In this document: positions 1 through 64,000 of the stretch, piece by piece
Position numbering within the stretch: position 1 is the stretch's first letter
How the letters are laid out: every line of letters begins with the position of its first letter
Assembly (NCBI RefSeq): GCF_000949475.1
Contig: NZ_JRHC01000001.1
Span: 1,426,001 to 1,490,000 of the forward strand
From: Draconibacterium sediminis
Lineage (GTDB): Bacteria; Bacteroidota; Bacteroidia; Bacteroidales; Prolixibacteraceae
Length of the DNA stretch: 64,000 bases
Direction: 5' to 3'
Notes under the pieces: generated by a model
Database searches by the model: none
What the model saw: the letters and a program-made list of their open reading frames with translations, nothing else
Told to the model about the DNA's origin: nothing
Position numbers and translations under genes: made by a program

Positions 1-390
1 TTTTATGATACCGAGCAGGAAGAGTGGCTTTTTGTTGCTAGCTGGCGACGTCCGAAAACAAGTACCTATTTAACCAGTATGTATTCGTTCTTAGAAAACT
101 TCGATACCAAAACCGGACCGATTGAACGTATGGCTTACTACAATAACCAGTGGGTTTACGATACAAACGGTACATGGCACGAAGTTACCAAAGCAAAGTT
201 TACTGCTGATGCTACAGCACGCGATGAAGCACGCCTGGACTATGCCGGAGGTTACATTAGCGGCGACAATGGTTTTTATTTAAAAAACTGCGGATTTTTC
301 AATGAAACTTCTGTGGTTGATACCAACCACGAGCGCCCGGTTTTGGGAGTGGCTCCAACAATCGACTTTAGCACTTTGCCACAGGAATAA
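1..390 (+). CDS. DUF3472-type protein, C-terminal part (5' end outside window)
   Basis: The frame is open from base 1 to the TAA at 388-390, giving about 129 residues with no start in view, so only the C-terminus is present. The visible part resembles the end of DUF3472 proteins: a WLFVASWRRPKT stretch, SFLENF with GPIERMAYYNNQW, then AKFTADATARDEAR and FYLKNCGFFNE. These proteins are usually secreted and often sit near polysaccharide-degradation genes in Bacteroidota; their activity is unknown to me. A terminator hairpin follows at once. The family assignment comes from memory of the motif order, with no search behind it. Confidence 0.7.
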   Translation, partial: FYDTEQEEWLFVASWRRPKTSTYLTSMYSFLENFDTKTGPIERMAYYNNQWVYDTNGTWHEVTKAKFTADATARDEARLDYAGGYISGDNGFYLKNCGFFNETSVVDTNHERPVLGVAPTIDFSTLPQE

Positions 391-436
391 TTCAATTGGA
401 ATATTTCGGGAGTTAGCCCGGAAGTTTAAAACGAAG

Positions 437-486
437 AAATCACCAAAAGACAATTTATTTCAATTGTCTTCTGGTGATTTTTTTAT
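437..486. terminator. Bidirectional intrinsic terminator
   Basis: A long stem (AAATCACCA and AAGACAATT on the left, with complementary AATTGTCTT and TGGTGATTT on the right, loop near 455-460) is flanked by A and T runs. It lies between the ends of two convergent genes and can serve both. Confidence 0.85.
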
Positions 487-488
487 GC

Positions 489-1583
489 TTAATTAGCAGT
501 TAAACTGCTTACTACCTTTTTCATTTCTTCAAATTGTTGCTCAATGCTTTGCAACAATTTGTATTGGGCATGTGTACGCACAAGGTTATGTTTCGGACTT
601 TTTATTTTGTAATAATTATCGCCGTCAATGTAATCCATTAAAAAGCGCAGTACCTGCTCGTAGGTGATGTATTTAGCCGAAAACGCCAGATAATCAAGCT
701 CCGGTTTTGTTAAAAATGAGCTGGTTTCTTTAAGATAACCCTGGGCATAAGCCGTAAAAGTTTCCATATTCATCGAAACGTTTTCAAGATTCTCGTCGTC
801 TTCCAAGCCGGTGTTGGTATACGAACGGATCGCATCGCCAAAGTCGTTTAGGGCGGTGCTGCTCAATACCGTGTCGAGGTCGATCACACATAACACATCG
901 CCTTTGTCATCAAAAAGAATGTTGTTGATTTTGGTGTCATTATGCGTTACGCGTGCCGGAATTGTTCCGTCTTCAACCAACTTCCAGAAGTTGAGCATTT
1001 CTTCTTTGCGGCTTTCAATCCAGCTGATTTCCTCCTGTACTTCGGCTTTTCGTTGTACCGGATCTTCGGCAAGCACTTTGTCCCACTGCTCAAAACGATA
1101 GCGGATGTTGTGGAAACCGGGCAGGATATCAGCCAGTGTTCCTTTAAAATCAGAAGTCATCGCCTGAAATTTGCCAATTCCCCGTCCTCCGGCGTAAGCC
1201 AGTTCCGGAGTGTCAGCTTTTTCGTAAGTAACACTACCTTTAATAAAATAGCACATGGCCCAGAATTCACCTTCTTCATCCTGGTAATAAAGTGCGTTGT
1301 TTTTACTTTTTGTGACGGTCATAGCTTCGCGCATCGGGTCGCCGCCGTTGCTTTTAATCTTCTCTTTTAAATGAAGCGTTACGCGCTCGATGTTGTCCAT
1401 CATTGCCGGAACGTCGGTAAAAATCGATTTGTTTTTACGTTGCAACAGATAGTCGGGGGTGTCTTCTTCAACGGTTTTTAAATAATAAGTGTCGTTAATA
1501 AAGCCCTCGCCAAGAGGTTTTATCGACTCGATTTCTCCTTCGATTTGAAAATTTGCTGCGATTTGTTTTAGATCAGCGTTCAT
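489..1583 (-). CDS. APH-fold sugar kinase, probable anomeric N-acetylhexosamine kinase
   Basis: A 364-residue protein of the aminoglycoside phosphotransferase fold. The catalytic loop is at residues 214-221 (H214-N215-D216, then TKINN) and the metal-binding DLD at 235-237. The N-terminal GEGFINDTYYL segment fits the nucleotide loop of N-acetylhexosamine 1-kinases (NahK type) and of the MurNAc/GlcNAc anomeric kinase AmgK. The start is 1 bp beyond the stop of the phosphohexomutase gene, and a nucleotidyltransferase lies further upstream, so the set could phosphorylate a hexosamine at C1 and activate it as a nucleotide sugar. Substrate is inferred from context only; a maltokinase-like or other role is not excluded. 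Confidence 0.7.
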   Translation of the reverse strand: MNADLKQIAANFQIEGEIESIKPLGEGFINDTYYLKTVEEDTPDYLLQRKNKSIFTDVPAMMDNIERVTLHLKEKIKSNGGDPMREAMTVTKSKNNALYYQDEEGEFWAMCYFIKGSVTYEKADTPELAYAGGRGIGKFQAMTSDFKGTLADILPGFHNIRYRFEQWDKVLAEDPVQRKAEVQEEISWIESRKEEMLNFWKLVEDGTIPARVTHNDTKINNILFDDKGDVLCVIDLDTVLSSTALNDFGDAIRSYTNTGLEDDENLENVSMNMETFTAYAQGYLKETSSFLTKPELDYLAFSAKYITYEQVLRFLMDYIDGDNYYKIKSPKHNLVRTHAQYKLLQSIEQQFEEMKKVVSSLTAN

Positions 1584-1584
1584 A

Positions 1585-2961
1585 TTAATTGGTTTTAGTG
1601 ATTGAACGAATTTTACTGTTTATCTCTTTAGCCTTGTCAAGCGATGTACTTTCAATATAAATCCTGACAATTGGCTCGGTGTTCGATTTGCGCATGTGTG
1701 CCCAACCATCTTCGAAATAAAGTTTTAAGCCATCAATTTCATTTGTTTTACATTCCGGAAATGATGCTTTAACGTCCTGCAATAATTGGTTCAAATCAAC
1801 ATTTTCATCAAACTCAATTTTGTCTTTCAACATTTCGTAACTGGGGTATTGCGCCCGAATTTCTGATGCACTTTTTTTCGACTTTGCCAGTTGCGTAAGA
1901 AACAATGCGATGCCTACCAAAGCATCGCGGCCATAATGAAGTTCGGGATAGATCACGCCTCCGTTTCCTTCGCCACCAATTACTGCGTTCACTTTTTTCA
2001 TTTGCTCCACAACATTTACTTCGCCAACTGCCGACTCGTAAAACTGAACATTGTGTTTTTTGGCAATGTCTTTTAACGCGTTGGTCGACGAAAGGTTAGC
2101 TGCAATTGTTCCGGGTGTGTTCGCCAAAATGTAATCGGAGATCGATACCAAAGTATATTCCTCGCCAAAGGCTTTTCCGTGTTCGTCAACCAGTGCCAGT
2201 CTGTCCACATCGGGATCGACAGCAATTCCAAGGTCTAAATTATGTTCGCTAACAGTTTTACACAGCTCGGTTAAGTTTTCTTCCAGCGGTTCGGCAACTC
2301 TCGAGAAAAGGCCATGTGGTTCGGCAAAAATTTCAACCACATCATTCACGCCCAAAGCTTTTAACAATTTTGGAATTGACGGATTACCAACCGAGTTTAC
2401 AGTGTCGATAGCTACTTTTAGTTGTGCTTCTTTTATCGCTTCTTTATCTACCAATGGCAGGCTCAAAATGCTTTCGATGTGCTTGTCGATGTACGATTCA
2501 TTTGTAATGTAGCTCCCAATGTGTTGTGCTTCTACAAATTCGAAGGTGGCTTTTTGTGCCTGTTTCAGAATTTCTTCACCATCAGCCTGCGAAATAAATT
2601 CGCCTTTGCGGTTCAGTAGTTTTAGGGCGTTCCAATTGCCGGGATTGTGGCTGGCGGTGATAATTATTCCTCCGTGTGCATTTTCCATCGGGATGGCAAT
2701 TTCCACGGTTGGGGTTGGTGCCAGTCCCAAATCAATTACATCGATTCCGAGGCTGTTTAATGTGCCAACAATCAAATTCAGAACCATCTGCCCCGAAACG
2801 CGTGCATCGCGACCAATAACTACTGTTGGTTTCTCTGCTGTTTGTTTTATCCAGGTTCCGTATGCACCCGCAAATTTTAGTACATCAAAAGGGGAGAGCG
2901 ACTCTCCGGGCTGCCCGCCAATTGTTCCGCGGATTCCTGATATTGAACTTATTAATGTCAT
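1585..2961 (-). CDS. glmM: Phosphohexomutase, phosphoglucosamine mutase type
   Basis: A 458-residue alpha-D-phosphohexomutase, expected to interconvert 6-phospho and 1-phospho hexosamines for UDP-GlcNAc synthesis. The phosphoserine loop TASHNPGNW has the active Ser at residue 104; the Mg loop is DPDVDR, the sugar-specificity loop GEGNGGV, and the C-terminal phosphate site RKSNTEP. The N-terminal SGIRGTIGG is typical of the Bacteroidota GlmM-like group. It is cotranscribed with the downstream kinase (1-bp gap). Specificity for glucosamine over glucose or mannose cannot be proved from sequence. Confidence 0.8.
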   Translation of the reverse strand: MTLISSISGIRGTIGGQPGESLSPFDVLKFAGAYGTWIKQTAEKPTVVIGRDARVSGQMVLNLIVGTLNSLGIDVIDLGLAPTPTVEIAIPMENAHGGIIITASHNPGNWNALKLLNRKGEFISQADGEEILKQAQKATFEFVEAQHIGSYITNESYIDKHIESILSLPLVDKEAIKEAQLKVAIDTVNSVGNPSIPKLLKALGVNDVVEIFAEPHGLFSRVAEPLEENLTELCKTVSEHNLDLGIAVDPDVDRLALVDEHGKAFGEEYTLVSISDYILANTPGTIAANLSSTNALKDIAKKHNVQFYESAVGEVNVVEQMKKVNAVIGGEGNGGVIYPELHYGRDALVGIALFLTQLAKSKKSASEIRAQYPSYEMLKDKIEFDENVDLNQLLQDVKASFPECKTNEIDGLKLYFEDGWAHMRKSNTEPIVRIYIESTSLDKAKEINSKIRSITKTN

Positions 2962-3132
2962 TTTATTAATTTTTTATTTAGATTTTTTTAATTCTGGATC
3001 ATAAAAGCAAATGGGTACTTCCACTACTTTTGCGATGGTCTGTTTTGTTTAGGATCCCAGCTTCTAAAAGCTGGAATCGATACATGGTTTCCCATAAAAC
3101 TCCTGGCTGGTAGCTTAATTCGTTGGCAAGCT

Positions 3133-4035
3133 TTAGTTTTGCCAGAGTTTAGCAGGATAAACATTTTTTTCGATCAGATTATTGATCGCTTCAACCGCTT
3201 TCGCTTTGTCTTCGCTGTAAGTAACTCCAAACCATTGCGCATCCGACTTCAACACTTTAAACTGCGTAACTTCACTTTTGATAATTTCCGAAACTACAAA
3301 TGGTATGTAAAACTCGGACTTAAGTTCTTCGCCTCGTTCATCCAGAAAGGCGATAAACTGTGCTTCCAGGTGATTAAAAAGCTGTGGTGTAAATCCCCAG
3401 AAATTCATCGAAACGGTTGTATCAGCTGCAAGCGAAATCCACTGTTCATTTTCCTTGTAGGCAATACCGTTTTTTGTTTGCTCAATGTGTGTGCGTTCAT
3501 TTACCTCTTTCAGAAAACCGTTTTTATCGGTTGAACAAACACCTCTTGAAACGTAACCGTTTTCCGAGATTGTATTTTTTAAGTTGTAACCTATCATGCA
3601 GTTTTGTTCGTCGGTGGCTTCGGTGGCAAGAAAATCGGCCATTGTTTTAAAGGCACCGGCTCCGTAATAATCATCGGCATTAATAACCGCGAACGGTTCG
3701 TTAATGCAGTTTTTTGCCATTAATATGGCGTGACCCGTTCCCCATGGTTTTTCTCTTTCCGGATTGTACTTTGAATTCTGCGGGACTTTATCAATCTCCT
3801 GAGTTACATACTCTACTTCAATTCTTCCCGCAATTTTTGAATTAAAGAGTGCTTTAAATTCCTGCTCAAAACTTTCCCGAATAACAAAGACTATCTTGCC
3901 AAATCCGGCTTCAATAGCATCGTAAATCGAGTAGTCGATAATCGTTTCGTTCGATGGGCCAATCGGATCCATCTGTTTTAATCCTCCGTATCGGCTTCCC
4001 ATTCCGGCCGCTAACACTAATAATGTAGGTTTCAT
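3133..4035 (-). CDS. Sugar-1-phosphate nucleotidyltransferase
   Basis: About 300 residues of the NTP_transferase Rossmann family. The N-terminal LAAGMGSRYGGLKQMDPIG is the nucleotide-binding loop and INADDYYG holds the metal-binding Asp. I chose the ATG at 4035, where the conserved region begins (MKPTLLVLAAG); ATGs at 4056 and 4071 would add 7 or 12 unconserved residues. It lies 171 bp upstream of the mutase gene and in the same direction, so the three genes may form one operon for activated sugar synthesis or salvage. It is not a GlmU fusion because the acyltransferase domain is missing. The nucleotide and sugar are unknown; a MurU-like uridylyltransferase role beside the anomeric kinase is attractive but inferred. 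Confidence 0.75.
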   Translation of the reverse strand: MKPTLLVLAAGMGSRYGGLKQMDPIGPSNETIIDYSIYDAIEAGFGKIVFVIRESFEQEFKALFNSKIAGRIEVEYVTQEIDKVPQNSKYNPEREKPWGTGHAILMAKNCINEPFAVINADDYYGAGAFKTMADFLATEATDEQNCMIGYNLKNTISENGYVSRGVCSTDKNGFLKEVNERTHIEQTKNGIAYKENEQWISLAADTTVSMNFWGFTPQLFNHLEAQFIAFLDERGEELKSEFYIPFVVSEIIKSEVTQFKVLKSDAQWFGVTYSEDKAKAVEAINNLIEKNVYPAKLWQN

Positions 4036-4379
4036 TTCAATATGTTTTTCTTTCATTTTTGTTGTAATCATTGCTGTTTTATCAGCCTTAAATTTTTTCG
4101 TTTGATACCTGATTTCATCATATCTGTATCTTTTTATAAAGAAAACATATTAAAAATATTAAAAAGATGATATTTTAAAGGAAATAAAATTAATAATTAA
4201 ATTTCTTGCGAGTTTGGGAAATAGTTAAGTTTCCTGTAAGTGTTTGTTTAGAGCATATTTATATACAATCTGTATGGGTTTCGTTCCATCAGATTCGTTA
4301 TTAAAGTGGCTTTTTTGTTTCCGCCCTAAACTTTCCCAATAAAATTGTGTTTGTGAAATATGAAATAAAAAATGCAGAA
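4036..4379. promoter_or_regulatory. Divergent intergenic region
   Basis: This 344-bp gap separates two divergently transcribed genes and must contain promoters for both. It is very A+T rich, especially 4110-4205. I found no clear TAnnTTTG element with a well-spaced TTTG partner on either strand, so no promoter is placed. No RNA or convincing extra ORF was seen. Confidence 0.4.
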
Positions 4380-4742
4380 ATGAGCAACGAATACGAAGAA
4401 ACCAGAAGAAGCTTTCTAACAAAATTGGGCTTAACCCTTGGAGCCGGTGTTGTGGCAGGAGAGAAACTATCAGCAAAAGTATTGAACGATAAAACTGAAT
4501 TTCCGTTGGAAGCCGATCAGCAAAAATTAATGGACCGTTACGAAGACTGGATGGATGAATTTATCCCGGTAATTAAAGCATTTCGTGCCGATCCAAACGA
4601 TAAAGAAGCCGGTCGACGTATTGCAGAACTGTCGGAAGAAGCAGAAGGCTGGCGCGAGCAACTTACCGTTTTTATGAAAGACGATAACTTTGCGCGTTAC
4701 TACATGACGGCTACCGAACGTATGACGAAAGAAATTTACTAA
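4380..4742 (+). CDS. Small twin-arginine-signal protein of unknown function
   Basis: About 120 residues from the ATG at 4380; an upstream in-frame start at 4347 would put 11 extra residues before a signal that normally sits close to the N-terminus. TRRSFLTKLGLTLGAGVVAG is a twin-arginine-like signal with a hydrophobic stretch, so export by Tat or membrane anchoring is likely. The mature part is acidic and helical, with DRYEDWMDEFIPVIKAFRADP and a C-terminal YYMTATERMTKEIY, and has no cysteine. I do not recognise the family. It is followed by a strong terminator and appears monocistronic. Confidence 0.6.
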   Translation: MSNEYEETRRSFLTKLGLTLGAGVVAGEKLSAKVLNDKTEFPLEADQQKLMDRYEDWMDEFIPVIKAFRADPNDKEAGRRIAELSEEAEGWREQLTVFMKDDNFARYYMTATERMTKEIY

Positions 4743-4769
4743 GGACACACTTTATTTACATAGTTGCAG

Positions 4770-4800
4770 GCTTTTCATCGATTGATGGAAAGCTTTTTTT
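4770..4800 (+). terminator. Intrinsic terminator
   Basis: Ten-base stem GCTTTTCATC / GATGGAAAGC with a 4-base loop and seven T residues, 27 bp after the stop of the small twin-arginine protein. Confidence 0.85.
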
Positions 4801-4852
4801 ATGCCAACTGAAATAAATCCCTAATTTCGCGTTCTACCTAAAATAGTGTGTT

Positions 4853-5641
4853 ATGAGATACTTACTTGCTTTACTCATCTTTCTTCCGTCGTTGGTTTTT
4901 GCACAAACAAACCAAACCGATGCCAATGGTTTGCGCCAGGGGTTTTGGCAAAAAAAACAAGACAACGGGCGTTTGTTGTACGAAGGACATTTTAAGGATG
5001 ACAAACCGGTAGGAGAGTGGAAACGCTACCATCCCGGGGGGCAGGTTAAAGCACTTATCGAGTATAAAGGCGATACGGCCTACACGCAATTGTTTGATGT
5101 TTGGCGAAAGAAAGTGGCCGAAGGAAACTACGTAAATCAGCAAAAGGAAGGTGTCTGGAAAATTTACAAGAATGAACAGCTTACTGCCGACGAAGAATAT
5201 AAACTTGGTTTGAAATATGGTAAATCGCATAAGTATTACGATACCGGCGAAGTAATGGAAGAAAAAGAGTGGGTAAACAATCAGGAAGACGGCGATTATC
5301 AGATTTTTTATAAAAGTGGCGAACCCTACATGCAGTGCAAAATGAAACTGGGAATGCGGCATGGTTTGTTTTTAGTGAGTTACGAAAACGGTCGTCAGGA
5401 AATGGTTGCCGAATACCGTAATAACCTCCGCCACGGCGAATGGAAGTACTTCGATAAAGAAGGTAACCTGCAGTACACTCTTTATTACGATAACGGGCAA
5501 ATTCTGAATCCGGCTGTTCGCGACAGTGTCGATAACCTAAAAATGAAAGATCTGGAAAAAAACAAAGGTTCTATCCCCGATCCGGAAAAGTTTTTGCAAG
5601 ACCCGTCGGAATATATGATGCGCGATCAGCGGCAGCGATAA
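4853..5641 (+). CDS. Secreted MORN-repeat protein
   Basis: A 262-residue protein with a Sec signal peptide ending near FAQ (residues 1-18), then repeated G-x-W/Y units such as GLRQGFWQKK, YEGHFKDDKPVGEWKRYHP, EGVWKIYKNEQ, DGDYQIFYKSGE and RHGEWKYFDKEGNLQ. This is the MORN_2 / YwqK-like pattern common in exported Bacteroidota proteins. The acidic C-terminal 40 residues have no repeats. No enzymatic motif is visible; the role is unknown, perhaps envelope-associated. Confidence 0.75.
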   Translation: MRYLLALLIFLPSLVFAQTNQTDANGLRQGFWQKKQDNGRLLYEGHFKDDKPVGEWKRYHPGGQVKALIEYKGDTAYTQLFDVWRKKVAEGNYVNQQKEGVWKIYKNEQLTADEEYKLGLKYGKSHKYYDTGEVMEEKEWVNNQEDGDYQIFYKSGEPYMQCKMKLGMRHGLFLVSYENGRQEMVAEYRNNLRHGEWKYFDKEGNLQYTLYYDNGQILNPAVRDSVDNLKMKDLEKNKGSIPDPEKFLQDPSEYMMRDQRQR

Positions 5642-5784
5642 AACTGTTTTCCCTTCAAGGTAAAAAGCTATTTATTCATTAACTTGGCTTTTTTATTGGT
5701 AAGGTGTAAGAGAAACTTTTGATGGCGTCGTTTTGGGAGCTAAGCAAACTTCTCGTTGCACAAAGAATAGAACATTTTATAAGA

Positions 5785-7422
5785 ATGAGGTATATAATTT
5801 TACTCCTTGGCACGCTGTTAATGGGTTTGCAACAAGTTAGTGCGCAGAATTATTTCTGGATCGGTTTTACCGATAAAAATAATTCGGAGTATTCGCTTGA
5901 CAATCCTGAACTATATCTTTCAGAGCGCGCTATACAGCGCCGTTTCAATCAAAATATTGCTATCGATTCATTAGACCTTCCGGTAAATCAGAATTATATC
6001 GACTCGGTGCTCACGCTCGATGTGGAGTTGGTGCACACTTCAAAATGGTTAAATGGTATTACCGTGCGCTGCGATTCGGCAACTTTGGCCGACAGCCTTG
6101 GGTACTGGAGTTTTATCCGGGAGGTTCAGCTAACGAAACCCGATTTAAGTACCAAAAGTACATTTAATAAGTTTGCAGATGAAAGTTCGATTGATGCAGC
6201 ACCCATCGATACTTCGTTGTATGGAAGTTCGGTGTATCAGGTCGGATTAATGGAAGGACAGTTGTTGCACAATGAAAACTTTCGCGGACAGGGAATGCAA
6301 ATTGCCGTGTTGGATGCCGGCTTTTATAAAGTTGATGAGTTGCCGGCTTTCGACAGCCTGTGGGTGAATAACCAGATTTTGGGAACAAAGGATTTTGTAA
6401 ATCCCGCCGTTGATTTTTATGCTACCAATTACCACGGTATGAGTGTACTCTCCTGCATGGGAGGAAATATTCCCGGAGAACTAATCGGCACTGCACCCAA
6501 AGCTTCATATTGGTTATTGCGTTCGGAAGACAACGATTCTGAATACATTGTTGAAGAAGACAACTGGGTGGCAGCAGCCGAATTTGCCGACAGCGTTGGA
6601 GTTGATATTATTAATTCCTCGCTGGGGTATACCGAATTTCAGGATGCCTCAACCAACCATACTTATGCCGATATGGACGGAAAAACAACACGTGTAACAC
6701 GCGGGGCTAATATTGCAGCTTCCCGGGGTATACTGGTGTTTTCAAGTGCCGGTAACGAGCGGAATAATTCCTGGTTTCGTATTGTGGCACCATCCGACGG
6801 AACAAATGTAATTGGTGTAGGTGCGGTGGATATGAATTTTGAACCGGCCTATTTCTCATCTGCCGGTCCGGCTGTTGATGGGGCTTTAAAACCAAATGTG
6901 TCGGCAATGGGCTACCAAACGGTCTTGCAACGATCTAACGGAACAGTTGGAATGGCCAATGGAACCTCATTTTCGTCGCCGGTATTGGCAGGAATGGCAG
7001 CCTCGCTGTGGCAGGCCTATTCTGAAAAAACGGCTGAAGAAATAAAGGATGCTCTGGAGAAAAGCGGGCACCTGTATTCAACACCCGATTCGTTGCAGGG
7101 TTACGGTGTGCCCAATATGCGGGAAGCCACTTCCTTGCTGAATCCTCTGTCGGTGGAAGTTCCTTCAGAATATAAAACGTGGATTGTCTTCCCAAATCCT
7201 GTGCAAGACCGGATTGAACTGCAGGCTACAACAAGCCAACAGGCAGACAACCTCGATATAAAACTTTATGCGCTGGATGGGCGGGTGGTAAAAAGCTGGC
7301 AAGTTCCGGTTTCTCCTACCGTTACGCTGAATGATCTGGGAACAACAGAGCCGGGGATTTTTCTGCTTGTTCTAAAAACAAAAAATAGTATTGAAACCTT
7401 TAAAATCAATAAAATCAGGTAA
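5785..7422 (+). CDS. Secreted S8 subtilisin-like protease with type IX sorting domain
   Basis: I start at the ATG at 5785, which begins a clean signal peptide (MRYIILLLGTLLMG, ending VSAQ); the upstream in-frame ATG at 5719 adds 22 non-signal residues. In this 545-residue form the catalytic triad is Asp177 (AVLDAGF), His217 (NYHGMSVLS) and Ser395 (NGTSFSSPVLAG), and the oxyanion Asn is probably in SSAGNERNNS. The last 80 residues form a type A T9SS sorting domain (VFPNPVQDRIEL to FKINKIR). It should be exported through the T9SS and anchored or released outside. xseA follows 2 bp after the stop, an unrelated but apparently cotranscribed neighbour. Confidence 0.9.
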   Translation: MRYIILLLGTLLMGLQQVSAQNYFWIGFTDKNNSEYSLDNPELYLSERAIQRRFNQNIAIDSLDLPVNQNYIDSVLTLDVELVHTSKWLNGITVRCDSATLADSLGYWSFIREVQLTKPDLSTKSTFNKFADESSIDAAPIDTSLYGSSVYQVGLMEGQLLHNENFRGQGMQIAVLDAGFYKVDELPAFDSLWVNNQILGTKDFVNPAVDFYATNYHGMSVLSCMGGNIPGELIGTAPKASYWLLRSEDNDSEYIVEEDNWVAAAEFADSVGVDIINSSLGYTEFQDASTNHTYADMDGKTTRVTRGANIAASRGILVFSSAGNERNNSWFRIVAPSDGTNVIGVGAVDMNFEPAYFSSAGPAVDGALKPNVSAMGYQTVLQRSNGTVGMANGTSFSSPVLAGMAASLWQAYSEKTAEEIKDALEKSGHLYSTPDSLQGYGVPNMREATSLLNPLSVEVPSEYKTWIVFPNPVQDRIELQATTSQQADNLDIKLYALDGRVVKSWQVPVSPTVTLNDLGTTEPGIFLLVLKTKNSIETFKINKIR

Positions 7423-7424
7423 CA

Positions 7425-8855
7425 ATGAACCAGCAACTCACCCTTTCTCAATTAAACGGATTAATTAAAGATGCATTGCTTGATGCATTTCCGGGAACGG
7501 TGTGGGTAGTTGCCGAGGTGAGCGAGTTAAAGCATAACCGAAGCGGCCATTGTTACCTGGAGTTGATTGAAAAGGAAGGAAACACGATAACGGCGCGTTC
7601 GCGGGCTACAATTTGGTCGTACACTTACCGCATGTTGAAGCCGTATTTCGAAACCACTACCGGGCAGCTTTTTACCGAGGGTATAAAAGTGTTGGTTCAG
7701 GCAACGGTTGAATATCATCCGGCGTATGGTTTGAGTTTGAATATTAAAGACATCGACCCCACTTACACGGTTGGCGACATGGCCATGCAACGAAAGGAAA
7801 TTATAAATCGATTGAAGGCCGAAGGTGTTTTTGATATGAACAAGGAACTGGCACTGCCGCTGGTGCCACAAAAAATCGCTGTTATTTCGTCGGCAACGGC
7901 TGCGGGTTATCAGGATTTTATGAACCAGCTGGAAAACAACGAATACGGTTTTAAATTCTACACCAAATTGTTCGAGGCCTATATGCAGGGCGCGGAAACG
8001 GTGCCGTCAATTATTCGTGCGCTGGATCGGATTTTTGCGCACGACGATTTTTTCGATGCGGTGGCTATCATCCGTGGTGGAGGGGCAACTGCTGATCTGA
8101 GTAGTTTTGATGATTACGACCTGGCCATGAATATTACCCAGTTTTCGCTGCCGGTAATTACCGGAATTGGCCACGAAAAGGATGATACCATTATCGACCT
8201 TGTGGCGCATACCCGCATGAAAACGCCAACAGCGGTGGCCGAATTTTTTGTAAGTGGGGTTGAGCGCTACTACGAACGTTTACTCGAACTGGAAAATGGC
8301 ATTGTGCAGCTAACCCGCGAAACTTTGGATACGCAGCAGGAAAAGCTGGAACGAGTAGCCGAAGGTTTAAAATATTCAGTAGCCGATTTTATTAACGACA
8401 GGCAGCGAGAGTTAAGCAAACGAGGCAACGAACTGCAGCAAAATGTGAGTCTGTTTTCGTTTAAAAAGCACAACGAGCTGACAGAACTGAGACATCATCT
8501 GGATTCCGGACTTTCGGTGTGGTTTGTGGAGACGAAAAATAATATCGGCAAAACGCAACGAATCCTGAGGAGGCTTGTTGGAGAGGCAGTGTTTAAGGCG
8601 GATGCAAAATTGAATCATCAGCAGGATATGTTATCCGGACGTGTACGAAATGTGCTTGCAAAAGAGCGTGATCGTATTCTGATAAACGAAAATTCAGTAC
8701 GTTTATTGAATCCTGAGAATGTATTGAAAAGAGGATTTACACTAACTTTGAAAGAAGGTAAAATAATAAAATCGAGCAAAGATGTGGCAGTTGGAGAAGA
8801 ACTGGAAACACGTTTTGCCGATGGAAAAGTAACGAGCAAAATCACAAAAAAATAA
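7425..8855 (+). CDS. xseA: Exodeoxyribonuclease VII large subunit
   Basis: A 476-residue protein matching the usual XseA length. The N-terminal OB fold includes LNGLIKDALLDAFPGTVWVVAEVSEL (residues about 8-33), followed by the nuclease core with ALPLVPQKIAVISSATAAGYQDF, IIRGGGATADLSSFDDYDLA and ITGIGHEKDDTIID, a long coiled-coil region (about 290-400), and the C-terminal NPENVLKRGFTL motif. With XseB it degrades single-stranded DNA in the cytoplasm. The small-subunit gene begins 4 bp downstream. Confidence 0.95.
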   Translation: MNQQLTLSQLNGLIKDALLDAFPGTVWVVAEVSELKHNRSGHCYLELIEKEGNTITARSRATIWSYTYRMLKPYFETTTGQLFTEGIKVLVQATVEYHPAYGLSLNIKDIDPTYTVGDMAMQRKEIINRLKAEGVFDMNKELALPLVPQKIAVISSATAAGYQDFMNQLENNEYGFKFYTKLFEAYMQGAETVPSIIRALDRIFAHDDFFDAVAIIRGGGATADLSSFDDYDLAMNITQFSLPVITGIGHEKDDTIIDLVAHTRMKTPTAVAEFFVSGVERYYERLLELENGIVQLTRETLDTQQEKLERVAEGLKYSVADFINDRQRELSKRGNELQQNVSLFSFKKHNELTELRHHLDSGLSVWFVETKNNIGKTQRILRRLVGEAVFKADAKLNHQQDMLSGRVRNVLAKERDRILINENSVRLLNPENVLKRGFTLTLKEGKIIKSSKDVAVGEELETRFADGKVTSKITKK

Positions 8856-8859
8856 GATA

Positions 8860-9060
8860 ATGGCAACTAAAAAGATTTCATACAGCGAGGCGATGGCCGA
8901 GATAGAAGAAATTCTTGAAAAAATAGAAAACGAAGAGCTGGATGTGGATGAACTGGCCGAAAAAGTAAAACGCGTGTCGGTGTTGCTAAAAACCTGCAAA
9001 GACAAACTGACCAAAACAAACGAGCAGGTGGAGCAGATTTTAAAAGAAATGGAAGACTAA
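8860..9060 (+). CDS. xseB: Exodeoxyribonuclease VII small subunit
   Basis: A 66-residue helical, acidic protein with the XseB pattern SYSEAMAEIEEILEKIENEELDVDELAEKV and a C-terminal helix ending QILKEMED. It binds the coiled coil of XseA. The small size, composition and position directly behind xseA agree. Confidence 0.93.
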   Translation: MATKKISYSEAMAEIEEILEKIENEELDVDELAEKVKRVSVLLKTCKDKLTKTNEQVEQILKEMED

Positions 9061-9088
9061 CGATAGAAGAAATAGAAAACTAAATACT

Positions 9089-9319
9089 ATGAACGATCAC
9101 GGTAAAATTGTAGAGCTTTACTCAGGCGACGAAGTAACCATTCAGCACTTAAAGCAGGAATTGGAAGCTGCCGGAATTGCAACAATGTTAAAAGATGGTT
9201 TTAACCAGGGAAATGCCGCCGGTTTTGTTGGCGGAACGCCTTCAGTCGTTGAACTTTTGGTTAATGAAAAAGATTTGTTGCGGGCGCAGGAAATCCTAAA
9301 AACAATCCAGGGAGCGTAA
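9089..9319 (+). CDS. DUF2007-family small protein
   Basis: A 76-residue protein with the DUF2007 pattern: VELYSGDEVTIQHLKQELEAAGI, a variable loop with GFVGG, and a C-terminal VELLVNEKDLLRAQEILK. These proteins are annotated as putative signal transducers with an ACT/PII-like fold; the ligand is unknown. It sits 28 bp after xseB and 3 bp before deoC, so it is probably in the same transcript. Confidence 0.8.
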   Translation: MNDHGKIVELYSGDEVTIQHLKQELEAAGIATMLKDGFNQGNAAGFVGGTPSVVELLVNEKDLLRAQEILKTIQGA

Positions 9320-9322
9320 AAT

Positions 9323-10003
9323 ATGTATACAAAAGAACAAGTAGCTCAGACTATCGACCACGCGGTTTTGAAGCCGGAACAAACACTGGCCGATTTGAAA
9401 GCCAATGCAGAAATGTGCATTAAGAATAAGGTTTTTAGTATGTGCGTGAAACCTTGCGATATAAAAGCCGCCAAAGAGTTATTGAAAGACAGTGGGGTAA
9501 AAGTATCGTGCGTACTTAGTTTTCCGCACGGGGCTGATGCAACACCGGTAAAGGCTTTTCAGGCCAAACAGGCGATTGAAGACGGTACCGATGAAATTGA
9601 TATGGTTATGAATATCGGCCGCTTTTTATCGGGCGAATACGATTATGTTCGCGACGATATTAAAGCCGTAGTTGAAGTGGCTCATCAACACAATGTGCTG
9701 GTAAAAGTTATCCAGGAAAGTGGCCATTTAACACTCGGGCAAATTGCCAAAGCCTGCGAATTATCGTATGAAGCAGGTGCCGATTTCGTAAAAACATCAA
9801 CCGGATTCGGACCGGGTGGCGCCAAACCTGAATACATTGAGGTGATGGTAAAAACCGTTGGCGATAAAATGCAGGTAAAACCTTCGGGTGGCATCCGCGA
9901 TTGGGAAACGGCAGTTGCTTTTTTGGAGCAGGGTGCCGATCGATTGGGGATAGGTTCAACAGAGGCAGTGCTAAACGGAGCAACTGCAACCGGCGATTAT
10001 TAG
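9323..10003 (+). CDS. deoC: Deoxyribose-phosphate aldolase
   Basis: A 226-residue TIM-barrel class I aldolase that cleaves 2-deoxyribose 5-phosphate to glyceraldehyde 3-phosphate and acetaldehyde in nucleoside catabolism. The Schiff-base lysine is K157 in DFVKTSTGFGPGG; other conserved pieces are TIDHAVLKPEQT near the start, DEIDMVMNIGRF and VKPSGGIRDW. The length fits the shorter bacterial DeoC type. The start is 3 bp after the DUF2007 gene. Confidence 0.95.
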   Translation: MYTKEQVAQTIDHAVLKPEQTLADLKANAEMCIKNKVFSMCVKPCDIKAAKELLKDSGVKVSCVLSFPHGADATPVKAFQAKQAIEDGTDEIDMVMNIGRFLSGEYDYVRDDIKAVVEVAHQHNVLVKVIQESGHLTLGQIAKACELSYEAGADFVKTSTGFGPGGAKPEYIEVMVKTVGDKMQVKPSGGIRDWETAVAFLEQGADRLGIGSTEAVLNGATATGDY

Positions 10004-10144
10004 TCAGGTTAGAATGTTTGTTGTTAATGTGAAGTGTAATAATAGCTCATTGTACTTGTAACAAGAAATTTGACTGAAATCGTCTTTTTCAACTAAAAAA
10101 CGCGCATATTTGTGCTTCATTTCTTTTTGAGTGAGAGGAGTAGG

Positions 10145-11275
10145 ATGTATTTTCTAAACGGAGACAGAACATATATAAAACCTGAAAACGGCTGTAAAGG
10201 CTTAAGTTTGCAACTTCAAAATTGCCTGGAGCAGCTGGAAAAAATCAATTCAGGGAAACGGATCTTCAAGCTAAATTTCTTTGTCGATACCAATTCAAAT
10301 TCAGAGTACGATAAACTGCTAAAGGATCTTCGTATTCAGGTTAAGGAACTGATAGGAAGCGAAATTCTGATAAGTTTTATTTCGCAAGCGCCATTAAGTT
10401 GTAAGGTAATCGTTGAGGCATATTATTACGATCCTGAAAACTGGGATTGCCAGATGCTTTCGGAAGGCGAAAACGGCACGGCCTTGTTTCTGAATGGTAC
10501 CACCGAGATTTTGATGGGAACCGTTCATGCCAATCAAAACAGCGATTGTAAGTTAAATGCCGAGAAAGCATTTGATGAACTTGTTGAGACTTTTGAGGAA
10601 GCACAGTTTCCGTTGAATTCGATTGTGCGCCAGTGGAATTACCTGGAAGATATTTTGGGTTTTGATGGCGAAGAGCAGCGCTATCAGGAGTTTAATAACG
10701 TGCGATCGGATGCCTATGGGAAAGCTTTTGAGCAAAGCGGATACCCGGCAGCAACAGGAATAGGAATGAGCCACGGAGGTGTGCTTATCGAATATGTTGC
10801 GGTAAAATCAAAAGAAGTGCTTACCCAACCGGTTGATAATCCCGACCAGATTTCGGCACATCAATACACCGAACAGGTTTTGGTTGGCGAGGCGTGTAAC
10901 CTGAAAACCACACCAAAGTTTGAGCGGGCGCGTTATTTCAGGTACCGCAATAAAAAGCTGATCTTTATTTCAGGAACCGCATCTATAATCGGCGAAAATA
11001 CCGTGGGTGTTGGCGATGCGGCAAAACAAACCGAAGTTACCATTCAGAACATGCAGCGTTTGTATGCCGATGAGGTGCTGGCTGCCTTGCCCGACGAGGT
11101 TGCTAATCCAAAATTCGGACACACCCGTGTATACGTTAAAAACCGAAAAGATTTCACTAAAATTCGTAGCGTGGTGAAAAAGTTTTACGGCGATTTGCCG
11201 GTAGTTTATATTCTTGCTGATATTTGCCGCGATGATTTGCTGGTTGAAATTGAAGGCAAGGTGATTCTTTCTTAA
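10145..11275 (+). CDS. Chorismatase-like protein (FkbO/Hyg5/XanB2 family)
   Basis: 376 residues from the ATG at 10145, preceded by a purine-rich GAGAGGAG; an in-frame start at 10112 has no such site. The C-terminal half carries the RidA-like fold signature of chorismatases: FERARYFRY, IFISGTASIIGE, AAKQTEVTIQNMQRL, FGHTRVYVKNRKDF and ILADICRDDLLVEIEG. Family members hydrolyse chorismate to 3- or 4-hydroxybenzoate or a dihydroxycyclohexadiene acid. In Bacteroidota such enzymes can feed aryl-polyene or flexirubin-type pigments, but no such cluster is visible here. The family call is moderate to good; the product is unknown. Confidence 0.7.
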   Translation: MYFLNGDRTYIKPENGCKGLSLQLQNCLEQLEKINSGKRIFKLNFFVDTNSNSEYDKLLKDLRIQVKELIGSEILISFISQAPLSCKVIVEAYYYDPENWDCQMLSEGENGTALFLNGTTEILMGTVHANQNSDCKLNAEKAFDELVETFEEAQFPLNSIVRQWNYLEDILGFDGEEQRYQEFNNVRSDAYGKAFEQSGYPAATGIGMSHGGVLIEYVAVKSKEVLTQPVDNPDQISAHQYTEQVLVGEACNLKTTPKFERARYFRYRNKKLIFISGTASIIGENTVGVGDAAKQTEVTIQNMQRLYADEVLAALPDEVANPKFGHTRVYVKNRKDFTKIRSVVKKFYGDLPVVYILADICRDDLLVEIEGKVILS

Positions 11276-11403
11276 TAAAACAATTTCATTTTGCCTCTGA
11301 GGACTGTGGGATAGAAACCTGTCTCAATTAATGTTATGCCCACTTATTGCTTAAAGTAGCTAACTGCTTGATATAGGAAGGTCCCCCGAGTACTATTTGT
11401 AGC

Positions 11404-11696
11404 TTTCGTAGGGCTACGAAAGGTGCAAATTCTCCATTTTAGTCTTTTCGTAGCAATACGAAAGGAGTAAATTACCCAATTTGGTGCTTTTGCAGGGCTA
11501 CAATTGTTTCGCTATAATCAATTTGGTCGTTTCGTACCTGTACGATAGCACTTTTGTGTTTAAAAAACCACTTGCGAAGAGCTACGATAGCACTTTTGAG
11601 TCCAATTTGTTGCTAGCGTAGAGCTACGATAGCACTTCTGTCATCAATTTAATACTGGCGTAGGGCTTCCGTAGTAATTTTGTCTGCAATACGGGG
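11404..11696. repeat. Tandem array of seven diverged 42-bp palindromic repeats
   Basis: Units begin at 11404, 11446, 11488, 11530, 11571, 11613 and 11655, so spacing is 42, 42, 42, 41, 42 and 42. Each unit opens with a short palindrome; the best is CTTTCGTAGGGCTACGAAAG at 11403-11422, and unit 4 has TCGTAC/GTACGA. Units 4-6 share the following GATAGCACTT. In unit 2 both arms differ from unit 1 but still pair (TTTCGTA/TACGAAA). Units 3, 5 and 7 pair poorly. The array does not look coding: each palindrome core is followed by TAG or other stops. It could form serial hairpins in RNA from either converging gene or bind a protein. Confidence 0.75.
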
Positions 11697-11782
11697 GCGT
11701 TAAATTTCTGCACGATATGTTTTGTGATTGTTTTGCTGCTTTTGTGGTTTTGCAACGGGGGGTAAACCTCAAATTGACAGAT

Positions 11783-11835
11783 AAAAAAATAACGATTGCA
11801 GAACCGACCGTTAAATCAGCATTCTGCAATCGTTA
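11783..11835 (-). terminator. Intrinsic terminator of the TonB receptor gene
   Basis: A perfect 14-base inverted repeat (TAACGATTGCAGAA at 11790-11803, complement at 11822-11835) with an 18-base loop, followed on the minus strand by a run of seven T (plus-strand A at 11783-11789). Confidence 0.85.
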
Positions 11836-11861
11836 ATCTTCAATCTTTATTCTGGTGTGTC

Positions 11862-14303
11862 TTAAAACGTAAAGTCTATTCCGAACATGAAGTGTACACC
11901 GGCTTGCGGATAATAACCATCCATTTTATAACGCTCGTTACCAAGCAGGTATGGGTAAACCCATGCATTGGTTTCATATTCCACATCAAACAGGTTGTTA
12001 GCCATAAAATGCAGCGAAATCTCATCAAACAGATTCGTTTTAAAGGTGTAATCCGCTTTCAGGTGGTTTACAAAATATGCATCCAGCATACGGTCGTCGC
12101 TCGATGTGTTGTCGATGTACTGATCACCAACATACTGCGAAACAAAGGAGATGCTAAAATGCTCTCCGGGAGTGTAAACAAACTGGCTGTTGGCAATTAC
12201 ATTCGGAGAGAATGCCAAATCGGTAGTTCCCAAATCAAATGCATCTTGTCCCCAGGTGTCCCAGTTGTCAACGTATTCAGTAAAATCTTTAATCTTGTTA
12301 ATGCTTAAAGTGGTGTTACCGTTCCATTGAAAATCGGTGGCAATTTGTACGCCCGCCTGTAATTCAATTCCGGTGCGGTAACTCTTATCAACATTAACCA
12401 TAATTGCCGAACCCACATCGTTGATCTGTCCGGTTACCACCAACTGGTCTTTGTAGTTCATAAAATAGAAGTTGGCTCCCAACGAGAATTTCGATGAAGC
12501 ATAGTTGTATCCCAGCTCCCAGTCGTGCAATGTTTCGTGCACCGGTGGCTCGTTACCTTCCGGGTAATCGACAAAAGCAGTGCGGTTCGGTTCGCGGTTG
12601 GCCACTGCAAACGACAGGTATAAATCCTGGTTGTCGGCCACCTGATAGAATATACCAAGCTTTGGGTTAAAGAAATTGAAGTCGTGATCCTGGTCAAGAT
12701 TACGAAGATCGTCGTCGATTCCTTCAATGGTGTAATCAATCCGGCGGTATTGCAGGTCGGCAAATAAATTCAGCTTTTCAGCTACCTGCCAGTTGTATTT
12801 CGCGTAAACGTTAAAGTCTTTTTTCAAACCAGTGCCGCGGTACCATTCGTGGTTAAAATCGGCTTCGCCCAGGTACTGCGCCCAAATTACATTTCCATAG
12901 TGACGGCCATCGTACACATTGTAGCCACCGCCCAGCGTAAAATCGCTGTTGTTATTATTGTAGTTCAGCGAGTAGGTAAATCCGTAAAAATCGTTGTCGA
13001 GCCACTTGCGGTTGATCAAGTCGGTGGTTTCAATCACTTCGTCACCAATTTCAATGTTAGGCAACAGGTAATCGGCCAGGTCTTCGTCGGCTTTGTAGTT
13101 CTCGTAATAACCATTACCATAAGTGTAGTGCAGCGAAGCATTTAAATTCAGGTGCGGATTAAATTTATGCGAGAAATGCAACTGGTAATGATCCTGCACA
13201 TAGTGGTCAACCTGGTTTTCGTAGGTATAATAATTGTAGGTACGGTTATCCGAAGCCATCATGTGGTCAACTTCTTCCTGAGTCATTAGCCAGTGGTCGG
13301 CATACTGCTGCATTCCTGCCATATCGTTGTTCAAGCGAACAGAAGGTACACCGTACCAGGCCTGGTAGGTTTCTTCGTAGCCGGAAAATACATTCACTTT
13401 TAGTATGGTGTTTTCCGAGTAATAACCGCCTGAAATAAAGTACGATTTCAGATCGGAACTGGCGCGGTCGATAAATCCATCGGACGTAACCTTTGACAAA
13501 CGAACATCGAAAGTAAAATGATCGTTGATCAGTCCTGTTCCTGCCGAAACGGTGTTTTTGAACGTATTGAATGTTCCGGCAGCGGTTTTATACGAACCGT
13601 ATGCTTCTTTGTTCAGCGAATTGGTTTGCAGGTTTATACTGGCACCAAAAGCTGCAGCACCGTTTGTCGATGTTCCCACACCACGCTGAATCTGTACATT
13701 CTCCAGCGATGAAGCCATATCCGGCTGGTCCACAAACCATGTTCCGTGCGATTCTGCATCGTTCAACGGAATACCGTTCACACTCACATTAATCCGGTTC
13801 AAATCGGTACCACGCACACGGAAATTGGTGTAACCCACTCCGGCACCGGCGTCAGAAGTTGTAACAAACGAAGGTGTAAGGTTCAGCAGGAAGGGAATGT
13901 CTTGCCCCATGTTACGTTTGGCAATTTCGTCGCTGCTTACGTTGCTGTAGGCTACCGGTGTTTTATTGCCTGCACGAGTTGCAGAAATCAACACTTCATC
14001 GGTCATAATAACATTGGGTTTCAGGTCAACGGCAATGTTTTTACTGGCTGAAAGTTGCAGGTCGATCTTTTGAGGTTCAAAACCGATAAACGAAACCAGC
14101 AGGGTGTAATCGCCGGGTTTCAGGTTTTTTAATTCAAAACTTCCGTTGGCCTTGGTCGATACGCCATAAAACGATTTTTCGATTACCACGCTGGCACCGG
14201 CCAAAGTTTCTCCATCTCCTTTAACAACACCTGTTAAATTAATTTGCCCGAAAGCAATTACTGCCATAATTTGCAACAGCAGCACTAAACTAAGTCTTTT
14301 CAT
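11862..14303 (-). CDS. TonB-dependent outer-membrane receptor, probable thiamine uptake
   Basis: An 813-residue protein with a signal peptide (residues 1-19, ending AFG), a carboxypeptidase-like regulatory domain (about 22-100, LTGVVKGDGETLAGASVVIE), a plug domain (about 105-225, with VRGTDLNRINVSVNGIPLND and VQIQRGVGTSTNGAAAFG) and a beta barrel ending in an aromatic residue (FGIDFTF). The 5' leader contains a TPP riboswitch, the best clue to substrate: thiamine, its phosphates or a precursor, as predicted for similarly regulated receptors in Bacteroidetes. No inner-membrane transporter or thiamine kinase gene lies beside it, so its partners are elsewhere. Confidence 0.9.
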   Translation of the reverse strand: MKRLSLVLLLQIMAVIAFGQINLTGVVKGDGETLAGASVVIEKSFYGVSTKANGSFELKNLKPGDYTLLVSFIGFEPQKIDLQLSASKNIAVDLKPNVIMTDEVLISATRAGNKTPVAYSNVSSDEIAKRNMGQDIPFLLNLTPSFVTTSDAGAGVGYTNFRVRGTDLNRINVSVNGIPLNDAESHGTWFVDQPDMASSLENVQIQRGVGTSTNGAAAFGASINLQTNSLNKEAYGSYKTAAGTFNTFKNTVSAGTGLINDHFTFDVRLSKVTSDGFIDRASSDLKSYFISGGYYSENTILKVNVFSGYEETYQAWYGVPSVRLNNDMAGMQQYADHWLMTQEEVDHMMASDNRTYNYYTYENQVDHYVQDHYQLHFSHKFNPHLNLNASLHYTYGNGYYENYKADEDLADYLLPNIEIGDEVIETTDLINRKWLDNDFYGFTYSLNYNNNNSDFTLGGGYNVYDGRHYGNVIWAQYLGEADFNHEWYRGTGLKKDFNVYAKYNWQVAEKLNLFADLQYRRIDYTIEGIDDDLRNLDQDHDFNFFNPKLGIFYQVADNQDLYLSFAVANREPNRTAFVDYPEGNEPPVHETLHDWELGYNYASSKFSLGANFYFMNYKDQLVVTGQINDVGSAIMVNVDKSYRTGIELQAGVQIATDFQWNGNTTLSINKIKDFTEYVDNWDTWGQDAFDLGTTDLAFSPNVIANSQFVYTPGEHFSISFVSQYVGDQYIDNTSSDDRMLDAYFVNHLKADYTFKTNLFDEISLHFMANNLFDVEYETNAWVYPYLLGNERYKMDGYYPQAGVHFMFGIDFTF

Positions 14304-14360
14304 TTTTTTTGAAAAATTGGTTAAAAACTAACCAATGAGGTAGGACTTTATCCTTTTCGC

Positions 14361-14436
14361 TCTCCCTACGCCGGTGCTAACCGGATCAGGTTCATTGAGT
14401 ATAATCTCAGTCCCGAAGTTTAATCGGGACACCCCA
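14361..14436 (-). promoter_or_regulatory. TPP (THI-box) riboswitch
   Basis: On the minus strand the leader reads GGGGTGTC, a variable hairpin (TCCCGA with TCGGGA), CTGAGA (plus 14405-14410), a spacer, GAACCTGATCCGG (plus 14381-14393), TTAGCACCGG and CGTAGGGAGAG. These are the conserved elements of the thiamine-pyrophosphate aptamer in the right order. It ends about 58 bp before the ATG of the receptor gene, as expected for control of translation or termination by TPP. Confidence 0.93.
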
Positions 14437-14661
14437 TTGCGTAAATGTCGGGTCAAAGTTATAATGGATTTTTAAACCAACAAAATTAGGCTTAGAGAAA
14501 AGGTGAAATTCGTATTTTATTAATAAATGCCTTAACACTTCATCGATGTGATTTATTTAAGTGTATCGGCATAATTAATTTGGAATGCAGTATTCAACTC
14601 AATAATAAATTAGCAATATTTGTGGTTGCATGATTTTTTTTATGACTTAAACCAACTGAAA
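14437..14661. promoter_or_regulatory. Divergent intergenic region
   Basis: Between the riboswitch and the rhamnosidase ATG. It must contain the start of the riboswitch transcript and a rightward promoter. It is A+T rich; I see no element worth placing and no RNA gene. Confidence 0.35.
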
Positions 14662-17361
14662 ATGAAGATTCGGGTAGTAGCATTTTTCATTCTGTTATCA
14701 ATTAGTAATTATTTGATTGCTCAAACACATGGGGAATCAGTTTCCAATCTTCGATGCGAGTATTTGCATAATCCGCTCGGAGTAGATTCGGCACAGCCCC
14801 GCTTGTCGTGGAGGTTAAATGATACGGAATTAGGAGCAAAGCAGGTAGCATTTGAGCTGCTGGTTTCTACCGATTCGTTAAACATAGTCAATGGTGAAGG
14901 GGATGTGTGGAATTCCGGGAAAACGACGTCAGACAAAATTCTTACGCGTTATGCAGGAGAGAAGCTGCGGCCTTTTACTCGTTATTTTTGGTCGGTATCG
15001 GTATGGAACAATCGAAATGAAAAAGTCTCTTCTCCGGTGGCTTCATTTGAAACAGGAATGATGGGCGTGGAGAACTGGACCGGATCATGGATCAGCGATG
15101 ATAAGGATATTCACGAAAAGGCTGCCCCTTATTTTCGGAAAGAGTTCAAACTGGAGAAAAAAGTAAGCCACGCCAGAATTTATATTGCAGCTGCCGGTTT
15201 GTATGAGCTTTCTATTAATGAGGAGAAAGTTGGTAACCATGTGCTGGATCCTGGTTATACACGTTTCGATCGCCGTAATTTATATGTAACACACGATGTA
15301 ACCAATGAACTAAAAAATGGCGAAAATGCCTTGGGTATTTTGCTCGGAAACGGCTGGTATAACCATCAGTCAACTGCTGTTTGGTACTTCCATAAGGCCC
15401 CGTGGAGAAATCGTCCTGCCTTTTGTTTGGATCTGCACATTACATACGAAGACGGTACAAAAGAGATTATTACTTCCGGAAAAGACTGGAAAACATCACT
15501 TAGCCCGGTAGTTTTTAACAGTATTTACACCGCCGAACATTATGATGCCCGTTTGGAGCAACCCGGCTGGTGTTCACCCGGTTTTGACGATTCAGAATGG
15601 AATGATGTAATTTACCGTGCTGCGCCATCTCAAAATATAGTGTCGCAAATGATGCATCCCATCCGGCATGTGGAAAAGATTGTACCCCAAAGTATTTCTC
15701 AGTTAGATGATACAACATTTGTATTCGATTTGGACCGAAATATTGCCGGGGTTAGTGCCATCACACTAGCCGGTGAAGAAGGAACCATTGTGCGACTAAA
15801 ACACGGCGAACGTTTGTATGAGAACGGACACGTCGACTTATCAAATATTGATGTTCATTACCGGCCTGTTGATGATTCCGATCCTTTTCAAACGGATATA
15901 TACATACTAAACGGGAAAGGTGAGAAAACTTTTATGCCGCGTTTTAACTACAAAGGATTTCAGTATGTTGAGGTAACTTCAAATAAACCAATAAATATCA
16001 GTAAAGAAAGCCTGGTGGCTTATTTTATGCATAGCGATGTTCCCGAAAGTGGCGAATTAGTGACCACTAATCCGACATTAAATAAGATTTGGGAGGCCAC
16101 TAATAATTCCTATTTGTCGAATTTGTTTGGTTACCCAACTGATTGTCCTCAGCGGGAGAAAAATGGCTGGACCGGCGATGCACATATTGCCATTGAAACA
16201 GGCTTATACAGTTTTGACGGGATAACGGTTTACGAAAAGTGGCTGGCCGACCACCGGGACGAGCAGCAGCCAAATGGCGTTTTGCCGTCGATAATTCCTA
16301 CTGATGGTTGGGGATACGAGTGGGGAAACGGCCCTGACTGGACCAGCACCATTGCGCTTATTCCCTGGAATATTTACCTTTTTTACGGCGACGCATCGTT
16401 GTTGGAATCGTGTTATGAAAACATCAAACGTTATGTCGACCACATTACGCAAATTAGTCCTTTGGGAACAACCACCTGGGGTTTGGGCGACTGGGTTCCT
16501 GTTAAATCCAAATCGCCGGTTGAGTTAACTTCTACCTGTTACTATTATGCCGATGCTGTTATCCTGTCGGAAGCCGCTAAACTGTTCAATAAACCGGCAG
16601 ATGCCAATAAATATTCAGCTTTGGCAGCAGAAATAAAACAAGCTTTCAATAACAAATTTTATCACCCGGAAACAGGTATATACGCCAGCGGAACTCAAAC
16701 CGAATTAAGCGCACCGCTTTATTGGGGATTAGTGCCTGAGCAGGAAAAGGAACGGGTAGCCGAAAACCTTGCCAGAAGAGTTGAGGCCGATCAATTTCAT
16801 TTAGATGTAGGTTTGTTGGGGCAAAAATCAATATTAAATGCGTTGAGTGAAAATGGATATGCCGAAATAGCCTACAAAATTGCTGCACAGGAAAGCTATC
16901 CGTCGTGGGGATGGTGGATTGTGAATGGTGCAACAACACTGTTGGAAAACTGGGATATACATGCACAGAACGATATTTCGATGAACCACATTATGTTTGG
17001 AGAAATTGGTGCGTGGCTGTACAAGGGATTAGGGGGAATATATCCTGATCCGAACAATCCGGGATTTAAAAATGTGATTCTGAAACCTGCTTTTATATCA
17101 ACGCTTGAAGGTGTTGATATTTCGCATCAGTCGCTTTATGGCGAAATAAAGTCTGCCTGGAAACACGAGGGTAAATCGGTAGTTTATTCGGTGACTGTTC
17201 CTGCCAATTCTTCTGCCGACTTTTATATTCCTGAAGGTTATGAAATACAAAAAAGCAGTGACGCAGTAACAGGGAAGAAGATAAATTTACTTTTAGCCAA
17301 TGATGGCACTTGTAAATTACAAGCCGGAAATTATTTGATTGAGTTGTTTGAAAAGAAATAG
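14662..17361 (+). CDS. Secreted GH78 alpha-L-rhamnosidase
   Basis: About 899 residues from the ATG at 14662, which starts the signal peptide (MKIRVVAFFILLSISNYLIAQ); an upstream in-frame ATG at 14620 is less likely. Domain order fits GH78: N-terminal beta domains with LRCEYLHNPLGVDSAQPRLSW, a concanavalin-like domain (IYIAAAGLYELSINEEKVG), the (alpha/alpha)6 barrel, and a C-terminal beta domain. The catalytic region DCPQREKNGWTGDAH starts at D494, with E499 the candidate general acid and D506 nearby; YPSWGWWIVNGATTLLENWD is also conserved. It should remove terminal rhamnose from glycosides or polysaccharides outside the cytoplasm. No SusC/SusD pair is adjacent. Confidence 0.93.
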   Translation: MKIRVVAFFILLSISNYLIAQTHGESVSNLRCEYLHNPLGVDSAQPRLSWRLNDTELGAKQVAFELLVSTDSLNIVNGEGDVWNSGKTTSDKILTRYAGEKLRPFTRYFWSVSVWNNRNEKVSSPVASFETGMMGVENWTGSWISDDKDIHEKAAPYFRKEFKLEKKVSHARIYIAAAGLYELSINEEKVGNHVLDPGYTRFDRRNLYVTHDVTNELKNGENALGILLGNGWYNHQSTAVWYFHKAPWRNRPAFCLDLHITYEDGTKEIITSGKDWKTSLSPVVFNSIYTAEHYDARLEQPGWCSPGFDDSEWNDVIYRAAPSQNIVSQMMHPIRHVEKIVPQSISQLDDTTFVFDLDRNIAGVSAITLAGEEGTIVRLKHGERLYENGHVDLSNIDVHYRPVDDSDPFQTDIYILNGKGEKTFMPRFNYKGFQYVEVTSNKPINISKESLVAYFMHSDVPESGELVTTNPTLNKIWEATNNSYLSNLFGYPTDCPQREKNGWTGDAHIAIETGLYSFDGITVYEKWLADHRDEQQPNGVLPSIIPTDGWGYEWGNGPDWTSTIALIPWNIYLFYGDASLLESCYENIKRYVDHITQISPLGTTTWGLGDWVPVKSKSPVELTSTCYYYADAVILSEAAKLFNKPADANKYSALAAEIKQAFNNKFYHPETGIYASGTQTELSAPLYWGLVPEQEKERVAENLARRVEADQFHLDVGLLGQKSILNALSENGYAEIAYKIAAQESYPSWGWWIVNGATTLLENWDIHAQNDISMNHIMFGEIGAWLYKGLGGIYPDPNNPGFKNVILKPAFISTLEGVDISHQSLYGEIKSAWKHEGKSVVYSVTVPANSSADFYIPEGYEIQKSSDAVTGKKINLLLANDGTCKLQAGNYLIELFEKK

Positions 17362-17781
17362 CTACAAATCGGGCAGGTAATATTTGTTAAAATTCTCTCT
17401 GTATTTTACAAACTTACGTGAAGGACGTTGTGTGGCGCGGTCGATGAACAAAACTTTTTGTTGCGCGGTAGAGCAGATTTCACCTTTTTCGTTGCGGAAA
17501 CGGAATTTAAAGTTTGCCGATACATTAAAGATCTCTGAAACCCACACTTCAACATGCACTTCGTTACTCAGGAAAAATGGCTTTTTGTACTGAATGTTTG
17601 TTTCTGTGATGATGGGCAAAATATCGTCTTCGACAGCAATTTGAGTAATCGACAAACCCATTGCTTCGATGAGTTTTACCCGGGCGTTTTCCAGCCATTG
17701 CACGTAAATAATGTTGTTTACGTGGCCAACAAAATCAATGTGATAAGTATAAACGGGTTCCTGAAATTTTAATTTTTGCAT
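17362..17781 (-). CDS. Acyl-CoA thioesterase, 4HBT/YbgC-like hotdog protein
   Basis: A 139-residue hotdog-fold protein. HIDFVGHVNNIIYVQWLENAR (about residues 14-34) contains the catalytic Asp and the conserved HVNN of 4-hydroxybenzoyl-CoA thioesterase-like enzymes. The acyl group is unknown. It ends 1 bp from the stop of the rhamnosidase gene and starts 2 bp after the glycosyltransferase gene, with which it is probably cotranscribed. A paralogous hotdog gene is at 51064. Confidence 0.85.
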   Translation of the reverse strand: MQKLKFQEPVYTYHIDFVGHVNNIIYVQWLENARVKLIEAMGLSITQIAVEDDILPIITETNIQYKKPFFLSNEVHVEVWVSEIFNVSANFKFRFRNEKGEICSTAQQKVLFIDRATQRPSRKFVKYRENFNKYYLPDL

Positions 17782-17783
17782 GT

Positions 17784-18824
17784 TTATTCCGGCTTAAAAT
17801 TTAGTTCGGCAAAGTTATGTTTTTTCTGTACAAAGAACTTCCACATAATACTTTTTGGGTAAATCTGTTTGTGATTGTTAACGCTTGCCAACTTTAGCAA
17901 TTCCTTTCTTTTTTTGCGAAGTGCCGAAAGGTTTTTGTAAAAATCGCGATGTGCTTTTGCCACGGCACCGAAAGCTTTAAACTCTGCCCCCAGCAGAAAC
18001 TTGGCAGCAGCAACGCCATCTAAAATCATTCGCGTTAAGAAGATGGGCAGGAACTTCTTTTTCGGCAGGTTTTTAAATAGCATGTAAAGGTTGTTGCGAA
18101 AGTTGAGATACACCTTTTTCGGGTTTCCGTATTCGAGGCTCCCGCCACCCAAATGATAAACTACGCTGCGTGGTTCGTATACAATTTTAAAGCCCTGGTT
18201 TTTCCAGCGCCAGCACAAATCAATTTCTTCCATGTGTGCCCAGAAATCGGCATCAAGGCCGCCCGAGTTTTTTAAAGCTTCTGCTCTCACAAACATACAT
18301 GCTCCGCTTGCCCAAAATATTTCGCCCGGCTTATCGTATAGATTTTCATCTTTTTCTACGTGATCAAGAATACGGCCACGACAAAACGGATAACCAAACT
18401 TATCAATAAAACCTCCGGCTGCACCGGCATATTCAAAAAGTTCGGGTTCGTTAAAACTCAAAATTTTGGGCTGAACGGCAACAACTTTTTCATCCTGTTC
18501 AAATTGATCGATGCAAGGTTGAATCCAGTTTTCTTCCACTTTAACATCCGAATTCAGCAACACAAAATAGTCGGCCTCAATTTGATTTAGAGCGACATTG
18601 TAGCCTTTAGCAAAACCGTAATTTTCTTTGAGGTCGAGTAAGGTTACTTCCGGGTAATTGGCAGCAAGAAATTCCAGCGAATGATCAGTCGATCCGTTGT
18701 CGGCAACAATTACCTCAATATTTTCGCCTTTTGAATGTTCGATTACAGATGGGAGATAATCGGGGAAAAGTTTTACCCCGTTCCAGTTTAAAATAACTAT
18801 GGCAATCTTTTTGTTTTTGCTCAT
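17784..18824 (-). CDS. Family 2 glycosyltransferase
   Basis: A 346-residue GT2 (GT-A fold) enzyme. It begins IAIVILNWNGVKLFPDYLPSV, with VIVADNGSTDHS for nucleotide binding, YFVLLNSDVKVEENW as the DXD-type region, and FWAHMEEIDLCWRW as the acceptor-side ED motif. The pattern fits the rhamnosyltransferase/WbbL-like group used for surface polysaccharides, but donor and acceptor cannot be read from sequence. It lacks transmembrane helices. Gap to the hypothetical gene upstream is 3 bp. Confidence 0.88.
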   Translation of the reverse strand: MSKNKKIAIVILNWNGVKLFPDYLPSVIEHSKGENIEVIVADNGSTDHSLEFLAANYPEVTLLDLKENYGFAKGYNVALNQIEADYFVLLNSDVKVEENWIQPCIDQFEQDEKVVAVQPKILSFNEPELFEYAGAAGGFIDKFGYPFCRGRILDHVEKDENLYDKPGEIFWASGACMFVRAEALKNSGGLDADFWAHMEEIDLCWRWKNQGFKIVYEPRSVVYHLGGGSLEYGNPKKVYLNFRNNLYMLFKNLPKKKFLPIFLTRMILDGVAAAKFLLGAEFKAFGAVAKAHRDFYKNLSALRKKRKELLKLASVNNHKQIYPKSIMWKFFVQKKHNFAELNFKPE

Positions 18825-18827
18825 AAA

Positions 18828-19304
18828 TCAGCTCAAAAGTAGTTTTGCGATCAGCAAAGAAAGGTTTTCTTTGTCAAGATTTTCAAGAATTTCGCCGATT
18901 TTTTTCGCTCTCTCTTTTTCGTCTGATTTTATCAAAGCATCAATTTCTTTCACCTGTTTTCCGGTTAATTCGTCCTGCAGCAATTCCCAAAGTTTTTGCG
19001 GTTCTTCTTCTCCTTCCGGCAGTCCCAGTGTTTCCAATTCAAGAATAGTAGCTTCCAGAATTTCGCTGGCACGCATTTTTACCGGGTCTTTGTCTTTTGT
19101 TTTTCCGGCAGCAGCTGTGTCGCGCAGGCTCCAGCTCGAATAATCGTAATGCAGGTCCTGAATGAGTTTCAGCTTCGAATTGTCTTTCCCGAAAATACGT
19201 TCCAAAAAAATAAGGGTGTGCGTTTTCCAGGCATCGAGATCGAATTTCTTTTCGTCTAATTTAGCCAGCTGCTCCCGAAGAATTGCAATTTGTTTTTCTG
19301 CCAT
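18828..19304 (-). CDS. Conserved hypothetical cytoplasmic protein
   Basis: About 158 residues from the ATG at 19304 (MAEKQIAILREQLAKL); a longer reading from 19340 uses a poor start. Highly charged and probably all-helical, with DAWKTHTLIFLERIFGKDNSKLKLIQDLHYDYSSW in the middle and an acidic C-terminal half rich in Lys and Glu. No signal peptide, membrane segment or known catalytic motif. It is the first gene of a leftward set with the glycosyltransferase and thioesterase genes. Function unknown. Confidence 0.65.
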   Translation of the reverse strand: MAEKQIAILREQLAKLDEKKFDLDAWKTHTLIFLERIFGKDNSKLKLIQDLHYDYSSWSLRDTAAAGKTKDKDPVKMRASEILEATILELETLGLPEGEEEPQKLWELLQDELTGKQVKEIDALIKSDEKERAKKIGEILENLDKENLSLLIAKLLLS

Positions 19305-19375
19305 GGTATTTTGTTTTCTGCAATTTACAAATTTTACCACAGAGTTTACTACGAGAAAACTACCGGGAAAGAAGA

Positions 19376-20173
19376 TTATTTCTCGCCGAGATACTTGTTT
19401 ACAATTCCAAAGAATTCTGGGAAATAAGCGTTGCTGGCCGAAACAATTTCGCCACCAAACAACCAGTTGTCGCCACCACTAAAATCGGTAGTTTTTCCAC
19501 CGGCTTGTTGTAAAATAAATACGCCCGCTGCCACATCCCAGGCATGCAGGGCATGTTCGTAAAAAGCATCGAAACGACCGTCTGCAACGTAACACAAGTC
19601 GATAGCTGCTGATCCAAAACGACGAATTCCGCGGGTTGATTGCATTAGTTCTTTCATTGCTCCAATGTACTCATCCACTTTGTCGAAATCGTAATATGGA
19701 AATCCTGTGGCAATCAGTGTGTCTTCCGATTTTGAACGTTTTGCTGTTTCAATGATCTCTTCGTTGCAGTACGCCGGGCCACCTTTCCACGAATAAAACA
19801 TCTCGTCGGCGCCAATTTCATATACAACGCCCAATACTAATTCGTTGCCTTCGGCCAAAGCAATACTAACCGAATGCGGTGCCAATCCGTGCAGGTAGTT
19901 GGTTGTACCATCCAGCGGATCGACAAACCAGGTGTATTTTTCGTTATTTGATTCGGCAGTTCCTTCTTCGGCAACAAAACCGGCTTCGGGAAGCAGCTCT
20001 TTTAAAGCATCAACAATTTGTTTTTCTGCCGTTTTATCAACGTAGGTTACCAAGCTGGCAACACTTTTAATCTCAATATTTTTCTCGGTAATCTTTTTTT
20101 GTTCTCCACGAATAAAATTACCTGTGCTGTGGGCAATATTTTGTACCTGAAAACAAAGTTCTTTGTAATCCAT
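19376..20173 (-). CDS. Inositol monophosphatase family protein
   Basis: A 265-residue Li-sensitive-phosphatase-fold protein. Metal-binding motifs are in order: FVAEEGTAE (Glu), WFVDPLDGTTNYLHG (Asp-Pro-Leu-Asp) and HAWDVAAGVFILQQAGG (Trp-Asp). It probably dephosphorylates inositol 1-phosphate or a related sugar phosphate, or acts as SuhB-like or CysQ-like phosphatase; specificity is not decided by these motifs. It lies 71 bp downstream of the hypothetical gene in the same direction but transcribed separately or weakly coupled. Confidence 0.9.
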   Translation of the reverse strand: MDYKELCFQVQNIAHSTGNFIRGEQKKITEKNIEIKSVASLVTYVDKTAEKQIVDALKELLPEAGFVAEEGTAESNNEKYTWFVDPLDGTTNYLHGLAPHSVSIALAEGNELVLGVVYEIGADEMFYSWKGGPAYCNEEIIETAKRSKSEDTLIATGFPYYDFDKVDEYIGAMKELMQSTRGIRRFGSAAIDLCYVADGRFDAFYEHALHAWDVAAGVFILQQAGGKTTDFSGGDNWLFGGEIVSASNAYFPEFFGIVNKYLGEK

Positions 20174-20205
20174 CTTTAGCTGTTTTGCACAAAAGTATTG
20201 AAAAA

Positions 20206-21510
20206 TCAGGCGTTGAATTCTACCGCAACGTTACCGTTTGGCAGAATTGACTTTAATTTTACGCTGCCCAGCTTATTTACCAGTTCTTCCTGAAAAGGCA
20301 CCTCCACTTTAATATAGTTTTCGGTGAAACCATGCATGTTATCCTGGCTTTTCTGCGCCTCGAATAGTGCTGTTTGTGATGAGCCTATGTGTTTTTCGTA
20401 GAAAGCACGTAGCTTTTTCTCCGACAGGTTGATGTATTTCTGCGTACGGTTTTTACGTTCTTCCACATCTACTTTCCACGGAATTTTCAATGCCTGCGTT
20501 CCACTTCTTTCCGAGTAGGTGAAAGCGTGCAGTTGCGAAATCTCCAAACTATTGAGGAAGTCGAACGATTCCTGGAAATACTTTTCGGTTTCGCCATTGG
20601 TGCCGGCAATTACATCAACTCCAATAAAAGCATGCGGAACGATTTCGCGAATACGATCCACACGTTTTCGGTACAGGTCGGTAGAATATTTTCGTTTCAT
20701 CAGCGACAAAATTTCATCAGAGCCCGATTGCAAAGGCAAATGAAAATGCGGCATAATGACTTTCGACCTGGATACCAGTTCTATAATTTCGTCTTTTAAC
20801 AGGTTGGGTTCGATTGATCCTAAACGCAGTCGTTCGAGGCCCTCTACCTGCTCAAGCGCTTTTAACAAATCAAGAAAATTCTCTCCGGTAGATTTGCCGA
20901 AGTCGCCAATGTTTACTCCGGTAAGTATAATTTCTTTGTAGCCTTTCTGAACGGATTTTTGTGCTTCTTTAACCGTATTTACAACATTGTCATTTCTGCT
21001 TCGTCCGCGTGCATACGGAATGGTACAAAACGAACAGTAATAATCGCAACCGTCCTGCACTTTCAGGAAACTACGTGTGCGATCGCCCCACGAAAATGCT
21101 TTGTGGTAACTTTTTATGTTGGCTAAACGTGTTGTTTTAATTTCGGTGGTTTCGCGTTTTTGCAGATCGCCAAGGTAGTGCGGAATATGAAACTTTTCCT
21201 GCGTACCCAGCACCATGTCAACGCCTTCAATGTGTCCTACTTCATCAGGTTTTAACTGCGAGTAGCAACCCACCACAATTACCATGGCATCAGGGTTTTG
21301 TTTTACGGCCTTGCGCACAATATTACGACTGGCTTTATCGCCCTGGTTGGTAACCGAACACGTATTAATCACGTACACATCAGCTTTTTCATCAAACTCA
21401 ACCCGATCAAACCCAACCTCTTTAAAAGAGCCGGCTATGGTCGACGTTTCTGAAAAATTAAGTTTACAGCCTAATGTATAAAAAGCAGCTTTCTTCCCCT
21501 TGTAGTCCAT
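20206..21510 (-). CDS. mtaB: tRNA t6A37 methylthiotransferase
   Basis: A 434-residue radical-SAM methylthiotransferase. The N-terminal UPF0004 domain has the Cys of YTLGCKLNFSET, INTCSVT and VVGCYSQ for one [4Fe-4S] cluster; the radical-SAM CxxxCxxC is in CDYYCSFCTIPYARG; a TRAM-like domain closes the protein. KLNFSETSTIAGSF is typical of MtaB (YqeV) as opposed to MiaB or RimO. It converts t6A to ms2t6A in tRNAs reading ANN codons. Confidence 0.92.
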   Translation of the reverse strand: MDYKGKKAAFYTLGCKLNFSETSTIAGSFKEVGFDRVEFDEKADVYVINTCSVTNQGDKASRNIVRKAVKQNPDAMVIVVGCYSQLKPDEVGHIEGVDMVLGTQEKFHIPHYLGDLQKRETTEIKTTRLANIKSYHKAFSWGDRTRSFLKVQDGCDYYCSFCTIPYARGRSRNDNVVNTVKEAQKSVQKGYKEIILTGVNIGDFGKSTGENFLDLLKALEQVEGLERLRLGSIEPNLLKDEIIELVSRSKVIMPHFHLPLQSGSDEILSLMKRKYSTDLYRKRVDRIREIVPHAFIGVDVIAGTNGETEKYFQESFDFLNSLEISQLHAFTYSERSGTQALKIPWKVDVEERKNRTQKYINLSEKKLRAFYEKHIGSSQTALFEAQKSQDNMHGFTENYIKVEVPFQEELVNKLGSVKLKSILPNGNVAVEFNA

Positions 21511-21595
21511 CTTGCTATCTTGAATTATTCTAAATAGGCTGCAAAGGTAGAAAAAAGCTGCTTATTGCAAATACTTCTTTATGAATCAATTATTC

Positions 21596-22927
21596 TTATA
21601 ACAAGTTACTTGCCAGTTCGGCCAAATAACTACGTTCGCCTTTCACCAAATTAATGTGTGCAAACAATTCCTGGTTGCGCATGCGGTCTACCATGTAGGC
21701 CAAACCGTTCGATTTCATATCGAGGTAAGGCGAGTCGATCTGCCACAAGTCGCCGGTGAAAACCATTTTTGTTCCTTCGCCGGCACGTGTAATAATGGTT
21801 TTGATCTCGTGCGGAGTAAGGTTTTGTGCCTCGTCGATAATAAAAAAGGCGTTCGATAAACTTCTACCACGAATGTATGCCAGCGGAGTGATGTTCAGCC
21901 TTTCTTCCTTCACCATTTCTTCAATGAGCTGATACTCGTTGCTTCGAGGGTTAAAAGTATGTTTAATTACAGCCAGGTTATCGAATAACGGCTGCATGTA
22001 CGGATTGATCTTTTCGTTGGCATCGCCGGGCAGATAACCAATGTCGCGGTTACTTAATGCCACAATCGGACGGGCCAAAAGTATCTGTTCATACTGGCGG
22101 TGTTGTTCAATTGCGGCAGCCAAAGCAAGCAAGGTTTTTCCCGTTCCTGCTTTTCCGGTAAGTGCTATCAGCCTTACTTCCGGATCCATCAGCATGTTCA
22201 AACTAAAAGTCTGTTCGGCATTTCGTGGTTTTATGCCATAAGCTGATTTTTTCTCTACGCGGTAAATGCGCTCAGATTTGGCGTCGTAACGCGCCAATGC
22301 GCTCGACTGGTTGCCTCTGAAAATGTAACATTCGTTGGCATCGGGATTAAAACCTTTTACATCGGCTTTTGCAAATGAACCCTGTTGATAAAGCTGGTCG
22401 ATAACCACATCATCAAAATTATCGAAGGTAGTGATGGTTTTGTCCAGCACATTCTCATCGGTAACCTGGTCGGTTTTGTAATCTTCAGCCTGAATTCCCA
22501 GCGACTTGGCCTTCATCCGAAGGTTAATGTCTTTACTGATCAGAACCGTTTTCCGACGCGGATACGTCTTTGCGGTAAAATCAGCAATAGCCAGGATTCT
22601 ATGATCGGGAATATCCTCACGAAACGAAGCTTTTAACTCATCCGAGAATGGTTTTCCCGTTTCAATTCGTAACCGGCCTTTTCCTACACCAAGCGATTTC
22701 CCGCCGTTAAAAATGTCATCTCCAACAATTTCATCGAGCACCCGGGTAAATTCGCGTGCCTGAAAGTTGATAAGGTCGTTTCCTCGTTTAAACTTATCCA
22801 GCTCCTCGAGTACTGTAATCGGAAGGATAATGTCGTTATCCTGGAACTGGTAAATACATGTGTGATCGTGTAAAATTACGTTCGTATCAAGAACGAAAAT
22901 TTTACTCTTTTTGGTTTTACTCAGCAT
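21596..22927 (-). CDS. PIN-PhoH family ATPase/ribonuclease
   Basis: About 443 residues from the ATG at 22927 (MLSKTKKSKIFVLDTNVILHD); the longer reading from 22987 adds 20 unconserved residues. The N-terminal PIN domain has the acidic VLDTNVILHD and a DFTAKTYP/ISKDINLRMKA region; the C-terminal PhoH ATPase has Walker A GKAGTGKTLLAL and Walker B FFIIDEAQNLTPHEIK. Members couple RNA helicase and RNase activity. It is divergent from folC, 91 bp away. Confidence 0.9.
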   Translation of the reverse strand: MLSKTKKSKIFVLDTNVILHDHTCIYQFQDNDIILPITVLEELDKFKRGNDLINFQAREFTRVLDEIVGDDIFNGGKSLGVGKGRLRIETGKPFSDELKASFREDIPDHRILAIADFTAKTYPRRKTVLISKDINLRMKAKSLGIQAEDYKTDQVTDENVLDKTITTFDNFDDVVIDQLYQQGSFAKADVKGFNPDANECYIFRGNQSSALARYDAKSERIYRVEKKSAYGIKPRNAEQTFSLNMLMDPEVRLIALTGKAGTGKTLLALAAAIEQHRQYEQILLARPIVALSNRDIGYLPGDANEKINPYMQPLFDNLAVIKHTFNPRSNEYQLIEEMVKEERLNITPLAYIRGRSLSNAFFIIDEAQNLTPHEIKTIITRAGEGTKMVFTGDLWQIDSPYLDMKSNGLAYMVDRMRNQELFAHINLVKGERSYLAELASNLL

Positions 22928-23027
22928 ATATAAATGATTTGTTCTAAATGTATATAATTTCGTCAGAAATCGGGGCTGATGCGCCAAAAATTAATAAACT
23001 TGCACCAGTTAATAAATATTGAATTCA

Positions 23028-24323
23028 TTGGATTACAAAGCTACTTTAGACTACATGTTTAGTCAGTTGCCTATGTTTCAGAGAACTGGGCCTGCTGCCT
23101 ATAAAAATACCCTGGAAAATACTTTGAAACTGGATGAAAATTATGGTCATCCGCACCGAAAGTACCGAACAATCCACGTTGCCGGAACAAATGGGAAAGG
23201 ATCGGTTTCGCATATGCTGGCATCGGTGCTTCAGGCGGCCGGGTACAAAACAGGTTTATATACTTCGCCACACCTTAAAGATTTTCGGGAACGCATAAAA
23301 ATTAATGGACAGATGATGCCGGAATCGGCAGTGGTTGATTGGGTAAGTAATTTTAAAGCTAACAACGAATTGTGGAAAATTCAGCCTTCGTTCTTCGAAC
23401 TGACGGTAGCTATGGCATTCGATTATTTTGCCGATCAGGAAATTGATGTGGCTGTAATGGAAGTGGGGCTTGGCGGACGGCTCGATTCTACCAATATTAT
23501 TACGCCCGATGTAAGTATTATTACCAATATTGGGTTGGATCATACCAATCTGCTCGGAGATACTTTGGAGAAGATTGCCGGCGAAAAAGCCGGGATAATA
23601 AAATCGGGTGTTCCGGTGGTGATTGGAACTACACAACCTGAAACTGCTCCGGTTTTTAATGCCAAAGCGCAAGAGCTTGATACTTCAATTTATTTCTCCG
23701 ACCAGGAATACAACGTTGCCTATTCGCTGTTGAGAATGGATGGCAAACAACAACTGAATGTGGCAAAGAATGGGAAAGATGTTTATCCTGAATTGGTATT
23801 GGATTTATTGGGTCAATACCAGCATAAAAATATTCCGCCCGTATTAAAAGCTGTTGACCTTTTAAATGAGAAGGGGTATAAAATAACAGAAGATAATTTA
23901 CGCGCAGCACTTGCAAGTGTGGTTGCAACTACCGGCTTGCTGGGGCGCTGGCAGGTAATTGGCAATAATCCGTTAACAGTTTGCGATACCGGGCATAATG
24001 AAGACGGAATAAAGTCGATTGTTGAGCAGTTGAAAAATACAGCTTACAAGAAGTTGCATTTTATTTTTGGCACTGTTGGCGATAAAGATCCGGGGAAAGT
24101 TTTGGCACTTTTGCCCAAACATGCAAAATATTATTTTGTAAAAGCTGATATTGCCCGGGCCATGGATGCGGAAGAGCTGGCAAACAGAGCAAAAGACTTT
24201 GGGTTGGTTGGCGAAGTTTATCCATCAGTAAACGAGGCATATAAGAAAGCACAGCGTGTTGCGGATAAAACGGATATGATATTTGTTGGGGGCAGTACAT
24301 TTGTAGTAGCGGAAGTACTTTGA
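23028..24323 (+). CDS. folC: Bifunctional folylpolyglutamate/dihydrofolate synthase
   Basis: A Mur-ligase-fold enzyme of about 431 residues adding glutamate to folates. The P-loop is VAGTNGKGSVSHMLASVLQ, followed by GLYTSPHLKDFRERI, EVGLGGRLDSTN and the Mg-binding ITNIGLDHTNLLG; the C-terminal domain has CDTGHNEDGI and FGTVGDKDPGKV. There is no ATG at the conserved N-terminus. TTG at 23028 gives MDYKATLDYMFSQLP, matching family starts; TTG at 23019 would add three residues. No Shine-Dalgarno is evident. Confidence 0.93.
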   Translation: MDYKATLDYMFSQLPMFQRTGPAAYKNTLENTLKLDENYGHPHRKYRTIHVAGTNGKGSVSHMLASVLQAAGYKTGLYTSPHLKDFRERIKINGQMMPESAVVDWVSNFKANNELWKIQPSFFELTVAMAFDYFADQEIDVAVMEVGLGGRLDSTNIITPDVSIITNIGLDHTNLLGDTLEKIAGEKAGIIKSGVPVVIGTTQPETAPVFNAKAQELDTSIYFSDQEYNVAYSLLRMDGKQQLNVAKNGKDVYPELVLDLLGQYQHKNIPPVLKAVDLLNEKGYKITEDNLRAALASVVATTGLLGRWQVIGNNPLTVCDTGHNEDGIKSIVEQLKNTAYKKLHFIFGTVGDKDPGKVLALLPKHAKYYFVKADIARAMDAEELANRAKDFGLVGEVYPSVNEAYKKAQRVADKTDMIFVGGSTFVVAEVL

Positions 24324-24341
24324 GAAAATTCTTGAAAAAAC

Positions 24342-24373
24342 TTTTGCAGAACTAAAAATAGGTTTTATATTTG
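24342..24373 (+). promoter_or_regulatory. Bacteroidota-type promoter for tRNA-Val
   Basis: TTTTG at 24342-24346 and TATATTTG at 24366-24373 match the -33 TTTG and -7 TAnnTTTG elements of the Bacteroidetes sigma factor with a 19-base spacer, about 50 bp before the first tRNA gene. Confidence 0.6.
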
Positions 24374-24423
24374 CAGCGCCTTACTGAAAAGGGGGCGCGT
24401 TCAGAAACAGAAATAAGCATATT

Positions 24424-24498
24424 GGGGGGTTAGCTCAGTTGGTTCAGAGCACCTGGTTTACACCCAGGGGGTCACTGGTTCGAATCCAGTACTCCCCA
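24424..24498 (+). tRNA. tRNA-Val (anticodon TAC), copy 1
   Basis: A 75-base cloverleaf. Acceptor stem GGGGGGT pairs with ACTCCCC; D arm has TAGCTCAGTTGG; anticodon stem CCTGG/CCAGG with loop TTTACAC gives anticodon TAC; T arm ACTGGTTCGAATCCAGT. The 3' CCA is not encoded. A terminator follows immediately. Confidence 0.95.
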
Positions 24499-24499
24499 C

Positions 24500-24533
24500 A
24501 AAAGAGGTTAATTTCGGTTGACCTCTTTTTTAA
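24500..24533 (+). terminator. Terminator of tRNA-Val copy 1
   Basis: AAAAGAGGT pairs with ACCTCTTTT across a short loop, followed by T residues, beginning right after the tRNA. Confidence 0.85.
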
Positions 24534-24563
24534 TGTGTTTCGCTGTTAATGTTTAAAATATTT

Positions 24564-24638
24564 GGGGGGTTAGCTCAGTTGGTTCAGAGCACCTGGTTTA
24601 CACCCAGGGGGTCACTGGTTCGAATCCAGTACTCCCCA
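24564..24638 (+). tRNA. tRNA-Val (anticodon TAC), copy 2
   Basis: Identical in sequence to copy 1 over all 75 bases, 140 bp downstream. The flanks differ: its terminator belongs to the GGTCGAC/GTCGGCC family that is repeated downstream, whereas that of copy 1 does not. This makes copy 2 the probable source of the tRNA-derived repeats that follow. Confidence 0.95.
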
Positions 24639-24645
24639 CAAAAAG

Positions 24646-24675
24646 AAAGGTCGACGTTTGTCGGCCTTTTTTGTT
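24646..24675 (+). terminator. Terminator of tRNA-Val copy 2 (founder of repeated terminator)
   Basis: AAAGGTCGAC pairs with GTCGGCCTTT (one G-U) and is followed by T residues. Near-identical hairpins recur at 24753, 25221 and 25775. Confidence 0.85.
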
Positions 24676-24683
24676 TTAAAATA

Positions 24684-24751
24684 CTCAGTTGGTTCAGAGC
24701 ATCCCGATGTTTTATCGGGAGGGTCACTGGTTCGAATCCAGTAGTTCCCAC
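24684..24751 (+). repeat. tRNA-Val-derived repeat R1
   Basis: Begins inside the D arm (CTCAGTTGGTTCAGAGCA) and ends GTAGTTCCCAC, keeping the tRNA-Val T arm unchanged. The anticodon arm is replaced by a palindrome, TCCCGAT-loop-ATCGGGA, and the 5' acceptor strand is missing. It cannot fold as a working tRNA. Confidence 0.85.
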
Positions 24752-24752
24752 G

Positions 24753-24783
24753 AAAAAAAGGTCGACGTTAGTCGGCCTTTTTT
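24753..24783 (+). terminator. Repeated terminator after R1
   Basis: GGTCGAC/GTCGGCC hairpin flanked by A and T runs, same family as the terminator of tRNA-Val copy 2. Confidence 0.8.
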
Positions 24784-24795
24784 GTTTTCAAAAAT

Positions 24796-24862
24796 CTCAG
24801 TTGGTTCAGACCCTCCCGATTTGCATCGGGAGGGTCACTGGATGGAATCAATTACTCCCTGC
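24796..24862 (+). repeat. Degenerate tRNA-derived repeat R2
   Basis: D-arm part as in R1, palindrome CTCCCGAT/ATCGGGAG with a short loop, but the T arm is altered (GGATGGAATCAAT in place of GGTTCGAATCCAG). A decayed terminator (GTCGAC then a weak right arm and T run) follows, leading into the nuclease gene. Confidence 0.8.
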
Positions 24863-24905
24863 AAGAATAGTCGACATTTGGATCGCTTTTTTGTATTTTA
24901 ACCTC

Positions 24906-25151
24906 ATGTATTATTGTTACATAATATATTCTCAAAAATTGGACAAATTCTATATCGGTTCTACAGCTGATCTCGAAGGCCGATTGCAACGCCATAATAC
25001 TTCAAATACAGGATTCACTTCAACCGGGAAACCATGGGAGTTAAAATATTATGAAACCTTTGATGAAAAAAGTGATGCAATGAAACGCGAGATGCAACTT
25101 AAAAAATGGAAAAGTAGAAATGCAATTTTGAAATTAATAGCGGAGTTTTAG
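24906..25151 (+). CDS. Single-domain GIY-YIG nuclease, copy A
   Basis: An 81-residue GIY-YIG domain from the ATG at 24906: YYCYIIYS and FYIGST form the signature strands, R26 or R29 (EGRLQRHN) is the expected catalytic Arg, and E62 (MKREMQLKKWKSR) the metal-binding Glu. It belongs to the small YhbQ-like group frequent in Bacteroidota. Its stop codon TAG lies in the tRNA-derived sequence TTTTAGCTCA that opens repeat R3, so the gene is physically fused to the repeat. A longer reading upstream through the tRNA sequence is an artefact. Confidence 0.88.
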   Translation: MYYCYIIYSQKLDKFYIGSTADLEGRLQRHNTSNTGFTSTGKPWELKYYETFDEKSDAMKREMQLKKWKSRNAILKLIAEF

Positions 25152-25219
25152 CTCATTTGGTTCAGAGCATCCCGATGTTTTATCGGGAGGGTCACTGGTT
25201 CGAATCCAGTAGTTCCCAC
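25152..25219 (+). repeat. tRNA-Val-derived repeat R3
   Basis: Same as R1 except one base in the D loop. It starts directly at the stop codon of GIY-YIG copy A; the preceding GGAGTTTTAG overlaps the gene's last codons. Confidence 0.85.
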
Positions 25220-25220
25220 G

Positions 25221-25251
25221 AAAAAAAGGTCGACGTTGGTCGGCCTTTTTT
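25221..25251 (+). terminator. Repeated terminator after R3
   Basis: Same hairpin as at 24753, with one base changed in the loop. Confidence 0.8.
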
Positions 25252-25263
25252 GTTTTCAAAAAT

Positions 25264-25330
25264 CTCAGTTGGTTCAGAGCATCCCGATGTTTTATCGGGT
25301 GGGTCACTGGATGGAATCAATTACTCCCAG
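25264..25330 (+). repeat. Degenerate tRNA-derived repeat R4
   Basis: Shares with R2 the altered T arm (GGATGGAATCAAT), but has the palindrome loop of R1/R3 (GTTTT). It is thus a mosaic of the two types. Confidence 0.8.
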
Positions 25331-25374
25331 CAAGAATAGTCGACATTTGGTTCGTTTTTTTGTATTTTAACCTC

Positions 25375-25620
25375 ATGTATTATTGTTACATAATATATTC
25401 TCAAAAATTAGATAAATTCTATATTGGTTCTACTGGAGATGTGGAAGGACGTTTACAGCGACATAATACCTCGAATAAAGGATTCACCTCAACCGGGAAA
25501 CCATGGAAGTTAAAATATTTTGAAGCCTTTGAGGAAAAAAGTGATGCAATGAAACGCGAAGCGCAGCTTAAAAAGTGGAAAAGCAGGGATGCAATTTTGA
25601 AATTGATAGAGGAGTTTTAG
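25375..25620 (+). CDS. Single-domain GIY-YIG nuclease, copy B
   Basis: An 81-residue paralogue of the 24906 gene with about 10 amino-acid differences and 31 nucleotide differences, most of them synonymous, which points to selection for the protein. The signature YYCYIIYS/FYIGST, the Arg in EGRLQRHN and the Glu in KREAQLKKW are kept. The first 11 codons are identical to copy A. The TAG stop again lies in a TTTTAGCTCAG tRNA-like start. Confidence 0.88.
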   Translation: MYYCYIIYSQKLDKFYIGSTGDVEGRLQRHNTSNKGFTSTGKPWKLKYFEAFEEKSDAMKREAQLKKWKSRDAILKLIEEF

Positions 25621-25773
25621 CTCAGTCCCGATAAAACAGAAATCTATGATTTCATTTTTTATCGAGGATGCTCGAAAATTTAAGAAATCAAAGTTTAAAG
25701 GTTTTCGGCATTGGTTCAGGGCATCCCGATCTGCATCGGGAGGGGTCACTGGTTCGAATCCAGTAGTTCCCAC
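25618..25773 (+). repeat. tRNA-derived repeat R5, interrupted
   Basis: TAGCTCAG at 25618-25625 is separated from TTGGTTCAGGGCA at 25711 by about 85 bp; the rest (palindrome ATCCCGAT/ATCGGGAG, intact T arm, GTAGTTCCCAC) continues to 25773. The insert starts TCCCGATAAAAC, which is the inverse complement of the palindrome arm of R1/R3. Confidence 0.75.
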
Positions 25774-25774
25774 G

Positions 25775-25806
25775 AAAAAAAGGTCGACATTTGTCGACCT
25801 TTTTTG
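25775..25806 (+). terminator. Repeated terminator after R5
   Basis: AAAGGTCGAC/GTCGACCTTT perfect stem with a 4-base loop and T run; also terminates toward the converging peroxidase gene. Confidence 0.8.
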
Positions 25807-25829
25807 TTTAGTTATATAAATTACTGCAA

Positions 25830-26366
25830 TTAATTCGTAATCCAGCTGATGATTTTAGCATCATCAGGTTTTACTTTGGGTTCAATTACCTCAACTAATT
25901 TTCCGTTTTCGTCGATCAGGTATTTTTGAAAGTTCCAGCCAACTTCCGAATCCTGTTTTCCGTTTTTACTCTTCTGAGTCAGCCACTGATAAACCGGATG
26001 CATATCATCGCCTTTCACCGAAATTTTCGACATCATGGGAAAAGTAACTCCATAGTTCATCTCGCAAAATTCAACAATTTCGGCGTTGCTCTTGGGTTCC
26101 TGGTTGGCAAAATTATTGGCCGGAAACCCGATAATAACAAAATCATCGCCACCATATTGCTCAAAAACACTTTGTAGTTGTTCAAACTGCGGAGTCAGTC
26201 CACATTTCGATGCGGTGTTTACAACCAATACTTTTTTTCCTTTCAATGTGGAAAGGTCGAAATCTTTTCCTTCAATATCTTTAACCGTAAAATCGTGCAG
26301 CGAACTTTGTCCAAAAGCTGTGATTACAGCTAAAAGTAATACGTTTATAAAAATTAGCTTTTTCAT
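25830..26366 (-). CDS. Exported glutathione-peroxidase-family thiol peroxidase
   Basis: A 178-residue protein with a signal peptide (MKKLIFINVLLLAVITAFGQ) and a thioredoxin-like peroxidase domain. The catalytic Cys is C55 in NTASKCGLTPQ; ANNFANQEP supplies the Gln and VGWNFQKYLID the Trp/Asn of the tetrad. Bacterial members mostly use thioredoxin-like reductants rather than glutathione. It should act in the periplasm against peroxides, plausible for an anaerobe with oxygen-sensitive hydrogenases. Confidence 0.9.
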   Translation of the reverse strand: MKKLIFINVLLLAVITAFGQSSLHDFTVKDIEGKDFDLSTLKGKKVLVVNTASKCGLTPQFEQLQSVFEQYGGDDFVIIGFPANNFANQEPKSNAEIVEFCEMNYGVTFPMMSKISVKGDDMHPVYQWLTQKSKNGKQDSEVGWNFQKYLIDENGKLVEVIEPKVKPDDAKIISWITN

Positions 26367-26478
26367 ATTTTTTTCTTTTTTACATCTAAAGAACAGCCGG
26401 AATGCCTAAAAGTTTGTGTGGAGTTGTAAATGAGAATGATAAATGGGGTAGCGAAAAAGATATTTGTGATGAATTCTC

Positions 26479-27090
26479 CTACTTATTTTTCTTTTTCTCC
26501 AATTCCTCGCGGGTTTTAGGTGTAGAAAAATACTCATCCGATTGATCTTTTTTCCAGAGGGTGAAAAGTTTACCGACATTTTCGGAAGGAGAAAAACGGA
26601 AAAGGCTTATCGATGAGGCCTCAGAACGCATTAAGCGGTTATTTTCGGTCATGATCACGCTAACCGGATCACTTTCCTCTTCTGCCATACGAAATTTAAT
26701 AGGTGGGTTATATTCCTGCATAAAAGCAAGGTTTTGTTCAGCCTTGTCTAATTCCGAAACCTGTTGGGGCGACACAACAATCTCCGGGATGTCGACATTT
26801 TCGGAAACCATCTCCACTTTTGGATTAACAAGCAGCGTGTGCACCGAAACTATTTTTCTGAAATACGAAATGTGCGAAAGTACCAATGAATCGCCTGGCG
26901 ATACCCATACCGAAAATACACCGTTTTTCTGGCTGATATCTTTGTCGTGGTTGTCAAGATTTACAATATAGACATCACTAATCGGGTTGTCGTTTTGATC
27001 CACTATCTGTCCCTGAATTAAAAAACGTTTAATTTGCCCAAACGAAGTCAGAAACAGAATTGAGAATAAGATGGTAAATATTGTTTTCAT
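26479..27090 (-). CDS. Exported protein with carboxypeptidase-like regulatory domain
   Basis: About 203 residues from the ATG at 27090 (MKTIFTILFSILFLTSFGQ, a signal peptide); a reading from 27129 puts 13 residues before it. The first mature part (IQGQIVDQNDNPISDVYIVN, GVFSVWVSPGDSLVLSHISY) is a carboxypeptidase D regulatory-like beta sandwich. The C-terminal half is charged with no known motif. Similar proteins are scattered through Bacteroidota as envelope proteins of unknown role. It follows the SpoIIE gene by 119 bp in the same direction. Confidence 0.75.
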   Translation of the reverse strand: MKTIFTILFSILFLTSFGQIKRFLIQGQIVDQNDNPISDVYIVNLDNHDKDISQKNGVFSVWVSPGDSLVLSHISYFRKIVSVHTLLVNPKVEMVSENVDIPEIVVSPQQVSELDKAEQNLAFMQEYNPPIKFRMAEEESDPVSVIMTENNRLMRSEASSISLFRFSPSENVGKLFTLWKKDQSDEYFSTPKTREELEKKKNK

Positions 27091-27209
27091 ATCCGGTCTT
27101 GTTTTTATTTTGAAAGATTCACTGTTCAAATTATGGGGAAGACCCTCAATAGTAGTACGAAATTCGGACTGCTTTGTTCAAGCTCTTACGGATATTCTTG
27201 CTTTTGTTG

Positions 27210-28424
27210 TTATACGTATTCGATTTTAACCTTCTTAAAGAATTTATGTATCAGTAATTTAACAATGCGTTTTACTACGAATTTCCTAAGTTCAAGTTCC
27301 AGCGGTTGTTCCGGATCCTGATGTGCCCAGTTAATACGGGTTCCCACAATAATATCTATGCAGTCGTGCTGCAGCAAAAGTTTCACAATTTCTTCGGGCG
27401 GGCTGTCTGTCAGTCGGGTATCGCTGTCGTAATTTTCTAATATTTCTTCCACTTTTCCTAGAGTCAGAATCCCTTCTGTAACCATTTCAAAACCCTGCAT
27501 TTTAGCTGTTGGCGGTAATTTGTCCAGATTTTTATTGCCGTGTTGAATTTCAACAGTAAGGTCGAGTTCGCGGGCAATGATTTCGGCCGTGGTTCCTCCA
27601 CAAATGATTTTCTTTCCTTCAAAACCCTGGATGCGGCCAACAAAATCGTAGTCTTTTATTTTGTAAAAAGGCGGACCGGTAATCAGCATAAATTTACGCG
27701 GCTCGCGAAAATACATTACGCCGCAACTGGTATCGTCTTTTACCGAAAACTGGTCGTTCATTACCGCCTGGTTAACAATTTTTCGTGCCAGTTTTGTAGC
27801 TGAAATATCAGGCATTCGTTTGATCTGGTTTAACGCAAAATCCTCGATATTTTCCATACCCCAGCCCAGCGGGTAGCGTTGGTTTCCAAGGCCCGATTGT
27901 GGTACACCGTCCGACATAAAAATTATGCGGTCTTCTTTACGTGCAGTAAATTCCTTGCAATGCAATACTTTGCCCTGGTTTTCCTCGCCCTCGATCGTAA
28001 GGTTGTATTCTTTTCCCTGCATGGCAACTCCGTTTCGGAGCACCAGAATTCCGGGGTTGTCGTAATTCACAATTCGCACATGTCCTTCGCCGTCCAGCTC
28101 GATTATAGTGAATGTGGCATAACTTTCTTTTCCGTCGCTGCTTTTTGGCAGGGTCTCCATTATTATACGTGCGGCCACTTCGGGTTTGGTGTGCAGCTGC
28201 GAATATTTTAATGCCATGGTGGAGGTTAGCGTTGCCAAAACACTTGCTTTAATTCCGTGCCCGATGCCGTCGCTCAATACCAAAATGGTGCGTCCTTCTT
28301 CGCGAATAATACTCGACTGAAACACGTCGCCACAGGCAATTTCGCCTTTCGGCCTTTTTTGCTGGAATTCTATTTCAACGTGGTAATCAGGATTTGTCGT
28401 CGTTACCATAGCGATAGGTTTCAA
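27210..28424 (-). CDS. SpoIIE/PP2C-type phosphatase linked to hydrogenase
   Basis: A 404-residue protein: SpoIIE-like phosphatase at about 20-235, with metal-binding motifs CGDVFQSS, ILVLSDGIGHGIKAS, RIIFMSDGVPQSG and VKDDTSCGVMYF, then a C-terminal domain of about 165 residues (FMLITGPPF, GKKIICGGTTAEIIAREL) that accompanies such phosphatases in hydrogenase-linked operons. It would dephosphorylate a Ser/Thr-phosphorylated partner. The start overlaps the PAS gene end by 38 bp (or 23 bp from the internal ATG at 28409), implying coupled translation. Transcribed divergently from the hydrogenase operon. Confidence 0.85.
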   Translation of the reverse strand: MKPIAMVTTTNPDYHVEIEFQQKRPKGEIACGDVFQSSIIREEGRTILVLSDGIGHGIKASVLATLTSTMALKYSQLHTKPEVAARIIMETLPKSSDGKESYATFTIIELDGEGHVRIVNYDNPGILVLRNGVAMQGKEYNLTIEGEENQGKVLHCKEFTARKEDRIIFMSDGVPQSGLGNQRYPLGWGMENIEDFALNQIKRMPDISATKLARKIVNQAVMNDQFSVKDDTSCGVMYFREPRKFMLITGPPFYKIKDYDFVGRIQGFEGKKIICGGTTAEIIARELDLTVEIQHGNKNLDKLPPTAKMQGFEMVTEGILTLGKVEEILENYDSDTRLTDSPPEEIVKLLLQHDCIDIIVGTRINWAHQDPEQPLELELRKFVVKRIVKLLIHKFFKKVKIEYV

Positions 28425-29319
28425 TTATGGAGTTTAGCAATTCTTCTGTTTCGGCCGCGTTTTCGCCCAGCAGAAAAGCAATTTTCTGTACCGTTTCAAT
28501 ATTTTGTTTGTTGATTTTGCGGGCACGGTTAATAATTTCGTCCTGTACCAGCATTGGCGCCGACATATCGCGGAAAACCACGCCAACCACTTTGTTTTTG
28601 TACAGCGTGCGTACCGAAACGTGCATTAGCTTATTGTTGAACTTTAAGTCGCGTTCAGCCAGTTCATCGCCCGATGTAAGAACGCTCGAAATCATTTTGT
28701 AAATCAAATCAGGCACCAGTCCTTTAACGTCGGCTCCCGTGAGCCCTGGAATGGTTTCGTACAAATCTTCGGTGTCTTCGCCCATTAGTTTGGCAAAATA
28801 TTCATTGGAGTCTACTATTTTAAAATTACTGTCCACCATTACAATTCCCGACGATATTTTATGAATCATTTGCGACGAAACCTGCATGGTTTCCTGAGCT
28901 TTCTCCAGGCGTTTTTCGGTTTTTTTCAGTTCGGTTATGTCGTTTATCGAACCAACAATTCCAACTATTTTATTCTCATTATCGCGGATCACCGCTTTAT
29001 TCAAAATAACGTGGTGCGAGGTACCGTCGCCATGGCGTACCTGGGTGTTGTATACCTGCACATCGGGGTTGGCAATCAGCTCCTTATCCTGCGCCAGGTA
29101 TTTATCGGCCATTTCTTTTACATGGACTTCGTGTAAGGGTTTGCCTAAAATTTGCTCCTTTGTTTTTCCCGTGAATTTTTCGTGTGCGGCATTACACATT
29201 TGGTAAACTCCTTCTGTGTCGCGGTAAAAAATCGGTATCGGCAGTGCATCAATAATTTTCTGATGAATTGCCGGGTCTTCAATATTGCCGGTCAGAAATG
29301 ATTCTTTATCGTAAATCAT
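28387..29319 (-). CDS. PAS-domain sensor protein linked to hydrogenase
   Basis: A 310-residue soluble protein. First PAS about 20-130 (IIDALPIPIFYRDTEGVYQMC, IVGIVGSINDITELKKTE), a short coiled coil, then a second PAS about 150-255 (MIHKISSGIVMVDSNFKIVDSN). The C-terminal helix (RARKINKQNIETVQKIAFLLGE) has no kinase domain. No heme His or Cys cluster is obvious, so the cofactor or ligand is unknown. It heads the divergent operon and probably feeds the SpoIIE phosphatase. Confidence 0.82.
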   Translation of the reverse strand: MIYDKESFLTGNIEDPAIHQKIIDALPIPIFYRDTEGVYQMCNAAHEKFTGKTKEQILGKPLHEVHVKEMADKYLAQDKELIANPDVQVYNTQVRHGDGTSHHVILNKAVIRDNENKIVGIVGSINDITELKKTEKRLEKAQETMQVSSQMIHKISSGIVMVDSNFKIVDSNEYFAKLMGEDTEDLYETIPGLTGADVKGLVPDLIYKMISSVLTSGDELAERDLKFNNKLMHVSVRTLYKNKVVGVVFRDMSAPMLVQDEIINRARKINKQNIETVQKIAFLLGENAAETEELLNSIIETYRYGNDDKS

Positions 29320-29524
29320 GTTTCGTTTTTTCAGGTTTTACCACAGAAAAATACACATTTTACAAGGCATATAAAACCACAGGCACTTTATATTTTGGCG
29401 AATTGTTTAAAAACAGATTTTTAGAAATCGATTCATCAGAAATAGAGACGAATAGGGCTTGTTTTTATTCATTATAAATTCGGCATAACTTGACTTGTAG
29501 CAGTGAAAAAATTATTGGTAGAAT

Positions 29525-29532
29525 TATCTTTG
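29525..29532 (+). promoter_or_regulatory. Possible -7 element of the hydrogenase operon
   Basis: TATCTTTG fits TAnnTTTG and lies 23 bp before the GTG start of the first gene. The nearest TTG upstream (29495-29497) is at a spacing that is too long (27 bases), so this is tentative. Confidence 0.35.
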
Positions 29533-29554
29533 TGCCAAGTTTTAAACGAACCAA

Positions 29555-29899
29555 GTGAAGTTATCTGAGATTATTGATTTGACCAACGCAAAAGTGGTTG
29601 CCGGAGATGCCGAAAAAGACCGCGAATTGCTGAGAGCTTTTAGCTCCGATCTGATGAGCGATGTGTTAACGCTGGATACGGAGCATATACTTTTAATTAC
29701 AGGACTGACCAATTTGCAAATTGTTCGTACAGCCGAAATGGCCGACATTGAAGTGGTGTTGCTGGCACGCAACAAAACTGCCACCCCCGAAATGATCGAG
29801 CTGGCCAACGAAACAGGTCTTGTTCTGCTGGAAACACCCTTTTCTATTTATCGTGCGAGCGGCTTGCTGTTTCAAAACGGTTTAGACCCGGTTTATTAA
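29555..29899 (+). CDS. DRTGG-domain protein 1
   Basis: 114 residues from a GTG start at 29555. It matches the DRTGG fold found in HPr-kinase N-termini and phosphotransacetylases: LTNAKVVAGDAEKDRELLRAFSSDLMSDVLTL, then LLITGLTNLQIVRTAEMADIEVVLL. It may bind a nucleotide or small ligand. It is the first gene of the hydrogenase operon; its stop overlaps the next start (TAATG). Sequence-related to the second DRTGG gene at 31666. Confidence 0.8.
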   Translation: MKLSEIIDLTNAKVVAGDAEKDRELLRAFSSDLMSDVLTLDTEHILLITGLTNLQIVRTAEMADIEVVLLARNKTATPEMIELANETGLVLLETPFSIYRASGLLFQNGLDPVY

Positions 29900-30309
29900 T
29901 GAAATTGGAATTTGACATAGCGAGTGGCGATTTTAGCAAGGCAGGAAGAGCTTCGAGCCGAATTAAAAAAATGCTGAAACAATTGCAGGTTGATCCGAAA
30001 GTGATCAAACGAATTGTCGTGGCCATTTACGAAGCCGAGGTAAATGTTGTTGCTCACTCTGTTGGAGGAAAAATGCTGGCTGAAATCGACGGAACAGGAA
30101 TTACAGTAATCGTGCAGGATAACGGCCCCGGTATTGAAGATATTGAAAAAGCAATGCAGGAAGGTTATTCAACTGCTTCCAAAGCCGTGCGAAATATGGG
30201 TTTTGGGGCAGGAATGGGATTGCCGAATATTAACCGAAACACCGATGAATTTACGATTGAAAGCGAGTTAGGAGTGGGAACAGTTTTAACTTTCAGAAAT
30301 AATTTTTAA
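29899..30309 (+). CDS. HATPase, RsbW-like anti-sigma/Ser kinase protein
   Basis: A 136-residue GHKL ATPase domain: N box YEAEVNVVAHS, G1 DNGPGIEDIEKAMQEG, and G2 GFGAGMGLPNINRN. Such small stand-alone proteins are Ser/Thr kinases of partner-switch systems, whose substrate is reversed by PP2C/SpoIIE phosphatases such as the divergent one here. No STAS anti-anti-sigma protein is visible nearby. Overlaps the neighbours at both ends by single bases. Confidence 0.83.
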   Translation: MKLEFDIASGDFSKAGRASSRIKKMLKQLQVDPKVIKRIVVAIYEAEVNVVAHSVGGKMLAEIDGTGITVIVQDNGPGIEDIEKAMQEGYSTASKAVRNMGFGAGMGLPNINRNTDEFTIESELGVGTVLTFRNNF

Positions 30310-31679
30310 TGATGAAGGTTGTAGAAAAATATCATGCCATAACAGTTGACAAAGATAAATGTACGGGCTGCACGCACTGCATGAAATCCTGTCCAACCGA
30401 GGCAATCCGGATACGTGGGGGAGTGGCAAAAATAAATGCTGATCGTTGTGTGGATTGCGGAAACTGCCTGCGCGCATGTCCGGTTGATGCTTTTTATGTG
30501 GAGCAGGATAGTTTGGAACAACTGAATAAATACAAATACCGGGTGGTACTTTTCCCGTCGGTAATGATCGGGCAGTTTCCCGAGATTTATACAGAAGGCA
30601 AAATTTACGAAGCATTGCTGAAACTCGGTTTTACGCATATTTTTGAGGTGGAACAACCCATCGGATTGCTGATTGATGAGATAAAGCAGGAAGTTCAGAA
30701 ATCTACCCGTAAACCAATGATTTCATCGTTCTGCCCTGCTATTGTGCGTCTGATACAATCGCGCTATCCATCGCTGGTTGATAACATTGTACCGGTAAAA
30801 GCACCTCACGATTTGGCAGCTTGTCATGCCATTGAGCTGTTGGCCAAACAAGGCGTTAAACGCGAAGAAATAGGCACTTTTTATGTGTCGCCCTGTTCGG
30901 CAAAGATGGCTGCTGTAAAACGTCCTTTGGGCGAAGAAGTGTCGGCAGTGGATGGCCTGATAAAAATGAGTGATTTGTACAATCACATCATGCGGGTAAT
31001 TGAAAAAGAAGAAAAAACGGATACGGCTCCCTTACGCAAAAACCTTACACTTGATGGTATTCTGTGGAGTCTTCCGCGTGGCGAAGCAAGGCACTTTAGA
31101 CGCAACTCGATGGCGGTTGACGGTATACACAATGTGGTTAAAATTCTGGAACGCATGGAAAACGACGAGGTTCCGGTGCTCGATTTTCTGGAACTGAAAT
31201 CGTGTCACCAGGGATGTGCCGGCGGAATTTTGCTTACCGGAAACCGTTTCTTAACTGTTGAGCGATTACAAAAACGTTCAAAACGTTATCCGCATGCTTC
31301 GTCCATCGATGTTTCGGCAGTAAGTTGTCTGGGGATAAAAAATAAAATGAAAGCGGATCCGATTGAACCCAGTTATGTTTTTGCACTCGATCCCGACCGG
31401 CTGAAAGCGCTGGAGAAAATGCAGAAAGTAGATCGAATTTTATGTCAGCTGCCGGGAATTGATTGCGGAAGTTGTGGGGCGCCCAACTGCCACGCACTGG
31501 CCGAAGATATGGTGCAGGGACAAGCAAAAATGACCGATTGCATTTTCTTGCAAAACAGATATTTAAACGAGAAAAAAATAAACATCGAAAAAGCGACAAA
31601 GAACCTGGAAAAAGCCTGGGGGAAAAATCGTTTTGACGCTGACTGTAACAGAAGAGGAGGTAGAAATGAAGGTTTCTGA
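30309..31679 (+). CDS. Sensory-type [FeFe]-hydrogenase-like Fe-S protein
   Basis: 456 residues. Two N-terminal [4Fe-4S] clusters (C18, C21, C24, C28 and C47, C50, C53, C57), then an H-cluster domain: L1 SSFCPAI with C142, L2 VSPCSAK with C196, L3 LKSCHQGCAGG with C299 and C303. All four ligands of the cubane are present, but the Cys that relays protons in catalytic enzymes (first Cys of TSCCP) is Phe141. A C-terminal PF04060-type cluster follows (C386, C389, C394, C411). The short or altered L motifs and gene context resemble HydS-type proteins of hydABC operons such as that of Thermotoga, so sensing rather than H2 turnover is likely. Confidence 0.85.
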   Translation: MMKVVEKYHAITVDKDKCTGCTHCMKSCPTEAIRIRGGVAKINADRCVDCGNCLRACPVDAFYVEQDSLEQLNKYKYRVVLFPSVMIGQFPEIYTEGKIYEALLKLGFTHIFEVEQPIGLLIDEIKQEVQKSTRKPMISSFCPAIVRLIQSRYPSLVDNIVPVKAPHDLAACHAIELLAKQGVKREEIGTFYVSPCSAKMAAVKRPLGEEVSAVDGLIKMSDLYNHIMRVIEKEEKTDTAPLRKNLTLDGILWSLPRGEARHFRRNSMAVDGIHNVVKILERMENDEVPVLDFLELKSCHQGCAGGILLTGNRFLTVERLQKRSKRYPHASSIDVSAVSCLGIKNKMKADPIEPSYVFALDPDRLKALEKMQKVDRILCQLPGIDCGSCGAPNCHALAEDMVQGQAKMTDCIFLQNRYLNEKKINIEKATKNLEKAWGKNRFDADCNRRGGRNEGF

Positions 31680-31998
31680 ACTGGTTGAAAAATTTGGATT
31701 AAAAGTTTTTTCCGGCGAATCCGGATTAGAGAATGAAATTTCCGGCGGGTACGTTTCCGATCTGCTGAGCGATGTAATGGGAAATGCGCAGGAAGGAGAG
31801 GTGTGGATAACACTGCAAACGCACCAGAATGTAATGGCCATTGCCTCGTTGAAGGAGCTGGCAGCAGTGATACTGGTAAAGGGTTTCGAGCCCGAAGAAG
31901 ACACCCTTGAACGCAGTAACGAAGAGGGGATTCCTGTACTTGGAACCGACAAAGCTACTTTTGAAATGGCAGGTAATTTATACATTACTTTAACCTAA
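31666..31998 (+). CDS. DRTGG-domain protein 2
   Basis: 110 residues from the ATG at 31666, chosen because GAAGAGGAGG lies just upstream, one of the few strong Shine-Dalgarno sites in the window; a TTG at 31633 would extend it by 11 residues. It overlaps the end of the H-cluster gene by 14 bp. MKVSELVEKFGLKVFSGESGLENEISGGYVSDLLSDVM shows the DRTGG pattern, as in the protein at 29555. Ligand unknown. Confidence 0.8.
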   Translation: MKVSELVEKFGLKVFSGESGLENEISGGYVSDLLSDVMGNAQEGEVWITLQTHQNVMAIASLKELAAVILVKGFEPEEDTLERSNEEGIPVLGTDKATFEMAGNLYITLT

Positions 31999-32002
31999 TA
32001 CG

Positions 32003-32743
32003 ATGCAAAAATTCAGGGCCGACCTACATATTCATACCGTACTTTCGCCCTGTGCCGACCTGGAAATGGCTCCGCGTAAAATTGTGGAGCAAGCCCGGGA
32101 GGCCGGATTGCATATTATTGGAATCACCGATCATAACTCAACCTTAAATGCTAAAGTAATTCGCGATTTGGCGCGCGAAAAAGGAATACTGGCACTTACC
32201 GGTGCCGAAGTTACTACCAAAGAAGAAGTGCACTGCCTGGCATTTTTCGAAAATGATGAAGCTTTGGATAAGTTTCAGCAGTACCTGGAGCAGAATATTA
32301 CCCGTATCCCAAATCCCGACGGCCACTTTGGTTACCAGCCGGTGGTCGACGAAAACGAAGAGGTGTTGGAGTTGGTTCCGTATTACCTCACATCTGCATT
32401 AAAAAAAGGTATTTCGTCGGTTCAAAAGTACGTGTACCAACTGGGCGGTATTTTTATTCTGGCCCATATTAACCGCCCGCTAAACGGATTGTTTAGCCAC
32501 CTGGGTTTTGTGCCAACCGACCTTGAATTCGATGCCATGGGGATTACCGGAAAAACCAGCGAAAAGCATGTTCGAAAACATTATGATTTAAGTGATAAAA
32601 TTTCCCTGATTTATAATTCTGATGCTCATTTTTTGGAACAGATTGGCACCCGGTATTCCGTATTTAATATTCACGAATTAACTTTTAGTGAGGTGAAAAA
32701 GGCTCTGAATCAGCAGGATGAGCGATTTGTTGAAATCAAATGA
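32003..32743 (+). CDS. PHP-domain phosphoesterase
   Basis: A 246-residue polymerase/histidinol-phosphatase domain. Metal ligands are in ADLHIHTVLSPCADLEM, ITDHNSTLNA, FILAHINRP and YNSDAHFLEQIG. Close relatives sit in many bacterial hydABC-type operons, but their substrate is unknown to me. The stop overlaps the next start as ATGA. Confidence 0.85.
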   Translation: MQKFRADLHIHTVLSPCADLEMAPRKIVEQAREAGLHIIGITDHNSTLNAKVIRDLAREKGILALTGAEVTTKEEVHCLAFFENDEALDKFQQYLEQNITRIPNPDGHFGYQPVVDENEEVLELVPYYLTSALKKGISSVQKYVYQLGGIFILAHINRPLNGLFSHLGFVPTDLEFDAMGITGKTSEKHVRKHYDLSDKISLIYNSDAHFLEQIGTRYSVFNIHELTFSEVKKALNQQDERFVEIK

Positions 32744-33288
32744 AAACACTGTCCGAACATATTCTTGATATTGTGCAGAACTCCGTAAGTGCAAAAGCGA
32801 CATTGATTGAAATCATAGTTGAGGAGGATAAAATAGCAGATCTTTATTCTTTGGTAATCAGAGACAACGGCTGCGGAATGAGCAAAGAAACGCTGGCCAA
32901 AGCCATTAATCCGTTCTTTACATCGCGAACCACCCGAAAAGTGGGTTTAGGCATTCCTCTTTTAAAGCATAATGCCGAGGCGGCAGGGGGCAGTTTTTCC
33001 CTCGAATCAGAGCTGAATGTGGGTACTGTTTTAACCGCCCGTTTTCAGCTTTCGAATATCGATCGGCCGCCGTTGGGAGATATATGGGAAACCTTGTACC
33101 TGATGTTTTTAAGCTACACCGTTGGAAATTTGGTGTACCAACACAAAACCGAAAAGGGCGGGTTTCAAATAAGTTCCGATGAGTTAAAAGAAGTGCTAGG
33201 CGATGTTTCGTATCAGCAAAAGGAAATACGAGAAGGGATATTGGAACTGATAAAAACGAATTTAGAAGAAATAGAAGTAACGAAATAA
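32740..33288 (+). CDS. HATPase protein 2
   Basis: A 182-residue GHKL ATPase domain: N box LSEHILDIVQNSVSAKA, G1 DNGCGMSKETLAKAINPFFTSR, G2 VGLGIPLLKHNAE, and LNVGTVLTARF. It has no phospho-accepting His domain, and a C-terminal 60-residue tail ending in charged helices. Probably a second kinase or ATP-dependent regulator of the sensor module. ATGA overlap with the PHP gene implies translational coupling. Confidence 0.83.
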   Translation: MKTLSEHILDIVQNSVSAKATLIEIIVEEDKIADLYSLVIRDNGCGMSKETLAKAINPFFTSRTTRKVGLGIPLLKHNAEAAGGSFSLESELNVGTVLTARFQLSNIDRPPLGDIWETLYLMFLSYTVGNLVYQHKTEKGGFQISSDELKEVLGDVSYQQKEIREGILELIKTNLEEIEVTK

Positions 33289-33307
33289 CAATAAATAAAA
33301 TAGCGAT

Positions 33308-33703
33308 ATGACTAAAATTAAATCATTGGCTGATCTTCGGAAGATGAAAGAAGAAGCACAGTCGAAAATCAAACTCAGGGAAAATAGTACAAACCCTGAT
33401 CAGGTGGTGCAAGTAAAAGTGGGAATGGCCACATGTGGTATTGCATCGGGTGCAAAAGATACCATGAAATATTTTGTGGAAGAACTGGAACAGGAAGCTA
33501 TTGATGCGGTTGTTACTCAAACCGGTTGCATGGGCTACTGTTATGCTGAACCAACTGTTGAAGTAAAACTACCGGGAAAAGAACCGCTGGTTTACGGACA
33601 TGTTAACAAAGAAAAGGTTCACGAAATAATTGATAAGTACATAAAACGCGGGGAGCTGGTAGACGGTATAATTCCGGTAAGTTTTAAAACCATTGACGAC
33701 TAA
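33308..33703 (+). CDS. [2Fe-2S] thioredoxin-like ferredoxin
   Basis: 131 residues. The thioredoxin-like [2Fe-2S] fold is shown by MATCGIASGAKDTM and TQTGCMGYCYAEPTVEV (four Cys in the C-x9ish-C ... C-x3-C arrangement of this family, the first pair reduced to one visible Cys in MATCG). The N-terminal KIKSLADLRKMKEEAQSKIK is basic and helical. It lies directly before hydB and resembles the small ferredoxin of Thermotoga-type hyd operons; it may shuttle electrons or serve assembly. Confidence 0.78.
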   Translation: MTKIKSLADLRKMKEEAQSKIKLRENSTNPDQVVQVKVGMATCGIASGAKDTMKYFVEELEQEAIDAVVTQTGCMGYCYAEPTVEVKLPGKEPLVYGHVNKEKVHEIIDKYIKRGELVDGIIPVSFKTIDD

Positions 33704-33720
33704 TTACTAAACCTTTAACT

Positions 33721-35514
33721 ATGACTGATTATAAAATGCATCTTTTAATTTGTGGCGGTACCGGGTGTAAAGCTTCGGAAAGCGACGAAATTAAAAACAG
33801 GCTAAACCAATTGATTGGTGACCTTGGACTCGCAGATGAAGTTCAGGTGGTGCTGACCGGTTGTTTTGGTTTCTGCGAAAAAGGACCCATTATAAAAGTA
33901 TTACCCGACAACACTTTTTATGTGCAGGTTACGCCAAACGATGTGGTTGAAATTGTAGAGGAGCACATTGTAAAAGGGCGTCCTGTAAAACGTTTATTAT
34001 ATACCGACCCAAACAGCGCTGAGCAAATCAGCGATTCAAAAGGCATGGATTTCTACAAAAAACAAATCCGTATTGCCTTAAAAAACTGTGGTTTTATCAA
34101 TCCGGAAAATATTGACGAATATATTGCCCGCGATGGTTACCAGGCTTTGGGAAAATGTTTGTCTGAGCTGACGCCTGAAGAGGTTATTAAAGAGGTGAAA
34201 GACTCTGGCTTGAGGGGCCGCGGTGGTGGTGGTTTCCCTACAGGATTAAAGTGGGAGATCACAAAAAATGTAGAGAACGACCAGAAATATGTGGTTTGTA
34301 ATGCCGACGAGGGCGACCCTGGTGCGTTTATGGACCGCTCGATTTTGGAAGGCGACCCGCACTCGGTGCTGGAGGCAATGGCCATTTGCGGTTATTGTAT
34401 TGGTGCCGACAAAGGACTGGTTTATATCCGCGCCGAATATCCGCTGGCAATTCAACGCTTAAAAATTGCCATTAAACAAGCCGAAGAGTATGGTTTGATT
34501 GGTGATGATATATTAGGAACCGGTTTTAATTTCCATATTGAATTGCGTTATGGAGCCGGAGCTTTTGTTTGTGGCGAAGAAACTGCGCTGATTCATTCCA
34601 TGGAAGGTTTACGTGGCGAGCCAACTTTTAAACCGCCGTTCCCATCCGTTTCAGGGTATATGGGAAAACCTACCAACGTAAATAACGTGGAGACTTTTGC
34701 AAACATTCCGGTTATTCTGAATAAAGGTGCCGAATGGTTCAGTAAAATTGGTACGGAAAAATCGAAAGGAACAAAAGTGTTTGCCCTGGCCGGAAAGATC
34801 AACAATGTAGGTTTGATTGAAGTGCCAATGGGAACAACCCTGCGCGAAGTGATTTATGATATCGGCGGTGGTATTAAAGACGGAAAAGAGTTTAAGGCCG
34901 TTCAAACCGGAGGACCGTCGGGAGGATGTTTAACGAAAGACTCGTTGGATATTCCAATTGATTACGATAACCTTCTGGCATCTGGTTCAATGATGGGATC
35001 GGGTGGAATGATCGTAATGGACGAAAGCGATTGTATGGTTTCTATTGCGAAATTCTATCTGGATTTTACGTTGGAAGAGTCGTGCGGAAAATGTACACCA
35101 TGCCGTGTTGGAAACAAACGTCTTTACGAGCTGCTGGATAAAATTACCCAGGGAAAAGGAGAAGAACAGGATATTGAGAAGTTGAAAGATTTAAGTGTGG
35201 TTATTAAAGATACGGCACTTTGTGGTTTGGGACAGACTTCGCCTAACCCGGTGCTTTCAACCATATCTAATTTCGAACACGAATATAAAGCACACGTACA
35301 CGACGGTAAATGTCCGGCGGGTCAGTGTAAATCGCTTTTGCGTTACGACATTGTTGAAGATCTGTGTACCGGTTGTACACTTTGTTTCCGCAATTGCCCG
35401 GTAGGAGCTATTTCCGGCGAGCGCCGTGCACCACATTTCATCGATCAAACATTGTGTATCAAATGTGGCGTGTGTTTCGAAAAATGTAAATTCAATGCAA
35501 TAACCCTAACCTAA
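33721..35514 (+). CDS. hydB: NAD-linked [FeFe] hydrogenase subunit HydB (long form)
   Basis: A 597-residue NuoF-type subunit. N-terminal thioredoxin-like [2Fe-2S] domain (about 1-100; CGGTGCKA and LTGCFGFCEKGP), then the flavin/NADH core with RGRGGGGFPTGLKW, NADEGDPGAFMDRS and GAGAFVCGEETAL, an SLBB region, the [4Fe-4S] motif ESCGKCTPCRVG, and a C-terminal ferredoxin domain with CTGCTLCFRNCPVGAIS and CIKCGVCFEKC. This full set matches HydB of electron-bifurcating trimeric hydrogenases, where NADH and ferredoxin are used together. It is followed 17 bp later by hydA. Confidence 0.93.
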   Translation: MTDYKMHLLICGGTGCKASESDEIKNRLNQLIGDLGLADEVQVVLTGCFGFCEKGPIIKVLPDNTFYVQVTPNDVVEIVEEHIVKGRPVKRLLYTDPNSAEQISDSKGMDFYKKQIRIALKNCGFINPENIDEYIARDGYQALGKCLSELTPEEVIKEVKDSGLRGRGGGGFPTGLKWEITKNVENDQKYVVCNADEGDPGAFMDRSILEGDPHSVLEAMAICGYCIGADKGLVYIRAEYPLAIQRLKIAIKQAEEYGLIGDDILGTGFNFHIELRYGAGAFVCGEETALIHSMEGLRGEPTFKPPFPSVSGYMGKPTNVNNVETFANIPVILNKGAEWFSKIGTEKSKGTKVFALAGKINNVGLIEVPMGTTLREVIYDIGGGIKDGKEFKAVQTGGPSGGCLTKDSLDIPIDYDNLLASGSMMGSGGMIVMDESDCMVSIAKFYLDFTLEESCGKCTPCRVGNKRLYELLDKITQGKGEEQDIEKLKDLSVVIKDTALCGLGQTSPNPVLSTISNFEHEYKAHVHDGKCPAGQCKSLLRYDIVEDLCTGCTLCFRNCPVGAISGERRAPHFIDQTLCIKCGVCFEKCKFNAITLT

Positions 35515-35531
35515 TCAGAAACCTGGAAATT

Positions 35532-37283
35532 ATGGATATAGTAAATCTTACGATAGATAATAAACCGGTTGTGGTAAAATCAGGAACCACAATTCTTGAA
35601 GCGGCATCGGGTGTTGGCATGCATATTCCAACGCTGTGCCACATGAAACTTGAAGACCTGAATATTGAGAACAAACCGGGTGGCTGCCGCATTTGTGTAG
35701 TGGAGGTGGAAGGAAGAAGAAACCTGGCACCGGCTTGCTGCACCGATGTGAGTGAAGGAATGAAGATCAACACGCACTCGATGCGGGTGATTAATGCGCG
35801 CAGAACAGTAATGGAATTGATTCTTTCAGATCATCCTTTCGACTGTCTGATCTGTGCCAAATCAGGCAACTGTGATTTGCAGGATATGGCGCACAACCTC
35901 GGAATTCGAGAAATTCATTATAAAGGTGAGCAGTCGACTTACCGCGAAGATACTTCGCCGGCCATCATTCGCGAGGTAGACAAATGTATTATGTGCCGCC
36001 GTTGCGAAACCATGTGTAACGAAGTGCAAACCGTTGGTGTTTTATCGGCCATTAATCGTGGTTTCGAATCGGTTGTTTCACCTGCTTTCGAAATGAACCT
36101 CGATCACTCGGTGTGTACATATTGCGGCCAGTGTGTGGCCGTTTGTCCAACCGGAGCATTAACTGAAGTTGACGAAACCGGAAAAGTGATTCGTGCACTT
36201 TCCGATCCTACAAAAACTGTAATTGTACAAACAGCTCCGGCTGTACGCGCAGCGTTGGGCGAGGAGTTTGGAATGGAAGCCGGATCGTTGGTAACCGGAA
36301 AACTGGTAGCTGCTTTGCGCCGTTTGGGTTTCGATCATGTTTTTGATACCGACTTTGCCGCCGACCTTACCATTATGGAAGAAGGCACCGAGTTGCTGAA
36401 CCGTCTGGGAAAACATTTGGCAGGCGATAAAGAAGTAAAACTACCTATTCTTACTTCTTGCTGTCCGGCGTGGGTGAAATTCTTTGAACACCAATTCCCG
36501 GAAATGAAAGATATTCCTTCAACTGCACGATCGCCACAGCAAATGTTTGGTGCGATTGCCAAAACCTATTTTGCCGATCAGTTGGGAATTAAACGCGAAG
36601 ATATGGTTGTGGTTTCGATTATGCCATGTGTGGCTAAAAAATACGAGTGTGGCCGCGATGAGTTTAAAACCAACGATAATCCGGATGTTGATCATGCACT
36701 TACTACACGTGAGTTGGCAGCGTTGATCAAACTTTCGAATATCGATTTTACGGCGCTACCAAACGAAGACTTTGATAATCCGCTGGGTGAATCAACCGGA
36801 GCCGGAGTGATCTTCGGAACAACAGGTGGTGTAATTGAAGCGGCAGTTCGTACGGCGTATGAAGTTCATACCAAAAAAGAATTACCAAAATTGGATTTTG
36901 AGGAGCTGCGAGGTATGGAAGGAATCCGCGAAGCTACTATCGATTTTGACGGATTGCCAATTAAAATTGGTATTGCACATGGATTGGGTAACGCGCGTAA
37001 ACTGCTGGAAGATATTCAGGCCGGTAAAAGTGAATTCCACGCCATTGAGATTATGAGCTGTCCCGGTGGATGTATCGGTGGTGGCGGACAGCCATACCAT
37101 CATGGTGATGCGGGTATTCTGAAAAAAAGACAAGCTGCCCTGTATACAGAAGACAAGAACAAAACGCTGCGCAAGTCGCACGAGAATCCACATATTATTG
37201 AGTTGTATGAAAAGTTCCTGGGTGAACCGATGAGTGAAAAAGCACATCATCTGTTGCACACCGAGTATTTCGACAGGACTTAG
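35532..37283 (+). CDS. hydA: [FeFe] hydrogenase catalytic subunit HydA (group A)
   Basis: 583 residues. N-terminal [2Fe-2S] (C36, C52, C55, C69 or C70), His-Cys cluster (H101, C105, C108, C114), two [4Fe-4S] (C152, C155, C158, C162; C195, C198, C201, C205), then the H-cluster domain: L1 TSCCPAW (C310 proton relay, C311 ligand), L2 MPCVAKKYE (C366), L3 MSCPGGCIGGGGQP (C510, C514). All catalytic features are intact. With HydB and HydC it should couple H2 evolution or uptake to NAD(H) and ferredoxin in the cytoplasm. Maturases are not in the window. Confidence 0.95.
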   Translation: MDIVNLTIDNKPVVVKSGTTILEAASGVGMHIPTLCHMKLEDLNIENKPGGCRICVVEVEGRRNLAPACCTDVSEGMKINTHSMRVINARRTVMELILSDHPFDCLICAKSGNCDLQDMAHNLGIREIHYKGEQSTYREDTSPAIIREVDKCIMCRRCETMCNEVQTVGVLSAINRGFESVVSPAFEMNLDHSVCTYCGQCVAVCPTGALTEVDETGKVIRALSDPTKTVIVQTAPAVRAALGEEFGMEAGSLVTGKLVAALRRLGFDHVFDTDFAADLTIMEEGTELLNRLGKHLAGDKEVKLPILTSCCPAWVKFFEHQFPEMKDIPSTARSPQQMFGAIAKTYFADQLGIKREDMVVVSIMPCVAKKYECGRDEFKTNDNPDVDHALTTRELAALIKLSNIDFTALPNEDFDNPLGESTGAGVIFGTTGGVIEAAVRTAYEVHTKKELPKLDFEELRGMEGIREATIDFDGLPIKIGIAHGLGNARKLLEDIQAGKSEFHAIEIMSCPGGCIGGGGQPYHHGDAGILKKRQAALYTEDKNKTLRKSHENPHIIELYEKFLGEPMSEKAHHLLHTEYFDRT

Positions 37284-37331
37284 AAATGTATGCGTGAATT
37301 TTTGAATGTTTAAATTTTAAAACGTAAGAAA

Positions 37332-37814
37332 ATGCCAAAAATTAAATTAGCAGAGAATACAGTACAACTCATAAAAGATATTTGCAAGGAGTTTGAAAAT
37401 AAAGAAAGCGAGCTGATAAATGTGCTGCACCAGGTGCAAAGCAAATTGGGTTATTTGCCCGCTGAGGTTCAGGAAGTAATTGCAAAAGAGCTTAAAACAT
37501 CGGTGGCTAAAGTGTACGGTGTTGTAACTTTTTACAGCTTCTTCACAATGATCCCACAAGGCGAGAATCCAATCTCAATTTGTATGGGAACGGCCTGTTA
37601 TGTTCGCGGTGCCGAGCAGGTATTAAACGAATTCAAACGCCAGCTGAAAGTGGAAGTGGGTGAGTCGACCGAAGACGGTAAATTTTCCATCAACTGCTTA
37701 CGCTGCGTGGGAGCCTGTGGTTTGGCTCCGGTGGTAACCGTTGGCGAAAAAGTGTACGGCAGGGTAGCGCCAACTGATGTAAAAAAGATTATCGCCGAAT
37801 ATAAGAACCACTAG
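37332..37814 (+). CDS. hydC: NAD-linked hydrogenase subunit HydC (NuoE-like)
   Basis: A 160-residue thioredoxin-like [2Fe-2S] protein. Helical N-terminus (VLHQVQSKLGYLPAEVQEVIAKEL), GVVTFYSFFTM, then cluster ligands CMGTACYVRG and CLRCVGACGLAPV. It forms the NADH-side [2Fe-2S] site with HydB. Last gene of the operon, 48 bp after hydA and followed by a terminator; the gene order B-A-C is unusual relative to the C-B-A order of the second set. Confidence 0.92.
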   Translation: MPKIKLAENTVQLIKDICKEFENKESELINVLHQVQSKLGYLPAEVQEVIAKELKTSVAKVYGVVTFYSFFTMIPQGENPISICMGTACYVRGAEQVLNEFKRQLKVEVGESTEDGKFSINCLRCVGACGLAPVVTVGEKVYGRVAPTDVKKIIAEYKNH

Positions 37815-37846
37815 ACGGTTGGATAAAATATTGTTCTGATGAAATT

Positions 37847-37876
37847 TCCCTCCGTATTTTACGGGGGGATTTTTTT
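37847..37876 (+). terminator. Terminator of the first hydrogenase operon
   Basis: TCCCTCCGT pairs with ACGGGGGGA (one T-G), 5-base loop, then T residues, 33 bp after the hydC stop. Confidence 0.85.
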
Positions 37877-37891
37877 ATAAGAGGTTTGAAA

Positions 37892-38671
37892 TTAAGACGA
37901 GATACTTTTAATAAACTGAATACTTCGTTCGTTAAAAATATCGGGCTGATCGATATTGCAAACGTGACCGCTGTTTTTAATAATCTCCAGTTTTGAGTTA
38001 AAGTGTTTTTTCACCAGGTTCGATACGGTTGGTAAAAACATATGATCGCGGTCTCCCATCAGATACAAAACAGGAGCCGAGGCTTCTTTTATCAAAAACT
38101 CTTGCAGATTATCCTTAATTTCGGTCGACATGCGCAACCATTTCTTAAATTCTTTTTCACCTAAACGAATAGCTTCACGGATAAACAATTTTCGCGATGC
38201 AATATCTTTTTTATAAGGAATAAGAATCCACGCATTGATTCTGTACAGCCACATATACGGGAAAATCGTTTGCAGCAATTTGGCCACCGAAACAAGTGCG
38301 TTGATACGTGTGTTAAACTGAACCACAGCTCCGCCTAAAATAATCGACTCGGCACGGCCCGGAGCCAGTTTATCCATGGCGCGAATGACAATACAGCCTA
38401 ACGAAATGCCTACCAAATGTGCTTTCTCAATCTTCAGGTGATCCATTGTTTTGATCACATCCAATGCGATTTCATCAAAAGCATAAATTTCAGCCTGGGT
38501 GTATTCTTTTTTCGATTTCCCATGCCCGCGCAGGTCTACCAACAGCACATTAAAATGCTTTTTGAATTCGCGCAGTTGCCTAAACCACACAACATTACTT
38601 CCCCCGGCGCCGTGTACAAACACCACCCAGGTATGCGAGCTTTTATGTGGAAACACTTTGTTGTAAAGCAT
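37892..38671 (-). CDS. Alpha/beta hydrolase
   Basis: A 259-residue alpha/beta-hydrolase fold protein without signal peptide. Oxyanion region VFVHGAGGSNVVW, LVDLRGHGKSKK, nucleophile S90 in GISLGC, acid probably in MGDRDHMF, and His in NSGHVCNID. Substrate unknown. Convergent with the hydrogenase operon and separated from it by a terminator. Confidence 0.85.
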   Translation of the reverse strand: MLYNKVFPHKSSHTWVVFVHGAGGSNVVWFRQLREFKKHFNVLLVDLRGHGKSKKEYTQAEIYAFDEIALDVIKTMDHLKIEKAHLVGISLGCIVIRAMDKLAPGRAESIILGGAVVQFNTRINALVSVAKLLQTIFPYMWLYRINAWILIPYKKDIASRKLFIREAIRLGEKEFKKWLRMSTEIKDNLQEFLIKEASAPVLYLMGDRDHMFLPTVSNLVKKHFNSKLEIIKNSGHVCNIDQPDIFNERSIQFIKSISS

Positions 38672-38773
38672 GCTGCAAAAGTAAAATTATTTCAATATAA
38701 CAGCAAGCCTGGTTTTTGGTTGGCTACAATAGGTCTTATTTTTAAGGATTATTAAGAGTCGCTTAGCACTAAA

Positions 38774-39547
38774 TTAAAAATCGGAATAAGCGGTTGGATG
38801 GCACAACCAGTTGTCGATGTGCGAAACTGTATTGGCATAAGCTTTATCGTTTTTTAATACCTCCCATTTTGGATCGGTCCTGAATGCCTGCCAAAGTTTT
38901 TCATTTGTCTCGATGTTTTTAAACGAAGTCATGTAAATAAGATTAGGCATATTTGCTCCGGCCAAAACTTCGCCAAAAAACACAGCGTTAAAACCAAGGT
39001 TGTTGAAGATTGCAAGTTCTCCGCCCTCGTTAAACATTTCAACTTTCTTTTGGTAAAGTTTTTCGGTGGCCCCTTCATAACTTCTTATTTGAAAGATCTG
39101 TTCCTGTTTGGGCGTGTCGAAAGCCGGCTTGTGATAGACTGGCATATCCGAAAATGCTCTTAAAAGAATAGTCTCAACGCGTGTAAATGGCGGATTGTCG
39201 TGTGCTGCATTTATGTAAGCGGCACCTTCTGCATTTAATTCAACACGACTGAGTTGATCTTCTATCTTCTCAATTTCGCTCAGATTGTTTAAAGGAATGA
39301 AAACAAATATTTTTTTGCCGTAATCCGGATCGGTTTCAATGGGTTTAAATACACCAACGTGTTCAATTCCTGCCTTGTGGGCAGCCTGAATAAAAGTGCT
39401 TTTAAGGTAGTTATCAATACGTTCTTCCTGACCGGGATTTTCAATGCTGTATACTTTTATTTGGTAATAGTTGCCGGCAAGAAGTTGGGAAAAGGAAAAC
39501 AATGCAATTATAAAAACTGCGATTTTAAGAATTGGTTTAGATTTCAT
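38774..39547 (-). CDS. Exported NIPSNAP-family protein
   Basis: 257 residues with a signal peptide (MKSKPILKIAVFIIALFS, ending LLAG). Two dimeric alpha-beta-barrel-like NIPSNAP halves: YYQIKVYSIENPGQEERIDNYL near the N-terminus, and QIFQIRSYEGATEKLYQKKVEMFNEGGELAIF in the second half, ending NDKAYANTVSHIDNW. Similar exported forms are common in Bacteroidota; function unknown. It lies 33 bp from the aldo/keto reductase gene in the same direction. Confidence 0.82.
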   Translation of the reverse strand: MKSKPILKIAVFIIALFSFSQLLAGNYYQIKVYSIENPGQEERIDNYLKSTFIQAAHKAGIEHVGVFKPIETDPDYGKKIFVFIPLNNLSEIEKIEDQLSRVELNAEGAAYINAAHDNPPFTRVETILLRAFSDMPVYHKPAFDTPKQEQIFQIRSYEGATEKLYQKKVEMFNEGGELAIFNNLGFNAVFFGEVLAGANMPNLIYMTSFKNIETNEKLWQAFRTDPKWEVLKNDKAYANTVSHIDNWLCHPTAYSDF

Positions 39548-39580
39548 TTTTAACGGTTTTTGGTTTATCGCACTAAGATA

Positions 39581-40768
39581 TTAATTTTTAGCTAATTTGT
39601 ATTCAGGTTTATACAAAGCCCGATGAGTTTCAGCAAGTAGTTCTTTTAGCGGAATATGACCAGGAATTTTTGAAGTATCAATTTTGTTCAAATTTGCTTG
39701 GGTGGGTAATTCTCCCGGAAACCAGTGGCTTTTTTCATTAAAGGTTTTGTAGCGGTATTTTGCAAAATCGATCATGTCGTATGATTTCCACAGCCTGCGC
39801 AAGCGCAAAACTTCTGGAATGTTTATTCCCGACGGATCGTTTTGCATCTCAAACCCCTCGAAAACGGCATACGGATCGTCGAATAAAAAGCTATCCAGTT
39901 TTATTTTGGTTTCGTAATCAGCCTTGCTCCATGGCGAAGTGTTTGGGAAAATGCCTTTCATTTCCTCAAAATGTTCTTTTTCGGTTATGCCGAACGAAAG
40001 CGTGTGAATGGCCGGATTATTTAAACAAAACCGGGCATTCCACTGAATGGGTGTTAACGGAGAAGTGGCATTTTTTACCTTGTCCGGTGCATTAAATAGT
40101 TGTCCGCCTTTATCGTTTGGCGAAATAATAAAAACCCCCATGTCGTGCACTTCGGCCATTTGTACCGCTGCCAGGTTTCGCTGGTTAAAATAGTAGTAGT
40201 GCAGGTTCACAAAATCGAACAAGCCTGTTTCAATGGCGCGCACAATAACCTCCACCGGGGCGTGTGTACTAAAACCAACGTGTTGTATTATGCCTTCTTC
40301 TTTTAATTTCAGCAGCGCTTCAACCGCTCCTCCTCTTTTGCAACTTTGTTCCAGCAATTCGGGGGTGTTTATTCCGTGCCATCCATAAAAATCGAAGTAA
40401 TCGGTTTGCAAATCGCGCAACTGGTTTTCAACCATCTCATAGGTGGTATCAGCTGTCATCGGGTTTCCTTTGGTCATTAAATGATACGAGGTACGCGGAA
40501 TGGATAATTCTTCATTTAACACTTTACCGTAAACGGTCTCGCTTTTTTTGTAGCCCCAGGCCGTTTCAATGTGGTTGATACCCGCATCGAATGCCAGTTG
40601 AACCGTATTCAAACATTCTTCCAATGTATCTTCAGGAATTTCTCGCCGCGGATCGTCCCAGCCATGCTTAAAACGCATGCCGCCAAGTGTTATCGTACTC
40701 AGGTACTTTTCGGTTTTCCCAAAACGTCGGTATTGCATTCCCTCTTTTTTATTCAGAATTTTTGGCAT
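39581..40768 (-). CDS. Aldo/keto reductase
   Basis: A 395-residue NADPH-dependent oxidoreductase of the AKR superfamily. GINHIETAWGYKKSETVYG carries the catalytic Tyr and neighbouring Asp/Glu region, the Lys/His positions follow in YHLMTKGNP and DFYGWHGIN, and GVFIISPNDKGGQL belongs to the cofactor side. An internal ATG at 40738 (MQYRRFGKTEKYL), preceded by GAGGGA, matches the usual family start and may be the true one. Substrate unknown. Confidence 0.87.
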   Translation of the reverse strand: MPKILNKKEGMQYRRFGKTEKYLSTITLGGMRFKHGWDDPRREIPEDTLEECLNTVQLAFDAGINHIETAWGYKKSETVYGKVLNEELSIPRTSYHLMTKGNPMTADTTYEMVENQLRDLQTDYFDFYGWHGINTPELLEQSCKRGGAVEALLKLKEEGIIQHVGFSTHAPVEVIVRAIETGLFDFVNLHYYYFNQRNLAAVQMAEVHDMGVFIISPNDKGGQLFNAPDKVKNATSPLTPIQWNARFCLNNPAIHTLSFGITEKEHFEEMKGIFPNTSPWSKADYETKIKLDSFLFDDPYAVFEGFEMQNDPSGINIPEVLRLRRLWKSYDMIDFAKYRYKTFNEKSHWFPGELPTQANLNKIDTSKIPGHIPLKELLAETHRALYKPEYKLAKN

Positions 40769-40868
40769 AACAATGCATCATTTTTTATCTACGATCGACA
40801 AAGGTAGGCTTTTATATCATCTTCGAAATTGAAAGTGCTTGAAGAAAATGTTAAGTGATATTTGAAAT

Positions 40869-40906
40869 AAAAAGGCCCAAAATAGCTTTTAACTATTCCG
40901 GGCCTT
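40869..40906 (-). terminator. Terminator of the S9 peptidase gene
   Basis: On the minus strand AAGGCCC...GAATAG pairs with CTATTTT...GGGCCTT, followed by T residues. It begins 19 bp after the stop of the peptidase gene. Confidence 0.8.
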
Positions 40907-40924
40907 CTACTCACTTTGGTGATC

Positions 40925-43351
40925 TTATTTCTTATTTTTTACATATTTTTCCAGCCATTGATCCTGCTCCCATAGCATGTGTGAAATTGATTCGCGGGCT
41001 GAATAACCGTGGCTTTCTTTTGGTAACATTACCAGTCGAACCGGTGCGCCCAATCCTTTTAAGGCATTAAAGTAACGTTCACTTTGCATTGGATAAGTTC
41101 CCGAGTTGTTATCCGCCATTCCGTGAATAAGCAATAGTGGTGTTTTCATTTTATCGGCATGCATAAACGGACTCATGGTGTAATAGACTTCCGGAGCTTC
41201 CCAATAAGTTCTTTCTTCGCTTTGGAAACCAAATGGTGTAAGCGTGCGGTTATAGGCACCACTTCGGGCAATTCCGGCAGCAAAAAGATCGGAGTGCGAC
41301 AACAGGTTGGCAGTCATAAAAGCACCGTATGAGTGACCTCCAACTGCAACACGGTCACGGTCGATGTATCCCAACTCGTCAACCGCATCAATGGCTGCTT
41401 TTGCGTTTGCCACCAATTGTTCGCGGAAACTGTCGTTGGGCTCTTTATCGCCTTCTCCAACAATTGGGAACGCAGCATCGTCGAGAATTGCATATCCACG
41501 AGTTACCCAAAAAATAATCGATCCGTACGACGGGTAGGTAAACGTATGTGGTGATGAGGTCACCTGTCCTGCAGCTGATTTGTCTTTATACTCTCGCGGA
41601 TAGGCCCATAATACCATTGGTAGCTTTTCTTTTTTGTCCATGTCGTAACCGGCAGGCAGATACAACGTTCCCGATAAGTCTAAACCATCTTCACGTTTGT
41701 AGTTAATTATCTCTTTGTGAATGTCGGCAATACTTTGGTAAGGATTTTTAAAGAAAGTAACCGGCTGTGGTGCGATACGTTTTTTTATGTTCCGGATGTA
41801 GTAATTCGGATACTGAGTGCTGGTTTCAACACGAGTTAAAAGAACACCTTTGTCGGCATCAATAACACGAATAATATTCTCAAGAGTTGTTTCTCCATCA
41901 GCACGCCATAACCGTTCTGTTTCTTTTGTTATCAGGTCAAAGGCATCGAAAAAGGGACGCATTCCTTCCGGAGAATAACCACGCCCGGTTAAATACAATG
42001 TGTTTTTGTCCATCTCGAGTGTGTAAGTTCCTAACTCGTTCTTGGTGGTAACAAATGATCCGGGATCGTTATAACGGTCATTTGTATTGCGGTCGAAAAG
42101 AACAATTGGTTCAACTGACGCATCGCCCGGGCTGAATAGATATGTTTTTTCATTGCGGGTATTCCACCACTCGTCGGTGGCAATTGCAACAGCATCATTT
42201 CCCCAGATAATTTTGCCAAAACGCTGTTGAGTTTTTAAAATGGATTTTGGTTCCCCTTCAAACGGAGCATCAAGCGTAAACACTTCGTCTCTGAAATCAA
42301 CTTCAACGGCCGGGTCTCCTTCGTCAAGTGCTTTGACGTAACAAATAGTTGCCGGTTTGTCGGCACGCCAGCGCAGGCTACGTATTTCTTTTGTGGTCGA
42401 CATAAAGCCTTTCGGACGTACTTCTTCAAGCGGAACATCGCGAATAACTTTTACCAGCGTGCCCGATTTGTCGTAAATAGTTGTTTTCGATGGAAAGCGA
42501 CCGTATGTTACGATGTATGAAAATGGTTCGCCAAGTGTCGTGATCAGAATATATTCACCATCAGGAGAAAAACTCATGCCGGTATACATGGCGGTTTCTT
42601 TCCATTCCGACTTGTTTCCATCAAGATCAACCGTGTAAAGTGTCGACTGAGCTAATTGTTTAAAGTTGAACTCATCGGCTTTGTCTTTTAGCAAATCCTG
42701 ATAAGTTCTGTTTTGAGCTTTTTGCCCGTCGCTAACCGAAACTTTTGGGCCGGTTGGTATCGCAGTCGATTTGTCAATCAACGGTTTTTTGTCGGCCGGA
42801 AGCATTTTTACAAGCAACTTACTGTTGTCTTCAAACCATTCAAATGCAGAGCCAATATTGGCGTTTAGATTTGCACCTGTAAGTTTTTTACATGTAGCTT
42901 CGTTAATATCCAAAATCCACAACTCAACACCTTCGTCAACAGTGTTGGTAAACGCCATTTTGCTTTGGTCGGGCGACCATGTAAAATTTGCAAGACGCCC
43001 GCTTGCCGGTACATTACTAACTTTAATTTCCTTTGGTTCGCCAACTTTCATTAACGAGATGTTGGTATAATAACGCGTTCTGCTACCAATGTTGGTTACC
43101 GGATTAATTCGTAATCCGGCCAAACGTAATTCGGGTTCCGATAATTCGTTAATGCTTTTAAACTGATTGCGATGCAGTAAAACAATATTTTCGTTTTTAG
43201 CATCGAAAGATGCTGAAGGAACCGCCGGAGCATCGATCAATTCCAGAATTTCTTTAGGTGGTTTCTGGTATTCGATATCTACCTGGGCCGTAGCTCCATA
43301 CCAAATGAGGGAAACAATACAAAATGCAGTGAGTTTTTTCAAGTATTTCAT
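40925..43351 (-). CDS. Exported S9-family serine peptidase (glutamyl-endopeptidase-like)
   Basis: 808 residues with a signal peptide (MKYLKKLTAFCIVSLIWYGATA). An N-terminal beta-propeller domain is followed by the alpha/beta-hydrolase domain with nucleophile Ser in GGHSYGAFMTANLL, Asp in HGMADNNSG and His in KESHGYSARES. The SYGAFM motif and propeller features such as DEWWNTRNEKTYLF fit the S9D group. It probably degrades peptides in the periplasm. It is divergent from surE. Confidence 0.9.
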   Translation of the reverse strand: MKYLKKLTAFCIVSLIWYGATAQVDIEYQKPPKEILELIDAPAVPSASFDAKNENIVLLHRNQFKSINELSEPELRLAGLRINPVTNIGSRTRYYTNISLMKVGEPKEIKVSNVPASGRLANFTWSPDQSKMAFTNTVDEGVELWILDINEATCKKLTGANLNANIGSAFEWFEDNSKLLVKMLPADKKPLIDKSTAIPTGPKVSVSDGQKAQNRTYQDLLKDKADEFNFKQLAQSTLYTVDLDGNKSEWKETAMYTGMSFSPDGEYILITTLGEPFSYIVTYGRFPSKTTIYDKSGTLVKVIRDVPLEEVRPKGFMSTTKEIRSLRWRADKPATICYVKALDEGDPAVEVDFRDEVFTLDAPFEGEPKSILKTQQRFGKIIWGNDAVAIATDEWWNTRNEKTYLFSPGDASVEPIVLFDRNTNDRYNDPGSFVTTKNELGTYTLEMDKNTLYLTGRGYSPEGMRPFFDAFDLITKETERLWRADGETTLENIIRVIDADKGVLLTRVETSTQYPNYYIRNIKKRIAPQPVTFFKNPYQSIADIHKEIINYKREDGLDLSGTLYLPAGYDMDKKEKLPMVLWAYPREYKDKSAAGQVTSSPHTFTYPSYGSIIFWVTRGYAILDDAAFPIVGEGDKEPNDSFREQLVANAKAAIDAVDELGYIDRDRVAVGGHSYGAFMTANLLSHSDLFAAGIARSGAYNRTLTPFGFQSEERTYWEAPEVYYTMSPFMHADKMKTPLLLIHGMADNNSGTYPMQSERYFNALKGLGAPVRLVMLPKESHGYSARESISHMLWEQDQWLEKYVKNKK

Positions 43352-43509
43352 TATTCAAATTTTAAGAATATGTTTCTGACCGAACTTATTTAAGACTTAT
43401 AAAAACTGGCGATCAACGATCTCCGGAAAATATAAATAATACTAAGTACAAAATGTTCATAAATCCCATATGGGTAAGGACGTATAAGATATAGTTGGTA
43501 TAAAATTGG

Positions 43510-43546
43510 TTTGATGCCACAAGATAGTAATTTCTAATTATCTTTG
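43510..43546 (+). promoter_or_regulatory. Possible promoter of surE
   Basis: TATCTTTG at 43539-43546 fits TAnnTTTG, and TTTG at 43510-43513 could be the upstream element though the 25-base spacing is long. If real, the transcript would begin almost at the surE ATG, giving a nearly leaderless mRNA. Confidence 0.35.
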
Positions 43547-43551
43547 CTCTC

Positions 43552-44325
43552 ATGCAAAAAAACGATTCTGAAAAACCATTAATTTTGGTTACAAACGACG
43601 ATGGAATTCATGCAAAAGGTTTGCGTGAACTGGTGGAGGTAATGCAATTTTTTGGTGATGTAGTGGTCATTTCTTCCGAAGTTTCCATGTCGGGGAAAGC
43701 TTGTGGTATTACAGTTGATCAGCCGCTGCGGGCAGTGCCTGTGGAGAAGATTCATGGTGTACCAACCTATAAATGTAACGGGACGCCGGTTGACAGTGTA
43801 AAACTGAGTTTTAACAGTTTGTTCGAGCGAACACCCGATTATGTGGTGTCGGGAATTAACCACGGATCCAATGCATCCATCAGCGTAATTTACAGCGGAA
43901 CAATGGGAGCTGCCATTGAAGGTGGCTTGCACGGTGTGCCGTCCATCGGTTTTTCACTGGATGACTATGGTTCAGAGGCAGATTTTTCGAAAGCGAAACT
44001 GGTTGTAGCCCGTGTATTTCAGAGTGTTATTGAAAATGGTATTCCTGCGTTTACCTGTTTGAATGTGAATATTCCGAAAGGGAAACCTGAGGGGATAAAA
44101 GTATGCCGCCAGGCGCATGGAAAGTGGATGGAAGAGTTTGAAAAAAGAACCGATCCACACGGAAGAGAATACCACTGGCTTTCGGGATATTTTCAGAATT
44201 TGGATGAAGACACCGAAGACACCGATATTTTTGCATTGGAAAATAATTTTGCCACCGTGGTACCCGTTCGGGTTGATATGACTTGCTACGAAACCATGGA
44301 TCAAATTAAGTCGTGGAAGTTTTAA
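43552..44325 (+). CDS. surE: 5'/3'-nucleotidase SurE
   Basis: A 257-residue SurE. The metal-binding LVTNDDGIHAKGLRELVE near the N-terminus, EVSMSGKACGIT, CNGTPVDSVKLS, and DYVVSGINHGSNASISVIYSGTMGAA are all conserved. It dephosphorylates nucleoside monophosphates. The downstream genes follow at 10 and 1 bp, and the order surE - small membrane protein - lpxB looks like an operon. Confidence 0.95.
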   Translation: MQKNDSEKPLILVTNDDGIHAKGLRELVEVMQFFGDVVVISSEVSMSGKACGITVDQPLRAVPVEKIHGVPTYKCNGTPVDSVKLSFNSLFERTPDYVVSGINHGSNASISVIYSGTMGAAIEGGLHGVPSIGFSLDDYGSEADFSKAKLVVARVFQSVIENGIPAFTCLNVNIPKGKPEGIKVCRQAHGKWMEEFEKRTDPHGREYHWLSGYFQNLDEDTEDTDIFALENNFATVVPVRVDMTCYETMDQIKSWKF

Positions 44326-44335
44326 TCCGTCTTCT

Positions 44336-44638
44336 ATGCCAAAAAACAAACAGCATAAATACGACAAAGTAGGAGTTGGTGTTTTAACCGGACTGGTTTT
44401 GCCGCTGATTATTTTTTTTATCGTATATCTGACCGGCGAAAACGATATGTCGTTTCTCGATTACATTGCCGGAATGAGGCGCATGCAGGCGCTTGTTAAA
44501 ATTGGCAGCCTGTGCGTTTTTACCAATGTTGGCGCCTTTTGGATCTTCCTGCACCTAAAATACGAAAAGGCGGCCCGAGGAGTGTTGGGAGCCACAATTC
44601 TTTATGCCTTACTGGTATTAATTTTAAGAGCAGGTTAA
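44336..44638 (+). CDS. Small membrane protein between surE and lpxB
   Basis: A 100-residue protein with three predicted membrane segments (VGVGVLTGLVLPLIIFFIVYL, GSLCVFTNVGAFWIFLHL, GVLGATILYALLVLIL) and a basic N-terminus. I do not recognise the family. Its tight place in the surE-lpxB operon suggests an envelope-related but unknown function. Confidence 0.75.
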   Translation: MPKNKQHKYDKVGVGVLTGLVLPLIIFFIVYLTGENDMSFLDYIAGMRRMQALVKIGSLCVFTNVGAFWIFLHLKYEKAARGVLGATILYALLVLILRAG

Positions 44639-44639
44639 T

Positions 44640-45785
44640 ATGCGGTACTACATTATAGCTGGCGAAGCATCGGGCGATTTGCATGGTTCAAACCTGATGA
44701 AGGAACTGAAAGTTGCCGACAAAGAGGCTGATTTTCGTTTTTTTGGCGGCGATAAAATGCAGGCAGTTGGCGGCGAATTGGTAAAACACTACCGCGAAAT
44801 GGCGTTTATGGGTTTTGTGAATGTGATTCTGAATATCCGAACCATAAAACGCAACATGGAGTTTTGTAAAACAGACCTGCTTAGCTATGAACCCGATGTA
44901 CTTATACTGATTGATTACCCCGGATTTAACCTGCGGATTGCGGAGTTTGCCAAACAGAACAACATAAAAGTTTACTATTATATTTCGCCAAAATTGTGGG
45001 CCTGGAAGGAATACAGGGTTAAAAAGGTGCGGGCTTTTGTTGATGAAATGTTTACTATTTTTCCCTTTGAAACCGAGTTTTACAAAAAGCACGGCATTGA
45101 GGTAAATTATGTGGGAAATCCGCTGTTCGACTCGATTACGGAATTTGAAAACACAGCACAGCCGGCAGCTGATTTTAAAACCAAAAAGAATTTAGATGAA
45201 CGCCCGATAATTGCCTTACTGGCCGGAAGCCGTGTGCAGGAAATAAAAGGAACCTTGCCGGTAATGAAAAAGGCTGTTGAGGGCCGCAATGATTACCAGG
45301 TGGTGTTGGCCGGTGTTTCGTCGGTCGACAAAGAGTTGTATGCCGGAATTTTGCAGGGTAGCAACATCAAAGTGATTTACGAATCTACTTACGATTTGCT
45401 GAATAATGCACATACGGCCTTGGTCGCCTCCGGAACGGCCGCATTGGAAACGGCTTTGTTTCATGTGCCGCAAACTGTGCTTTACAAAGTTGAAGGCGGC
45501 GTGTTGGTTCATTACATTATGGCTGCTGTTTTAAAAATTGACTGGGTGTCGCTGCCTAATATTATTTTGGGGAAAATGGCAGTAAAAGAGCTGCTTCAAA
45601 AAGATATGACCGTTAAGAAAGTAACGGCAGAACTGGATCGATTACTCAGTGATGAAACCTATCGTAACAGAATTTTATCGGATTACCGCGATATGCAAAA
45701 ACTAATGGGCGAACCGGGATGCTCAAAACGGGCCGCTGAAAAAATGGTTGAATTGTTATCTTTGAGTTCTGAACATAAATCGTAA
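44640..45785 (+). CDS. lpxB: Lipid-A-disaccharide synthase
   Basis: A 381-residue GT19 glycosyltransferase joining UDP-2,3-diacylglucosamine and lipid X. It starts YYIIAGEASGDLHGSNLMKEL and contains GFVNVILNIRTIKRN, LIDYPGFNLRIA, YYISPKLWAWKEYRVKK, LLAGSRVQEIKGTLP and VASGTAALETALF. The start is 1 bp after the small membrane protein gene. Confidence 0.95.
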   Translation: MRYYIIAGEASGDLHGSNLMKELKVADKEADFRFFGGDKMQAVGGELVKHYREMAFMGFVNVILNIRTIKRNMEFCKTDLLSYEPDVLILIDYPGFNLRIAEFAKQNNIKVYYYISPKLWAWKEYRVKKVRAFVDEMFTIFPFETEFYKKHGIEVNYVGNPLFDSITEFENTAQPAADFKTKKNLDERPIIALLAGSRVQEIKGTLPVMKKAVEGRNDYQVVLAGVSSVDKELYAGILQGSNIKVIYESTYDLLNNAHTALVASGTAALETALFHVPQTVLYKVEGGVLVHYIMAAVLKIDWVSLPNIILGKMAVKELLQKDMTVKKVTAELDRLLSDETYRNRILSDYRDMQKLMGEPGCSKRAAEKMVELLSLSSEHKS

Positions 45786-45793
45786 GAATACAA

Positions 45794-48202
45794 GTGTATA
45801 GCTTATTCAAAAAAGAAATAAAAACTTTCCTCGGATCGCTGATCGGGTACCTGGCCGTGCTGGTTTTTTTATTGGTTACCGGTTTGTTTTTGTGGATTTT
45901 CCCGGGGAATTACAATATCCCGGAAAATAACTATGCAACGCTGCAGGGGCTTTTTACGCTGGCACCGTGGTTGTACCTGTTTTTGGTTCCTGCTATTACC
46001 ATGCGCATGTTTGCCGACGAAAAACGCAGTGGTACCATCGAAATCCTACTTACGCGGCCACTGGCAGATTTTCAGTTGGTAATGGCAAAATTTTTGGCCG
46101 GGCTGGTGCTGGTGGTTTTCTCGTTGTTGCCCACTTTATTATATTTTTTGTCGGTTTTTTGGCTGGGGAATCCGGTAGGAAGTATCGACACCGGTGCAAC
46201 CTGGGGATCGTTTTTTGGGCTTTTTTTCCTGGCAACAATTTATGTGGCCATTGGTATTTTTGCCTCGTCGCTTACCGATAACCAGATCGTTTCCTTCATC
46301 TTCGGAATGTCGCTGTCTTTTATCTTTTACCTCGGTTTCGAGTTTGTGGCATCGGCCGAAGTTCCTTATTTGCTGGAGCAAATTTTTTCATGGTTAAGCA
46401 TTAACGATCATTACCTTTCCATTTCGCGGGGAGTGGTTGATATGCGCGATATCCTGTATTTTATTGGTATGGCCTTTTTGTTTTTGTATGGCACCACTCT
46501 GATTTTACGAAAAGGAAAACTCCGAAAAACAAAAGCAAAAGTTCGGGCGGTGGTTGTTCCGCTAGCCGTTTTGCTGATACTCGCCATTTCATCGAACTTT
46601 TTATACCGTATCGACTTGACGGCCGAAAAACGTTATTCGCTTTCGGATGTAAGTAAACAAATGGTAGGCGGTCTGGAAGGTCCGGTGGAAGTGGAGTTGT
46701 ATTTGAGTGGCGAGCTGGAAGCGGGATTGCGAAAAATACAAAACGAAGTGCTGGAAAAGATTGCTGTGCTGAATGCTTACAGTTCGGCTCCGATTCGGGT
46801 TCGCGTTTTTAATCCGTACAGTATTGCGAATATTGAAAAGCAGGAAGAATTTATTACCGGACTGATAAACAAAGGTGTACCGCGAATTAATTTTGGGCAT
46901 AAAACCGAGCAGGGCGTGAGTTCGCGATTTATTTTTCCTGGTGCGATTATTCGTTATCAAAACAAAGAGCTGGCGGTTAATTTTCTGAAAAATAATCCGT
47001 ACACGAGTTATGAAAATAACTTTAACCATTCGGTGGAAACCATCGAGTTCGAGCTGATAAACGCATTCCATAAACTGATGCGAAAGAAAAAATCGGTACT
47101 GGCATTTTTGCAGGGGCACGATGAGGCGAATCAGTACGAAGTGGCTGATATTGCACGGGCATTGTCTGCCGATTTTGAGATTGACATGATGGAAGCCTCT
47201 GATCTGGAAGATTCGGATGTTGATATTTTGGTAATTGCCAATCCCAAAAAGGAATTCCCGGAGACCTCAAAAATTGCCATCGACCAGTACCTGATGAAAG
47301 GTGGAAAACTGATGTGGCTGGTTGATCCGGTTCAGGTAAGTTTAGACAGTTTGAGTAAAGGATTTCAAACTTATTCATTTCCAAACGACATGAATATTGG
47401 CGACCAACTGTTTCGATACGGTGTTCGCCTGAATTATGAGTTGCTGCAGGATGTAAACTGTATTCAAATTCGGGTAAATACAGCCGCGCCGGGTAATGCG
47501 CCACGTTACACCTTGCATCCGTGGTATTATTCGCCATTGCTTACGCCCAACGATAATCACCCGATTAGCCGAAACCTAAACTGGGTAAAGACAGAATTTG
47601 TTTCATCGCTCGATACGGTTTCTGCCAGTTCAAATCTCCGAAAAGAGGTGATTCTGAGTACATCGCCTTATGCCCGCCGGATAAAAGCACCGTCGTCAGT
47701 GAGTTTGGCAAACATTAACAATCCGCCGGCACGTGAGTTGTTTACACAGTCGGATATTCCGGTTGGTGTTTTGCTGGAAGGCGTTTTTACTTCGAACTAT
47801 AAAAACCGTATGGTGGAAAACTACGGCTATTCATCGGCAGAAATGATTACGGAAAGTCAACCCACACAAATGATCGTAATTGCCGACGGTGGTATGATGA
47901 CCAACAAAGTAAATTATTCTACCAATCCACCTAAAATTCAGGAACTTGGTTTCGACGAAATATCGGGTCAGGTTTTCGGGAATAAGGAGTTTCTGATCAA
48001 TGCCATTTCGTACCTCGATGACAGACAGGGAATTATGCAGTTGCGGGGCCGCTCGCTAAAATTACGTTTGCTCGACAAAGTTAAACTGCGCGAAGAAGCA
48101 GCTTTCTGGAAATGGCTGAATGTATTGCTGCCACTGCTTTTAATCATTGTTTTTGCACTGGTTTACAACCTTGTTCGTAAATACAAATACAATCGTTCAT
48201 AA
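45794..48202 (+). CDS. gldFG: GldF-GldG fusion, gliding-motility ABC transporter
   Basis: An 802-residue protein from a GTG start at 45794, 8 bp after lpxB. Residues 1-240 are a GldF-like permease with six membrane segments (FKKEIKTFLGSLIGYLAVLVF, MRMFADEKRSGTIEILLTRPL). From about 255 on it is GldG-like: a membrane segment, FLYRIDLTAEKRYSLSDVSKQM, a large extracytoplasmic domain with FLQGHDEANQYEVADIARAL and MKGGKLMWLVDPV, and a C-terminal membrane helix (WLNVLLPLLLIIVFALVYNL). gldF and gldG are separate genes in the classical gliding Flavobacteria. The ATPase partner GldA is not in the window. Confidence 0.9.
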   Translation: MYSLFKKEIKTFLGSLIGYLAVLVFLLVTGLFLWIFPGNYNIPENNYATLQGLFTLAPWLYLFLVPAITMRMFADEKRSGTIEILLTRPLADFQLVMAKFLAGLVLVVFSLLPTLLYFLSVFWLGNPVGSIDTGATWGSFFGLFFLATIYVAIGIFASSLTDNQIVSFIFGMSLSFIFYLGFEFVASAEVPYLLEQIFSWLSINDHYLSISRGVVDMRDILYFIGMAFLFLYGTTLILRKGKLRKTKAKVRAVVVPLAVLLILAISSNFLYRIDLTAEKRYSLSDVSKQMVGGLEGPVEVELYLSGELEAGLRKIQNEVLEKIAVLNAYSSAPIRVRVFNPYSIANIEKQEEFITGLINKGVPRINFGHKTEQGVSSRFIFPGAIIRYQNKELAVNFLKNNPYTSYENNFNHSVETIEFELINAFHKLMRKKKSVLAFLQGHDEANQYEVADIARALSADFEIDMMEASDLEDSDVDILVIANPKKEFPETSKIAIDQYLMKGGKLMWLVDPVQVSLDSLSKGFQTYSFPNDMNIGDQLFRYGVRLNYELLQDVNCIQIRVNTAAPGNAPRYTLHPWYYSPLLTPNDNHPISRNLNWVKTEFVSSLDTVSASSNLRKEVILSTSPYARRIKAPSSVSLANINNPPARELFTQSDIPVGVLLEGVFTSNYKNRMVENYGYSSAEMITESQPTQMIVIADGGMMTNKVNYSTNPPKIQELGFDEISGQVFGNKEFLINAISYLDDRQGIMQLRGRSLKLRLLDKVKLREEAAFWKWLNVLLPLLLIIVFALVYNLVRKYKYNRS

Positions 48203-48315
48203 AAACGGGTAAAATCAAACGAAGCACGATAGGGATAATTCCTGAAAGTTTGTATATTCGTATACTTAGATGAGTTGTAAATAAGACAAGAATTCAAAAA
48301 AATAAATCGAAATAA

Positions 48316-49443
48316 ATGAAGTTTGTAGTTTCAAGCACCGAATTACTGAGCCACCTTTCTGCAATTAGTAAGGTTATCAGCAGTAAAAGTACAATGCCAA
48401 TTCTCGATAACTTCTTGTTTCAGTTAAGCGAAACAGAGTTAACCATAACAGCTTCCGATCTGGAGTCGACCTTAATTACCAGCCTCGAGTTGGATAATAT
48501 TGAAGGCGAAGGAGCTGTGGCAGTTCCGGCAAAGTTGATCACCGATACGCTGAAAGAATTTCCGGAGCAGCCACTGACATTTCAGATCGATGGTGATTCT
48601 TATCATGTTGAAATTTTTTCCGACAATGGTAAATTCAGCATCATGGGACAAAATGCCGAGGATTTTCCTGAGCAGCCGGCGTTGGATGAAGAAGGTGCAT
48701 CTTCAATTGATGTTAGCCACGTTGTACTTCAGAAAGGAATTGAAAAAACTTTGTTTGCCACGGCCGACGATGAATTACGTCCGGTAATGAATGGTATTTA
48801 CGTTGAGCTTACTCCTGATTTTGTGAGTTTTGTAGCATCTGATGCGCACAAGCTGGTACGTTACCGTCGTTTGGATGCAAAAGCTGAATTCGAGTCTTCG
48901 TTTATTTTGCCTAAAAAACCGGCTAGCTTGTTGAAAAACCTGTTGCCAAAAGAAGAGTTTGATGTAAAACTGGAATTCGACGATAAAAACGCCTTTTTTA
49001 CCTTAAGCAACTACAAACTTATCTGTCGTTTGGTTGAAGGAAATTACCCAAGTTATAATTCGGTAATTCCAACCAACAACCCGAACAAAATGATTATCGA
49101 CCGCCTGAATTTCTTTAACACCGTAAAACGTGTTTCCGTATTCTCGAACCAGGCGAGCAACCTTGTAAAACTGAATATTACCGACAACCAGTTGGTGGTT
49201 TCGGCACAAGATATCGACTTTTCAATTTCGGCAGTTGAGCGCATCAATTGCGAATACGAGGGCGAAGAAATTGAAATTGGTTTCAAATCAACCTTCCTCC
49301 AGGAAATTCTTACCAATATTTCAACCGGCGATGTAAAGGTTGAAATGAGCGATCCAACACGTGCAGGCTTGTTGCTTCCGGCTGAAAACGACGAAGACGA
49401 AGATATGTTGATGCTGCTGATGCCAATGATGATTAACGTTTAA
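48316..49443 (+). CDS. dnaN: DNA polymerase III beta subunit (sliding clamp)
   Basis: A 375-residue DnaN. It starts MKFVVSSTELLSHLSAISKVISSKSTMPIL; the three clamp domains are visible, with ITASDLESTLIT, FVASDAHKLVRYRR and ALLLMLMPMMINV-like C-terminus (DMLMLLMPMMINV). It encircles DNA as the processivity factor. The gene is not beside dnaA here. A terminator follows, so it is probably a single-gene transcript. Confidence 0.97.
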   Translation: MKFVVSSTELLSHLSAISKVISSKSTMPILDNFLFQLSETELTITASDLESTLITSLELDNIEGEGAVAVPAKLITDTLKEFPEQPLTFQIDGDSYHVEIFSDNGKFSIMGQNAEDFPEQPALDEEGASSIDVSHVVLQKGIEKTLFATADDELRPVMNGIYVELTPDFVSFVASDAHKLVRYRRLDAKAEFESSFILPKKPASLLKNLLPKEEFDVKLEFDDKNAFFTLSNYKLICRLVEGNYPSYNSVIPTNNPNKMIIDRLNFFNTVKRVSVFSNQASNLVKLNITDNQLVVSAQDIDFSISAVERINCEYEGEEIEIGFKSTFLQEILTNISTGDVKVEMSDPTRAGLLLPAENDEDEDMLMLLMPMMINV

Positions 49444-49463
49444 AAAGATACAACGATAAACCG

Positions 49464-49504
49464 AAAAGGTATCCGGGAACGCAGGTTTTAGGGTACCTTT
49501 TTTA
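49464..49504 (+). terminator. Terminator of dnaN
   Basis: AAAAGGTATCC pairs with GGGTACCTTTT (one mismatch/wobble) across a 16-base loop, then T residues. Confidence 0.75.
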
Positions 49505-49517
49505 ATTCATACCCACC

Positions 49518-50324
49518 ATGAAATTACATTTAAAAAACGCTTTGGTTTTTTTAGATCTGGAAACCACCGGAATAAACATTGTTACGGATCGAATTGTGGA
49601 GATTGCTTTAATAAAAGTAAATGTTGACGGTACCGAGGAAGAAAAACTGTTGCGGATAAATCCTGAACAACCCATTCCGATTGAGGCTTCTTTGATTCAT
49701 GGAATTTACGATGAGGATGTAAAAGACGCGCCAACTTTTAAGGAAGTAGCAAAAACGCTGGCTAAATTTATGGAAGGATGCGACCTGGCTGGTTTTAATT
49801 CTAACCGTTTTGATATTCCCTTACTGGCCGAAGAGTTTTTACGTGCCGAGGTGGATGTTGATTTTAAAAAGCGCAAATTTATTGATGTGCAGGCCATCTT
49901 TCACAAAATGGAAAAACGCACACTGGCAGCAGCATACAAATTTTATTGTAACCAGGAATTGACTGATGCGCACAGTGCCATGGCCGATACAAAAGCAACT
50001 TATGAAGTGCTGAAATCGCAGCTCGATAAATACAAAGATGTGGAGTATGAAGATGCCAAAGGGAAAAAATCAACGCCTATTGCAAACGATGTGGAGAAGT
50101 TGAGCGAATTCTCGTCGTACGACCGCAATGTTGATTTCGTGGGCCGCATTGTTTACGATGAAAATGGTGTTGAAGTCTTTAACTTTGGAAAGAACAAAGG
50201 AGTACCGGTTGAGCAGGTTTTACAGGAGCAACCCGGTTACTTCGGCTGGATTTTGAACAGTGAATTTCCGCTGTATACAAAGAAAGTTTTAACACAGTTG
50301 AAACTAAGAATGATGAATAAATAA
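49518..50324 (+). CDS. DnaQ-like DEDDh 3'-5' exonuclease
   Basis: 268 residues. Exonuclease motifs: FLDLETTG (D13, E15), FNSNRFDIPLL and AHSAMADTKATYEVL (His and Asp of the DEDDh type). A C-terminal domain (FVGRIVYDENGVEVFNFGKNKGVPVEQV) is typical of Bacteroidota DNA polymerase III epsilon-like proteins. Whether it is the replicative proofreader or a separate exonuclease is not decided, but the dnaN neighbour favours replication or repair. Confidence 0.88.
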   Translation: MKLHLKNALVFLDLETTGINIVTDRIVEIALIKVNVDGTEEEKLLRINPEQPIPIEASLIHGIYDEDVKDAPTFKEVAKTLAKFMEGCDLAGFNSNRFDIPLLAEEFLRAEVDVDFKKRKFIDVQAIFHKMEKRTLAAAYKFYCNQELTDAHSAMADTKATYEVLKSQLDKYKDVEYEDAKGKKSTPIANDVEKLSEFSSYDRNVDFVGRIVYDENGVEVFNFGKNKGVPVEQVLQEQPGYFGWILNSEFPLYTKKVLTQLKLRMMNK

Positions 50325-50364
50325 AGCTCGTAGCTAGAAGCTCGAGGCTCGTAATTAGATTATT

Positions 50365-50979
50365 ATGAAAATAATTTGCATAGGAAGAAATTACGTGGCT
50401 CATGCCAAAGAGTTAGGGAACGACATACCCGAAGAACCCATCTTTTTTATGAAGCCGGATACCGCCTTGTTGCGAAATAACGATCCGTTTTATATCCCGG
50501 ACTGGACCAACGAGGTGCATCACGAAATTGAGTTGGTGATCAAGATAAACCGTATTGGTAAAAACATTGAAAAACGCTTTGCTCATCGTTATTACGACGA
50601 GGTGGGCTTGGGAATCGATTTCACGGCCCGTGATGTGCAGGCGCAACTAAAAGCAAAAGGTCTGCCCTGGGAAAAAGCAAAAGCTTTTGATAAGTCAGCG
50701 GTGTTAAGCAGTACCTTCTTGCCAAAATCAATTTTCCCCGATCAGGAGGCAATCAGTTTTCGCCTGGACATAAACGGCGCTACTGTTCAGGAATCGCATT
50801 CGGGAATGATGATCTTTGATTTTGATGAATTGATTGCCCATATCTCTAAATATGTTACCCTGAAAATTGGTGACCTCATTTACACCGGGACACCGGCAAA
50901 TGTTGGCCCGGTTGCCATCGGCGATCGTTTGGAAGGGTATCTGGAAGACAAGAAATTATTTGATTTCGAGGTTAAGTAA
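50365..50979 (+). CDS. Fumarylacetoacetate hydrolase family protein
   Basis: A 204-residue FAH-fold protein. The start MKIICIGRNYVAHAKELG, metal-binding HHEIELVIKINRIGKN (Glu residues), GLGIDFTARDVQAQLKAKGLPWEKAKAFD and LIYTGTPANVGPV are typical of acylpyruvase/oxaloacetate-decarboxylase-like members. The exact substrate is unknown. It ends in a strong terminator. Confidence 0.9.
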   Translation: MKIICIGRNYVAHAKELGNDIPEEPIFFMKPDTALLRNNDPFYIPDWTNEVHHEIELVIKINRIGKNIEKRFAHRYYDEVGLGIDFTARDVQAQLKAKGLPWEKAKAFDKSAVLSSTFLPKSIFPDQEAISFRLDINGATVQESHSGMMIFDFDELIAHISKYVTLKIGDLIYTGTPANVGPVAIGDRLEGYLEDKKLFDFEVK

Positions 50980-50998
50980 ACCATAATAAATACATTTT

Positions 50999-51023
50999 CA
51001 CCGGCTTTTAAGCCGGTGTTTTT
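50999..51023 (+). terminator. Terminator of the FAH-family gene
   Basis: CACCGGCT / AGCCGGTG perfect stem with a 4-base loop and five T. Confidence 0.88.
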
Positions 51024-51063
51024 ATAAATTGTAGAATCAGGCTGTAGCCTTTAAACCTATAAA

Positions 51064-51486
51064 ATGCAGGATTACCATTTTGAATTAGAGATGCAGGTTC
51101 GCGATTACGAATGCGACATCCAGGGAATAGTAAATAATTCTGTTTACCAGAACTATTTGGAACACACGCGCCATAAATTTTTGAACCACGTTGGGCTCGA
51201 TTTTGCACAATTGCACGAAGATGGAATTGATGCTGTTGTTATTAAAGCCGAGTTGGAATACAAATTTCCATTGCGCCCCGGCGATGATTTTTTTGTTCGT
51301 TTGAAAATCGGGAAACAAGGTCGTTTACGCATTGTATTTTTGCAGGAGGTAATTCGTAAAGCCGATGAAAAACTGATGGTAAAAGGCCGCATTACTTCGG
51401 TACTTACAAAAAATGGTCGTCCATTGTCGCCAGAAATTCTGGAGAGTAAATTTGAGGAGGCTGGAATAGCTATTGAGGAAGTTTAG
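51064..51486 (+). CDS. Acyl-CoA thioesterase, 4HBT hotdog protein
   Basis: 140 residues with the hotdog pattern VRDYECDIQGIVNNSVYQNYLEHTRH (catalytic Asp and VNN), and YKFPLRPGDDFFVRLKIG in the central strands. It is distantly related to the thioesterase at 17362. Substrate unknown. Its stop overlaps the stop region of the convergent membrane-protein gene by 4 bp. Confidence 0.87.
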   Translation: MQDYHFELEMQVRDYECDIQGIVNNSVYQNYLEHTRHKFLNHVGLDFAQLHEDGIDAVVIKAELEYKFPLRPGDDFFVRLKIGKQGRLRIVFLQEVIRKADEKLMVKGRITSVLTKNGRPLSPEILESKFEEAGIAIEEV

Positions 51487-52103
51487 TTGCTGCTGTTGAG
51501 TATGGTACTTAAATGATCGGTTTTTGTATCGCTCCCAAATGTCGATATATAATCCTTTAGTAATTCACCGGCTTTATCGCAGTTTGAATTCTCTTTCTGG
51601 CATTCGTACACGTAGCTTGCTGCCAACCCGAAAAGCGCATCCTTGTTCTCAGCATTAACTTCTAAAACCCGGTTGAACTGATATCTCGCATTTTTGTAAT
51701 GACTTTTATTTAGCCATTCATAACCGGAGTCAAGCAAATAGCTGATTTGCCCGATCGTAATTTCTGCTTTTTGCTTCTCTGCTTCAGAAACATAGGGGTG
51801 ATAATTTTTTTGACTGATGCTAAAGAAAAATTGAAAGATTCCAAAAGTTATCAGGGGAATAAAGATTACCAATGATACAATGGTAAGAAATAGTGTACGT
51901 TTCTGATCTTTTTCAATTTTCGTTCGGTATTTCGTTTTTAATTGGGCGAGTTGTTCCGGTGAAACTTGTTTTGAAACCAGCTTATATTTGTTTTTGAAGA
52001 TTAGTTTCTCACCCTTATCCCAGTTCTGGTAGGCATGGTGTTTGGGGCGCGCATTGGCGCGTAACGATTGTATCATTGCAAGAACCGATCCGCCAAATCC
52101 CAT
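51483..52103 (-). CDS. Membrane-anchored hypothetical protein
   Basis: 206 residues. A basic N-terminal region with ARPKHHAYQNWDKGEKL, a charged helix (QLAQLKTKYRTKIEKDQKR), one membrane segment at about 70-95 (FLTIVSLVIFIPLITFGIFQFF), then a TPR-like periplasmic or cytoplasmic tail (YKNARYQFNRVLEVNAENKDALFGLAASYVYECQK). Family not recognised. It starts 5 bp after the YkgJ-type gene, so the two are probably cotranscribed. Confidence 0.72.
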   Translation of the reverse strand: MGFGGSVLAMIQSLRANARPKHHAYQNWDKGEKLIFKNKYKLVSKQVSPEQLAQLKTKYRTKIEKDQKRTLFLTIVSLVIFIPLITFGIFQFFFSISQKNYHPYVSEAEKQKAEITIGQISYLLDSGYEWLNKSHYKNARYQFNRVLEVNAENKDALFGLAASYVYECQKENSNCDKAGELLKDYISTFGSDTKTDHLSTILNSSN

Positions 52104-52108
52104 AACCG

Positions 52109-52747
52109 TTATTTTATTAGTTTCTCTTCAATACGAAATTCTTTAGCCTCAACACCATTGGTTTTTAGCGCCGATTTAAATCCTTCGTTCATCATTCGTC
52201 CCAAACGCATTGGCATATCCAAAAGGGCAGGGTAGGTGTTTTTATCATCGGGGTGCTTATAAAAGTGAACACAACTTTTCACATCCGACGAAAGATAAAT
52301 ACGGCAGGCCATCGGGCGAGCTTCATACGCGGAACATGCATCGTCTTTTAAAAGCGGGCAGGGATGTTTGGCATTCATCAGTTCATCGCCTTTTAATTGG
52401 CTCAGTTTGGCTTGTTTTTGTTGGGCTTTTTCGGTGATTACAGAAATCGTTTCAGCATCAAAAGATTTCTCAATAAACGCCTGTAAATAATCCAACTCAT
52501 AATCCAGCGCAAAAACCGGTTGGTGGCAACACCAGCTGCAGCCCCGTTTACAATCGATACTTTGATTTTGTTGCCGGGCGTAAATAAACAACGAATCAAT
52601 CAATCCGTCGATAGCGGCATACATTTCTTTTATTGACTGATGCACAGCTTCCTGCTCCATGTTGGCTTCAACAGCTTTCATGGCCAGTTGGTATCCATCG
52701 TGAAAAAAGGCTTTTTCGAGTTGTTCAAATTGCGGATTAGTGGTCAT
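52109..52747 (-). CDS. YkgJ-family cysteine-cluster protein
   Basis: About 212 residues from the ATG at 52747 (MTTNPQFEQLEKAF); the longer reading from 52795 is unlikely. Cysteines are grouped as CKRGCSWCCH in the middle and HPCPLLKDDACSAYEARPMACR plus a later Cys, the arrangement of the YkgJ Zn- or Fe-binding cluster family. Biochemical role unknown. Confidence 0.82.
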   Translation of the reverse strand: MTTNPQFEQLEKAFFHDGYQLAMKAVEANMEQEAVHQSIKEMYAAIDGLIDSLFIYARQQNQSIDCKRGCSWCCHQPVFALDYELDYLQAFIEKSFDAETISVITEKAQQKQAKLSQLKGDELMNAKHPCPLLKDDACSAYEARPMACRIYLSSDVKSCVHFYKHPDDKNTYPALLDMPMRLGRMMNEGFKSALKTNGVEAKEFRIEEKLIK

Positions 52748-52854
52748 TTCAATATTTTGATTGAAAATATTGAAATTATGATAGAAAAACAACAATTAAT
52801 CAATTTTGGGTAGTTAAAAGTTACACTTCTACTGAAAAATTGATTTTCACTTGT

Positions 52855-54228
52855 TTAGCATTTTCCCTTTTCTATTTTCAATCGTGCAAAATAATCTTTA
52901 GCTGCTCGTTTAACATGTGGCGAAAGCAGCATGGTTGTAATTACCGTGGGGAAAGCCATTAGTGCAAAAGCAATGTCGATTAAACCAATGATCGTGCGCA
53001 GGTTGGCAACGGCGCCCACTAAAATTACAGCAACAAAAAGGTAGTTGTAAATGTGTTGGTATTTGGTTCCGGCAACAAACCCGAGGCATTTTACCCCGTA
53101 ATACGGAAAGGCAAACATGGTTGACATGGAAAAGAAAATTACGCAAATAGCCAGAATGTATTTACCGTAAATGGGAATGCTCGAATCAAAAGCCTGCGCG
53201 GTAAGAGTAATTCCATCGGCGCTGCTTACTTTCCAGGTATTGGTGATGATGATCGCCAGGGCGGTCATGGTACAAACAAGGATAGTATCGATAATTGGGC
53301 CCAGCATAGCTACTAATCCTTCACGGATGGGTTCATTGGTTTTAGCGGCTCCGTGTGCCATTGGCGCTGTTCCCAATCCTGCTTCGTTCGAGAAAGCAGC
53401 ACGACGGACTCCGGTGATTATTATCGCTCCCAGCGATCCTCCCAATACAGCATTTCCGGTAAACGCATCTTCAAAAATGGTTCTAAACGCCGGAACAATT
53501 TCTGATGAGTTGGAAAAAATAATGTATAAAACGGTTACCGTATAAACCACTACCATGGTTGGCACCAGGCTGCCGGTAACTTTTCCGATTCGTTTAATTC
53601 CGCCGATTACAACCAGTCCCACAAGAATGGAAATAACAACTCCGGTTAAAATATTTGAGGTAAAATTGCCCTCAATTCCGTTGGGAACCAAAACCACATC
53701 GCGAACCATTTGGGTAAGCTGGTTGGCTTGAAAAAGAGGCGAGACACCTATCATAGCCATGATGGCAAAAAATACGGCAATGGGTTTCCACTGTTTGCCC
53801 AATCCCTCTGTGATGTAATACATGGGGCCACCCTGAATTTCGCCGGCATCGTCTTTTCCACGGAACATCACAGCCAGCGAGCAGGTGAAAAATTTGGTGC
53901 TAACTCCCAGTAATGCCGATACCCACATCCAGAAAATGGCTCCCGGGCCCCCCATGGTAATCGCTACGGCAACACCACTAACGTTCCCCATTCCTACCGT
54001 TCCGGCAAGGGCGGTAGATAGTGCCTGGTAGTGCCGCAATTGTCCGGCTTCGTTCGGATCGTCGTACTTTCCGGTTAAAATGGAAATGGCATGACCGATG
54101 TAACGCAGCGGTGCCAAACGCGAATACACCAAAAAGTAAAAGCCACCACCAAGCAGCAAAATTAAAATAGGAGCTCCCCAAATGCCATCGGAGATTTTTA
54201 TAATGAGTTCACCAAGATTTTCAAACAT
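52855..54228 (-). CDS. Alanine/glycine:cation symporter (AGCS)
   Basis: About 457 residues from the ATG at 54228 (MFENLGELIIKISDGIWG); an upstream TTG at 54255 would add nine residues. Roughly ten or more membrane segments. Family signatures include GTVGMGNVSGVAVAI, AIFWMWVSALLGVSTKFFTC, YYITEGLG and RRAAFSNEAGLGTAPMAHGAAK. It imports alanine or glycine with Na+ or H+. Confidence 0.93.
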   Translation of the reverse strand: MFENLGELIIKISDGIWGAPILILLLGGGFYFLVYSRLAPLRYIGHAISILTGKYDDPNEAGQLRHYQALSTALAGTVGMGNVSGVAVAITMGGPGAIFWMWVSALLGVSTKFFTCSLAVMFRGKDDAGEIQGGPMYYITEGLGKQWKPIAVFFAIMAMIGVSPLFQANQLTQMVRDVVLVPNGIEGNFTSNILTGVVISILVGLVVIGGIKRIGKVTGSLVPTMVVVYTVTVLYIIFSNSSEIVPAFRTIFEDAFTGNAVLGGSLGAIIITGVRRAAFSNEAGLGTAPMAHGAAKTNEPIREGLVAMLGPIIDTILVCTMTALAIIITNTWKVSSADGITLTAQAFDSSIPIYGKYILAICVIFFSMSTMFAFPYYGVKCLGFVAGTKYQHIYNYLFVAVILVGAVANLRTIIGLIDIAFALMAFPTVITTMLLSPHVKRAAKDYFARLKIEKGKC

Positions 54229-54319
54229 TCCGCTAAGAAATGTAAAACTTATCAATTATCAAACAGCAGAATGAAAGATAAAAGTCAGGTTTTGTGATAA
54301 AATGATTGAAATGTTATTG

Positions 54320-54411
54320 ATGGTAAAGATGTTGTAAAATATGTAAAGTATACTTGATTTTTTAAAAAATGTAAAGTATGTTTGTCATATTATAAAGTAA
54401 AGTTTACATGA
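54320..54411 (+). promoter_or_regulatory. A+T-rich leader with repeated GTAAAGT motifs
   Basis: Three related elements occur: GTAAAGTATACTTG near 54343, GTAAAGTATGTTTG near 54371, and AGTAAAGTTTACATG near 54396, running into the ATG. The first contains the 10-base palindrome AAGTATACTT. They could be operators for the XRE-type regulator at the end of the cluster, which is inference from position and symmetry. Confidence 0.45.
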
Positions 54412-54900
54412 ATGGAAGCGCTAACTCTCATTAATTTCCTTTTTATGGCCGGGTACATTGGCTTGGGTAGCAGATTAATTAAAACGGTGAATAGAACATG
54501 GGATGTGCTGGAGTTACGTTTTAATCTTGCCCCTTATTATTTTAAATATATTGGTCTGGCTCTAATTCTAATTTCTATTGGTATTTATATTTGGGTTTCC
54601 AAAGTAAATAGCTTATCCAGAGCAGAAGAGATGCTGTTGTATCACATAAATCTTGGTTTTCTTTTGCTTGTTTTTTCTTGCGAGAGAAATGAAGATGAAT
54701 TGTTTAATCAAATAAGGCAGAAAGCAATTGTGGCTAGTTTTATAGTAAGTTTGCTTTTGTATGCTATCGTTATTCCATCTGTAATAATACTAGAAGAAAT
54801 ACACCATGAATGGCTTTTAAGTTTTGGAGCCATATTGGTCTTTTTTAATCTTGGTTACCTGGTTTACTTTTGCTCCACCAAGTTCCGGATGAGAAGATAA
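54412..54900 (+). CDS. Small multi-span membrane protein, paralogue 1
   Basis: A 162-residue protein with four predicted membrane segments and a central cytoplasmic-looking RNEDELFNQIRQKAI between segments two and three. The following genes have the same design: R/K-x-E-D-E, then IR-x-K-(A/S). No catalytic residues stand out. The C-terminus is basic (KFRMRR). Unknown family; possibly a membrane component controlled by the adjacent regulator. Confidence 0.7.
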   Translation: MEALTLINFLFMAGYIGLGSRLIKTVNRTWDVLELRFNLAPYYFKYIGLALILISIGIYIWVSKVNSLSRAEEMLLYHINLGFLLLVFSCERNEDELFNQIRQKAIVASFIVSLLLYAIVIPSVIILEEIHHEWLLSFGAILVFFNLGYLVYFCSTKFRMRR

Positions 54901-54927
54901 TTTAATTAACTGAAGGAGCTTTTATAT

Positions 54928-55416
54928 ATGAATACAATAATAGGTACAATCGTAATTATTAGTTATTTAGTAATATTTGTCAGAATTCTTCCAACCGGAA
55001 AAAGGAATATGGATGTTTTTGAACGTATTCCAGTATTGTTACCCTTTTGGTGGAAGTATATTGGGATAGGCTGGCTTCTTTTTGTTTTTGGTTATTCCAT
55101 ATATCAAGGTGATTTTAATCCCAGTACAAATACCTTTCTACTCTCAGGGATGTATTTTGGTTTGATACAGATTTCTTTTTCAAAAGAAAAAAATGAAGAT
55201 GAGTTTGCCGAACAGACAAGAACAAAAGCAATGTTTCTTTCGGTAATTTCCTTGTTTATGCTTGTCGGAATCTACTCGGCTTATGAGATGATTGCACCAA
55301 ACTCATTCTCAGAGAACTCGTTTACCTGGTTTATGATGTTGTTAAATGCGACCCTAATCGTGTATCTTGGTTACTTCTATTTCACAAAATACCGATCACT
55401 TAAAAATCAGAATTAA
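54928..55416 (+). CDS. Small multi-span membrane protein, paralogue 2
   Basis: 162 residues, four predicted membrane segments, central KEKNEDEFAEQTRTKAM motif and basic C-terminus (KYRSLKNQN). Similar layout and length to paralogue 1, 27 bp downstream of it, preceded by a GGAG-type sequence. Function unknown. Confidence 0.7.
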   Translation: MNTIIGTIVIISYLVIFVRILPTGKRNMDVFERIPVLLPFWWKYIGIGWLLFVFGYSIYQGDFNPSTNTFLLSGMYFGLIQISFSKEKNEDEFAEQTRTKAMFLSVISLFMLVGIYSAYEMIAPNSFSENSFTWFMMLLNATLIVYLGYFYFTKYRSLKNQN

Positions 55417-55418
55417 TT

Positions 55419-55904
55419 ATGGATATAAAACTGGTACAAACACTATTGTTCGTAGTTTTCATTCTCTCTCTCGGACTATTTTCATTGCTTTTTAAAGAAA
55501 AGAATGAGGAGGCGGTGTTTAAGAAACTCAAATTATTTCCACGATGTTTTAAACTTATAGGATTGGTAATACTGCTTTGTTCCGTTTCTTTGCCATGGAT
55601 TTTTCAACGCTTATTGGTTGATGGGACTAACCATTTGGGAATGATATGTGTAAATTTTGGATTGTCTCTTATTTGTTTTTCGAGAGACAAAGTTGAGGAC
55701 GAAATGTCGAACCTCATAAGGTTAAAATCATTTTATCGTAGTTTTGTGGCAGGGATTGTAGGATTCTTTTTTCTAACCTGGATGGAAAATAAGGTTTCAG
55801 ATGGTTTTAGTCAACTTTCAGCGGACACATTACTGGGAACTATTTTAGGAATATACTTAGTGAGTTATTACGTTACCAAATCAAAAATACGAAGTGCAGA
55901 ATAG
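55419..55904 (+). CDS. Small multi-span membrane protein, paralogue 3
   Basis: 161 residues, four predicted membrane segments and the central RDKVEDEMSNLIRLKSFYRSF motif, closest to paralogue 4. Starts 2 bp after paralogue 2. Its 3' end overlaps the truncated regulator copy by 11 bp, just as paralogue 4 abuts the intact regulator, so membrane gene and regulator were duplicated together. Confidence 0.7.
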   Translation: MDIKLVQTLLFVVFILSLGLFSLLFKEKNEEAVFKKLKLFPRCFKLIGLVILLCSVSLPWIFQRLLVDGTNHLGMICVNFGLSLICFSRDKVEDEMSNLIRLKSFYRSFVAGIVGFFFLTWMENKVSDGFSQLSADTLLGTILGIYLVSYYVTKSKIRSAE

Positions 55905-55989
55905 GCTCAAAATAGAACGTGCTATTAAAAACCTCACACAAGACGATCTGGCAAAACTAATTGGTGTTTCGCTCCAAATCATACATTAA
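55894..55989 (+). pseudogene. Truncated copy of the XRE-type regulator
   Basis: From the GTG at 55894 the first 26 codons encode the same residues as the regulator at 56411 (QNRLKIERAIKNL, TQDDLAKLIGVS) and the first 54 bases are identical. The similarity then breaks and the frame ends at TAA 55987-55989 after 31 codons, in the middle of the recognition helix. It cannot make a complete helix-turn-helix. It is probably a relic of tandem duplication. Confidence 0.8.
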
Positions 55990-56006
55990 TTGACAAATTT
56001 TACGTG

Positions 56007-56411
56007 ATGAACAAAACTCAAAATAACTTGCGCCTATTGCCACGAAGATTTAAGAAAGCAGCCTTTAGTTTAATCGCTTTAACTATTTTTTTTGTAGTTC
56101 TTATTTTTAGTGAATTTGTTACGGTTGAAAAAGAATTAGCTAAAACAGTAACAAGTTCCGGAATTTTATTGTCGTTTTTATTATTGGCCTTAACAAGAGA
56201 TAAGGTAGAGGATGAACTAACCCTGATAATAAGATTAAAAGCTTTGGCGGCGTCATTTATTTATGGAGTAGGTTATGTGGTAATAAGTCCTTTTGTAAAT
56301 TTACTTTTCGATGGGGAATTTATAAACGATGAAATGGGAACGGAGGGATTGTTATTAACAATGTTTCTGTTTTATTTTGGAATGTTGTGGTTAATGAAAA
56401 AGAATAGATAG
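56007..56411 (+). CDS. Small multi-span membrane protein, paralogue 4
   Basis: 134 residues from the ATG at 56007 (GTG at 56004 is the alternative). Four predicted hydrophobic segments and the motif RDKVEDELTLIIRLKALAASF, closest to paralogue 3. It is shorter at the N-terminus than its relatives. TAG overlaps the GTG of the regulator as TAGTG, implying coupled translation. Confidence 0.7.
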   Translation: MNKTQNNLRLLPRRFKKAAFSLIALTIFFVVLIFSEFVTVEKELAKTVTSSGILLSFLLLALTRDKVEDELTLIIRLKALAASFIYGVGYVVISPFVNLLFDGEFINDEMGTEGLLLTMFLFYFGMLWLMKKNR

Positions 56412-56611
56412 TGCAGAATAGGCTCAAAATAGAACGTGCTATTAAAAACCTCACACAAGACGATTTGGCAAAATTGATTGGCGTTTCGCGCCAAACCATT
56501 AACTCGATTGAAAAGGGGAGGTATGTGCCCTCAACTGTATTAGCCCTAAAAATCTCGGAAATATTTGATAAGCCGGTAAATGAAATATTTGAGCTGGAAG
56601 ATACGGATTGA
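56411..56611 (+). CDS. XRE-family helix-turn-helix regulator
   Basis: 66 residues from a GTG start. The HTH is TQDDLAKLIGVSRQTINSIEKG, followed by PSTVLALKISEIFDKPVNEIFELED, the compact YozG/YgzD-like XRE type with no sensor domain. Such regulators commonly sit behind small membrane protein genes. It probably regulates this cluster, with the GTAAAGT repeats at 54320-54411 as candidate sites. Confidence 0.9.
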   Translation: MQNRLKIERAIKNLTQDDLAKLIGVSRQTINSIEKGRYVPSTVLALKISEIFDKPVNEIFELEDTD

Positions 56612-56624
56612 AAACATTTCCAGC

Positions 56625-56693
56625 CGATTACGCGGATTACGCAGAATCTCTTGGGAGACATATCTGCGAAAATCAGCGTAATCTGCGAGAACG
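56625..56693. repeat. Imperfect inverted repeat of GATTACGC type
   Basis: CGCGGATTACGCAGA near 56631 and CAGCGTAATCTGCGAG near 56675 are nearly complementary across a central segment with AGACATATCTGCGA. It lies between the regulator and a convergent gene; it may act as a terminator or belong to a dispersed repeat family. Confidence 0.5.
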
Positions 56694-56697
56694 ATTC

Positions 56698-57531
56698 TTA
56701 TTTTAACTGTATTTGCACAAAAATCGGCAAATGGTCAGATGGCGATCGGCCTTCTTTTGTATCGCTAATGGCTGCATATTCCAGCACCTTAATTTTGTCG
56801 TTCACAAAAATGTAATCGATGCGGTTATCGCCTTCACTGCCCGGTTTAAACCCGTTGTAAGTTCCAACTGGTCCGTAAGGTGGTTCTTGTGTAACTTCGC
56901 GGCTGTCGCTCATGTATCCTTTTATCAGTGCTATTGGTTGTGTCTCCGGAGTCAGGTTAAAATCGCCTGTCAGAATTACCGGCAACCCTGATCCCGCCGT
57001 AAACTCTTCCATTTTTTCATGAATCAGTTTTGCTGAATTTTTTCGGGCTTCTACGCCAACGTGGTCAAAATGGGTATTAAAAACGAAGAATTTCTTTCCG
57101 GTAACTTTCGATTTAAATTTGCCCCAGGTTACAATTCTGTTGCATGCGGCATCCCAACCCAGTCCCGGTTCATTGCAGTTTTCCGATAACCAGAAATGTC
57201 CTTTTTCTTCCAGAATCAATTTTTTCGGATTGTAAAAGATGGGCATAAACTCGCCGGCTTTATCACCATCGTCGCGACCAACGCCAAACCATTTGTATTC
57301 GGGCAAACCTTTTTCAATGTCTAAAAGTTGACCAAACAAAGCCTCCTGCAAACCAAAAACATCAGGATCGTAAAAATGCAGCAATCCGTTTACCATTTCA
57401 ATACGGTTTGGCCAGGCATTAACGCCGTCGCTTGCCGTATTCATTCGGATATTAAAGGTCATTACATTCATTTGCTGCGCAAATAATATAGTTGGGAATA
57501 ATAAAAGTATTCCTAAAATTAATCGTTTCAT
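56698..57531 (-). CDS. Exported endonuclease/exonuclease/phosphatase-family protein
   Basis: 277 residues with a signal peptide (MKRLILGILLLFPTILFAQ). EEP-fold motifs: MNVMTFNIRM, DVFGLQEALFGQL (Glu), FNTHFDHVGVEARKNSA, LTGDFNLTPETQ (Asp, Asn) and SDHLPIFVQI (Asp, His). Bacteroidota members hydrolyse phosphodiesters or phosphate monoesters; substrate unknown. Its start overlaps the esterase gene stop by 4 bp, so the pair is translationally coupled. Confidence 0.9.
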   Translation of the reverse strand: MKRLILGILLLFPTILFAQQMNVMTFNIRMNTASDGVNAWPNRIEMVNGLLHFYDPDVFGLQEALFGQLLDIEKGLPEYKWFGVGRDDGDKAGEFMPIFYNPKKLILEEKGHFWLSENCNEPGLGWDAACNRIVTWGKFKSKVTGKKFFVFNTHFDHVGVEARKNSAKLIHEKMEEFTAGSGLPVILTGDFNLTPETQPIALIKGYMSDSREVTQEPPYGPVGTYNGFKPGSEGDNRIDYIFVNDKIKVLEYAAISDTKEGRSPSDHLPIFVQIQLK

Positions 57532-58487
57532 TCTGAACAGAAATTATAAGTGGTGTATTTATCCGTGTTTTGTTTTCCTTCTATAATGGTATCCCGTTGC
57601 TCATCTTTCTTGTCGATGGCAAAATCCTTACAAAATTCAATAATCTCATCGAAATAATCAGTAGTTGGTGTAATGTTTATTTCGTGACCGGCACCACATG
57701 ATGTGTGTAACCAGTAAGGAGCTTCAAGTTGCCTCATTTTTTCAGCAATAGTGTACGATCCATGCAAGATCCAGTAGCCTTTAGTACCTTCATCGCAATA
57801 ATGGTGAGGTGCCGTTCCGTAGGGAACCAGGTTATCGTCGGTTCCGTGGAATAAAAGCGACGGAATTGCCGATTCATCGTATAATGCCGTAGTGTCAGGT
57901 ATGGCTCCGGCCATGCCAATTACTCCTGCAAACGAAACCGGCCCCGAATCCAGACCATAACAATAAGGCGGCTGGTAGGCCGTGTACAAAACGGTTTCTG
58001 CTCCGGCGCTGCTTCCCGACAAAATAACTTGCTGCGGATTAATAGCGTATTGATGACGGTTTTCTATCAAAAAATAGGTTGCATCCAATAAGTCTTCGCT
58101 GGCGGCATGAATGGTATTTAATTTTTCGGTAGCGGGGCAATCGCAACCAAAACCTTCGGGCTTTCCTTTGCGTGTTAAACGATAGGATATGGAAGCCACT
58201 ACATAACCGTAATTGGCGAGTTGCGTACAAAATGTTTTAATGTTCTCTCCATTTCTTTGTCCACCACTAAAACCGCCGCCGTGTACATAAATTATAGTTG
58301 CACGTTCCTGCTCGTAATCGTTTTGCGGAAGGTAAATATCCATATCCAGATTTTCGCCATCCTTGGTCGCATAAGTAGCTGTTTCTACTCGTATCTCATC
58401 GAAAACGTTAGCTGTATATCTTTCCTGGGCCAGGCATACACCAGCCAGAAAGTACAACAGAATAACCAGGATCAATTTTTTAGGCAT
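57528..58487 (-). CDS. Exported carboxylesterase-like alpha/beta hydrolase
   Basis: 319 residues with a signal peptide (MPKKLILVILLYFLAGVCLAQ). IYVHGGGFSGGQRNGE is the oxyanion-hole HGGG, and the nucleophile Ser is in LSGSSAGAETVLY; FHGTDDNLVPYG carries the acid and GAGHEIN the His. Cysteines (CDCPATEK and CGAGH) could form disulfides. The substrate may be an acetylated or feruloylated sugar ester, but that is inference. Confidence 0.87.
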   Translation of the reverse strand: MPKKLILVILLYFLAGVCLAQERYTANVFDEIRVETATYATKDGENLDMDIYLPQNDYEQERATIIYVHGGGFSGGQRNGENIKTFCTQLANYGYVVASISYRLTRKGKPEGFGCDCPATEKLNTIHAASEDLLDATYFLIENRHQYAINPQQVILSGSSAGAETVLYTAYQPPYCYGLDSGPVSFAGVIGMAGAIPDTTALYDESAIPSLLFHGTDDNLVPYGTAPHHYCDEGTKGYWILHGSYTIAEKMRQLEAPYWLHTSCGAGHEINITPTTDYFDEIIEFCKDFAIDKKDEQRDTIIEGKQNTDKYTTYNFCSE

Positions 58488-58535
58488 AAAATTTTTTGTG
58501 TGAATATAAGGATATATCAGACTTCATGCAAAAGA

Positions 58536-58566
58536 AAATGGAACCCATAATTGAGTTCCATTTCTA
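58536..58566. terminator. Possible bidirectional terminator
   Basis: Perfect 9-base inverted repeat AAATGGAAC / GTTCCATTT with a 10-base loop. It lies between the end of ogt and the start of the esterase gene, both leftward; the A/T flanks are modest. Confidence 0.5.
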
Positions 58567-58721
58567 AGGTTAACTATATCAGTTTCCTTATTTTTTATCT
58601 TCCTGATTTCGTAAGAATAATTGCAAAGGGTATGCCATAATGTTTAATGTGCAAGTATCCAGTAGTATAGCAGTTTTGCTTTCCTTTAGAGGTTCTTCAT
58701 TCTGGGACAATATTCCCGAAA

Positions 58722-59207
58722 TTAGAATAATCGGGTGGTAGATGGAGTGTGTAACAACTCGTGATTGAGGAGCCAACGTTTGCGTTCCAAACCACCGGCG
58801 TAACCGGTAAGTTTTCCCGAACTTCCAACAATACGATGACAAGGAATAATAATTGGAATTGGATTTTTTCCGTTTGCCAGCCCTACAGCACGTGTATTTT
58901 TTTCTGAGCCGGATAGTTTGGCAATATCGAGATAGCTGGCAGTTACTCCATAATCAACGTTTTGCACCAGTTCCCAGATTTTTTGCTGAAAGTCTGTCCC
59001 TTCAGGAGCCAATTGCAGATTGAAGTTTTTTCGTTCGCCGGCAAAATACTCTTGTAGCTGAGTTTCAGTGTTTTCCAATATTTTTGGTTGAACAGCAGAA
59101 TTTTCGGCTTTTTCAGCATAAAAACTGATCGCTGTTAATGCCATTTCTGTCGACTGTAGTTTGAGCCAGCCAACGGGAGAATTAATATATCGGGTAAATT
59201 GTGTCAT
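58722..59207 (-). CDS. ogt: Methylated-DNA-protein-cysteine methyltransferase
   Basis: 161 residues. The alkyl-accepting Cys is C123 in the invariant IPCHRIVG; VDYGVTASYLDIAKLSG is the helix-turn-helix with the Tyr, and NPIPIIIPCHR continues to YAGGLERKRWLLNHE. It repairs O6-methylguanine or O4-methylthymine by direct transfer. The last residues (LLHTPSTTRLF) are atypical and could reflect a changed 3' end. Confidence 0.93.
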   Translation of the reverse strand: MTQFTRYINSPVGWLKLQSTEMALTAISFYAEKAENSAVQPKILENTETQLQEYFAGERKNFNLQLAPEGTDFQQKIWELVQNVDYGVTASYLDIAKLSGSEKNTRAVGLANGKNPIPIIIPCHRIVGSSGKLTGYAGGLERKRWLLNHELLHTPSTTRLF

Positions 59208-59238
59208 AAAAAATCCGGTACCAAAGATACCGGATTTT
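59208..59238 (-). terminator. Terminator of the second hydrogenase operon
   Basis: Inverted repeat AAATCCGGTA (59211-59220) / TACCGGATTT (59228-59237) with a 7-base loop, followed on the minus strand by a run of T. It begins 21 bp after the stop of hydA and directly precedes ogt. Confidence 0.85.
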
Positions 59239-59258
59239 AATAAAAGTTAGGTTAGTGA

Positions 59259-61049
59259 TTAATACCTTTCGCGTTGCGTATATTTTGTGTGCAATAAATG
59301 ATGCGATACTTCTCCAAGCGGTTCTTTTAAGAAGTCTTTGTACAACTTGGTAATTTCATGATTCTCATGTGACTTACGAATTGGCAATCCTTCATCTTCA
59401 GCGTAAATTGCCTCTGCACGTTTCTGCCTGATTTCCGGATTTGTTGGAATAGGCTGCCCGCCGCCACCAAGGCAACCGCCCGGACAGGCCATAAATTCAA
59501 TAAAATGGTAATCGGAAGTACCGGCCCTAATTGATTCCATTACTGATTTGGCATTTATCAGCCCGTGGGCAATGGCGCATTTTAGTTCAACACCATCAAG
59601 GAATGCCCACTCTTCAACAGGGTTTTCTATTTTTATGGTTGCTTCACGAATACCATCAACTCCACGCACCGGAGTAATGTTGAGGTTTTCGAACGGAACT
59701 TCGCGGCCGGTAACTATTTCGTAAGCGGTACGCAAAGCAGCTTCCATAACACCACCGGTTGCACCGAAAATAACCGCTGCCCCCGATGATTCTCCCATTA
59801 AGCGGTCGTATTTTGCCGGCTCCAGTTTATTGAAATCCAAACCGGCTTGTTTAATCAGGATTGCCAGCTCTCGCGTGGTTAATACATAGTCAACATCGCG
59901 ATAGCCACTGTCATGCATTTCAGGGCGGAAAGCCTCGTATTTTTTCGCCGTACACGGCATTATTGATACCGAAACAATGTCTTCCGGTTTTATATTTCGG
60001 GCATTGGCGTAATACGTTTTTACCAGCGCTCCGAACATCTGTTGCGGCGATTTACAAGTTGAGAGGTTTTTCAAATGATCGGGGAACATGTGTTCGATGT
60101 ATTTGATCCATCCCGGTGAACACGATGTTGCCATTGGCAACGAAACCGACTTGTCTTTGTCGACCAGGGCTTTTTTCAAACGGGTAAGTAATTCGGTTCC
60201 TTCTTCAATGATGGTAAGGTCGGCGGTAAAATCGGTATCCAAAACCGAGTCGAAACCCAAACGTTTTAAAGCCGCAACCATTTTGCCGGTTATGCTTTTA
60301 CCTGGTTTCATTCCCAGTTCTTCGCCCAATCCCACTCGCACGGCAGGCGCTGTTTGCACCACAACGTGTTTGTTCGGATTGGCAATGGCTTCCCAAACTT
60401 CTTCAATGTAGTTTTTCTCAACCAGCGCTCCGGTAGGGCAGTGGTTTACGCACTGTCCGCAGTTAGTGCAAACCACGTCGCGCATGGCTTTTTCAAAGAA
60501 GGTGGTGATTTTCATTTTGTCGCCTTTGTGCGCCACGGTAAGCGCATTAACACCCTGTAATCCGGCGCAGGTTCGCACACAACGCTGGCAGCGTATACAT
60601 TTGCTGTCGTCTTTGATAATCGATGGAGAATAGGAATCTATTGAGGCGTGTTTTAACGGAACCAGTTCGATAAAGTCCTGGGTCATAATTTTATACTCAG
60701 AGGCGAGTGTTTGCAGTTCGCAGTTTCCGTTGCGGTAACATTTGGTGCAATCGGCGTTGTGTTCGGCCAACAACAATTCAATAATTTGTTTTCGCGAGTT
60801 GCGTACTTTTAAACTGTTGGTAAGAATTTCCATCCCCTCTTCGCAGGGTGTTGCACAGGCTGCCGATAAGCGGTTTTGCCCGGCTACCTCAACTACACAA
60901 ACACGGCAGTTTCCGGCAACGCACAAATCTTTATGATGACAAAGTGTTGGAATGGTTATCCCTTGTTCTTCTGCAGCTTCAAGAATGGTTTTCCCGGCTG
61001 AAATCTCCACCGGAAAACCATTTATACTGATATTAACTTTTTTGTTCAT
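59259..61049 (-). CDS. hydA: [FeFe] hydrogenase catalytic subunit, second copy, with Cys-to-Ser in L1
   Basis: 596 residues with the same domain order as the 35532 gene: [2Fe-2S] (C37, C48, C51, C65), His-Cys cluster (H97, C101, C104, C110), two [4Fe-4S] (C151, C154, C157, C161; C194, C197, C200, C204) and the H-cluster domain. L2 MPCTAKKYE has C366 and L3 MACPGGCLGGGGQP has C522 and C526. L1 reads TSCSPGW: C310 aligns with the proton-relay Cys and S311 with the Cys that normally binds the H-cluster cubane. Last gene of the leftward hydC-hydB-hydA operon. Confidence 0.92.
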   Translation of the reverse strand: MNKKVNISINGFPVEISAGKTILEAAEEQGITIPTLCHHKDLCVAGNCRVCVVEVAGQNRLSAACATPCEEGMEILTNSLKVRNSRKQIIELLLAEHNADCTKCYRNGNCELQTLASEYKIMTQDFIELVPLKHASIDSYSPSIIKDDSKCIRCQRCVRTCAGLQGVNALTVAHKGDKMKITTFFEKAMRDVVCTNCGQCVNHCPTGALVEKNYIEEVWEAIANPNKHVVVQTAPAVRVGLGEELGMKPGKSITGKMVAALKRLGFDSVLDTDFTADLTIIEEGTELLTRLKKALVDKDKSVSLPMATSCSPGWIKYIEHMFPDHLKNLSTCKSPQQMFGALVKTYYANARNIKPEDIVSVSIMPCTAKKYEAFRPEMHDSGYRDVDYVLTTRELAILIKQAGLDFNKLEPAKYDRLMGESSGAAVIFGATGGVMEAALRTAYEIVTGREVPFENLNITPVRGVDGIREATIKIENPVEEWAFLDGVELKCAIAHGLINAKSVMESIRAGTSDYHFIEFMACPGGCLGGGGQPIPTNPEIRQKRAEAIYAEDEGLPIRKSHENHEITKLYKDFLKEPLGEVSHHLLHTKYTQRERY

Positions 61050-61070
61050 AATCTTTCTTTTTCCGGTTTA

Positions 61071-62255
61071 TTAATAGATCATCTCTTCTCTGAAGTTCTC
61101 GACAATCGACGAGAACGAATTCGCCACCGATTGCCCAAGGCCACATTTGGCCGTGTATTGCATCGTTTCGTTGAGGCGCAATAACTTGTCGAGATAGGAG
61201 GCCGGTTTTTCACCTCGTTTTACCGCTTTAATACCCAGTAATAATTGCTGGCATCCTACGCGGCAAGGTGTGCACTGCCCACACGATTCTTCGCGGAAAA
61301 ATTCGAGGTAATTATCGAGTACATTAAACATCGAACGCGAACTATTAAAAAGCATCATCGATCCGCCTGTAGGCAGCGAAATACCAGTCAGTTTGCCTTT
61401 AAAACCAATAGCGGCATCTTTAAATTTTTTGCGCGGAACAAGAAAACCCGAAGCTCCGCCAACCTGTACGGCTTTGGTATCGCCGTCGCCAAATTCGTAA
61501 ACGAAATCCTGCAGGCTCATTCCCAGCTCCAATTCGTAAATACCCGGTTTGGGTGTATCGCCCGATACCGAGAACAACTTGGTGCCACGCGAGTATTGAA
61601 CGCCCAAATCATAGAATTTTTTTGCACCGTATTTAAAAATAGTGAAAGTGTGTACCAGTGTTTCCACATTGTTGATTACGGTAGGTTTTCCCATAAAACC
61701 GGCTTGCGTTGGAAATGGTGGTTTGTTTCGCGGCTCACCACGTTTTCCTTCCATAGATTCCATTAAAGCGGTTTCTTCACCGCAAATGTAAGCGCCACTA
61801 CCCATAAAAATCGAGATCTTGAAATCAAGATTTGTCTCCTGGCAGTAGTAGTCGAACTCGTCGATGACCTTGTTTAACTCGGGCAACAGAAATTTATATT
61901 CGCCCCGTAAATAGATAAAGCCTCTTTTAGCTCCGGTAATGTATCCACAAATAGCCATTGCTGTTAGAACTTTATAGGGAACGCGCGATAATATTTCACG
62001 GTCTTTAAAAGTGCCGGGTTCGCCTTCATCGGCATTACATATCACGTATTTTTCTTTCTCTTTTGATTCCGCAGTCAATTTCCATTTTAGCCCGGTTGGA
62101 AATCCAGCTCCGCCACGTCCTTTTAGTTCTGAACTGATGAGCTCGTTGATAAGATCCTGTGGTTTCCTTTGTAGCGTTGAAGACAGAATTTTTTCCCAGT
62201 CGTTTTCATTTCTGAAAATGAAATCTACACGTTTTAATTGATTTGAAGTTGCCAT
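61071..62255 (-). CDS. hydB: Hydrogenase subunit HydB, short form
   Basis: A 394-residue NuoF-type subunit: LKGRGGAGFPTGLKW (flavin/NADH loop), NADEGEPGTFKDREIL, GSGAYICGEETALMES, SLBB-like middle and the [4Fe-4S] ESCGQCTPCRVGCQQL. Compared with the 597-residue HydB at 33721 it lacks both the N-terminal thioredoxin-like [2Fe-2S] domain and the C-terminal two-cluster ferredoxin domain. It starts 10 bp after hydC and ends 21 bp before hydA. Confidence 0.92.
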   Translation of the reverse strand: MATSNQLKRVDFIFRNENDWEKILSSTLQRKPQDLINELISSELKGRGGAGFPTGLKWKLTAESKEKEKYVICNADEGEPGTFKDREILSRVPYKVLTAMAICGYITGAKRGFIYLRGEYKFLLPELNKVIDEFDYYCQETNLDFKISIFMGSGAYICGEETALMESMEGKRGEPRNKPPFPTQAGFMGKPTVINNVETLVHTFTIFKYGAKKFYDLGVQYSRGTKLFSVSGDTPKPGIYELELGMSLQDFVYEFGDGDTKAVQVGGASGFLVPRKKFKDAAIGFKGKLTGISLPTGGSMMLFNSSRSMFNVLDNYLEFFREESCGQCTPCRVGCQQLLLGIKAVKRGEKPASYLDKLLRLNETMQYTAKCGLGQSVANSFSSIVENFREEMIY

Positions 62256-62265
62256 AATTGCCGGT

Positions 62266-62742
62266 TTAGTGGTTTTGATTTACTTTCATGTAGGCCGATA
62301 ATATCTCCCTCACTTTCTCAGGAGTGAGTTCGGTATAAATTTCATCGTTAATCAGCATTGCCGGTGCCTTGTGACACCAGCCCAGGCAGTTGGTTTCCAG
62401 CAGGGTGAATTGTTTGTCGGGGGTGGTTTCCCCTAAACGAATTTTTAGCATGTCTTGTATGGCAAACAAAATCTGGTTTTTACCCTTCATGGCGCAGGTA
62501 ATGGTTTTGCACACCCGAATAATGAACTTTCCGGTAGGTTTGGTTTCAAGGAATGAATAAAAAGTGGCAGTTCCGTACACATCGGCAGCCGGAATATCAA
62601 TTTCCCGCGCAATCTCGATCATCGAACGTTCTGAAAGGAAATTTTCCTGTTCAACCACTCCTTGTAAAATGGGTAAAACACTCTCCCGGCTACGACCATG
62701 TTTCTCAGCCAGGTTTTTAACTAAGGTTTGGATTGGATCCAT
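62266..62742 (-). CDS. hydC: Hydrogenase subunit HydC, second copy (NuoE-like)
   Basis: A 158-residue thioredoxin-like [2Fe-2S] protein: helical N-terminus (VLPILQGVVEQENFLSERSMIEIARE), GTATFYSFLETKP, ligands VCKTITCAMKG and TNCLGWCHKAPAM. First gene of the second hydrogenase operon. Diverged strongly from the HydC at 37332, so the two sets are not a recent duplication. Confidence 0.92.
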   Translation of the reverse strand: MDPIQTLVKNLAEKHGRSRESVLPILQGVVEQENFLSERSMIEIAREIDIPAADVYGTATFYSFLETKPTGKFIIRVCKTITCAMKGKNQILFAIQDMLKIRLGETTPDKQFTLLETNCLGWCHKAPAMLINDEIYTELTPEKVREILSAYMKVNQNH

Positions 62743-63184
62743 GAGGCAAGTTTTAGTTATTAAGATTGGTTTTTAGTTGTTATTGTTAAGTAGAGCGCCA
62801 GTTAAGGCTGGATCGATTTTTAATTGCTGCATGAAATAAAGAAATAATTCTTTATTTATTATAAACAAATGTACGGAGTAATCGCATAAAATAACAGCAT
62901 ATTTGCTTCATAACATTATGTTTTTCAGCAGAAAACAGATAATGTGATCAAGTCGGGTTTTAAATTGAGCGGAGAACCTAATTTTTGTCATGTATAAAAG
63001 TGTTCTAAAAATGGTTAAGAAGGGGCGGAGTGCAATGTAGTCTAAATAAGAATTATTAGCTGAGGTCAAAACTTGAGATTCATTAACAATTTATTTAAAG
63101 AAAATTAAAGAATGAAGCAACCTTTTGGTGCTGTTTTTTGTCTAATTTTATAGAGCCATAAAACAATTTAACAAGTTCATTAAA
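62743..63184. promoter_or_regulatory. Divergent intergenic region of the second hydrogenase operon
   Basis: A 442-bp A+T-rich gap. On the minus strand TACATTTG (plus 62866-62873) fits the TAnnTTTG element and would give a leader of about 120 bases for hydC; a clear TTTG partner was not found. For the rightward gene, TAATTTTA at 63143 with TTTTG at 63123 is weak and too closely spaced. No ORF or RNA gene was recognised. Confidence 0.4.
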
Positions 63185-63586
63185 ATGAAAACAGTATTAA
63201 TCACCCATTTCGCTGTTCTGTTATTAATTATTCCGGGCATGAGTTGGGCCCAAATTGTAACCATAACAGGTTATGTTAATAATGGATCCAACGGAAAAGC
63301 TATGGAAAACGTAAGTATTTTTGAAAAGAATTCAGGAATCGGAACAATTACCAATCAGAATGGATTTTATAAACTAATTCTTGATAAGGGCGATATTGAT
63401 TTGTCCATTTCAAATGGAGGTTTTAAACCGGTTTTACACCACGTTGAAGCCGTTTCAGATACTACATTGGTAGTTAGCCTTCAGCCACTGTTGAGCAGTA
63501 AAAACCGACAGAAAAAGAACGATCAGGTACATGCTGAGCTGGAACTGGAAAAGAAGAATGATAGAAAGGGATTTAAACTATTCTAG
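63185..63586 (+). CDS. Small exported carboxypeptidase-like regulatory-domain protein
   Basis: 133 residues with a signal peptide (MKTVLITHFAVLLLIIPGMSWAQ). TITGYVNNGSNGKAMENVSIFEKNSGIGT and DLSISNGGFKPVLHHVE form a single carboxypeptidase-D-regulatory-like beta sandwich of the type found at TonB-receptor N-termini, but here it ends after about 85 residues with a basic tail (KNDRKGFKLF). It may be a complete small periplasmic protein. Function unknown. Confidence 0.72.
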   Translation: MKTVLITHFAVLLLIIPGMSWAQIVTITGYVNNGSNGKAMENVSIFEKNSGIGTITNQNGFYKLILDKGDIDLSISNGGFKPVLHHVEAVSDTTLVVSLQPLLSSKNRQKKNDQVHAELELEKKNDRKGFKLF

Positions 63587-63610
63587 CACCTTAGCCGGCC
63601 AACAGCTTTT

Positions 63611-64000
63611 CTATTTCGTTTCCACAATTTCTTTAATAATTTTTCCCTGGCATTTGTCGGGTCTTGGCACCGAGATTAATTCGGCCAGCGTTGGCACGAG
63701 GTCAACAGCATTGTGCGTTGTGCTAATGGTTTGAGCTTTAATTCCTTTTCCCCAGATTACTACCGGAATTCGCGACTGATCGGTGTAATTGGCACGTTTA
63801 AATTTATAACCCGGTTGCCAGCCTTCCTTTAAGGTATAGATAAAATCGCCCGAACGGTTTTTGTGGTAAGTATTGTACAGCGGTTCGAACAAGCCGTTTG
63901 CCGAACTGCCCTGTTCCAGCTGGAAAGCGGGCATCGATACCTGAACGCCGGTAAACTGGTTGATGAAATTTGAGGAAACCTCGCGCAATTCATTTAGCGT
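63611..64000 (-). CDS. Alkaline-phosphatase-superfamily protein, C-terminal part (5' end outside window)
   Basis: The frame is open on the minus strand from base 64000 to the stop at 63611-63613, about 129 residues. PVVIWGKGIKAQTISTTHNAVDLVPTLAELI is the terminal part of alkaline phosphatase / phosphodiesterase (PafA-like) proteins, in which the His of the TTHNAVD-type segment contributes to the metal site. Upstream catalytic residues are not in the window, so the exact activity is open. Confidence 0.75.
   Translation of the reverse strand, partial: TLNELREVSSNFINQFTGVQVSMPAFQLEQGSSANGLFEPLYNTYHKNRSGDFIYTLKEGWQPGYKFKRANYTDQSRIPVVIWGKGIKAQTISTTHNAVDLVPTLAELISVPRPDKCQGKIIKEIVETK

Follow-up and report, generated by a model that had tools for sequence, protein, structure and literature searches.

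A tandem pair of candidate tRNA-targeting GIY-YIG nuclease cassettes at a tRNA-Val locus of Draconibacterium sediminis

Organization of the tRNA-Val locus

The window, the whole 64,000-nt stretch of Draconibacterium sediminis DNA analyzed here, contains two intact tRNA-Val(TAC) genes followed by two GIY-YIG nuclease genes among five defective tRNA-Val copies (Table 1). A defective or partial tRNA copy beside a nuclease gene is referred to as tRNA*. The nuclease gene is flanked by directly repeated copies of the local tRNA, and the intact tRNA is kept alongside; the copies at this locus consist of the 3' part plus the terminator, and 5' parts are found at some other loci. An initial annotation had described this tandem structure, which our analysis confirms, including the copied terminators. 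Repeat family D1 unites the second intact tRNA-Val with four of the five partial copies, and repeat D2 (300 nt, 89% identity) spans most of each nuclease ORF. In addition, the 18-mer CTCAGTTGGTTCAGAGCA occurs six times with at most three mismatches (0.05 expected), two of these occurrences being the intact tRNAs.

Table 1 Features of the tRNA-Val locus in the D. sediminis window
Feature	Position	Strand	Evidence
Intact tRNA-Val(TAC), copy 1	24424..24499	+	ARAGORN; Rfam 71.2 bits
Intact tRNA-Val(TAC), copy 2, identical in sequence to copy 1	24564..24639	+	ARAGORN, Rfam, repeat family D3
Terminator-like hairpin and T run, 3' of tRNA copy 2	24640..24672	+	Sequence; arm of inverted-repeat pair I1
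tRNA* 1, tRNA-Val copy lacking the 5' strand of the acceptor; palindrome 24702-24720 replaces anticodon arm	24684..24752	+	Sequence, repeats, palindrome search
tRNA terminator copy	24754..24783	+	Inverted repeat I2
tRNA* 2, degenerate; palindrome 24814-24831	24796..24862	+	Sequence, palindrome and 18-mer searches
GIY-YIG nuclease gene 1 (P0001, 81 aa); TAG stop within tRNA* 3	24906..25151	+	ORF, PF01541
tRNA* 3; palindrome 25170-25188	25142..25218	+	Rfam tRNA 42.7 bits; palindrome search; folding
tRNA terminator copy	25222..25251	+	Inverted repeat I3
tRNA* 4, degenerate; damaged palindrome	25264..25330	+	Sequence, repeats, 18-mer search
GIY-YIG nuclease gene 2 (P0002, 81 aa); TAG stop within tRNA* 5	25375..25620	+	ORF, PF01541, structure model
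tRNA* 5; D loop split by ~85-nt hairpin-rich insert (about 25626-25711); palindrome 25724-25741	25611..25774	+	Sequence, repeats, palindrome search
tRNA terminator copy, last	25776..25805	+	Inverted repeat I8

As the initial annotation had also proposed, the stop codon of both nuclease genes is the TAG of TTTTAGCTCA, which corresponds in each case to U8-A9-G10 of a tRNA*. tRNA* 3 still exceeds the Rfam gathering score of 29 and is labeled tRNA-Lys by ARAGORN. The Rfam scan of the window at gathering scores returned three tRNAs and one TPP riboswitch but no intron family, and the nuclease genes are thus intergenic rather than borne by an intron or intein. Likewise, nothing points to a group I intron in the tRNA, as ARAGORN finds the intact tRNAs uninterrupted. 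No integrase candidate was found either, since positions 24640-25806 hold no ORF longer than 200 aa except a read-through into nuclease gene 1. The nuclease is probably expressed from the tRNA promoter, because the ORF lies directly 3' of a tRNA terminator with a short leader.

The nuclease is a single GIY-YIG domain

P0001 and P0002 match PF01541 with 70.7 and 71.3 bits, respectively, and the GIY-YIG domain takes up residues 1-71 of the 81 aa. The structure model is a confident GIY-YIG fold (pLDDT 94.7), and both the domain search and the model show nothing beyond this core that could form a separate DNA-recognition domain. Among 14 sequences, some of them partial, Y5, Y16, G18, R26, H30, and E50 are invariant and E62 nearly so; the catalytic residues of the family are among them. 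The solved structures closest in sequence are 1zg2 and 1ywl, which rank first and tenth by fold. Domain, sequence, model, and fold searches all identify a single-domain UPF0213-like GIY-YIG protein. A single small GIY-YIG domain is shared with the UPF0213-type proteins (COG2827), which are not known to be linked to tRNA.

In computable pairs other than window ORF 1 and its counterpart in congener G004, dN/dS values of 0.03-0.17 indicate purifying selection on the nuclease ORFs. No phage record related to P0002 was found at an E value of 0.001, the 19 plasmid records all share less than 60% identity, and a scan of viral contigs gave two partial matches.

Association with tRNA genes across the Bacteroidota

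The same anatomy recurs in the source genome at tRNA-Val(GAC), Pro, Asp, Gly, and Ala genes. In a phylum sample, a tRNA lies within 1 kb of the small GIY-YIG gene at 34 of 109 loci, compared to none of 30 HTH_3 control loci. The lack of a tRNA this close at the other 75 loci weighs against a homing interpretation; at least 63 of these belong to clade N by the tree listing. The tree of small GIY-YIG genes from sampled Bacteroidota confirms the suspected tie between nuclease and tRNA genes, and places it in one clade (85 of 110 genes beside tRNA genes, against 0 of 88 in the sister clade). Exact direct repeats of at least 18 nt surround 75 of these 85 ORFs and none of 29 controls; flanking repeats also occur at 35 of 88 clade N genes.

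Nuclease lineages are linked to tRNA isotypes, several of them across families: the isotype changes 37 times along the nuclease tree, whereas none of 200 shuffles gave fewer than 61 changes. Asn, Asp, Pro, and Val each turn up in separate parts of the tree; therefore, lineages switched target or arose more than once, a point against the homing interpretation. The original suggestion of tRNA-Val as target holds for the tRNA link but not for Val alone, since small GIY-YIG genes of the phylum sample adjoin tRNAs of 13 amino acids. Nor do the tRNA pieces look like foreign cargo, as first supposed. Among 36 pieces compared after offsets for ARAGORN register shifts, 29 were informative, and 28 of these have tails closer to the local tRNA than to the same isotype of other sampled families (one tie).

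Arrays vary in copy number, reaching six tandem units of 446-447 bp at one tRNA-His gene. A side branch of the nuclease family sits at protein genes (rmlB and cysC among them), where a gene fragment and the whole gene are again present. Of the 75 phylum loci that lack a tRNA nearby, 60 were scanned with Rfam for other noncoding RNA targets, giving three matches: at L138 and L157, an RNase P RNA adjoins the ORF, whereas the Acido-Lenti-1 RNA at L135 is distant from it. A laxer scan of 18 sources, eight of which had been scanned before, added one sub-threshold leader match (L017). Separately, one GIY-YIG match from Patescibacteria (L026) adjoins tRNA-Trp.

Occupied sites, empty sites, and probable transfer between species

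Comparison of empty and occupied tRNA-Val loci in close relatives, a check put forward with the initial annotation, showed that the site is polymorphic. Among the 25 folC/tRNA-Val loci of the genus that could be judged (of 30), 10 are occupied and 15 have no match. Occupancy lacks phylogenetic signal, with eight changes on the folC tree and a shuffled mean of 8.2, counts that cannot separate gain from loss. At this locus, G012 and G013 are empty and G007 and G048 are occupied; the intact tRNA-Val is alike in the occupied and empty congeners compared, which counts against homing because it gives no reason for an occupied chromosome to escape cutting.

Window ORF 1 and its counterpart in G004 are identical at 97% of bases and 98% of third positions (dS 0.046). 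The flanking genes share only 69% (folC, on another G004 contig) and 72% (gpx, on the same contig) of third positions. This strongly suggests that one cassette passed from one species to another at this locus, without its flanks. In G004, a MAG, the copy is 228 nt away from a contig end, which weighs against a homing interpretation. A second transfer candidate, at tRNA-Val(GAC) in G000 and G009, is weak because the downstream flank is itself 91-100% identical.

Palindromes replace arms of the partial tRNA copies

A palindrome in place of the anticodon arm had gone unremarked in the initial annotation. The palindrome TCCCGA..TCGGGA occurs exactly five times in the window (0.03 expected), four times within tRNA copies, and is present in damaged form in the fourth copy. 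More generally, 50 of 68 two-piece tRNA* copies have a hairpin stem of at least 6 bp at the break, mostly replacing an arm. This is the anticodon arm in most Val(TAC), Pro, Ala, Lys, and Gln copies and the T loop in Asp copies; exceptions are Asn, which is mixed, and some Val copies broken in the T loop or D side. For several isotypes, the same arm holds different palindromes in different families. Swap midpoints fall in tRNA loops in 23 of 34 events picked by hand from the 68 rows (null mean, 13.3; 23 reached in 15 of 20000 draws). With ends excluded, the null means are 14.9 (97/20000) or 13.2 (11/20000). Because the 34 events were hand-chosen, this clustering lends weak support only.

Palindromes resembling those in tRNA* are also dispersed through the genome (65, compared to 5 in the control). 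Movement of the TCCCGA palindromes by the GIY-YIG enzyme is disfavored as their main cause: across 198 genomes, their number correlates with genes for RAYTs, the REP transposases (rho 0.49, partial 0.37), and less strongly with counts of PF01541 matches, which include UvrC (rho 0.44, partial 0.21). Nine genomes have at least 15 palindromes despite at most two PF01541 matches, and eight of them have RAYT genes. For family means, the correlations are alike (0.54 for GIY-YIG, 0.49 for RAYT). The palindromes in tRNA* resemble dispersed ones whose number follows RAYT counts; unlike in REP/RAYT systems, they lie inside tRNA* and do not constitute the nuclease unit.

Relation to known systems

Integrase-borne elements at tRNA genes leave the tRNA whole and place a 3' tRNA fragment at their far end. 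The tRNA is likewise whole here and a 3' tRNA fragment ends the array, but no integrase candidate was found between the tRNAs and position 25806. A closer parallel is SegB of T-even phages, a GIY-YIG nuclease with a free-standing gene beside tRNA genes; PMC13096335 describes cleavage within tRNA genes, tandem amplification of the tRNA segment through homologous recombination, and no observed isotype preference. The opposite strand of its reported motif, RAWTSGAAC (PMC13096335), in our own reading resembles the tRNA T loop GTTCGAATC, a term not found in the text of that paper.

The cassettes share with SegB and other Seg enzymes the free-standing GIY-YIG gene adjoining tRNA genes, and cleavage may be a further likeness. 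Similar to Seg-type genes, they combine a GIY-YIG domain with conserved residues, an intergenic site, and presence/absence polymorphism, but not a separate DNA-recognition domain. A GIY-YIG core without a DNA-binding domain would be unusual for a sequence-specific homing enzyme and counts against that role. Unlike SegB, the cassettes occupy bacterial chromosomes, encode a single 81-aa domain, and have arm-swapped pseudo-tRNA copies and isotype-linked lineages.

Interpretation and alternative explanations

We consider it likely, with a probability of roughly 0.6, that the locus holds a tandem pair of free-standing, homing-type, tRNA-targeting GIY-YIG cassettes at tRNA-Val, members of the tRNA-associated clade that would leave the tRNA intact and multiply through recombination. 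The protein would cut a tRNA-gene allele without the cassette, and repair from an occupied allele via tRNA homology would bring in the ORF and regenerate the tRNA. The displaced partial tRNA copy would become the tRNA*, and recombination among the repeated copies could yield tandem arrays, loss, and homogenization of tRNA* with the local tRNA. The early proposal of a mobile or self-amplifying element gains from the interspecies cassette and the tRNA-His array; the part of it that we infer is homing by cleavage.

A bolder and rather unlikely version sees phylum-wide natural gene drives on tRNA genes, isotype-specialized, whose donor copies would be made uncuttable by a palindrome overwriting the cut-site arm, with a side branch that moved to protein genes. 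If so, the swapped arm would map the cleavage site, mostly the anticodon arm and the T loop for Asp.

It is improbable that the GIY-YIG genes are passive passengers that landed near tRNAs long ago, with unequal recombination of tRNA repeats alone duplicating, homogenizing, and deleting them and no targeting of tRNA genes by the nuclease. Tandem arrays and locally matching tRNA* are products of plain recombination, and occupancy without phylogenetic signal could mean frequent loss alone; however, this account sits poorly with isotype-linked lineages, several of them across families, a tRNA association in just one of two sister clades, a cassette common to two species whose flanks are not, purifying selection on the ORFs, and the recurrence of this arrangement at many tRNA genes unrelated to one another.

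We give still less credence to a structure-specific, Slx1-like nuclease acting on hairpins or cruciforms of tRNA genes and palindromes, which would cause recombination and copy-number change without true homing. UPF0213 proteins and Slx1 are the nearest solved relatives (the Slx1 core aligns with the nuclease model at a TM of 0.61-0.67 on the query), and the missing DNA-binding domain, the hairpins at tRNA* breaks, and the repeats often flanking clade N genes would all fit. The Slx1 chains in the matches nevertheless comprise 249-298 residues, several solved with Slx4, and the nuclease here is without such parts; isotype-linked lineages are not predicted for a generic hairpin nuclease, and palindromes track RAYT better than GIY-YIG counts.

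Against shuffled sequences, tRNA* 1 (z -2.2) and tRNA* 3 (z -2.7) fold better than most, compared to z -1.8 for the intact tRNA. A host-useful unit (a tRNA dosage amplifier like SegB in phage T6, which amplifies tRNA genes according to PMC13096335; a decoy tRNA; or a tRNA-like element through which the nuclease mRNA is processed) is very improbable despite this folding: amplified copies cannot act as ordinary tRNA because the anticodon arm or other parts are missing, some are degenerate (tRNA* 5, at z -0.9, is barely above shuffles), and most judged genus genomes have no nuclease gene at the locus.

On the best reading of the sequences, these would be homing-type elements that resemble SegB but are chromosomal and single-domain. 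Mobile DNA is well known to settle at tRNA genes, usually as elements equipped with integrases. In this case, a gene for a single 81-aa nuclease appears to reside at tRNA genes phylum-wide, in isotype-linked lineages and in a manner that keeps the tRNA working. It would also be a source of pseudo-tRNA arrays that the annotation tool labels tRNA-Lys, tRNA-Cys, or "Stop". If the homing interpretation is true, the gene would rank as a very small parasite of tRNA genes and as the cellular equivalent of SegB in phages. It also makes bacterial homing without a separate DNA-binding domain testable.

Organization of the tRNA-Val cassette

In the window, two identical, intact tRNA-Val(TAC) genes are followed by five partial copies of the gene (tRNA*) and two GIY-YIG open reading frames (ORFs), in agreement with the tandem array of tRNA-like repeats and nuclease genes described in the initial annotation. 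The stop codons of both ORFs are indeed formed by the TAG of a tRNA-like sequence, namely U8-A9-G10 of the next tRNA*. A copied tRNA terminator hairpin follows three of the tRNA*, and the anticodon arm of four of the five holds the exact palindrome TCCCGA..TCGGGA, which is observed five times in the window versus 0.03 expected. ORFs 1 and 2 have only 74% of third positions in common, indicating that the pair did not arise by recent duplication. The same palindrome is present in a TPP riboswitch, so REP-like palindromes may also be placed in the arms of working RNAs.

Features of the tRNA-Val cassette and the palindrome-bearing riboswitch (window positions)
Feature	Position	Strand	Remark
tRNA-Val(TAC), first gene	24424-24499		intact, identical to second
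tRNA-Val(TAC), second gene	24564-24639		intact
GIY-YIG ORF 1	24906-25151		81 aa
GIY-YIG ORF 2	25375-25620		81 aa
TPP riboswitch	14346-14446	-	palindrome at 14411-14429

A confident GIY-YIG fold is predicted for the nuclease (AlphaFold2, pLDDT 94.7), with a UPF0213 protein and Slx1 as nearest solved folds and the I-TevI catalytic domain lower down; the window nuclease carries no extra DNA-binding domain. Its nearest NCBIfam family is a group I intron endonuclease subfamily, below the cut-off, and the best PHROG of P0001, the ORF 1 protein, is a GIY-YIG homing endonuclease (E value of 0.0017). SegB of phage T6 provides the closest model for tRNA-linked GIY-YIG cassettes (PMC13096335). Passages of a 2006 superfamily survey (PMC1564403) mention a prokaryotic fusion between an Slx1-like GIY-YIG domain and a TrmH-type tRNA methyltransferase; the term "Bacteroid" was not found there. 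No description of a chromosomal tRNA-linked GIY-YIG family appeared among the best-ranked literature matches, whose coverage leaves out most subscription journals and preprints.

A tRNA-linked clade of GIY-YIG proteins

The genome contains 12 matches to the GIY-YIG domain family PF01541, 11 of them small and one in a 607-aa frame that we read as UvrC-like. When positions were compared with the 46 tRNA matches of the genome, 8 of the 11 small matches had an intact tRNA no more than 1 kb away; such neighborhoods (46 × about 2.3 kb) represent <2% of the 5.99-Mb genome. Another small match (L010), located where its contig ends, adjoins tRNA-Asp-like pieces. The linked loci involve tRNA-Val(TAC), Val(GAC), Pro(GGG), Asp, Gly, and Ala, and share a recurring anatomy of an intact tRNA, a GIY-YIG ORF often ending inside a tRNA copy, and partial tRNAs. 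At locus L012, the PF01541 match is limited to the initial portion of the domain and the ORF appears frameshifted. No tRNA was present in the fetched loci L004 and L008.

Across 198 Bacteroidota genomes, 109 loci with 136 small ORFs were taken from the best-scoring PF01541 matches listed, which biases the sample toward well-scoring members. Among these, ARAGORN tRNAs occur within 1 kb at 34 of 109 loci, and within 300 bp and 1 kb of 34 and 52 of the 136 ORFs, respectively; none of 30 HTH_3 control loci had an ARAGORN tRNA within 1 kb. A FastTree phylogeny, built from 198 distinct domains after removal of identical, partial, and UvrC-like sequences and with loci added to those of the phylum sample, splits at a support of 96 into clade N (n = 88) and clade R (n = 110). 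A same-strand tRNA lies within 700 bp of 85/110 clade R members versus 0/88 in clade N. Exact direct repeats of at least 18 nt flank 75 of these 85 tRNA-linked ORFs, 10 of the 25 other clade R ORFs, and 35/88 clade N ORFs versus 0/29 controls. Clade N genes often have REP-like repeats on both sides (e.g., L150, L170, and L217; L004 by eye).

On the tree, the isotypes of the 85 tRNA-linked ORFs change 37 times (200 shuffles: mean, 66; minimum, 61), with the labels of the window and L013 ORFs being wrong, since ARAGORN assigned their tRNA* to Lys and Cys. Neighboring leaves of the same isotype span at least two families for Met, Pro(CGG), Asn, Cys, Asp, and Val(TAC), and Asn, Asp, Pro, and Val are also found in other parts of the tree. 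In a metagenome-assembled genome (MAG) of "Candidatus Giovannonibacteria," which we take to be Patescibacteria, a GIY-YIG match (L026:3001-3314) reaches right to a tRNA-Trp gene, suggesting that the link may extend outside Bacteroidota.

A side branch of clade R resides in protein genes (L107:928-1332, L195, L047, L111, L123, L205, L231, and L178), with inverted termini such as CCCTGTGAAATA..TATTTCACAGGG at its borders. At genes that we read from the translations as rmlB (two families) and cysC, the element has a 5' fragment of the gene before it and the whole gene after it; others (read as a Y1 transposase and tyrosine integrases) look interrupted. In two genomes of one family (L138:979-1735 and L157), a small GIY-YIG gene, in L138 of clade R, immediately precedes the RNase P RNA gene; in L138, 24 nt of RNase P sequence recur in inverted orientation on the far side of the GIY-YIG gene.

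Anatomy of the tRNA copies

Among distinct two-piece tRNA* (single-piece remnants left out), 50/68 have a perfect hairpin stem of at least 6 bp at the break. The anticodon arm (about 25-30 to 43-46) is missing from most Val(TAC), Pro, Gly(TCC), Ala, Lys, and Gln copies, and bases about 34-37 to 48 from Met copies. Asp copies have an altered T loop in three families, Asn copies vary, and in a few Val(TAC) copies the break falls outside the anticodon arm. The same arm bears different palindromes by family (e.g., f1 versus f42 for Ala, and f1, f3, f38, and Cytophagaceae for Val(TAC)). In 28 of 29 informative comparisons, the 27-base tails resemble the local tRNA more closely than they do the corresponding isotype from every other sampled family (one tie; seven further pieces were uninformative), indicating that the tRNA* are derived from, or homogenized with, the resident tRNA. 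Of 84 ORF stop codons, 42 fall inside a tRNA copy and 61 are no more than 10 nt from one.

Occupancy, probable transfer, and amplification

Across the genus, tRNA-Val(TAC) follows folC in conserved synteny, with a folC match in 35/37 genomes. Thirty such loci were compared, including that of the window, and 25 were judged (four end before the tRNA and one is too short). Ten of the 25 are occupied and 15 lack a GIY-YIG match, within a view of about 1.0 to 1.36 kb beyond the last tRNA (0.1 kb before the contig end in one occupied case). The comparison of empty and occupied loci called for in the initial annotation yields both states: the sites of G012 and G013 are cleanly empty (tRNA-tRNA-terminator-gpx), and G007 and G048 carry three ORF-tRNA*-terminator units at that position. 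Some "empty" loci retain tRNA* relics (G046, G047, and G005). In the unoccupied congener G005, we read a group II intron-like sequence with a maturase after the second tRNA-Val (L061, about 2614-3300). Occupancy changes, counting gains and losses alike, number 8 on the folC tree versus a shuffled mean of 8.2 (294/500 shuffles had 8 or fewer).

ORF 1 and the ORF of G004 (locus L013), a MAG of an uncultured Draconibacterium, share 97% of their bases and 98% of third positions (dS of 0.046), versus 69% of third positions for folC and 72% for gpx between the two genomes (ORF 1 versus gpx, Fisher P = 2e-7, counts worked back from rounded shares). In G004, gpx shares a contig with the cassette and folC lies on another contig; a caveat is that the cassette starts 228 nt from a contig end. 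Tandem growth of units is clear in G008, where a tRNA-His gene carries six units of 446 to 447 bp with neighbors 98 to 99% identical. Among nine Val-locus ORFs, dN/dS is 0.03 to 0.17 in 30 of 36 pairs, with dS not computable for five and often >1; the near-identical pair gives 0.68.

Proposed mechanism

Homing-type mobility is the simplest account that we infer for the cassettes. The nuclease would cut an empty tRNA allele, repair would proceed via tRNA homology with the occupied allele as the source, and the ORF would enter while the tRNA is regenerated. Two observations fit homing poorly: the intact tRNA-Val looks alike in the displayed occupied and empty loci, and the protein consists of the catalytic core only. 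The palindromes in the tRNA* are probably REP elements, since their per-genome numbers follow RAYT genes better than GIY-YIG genes. Their putative role as a shield of the tRNA* against cutting is the most interesting question.
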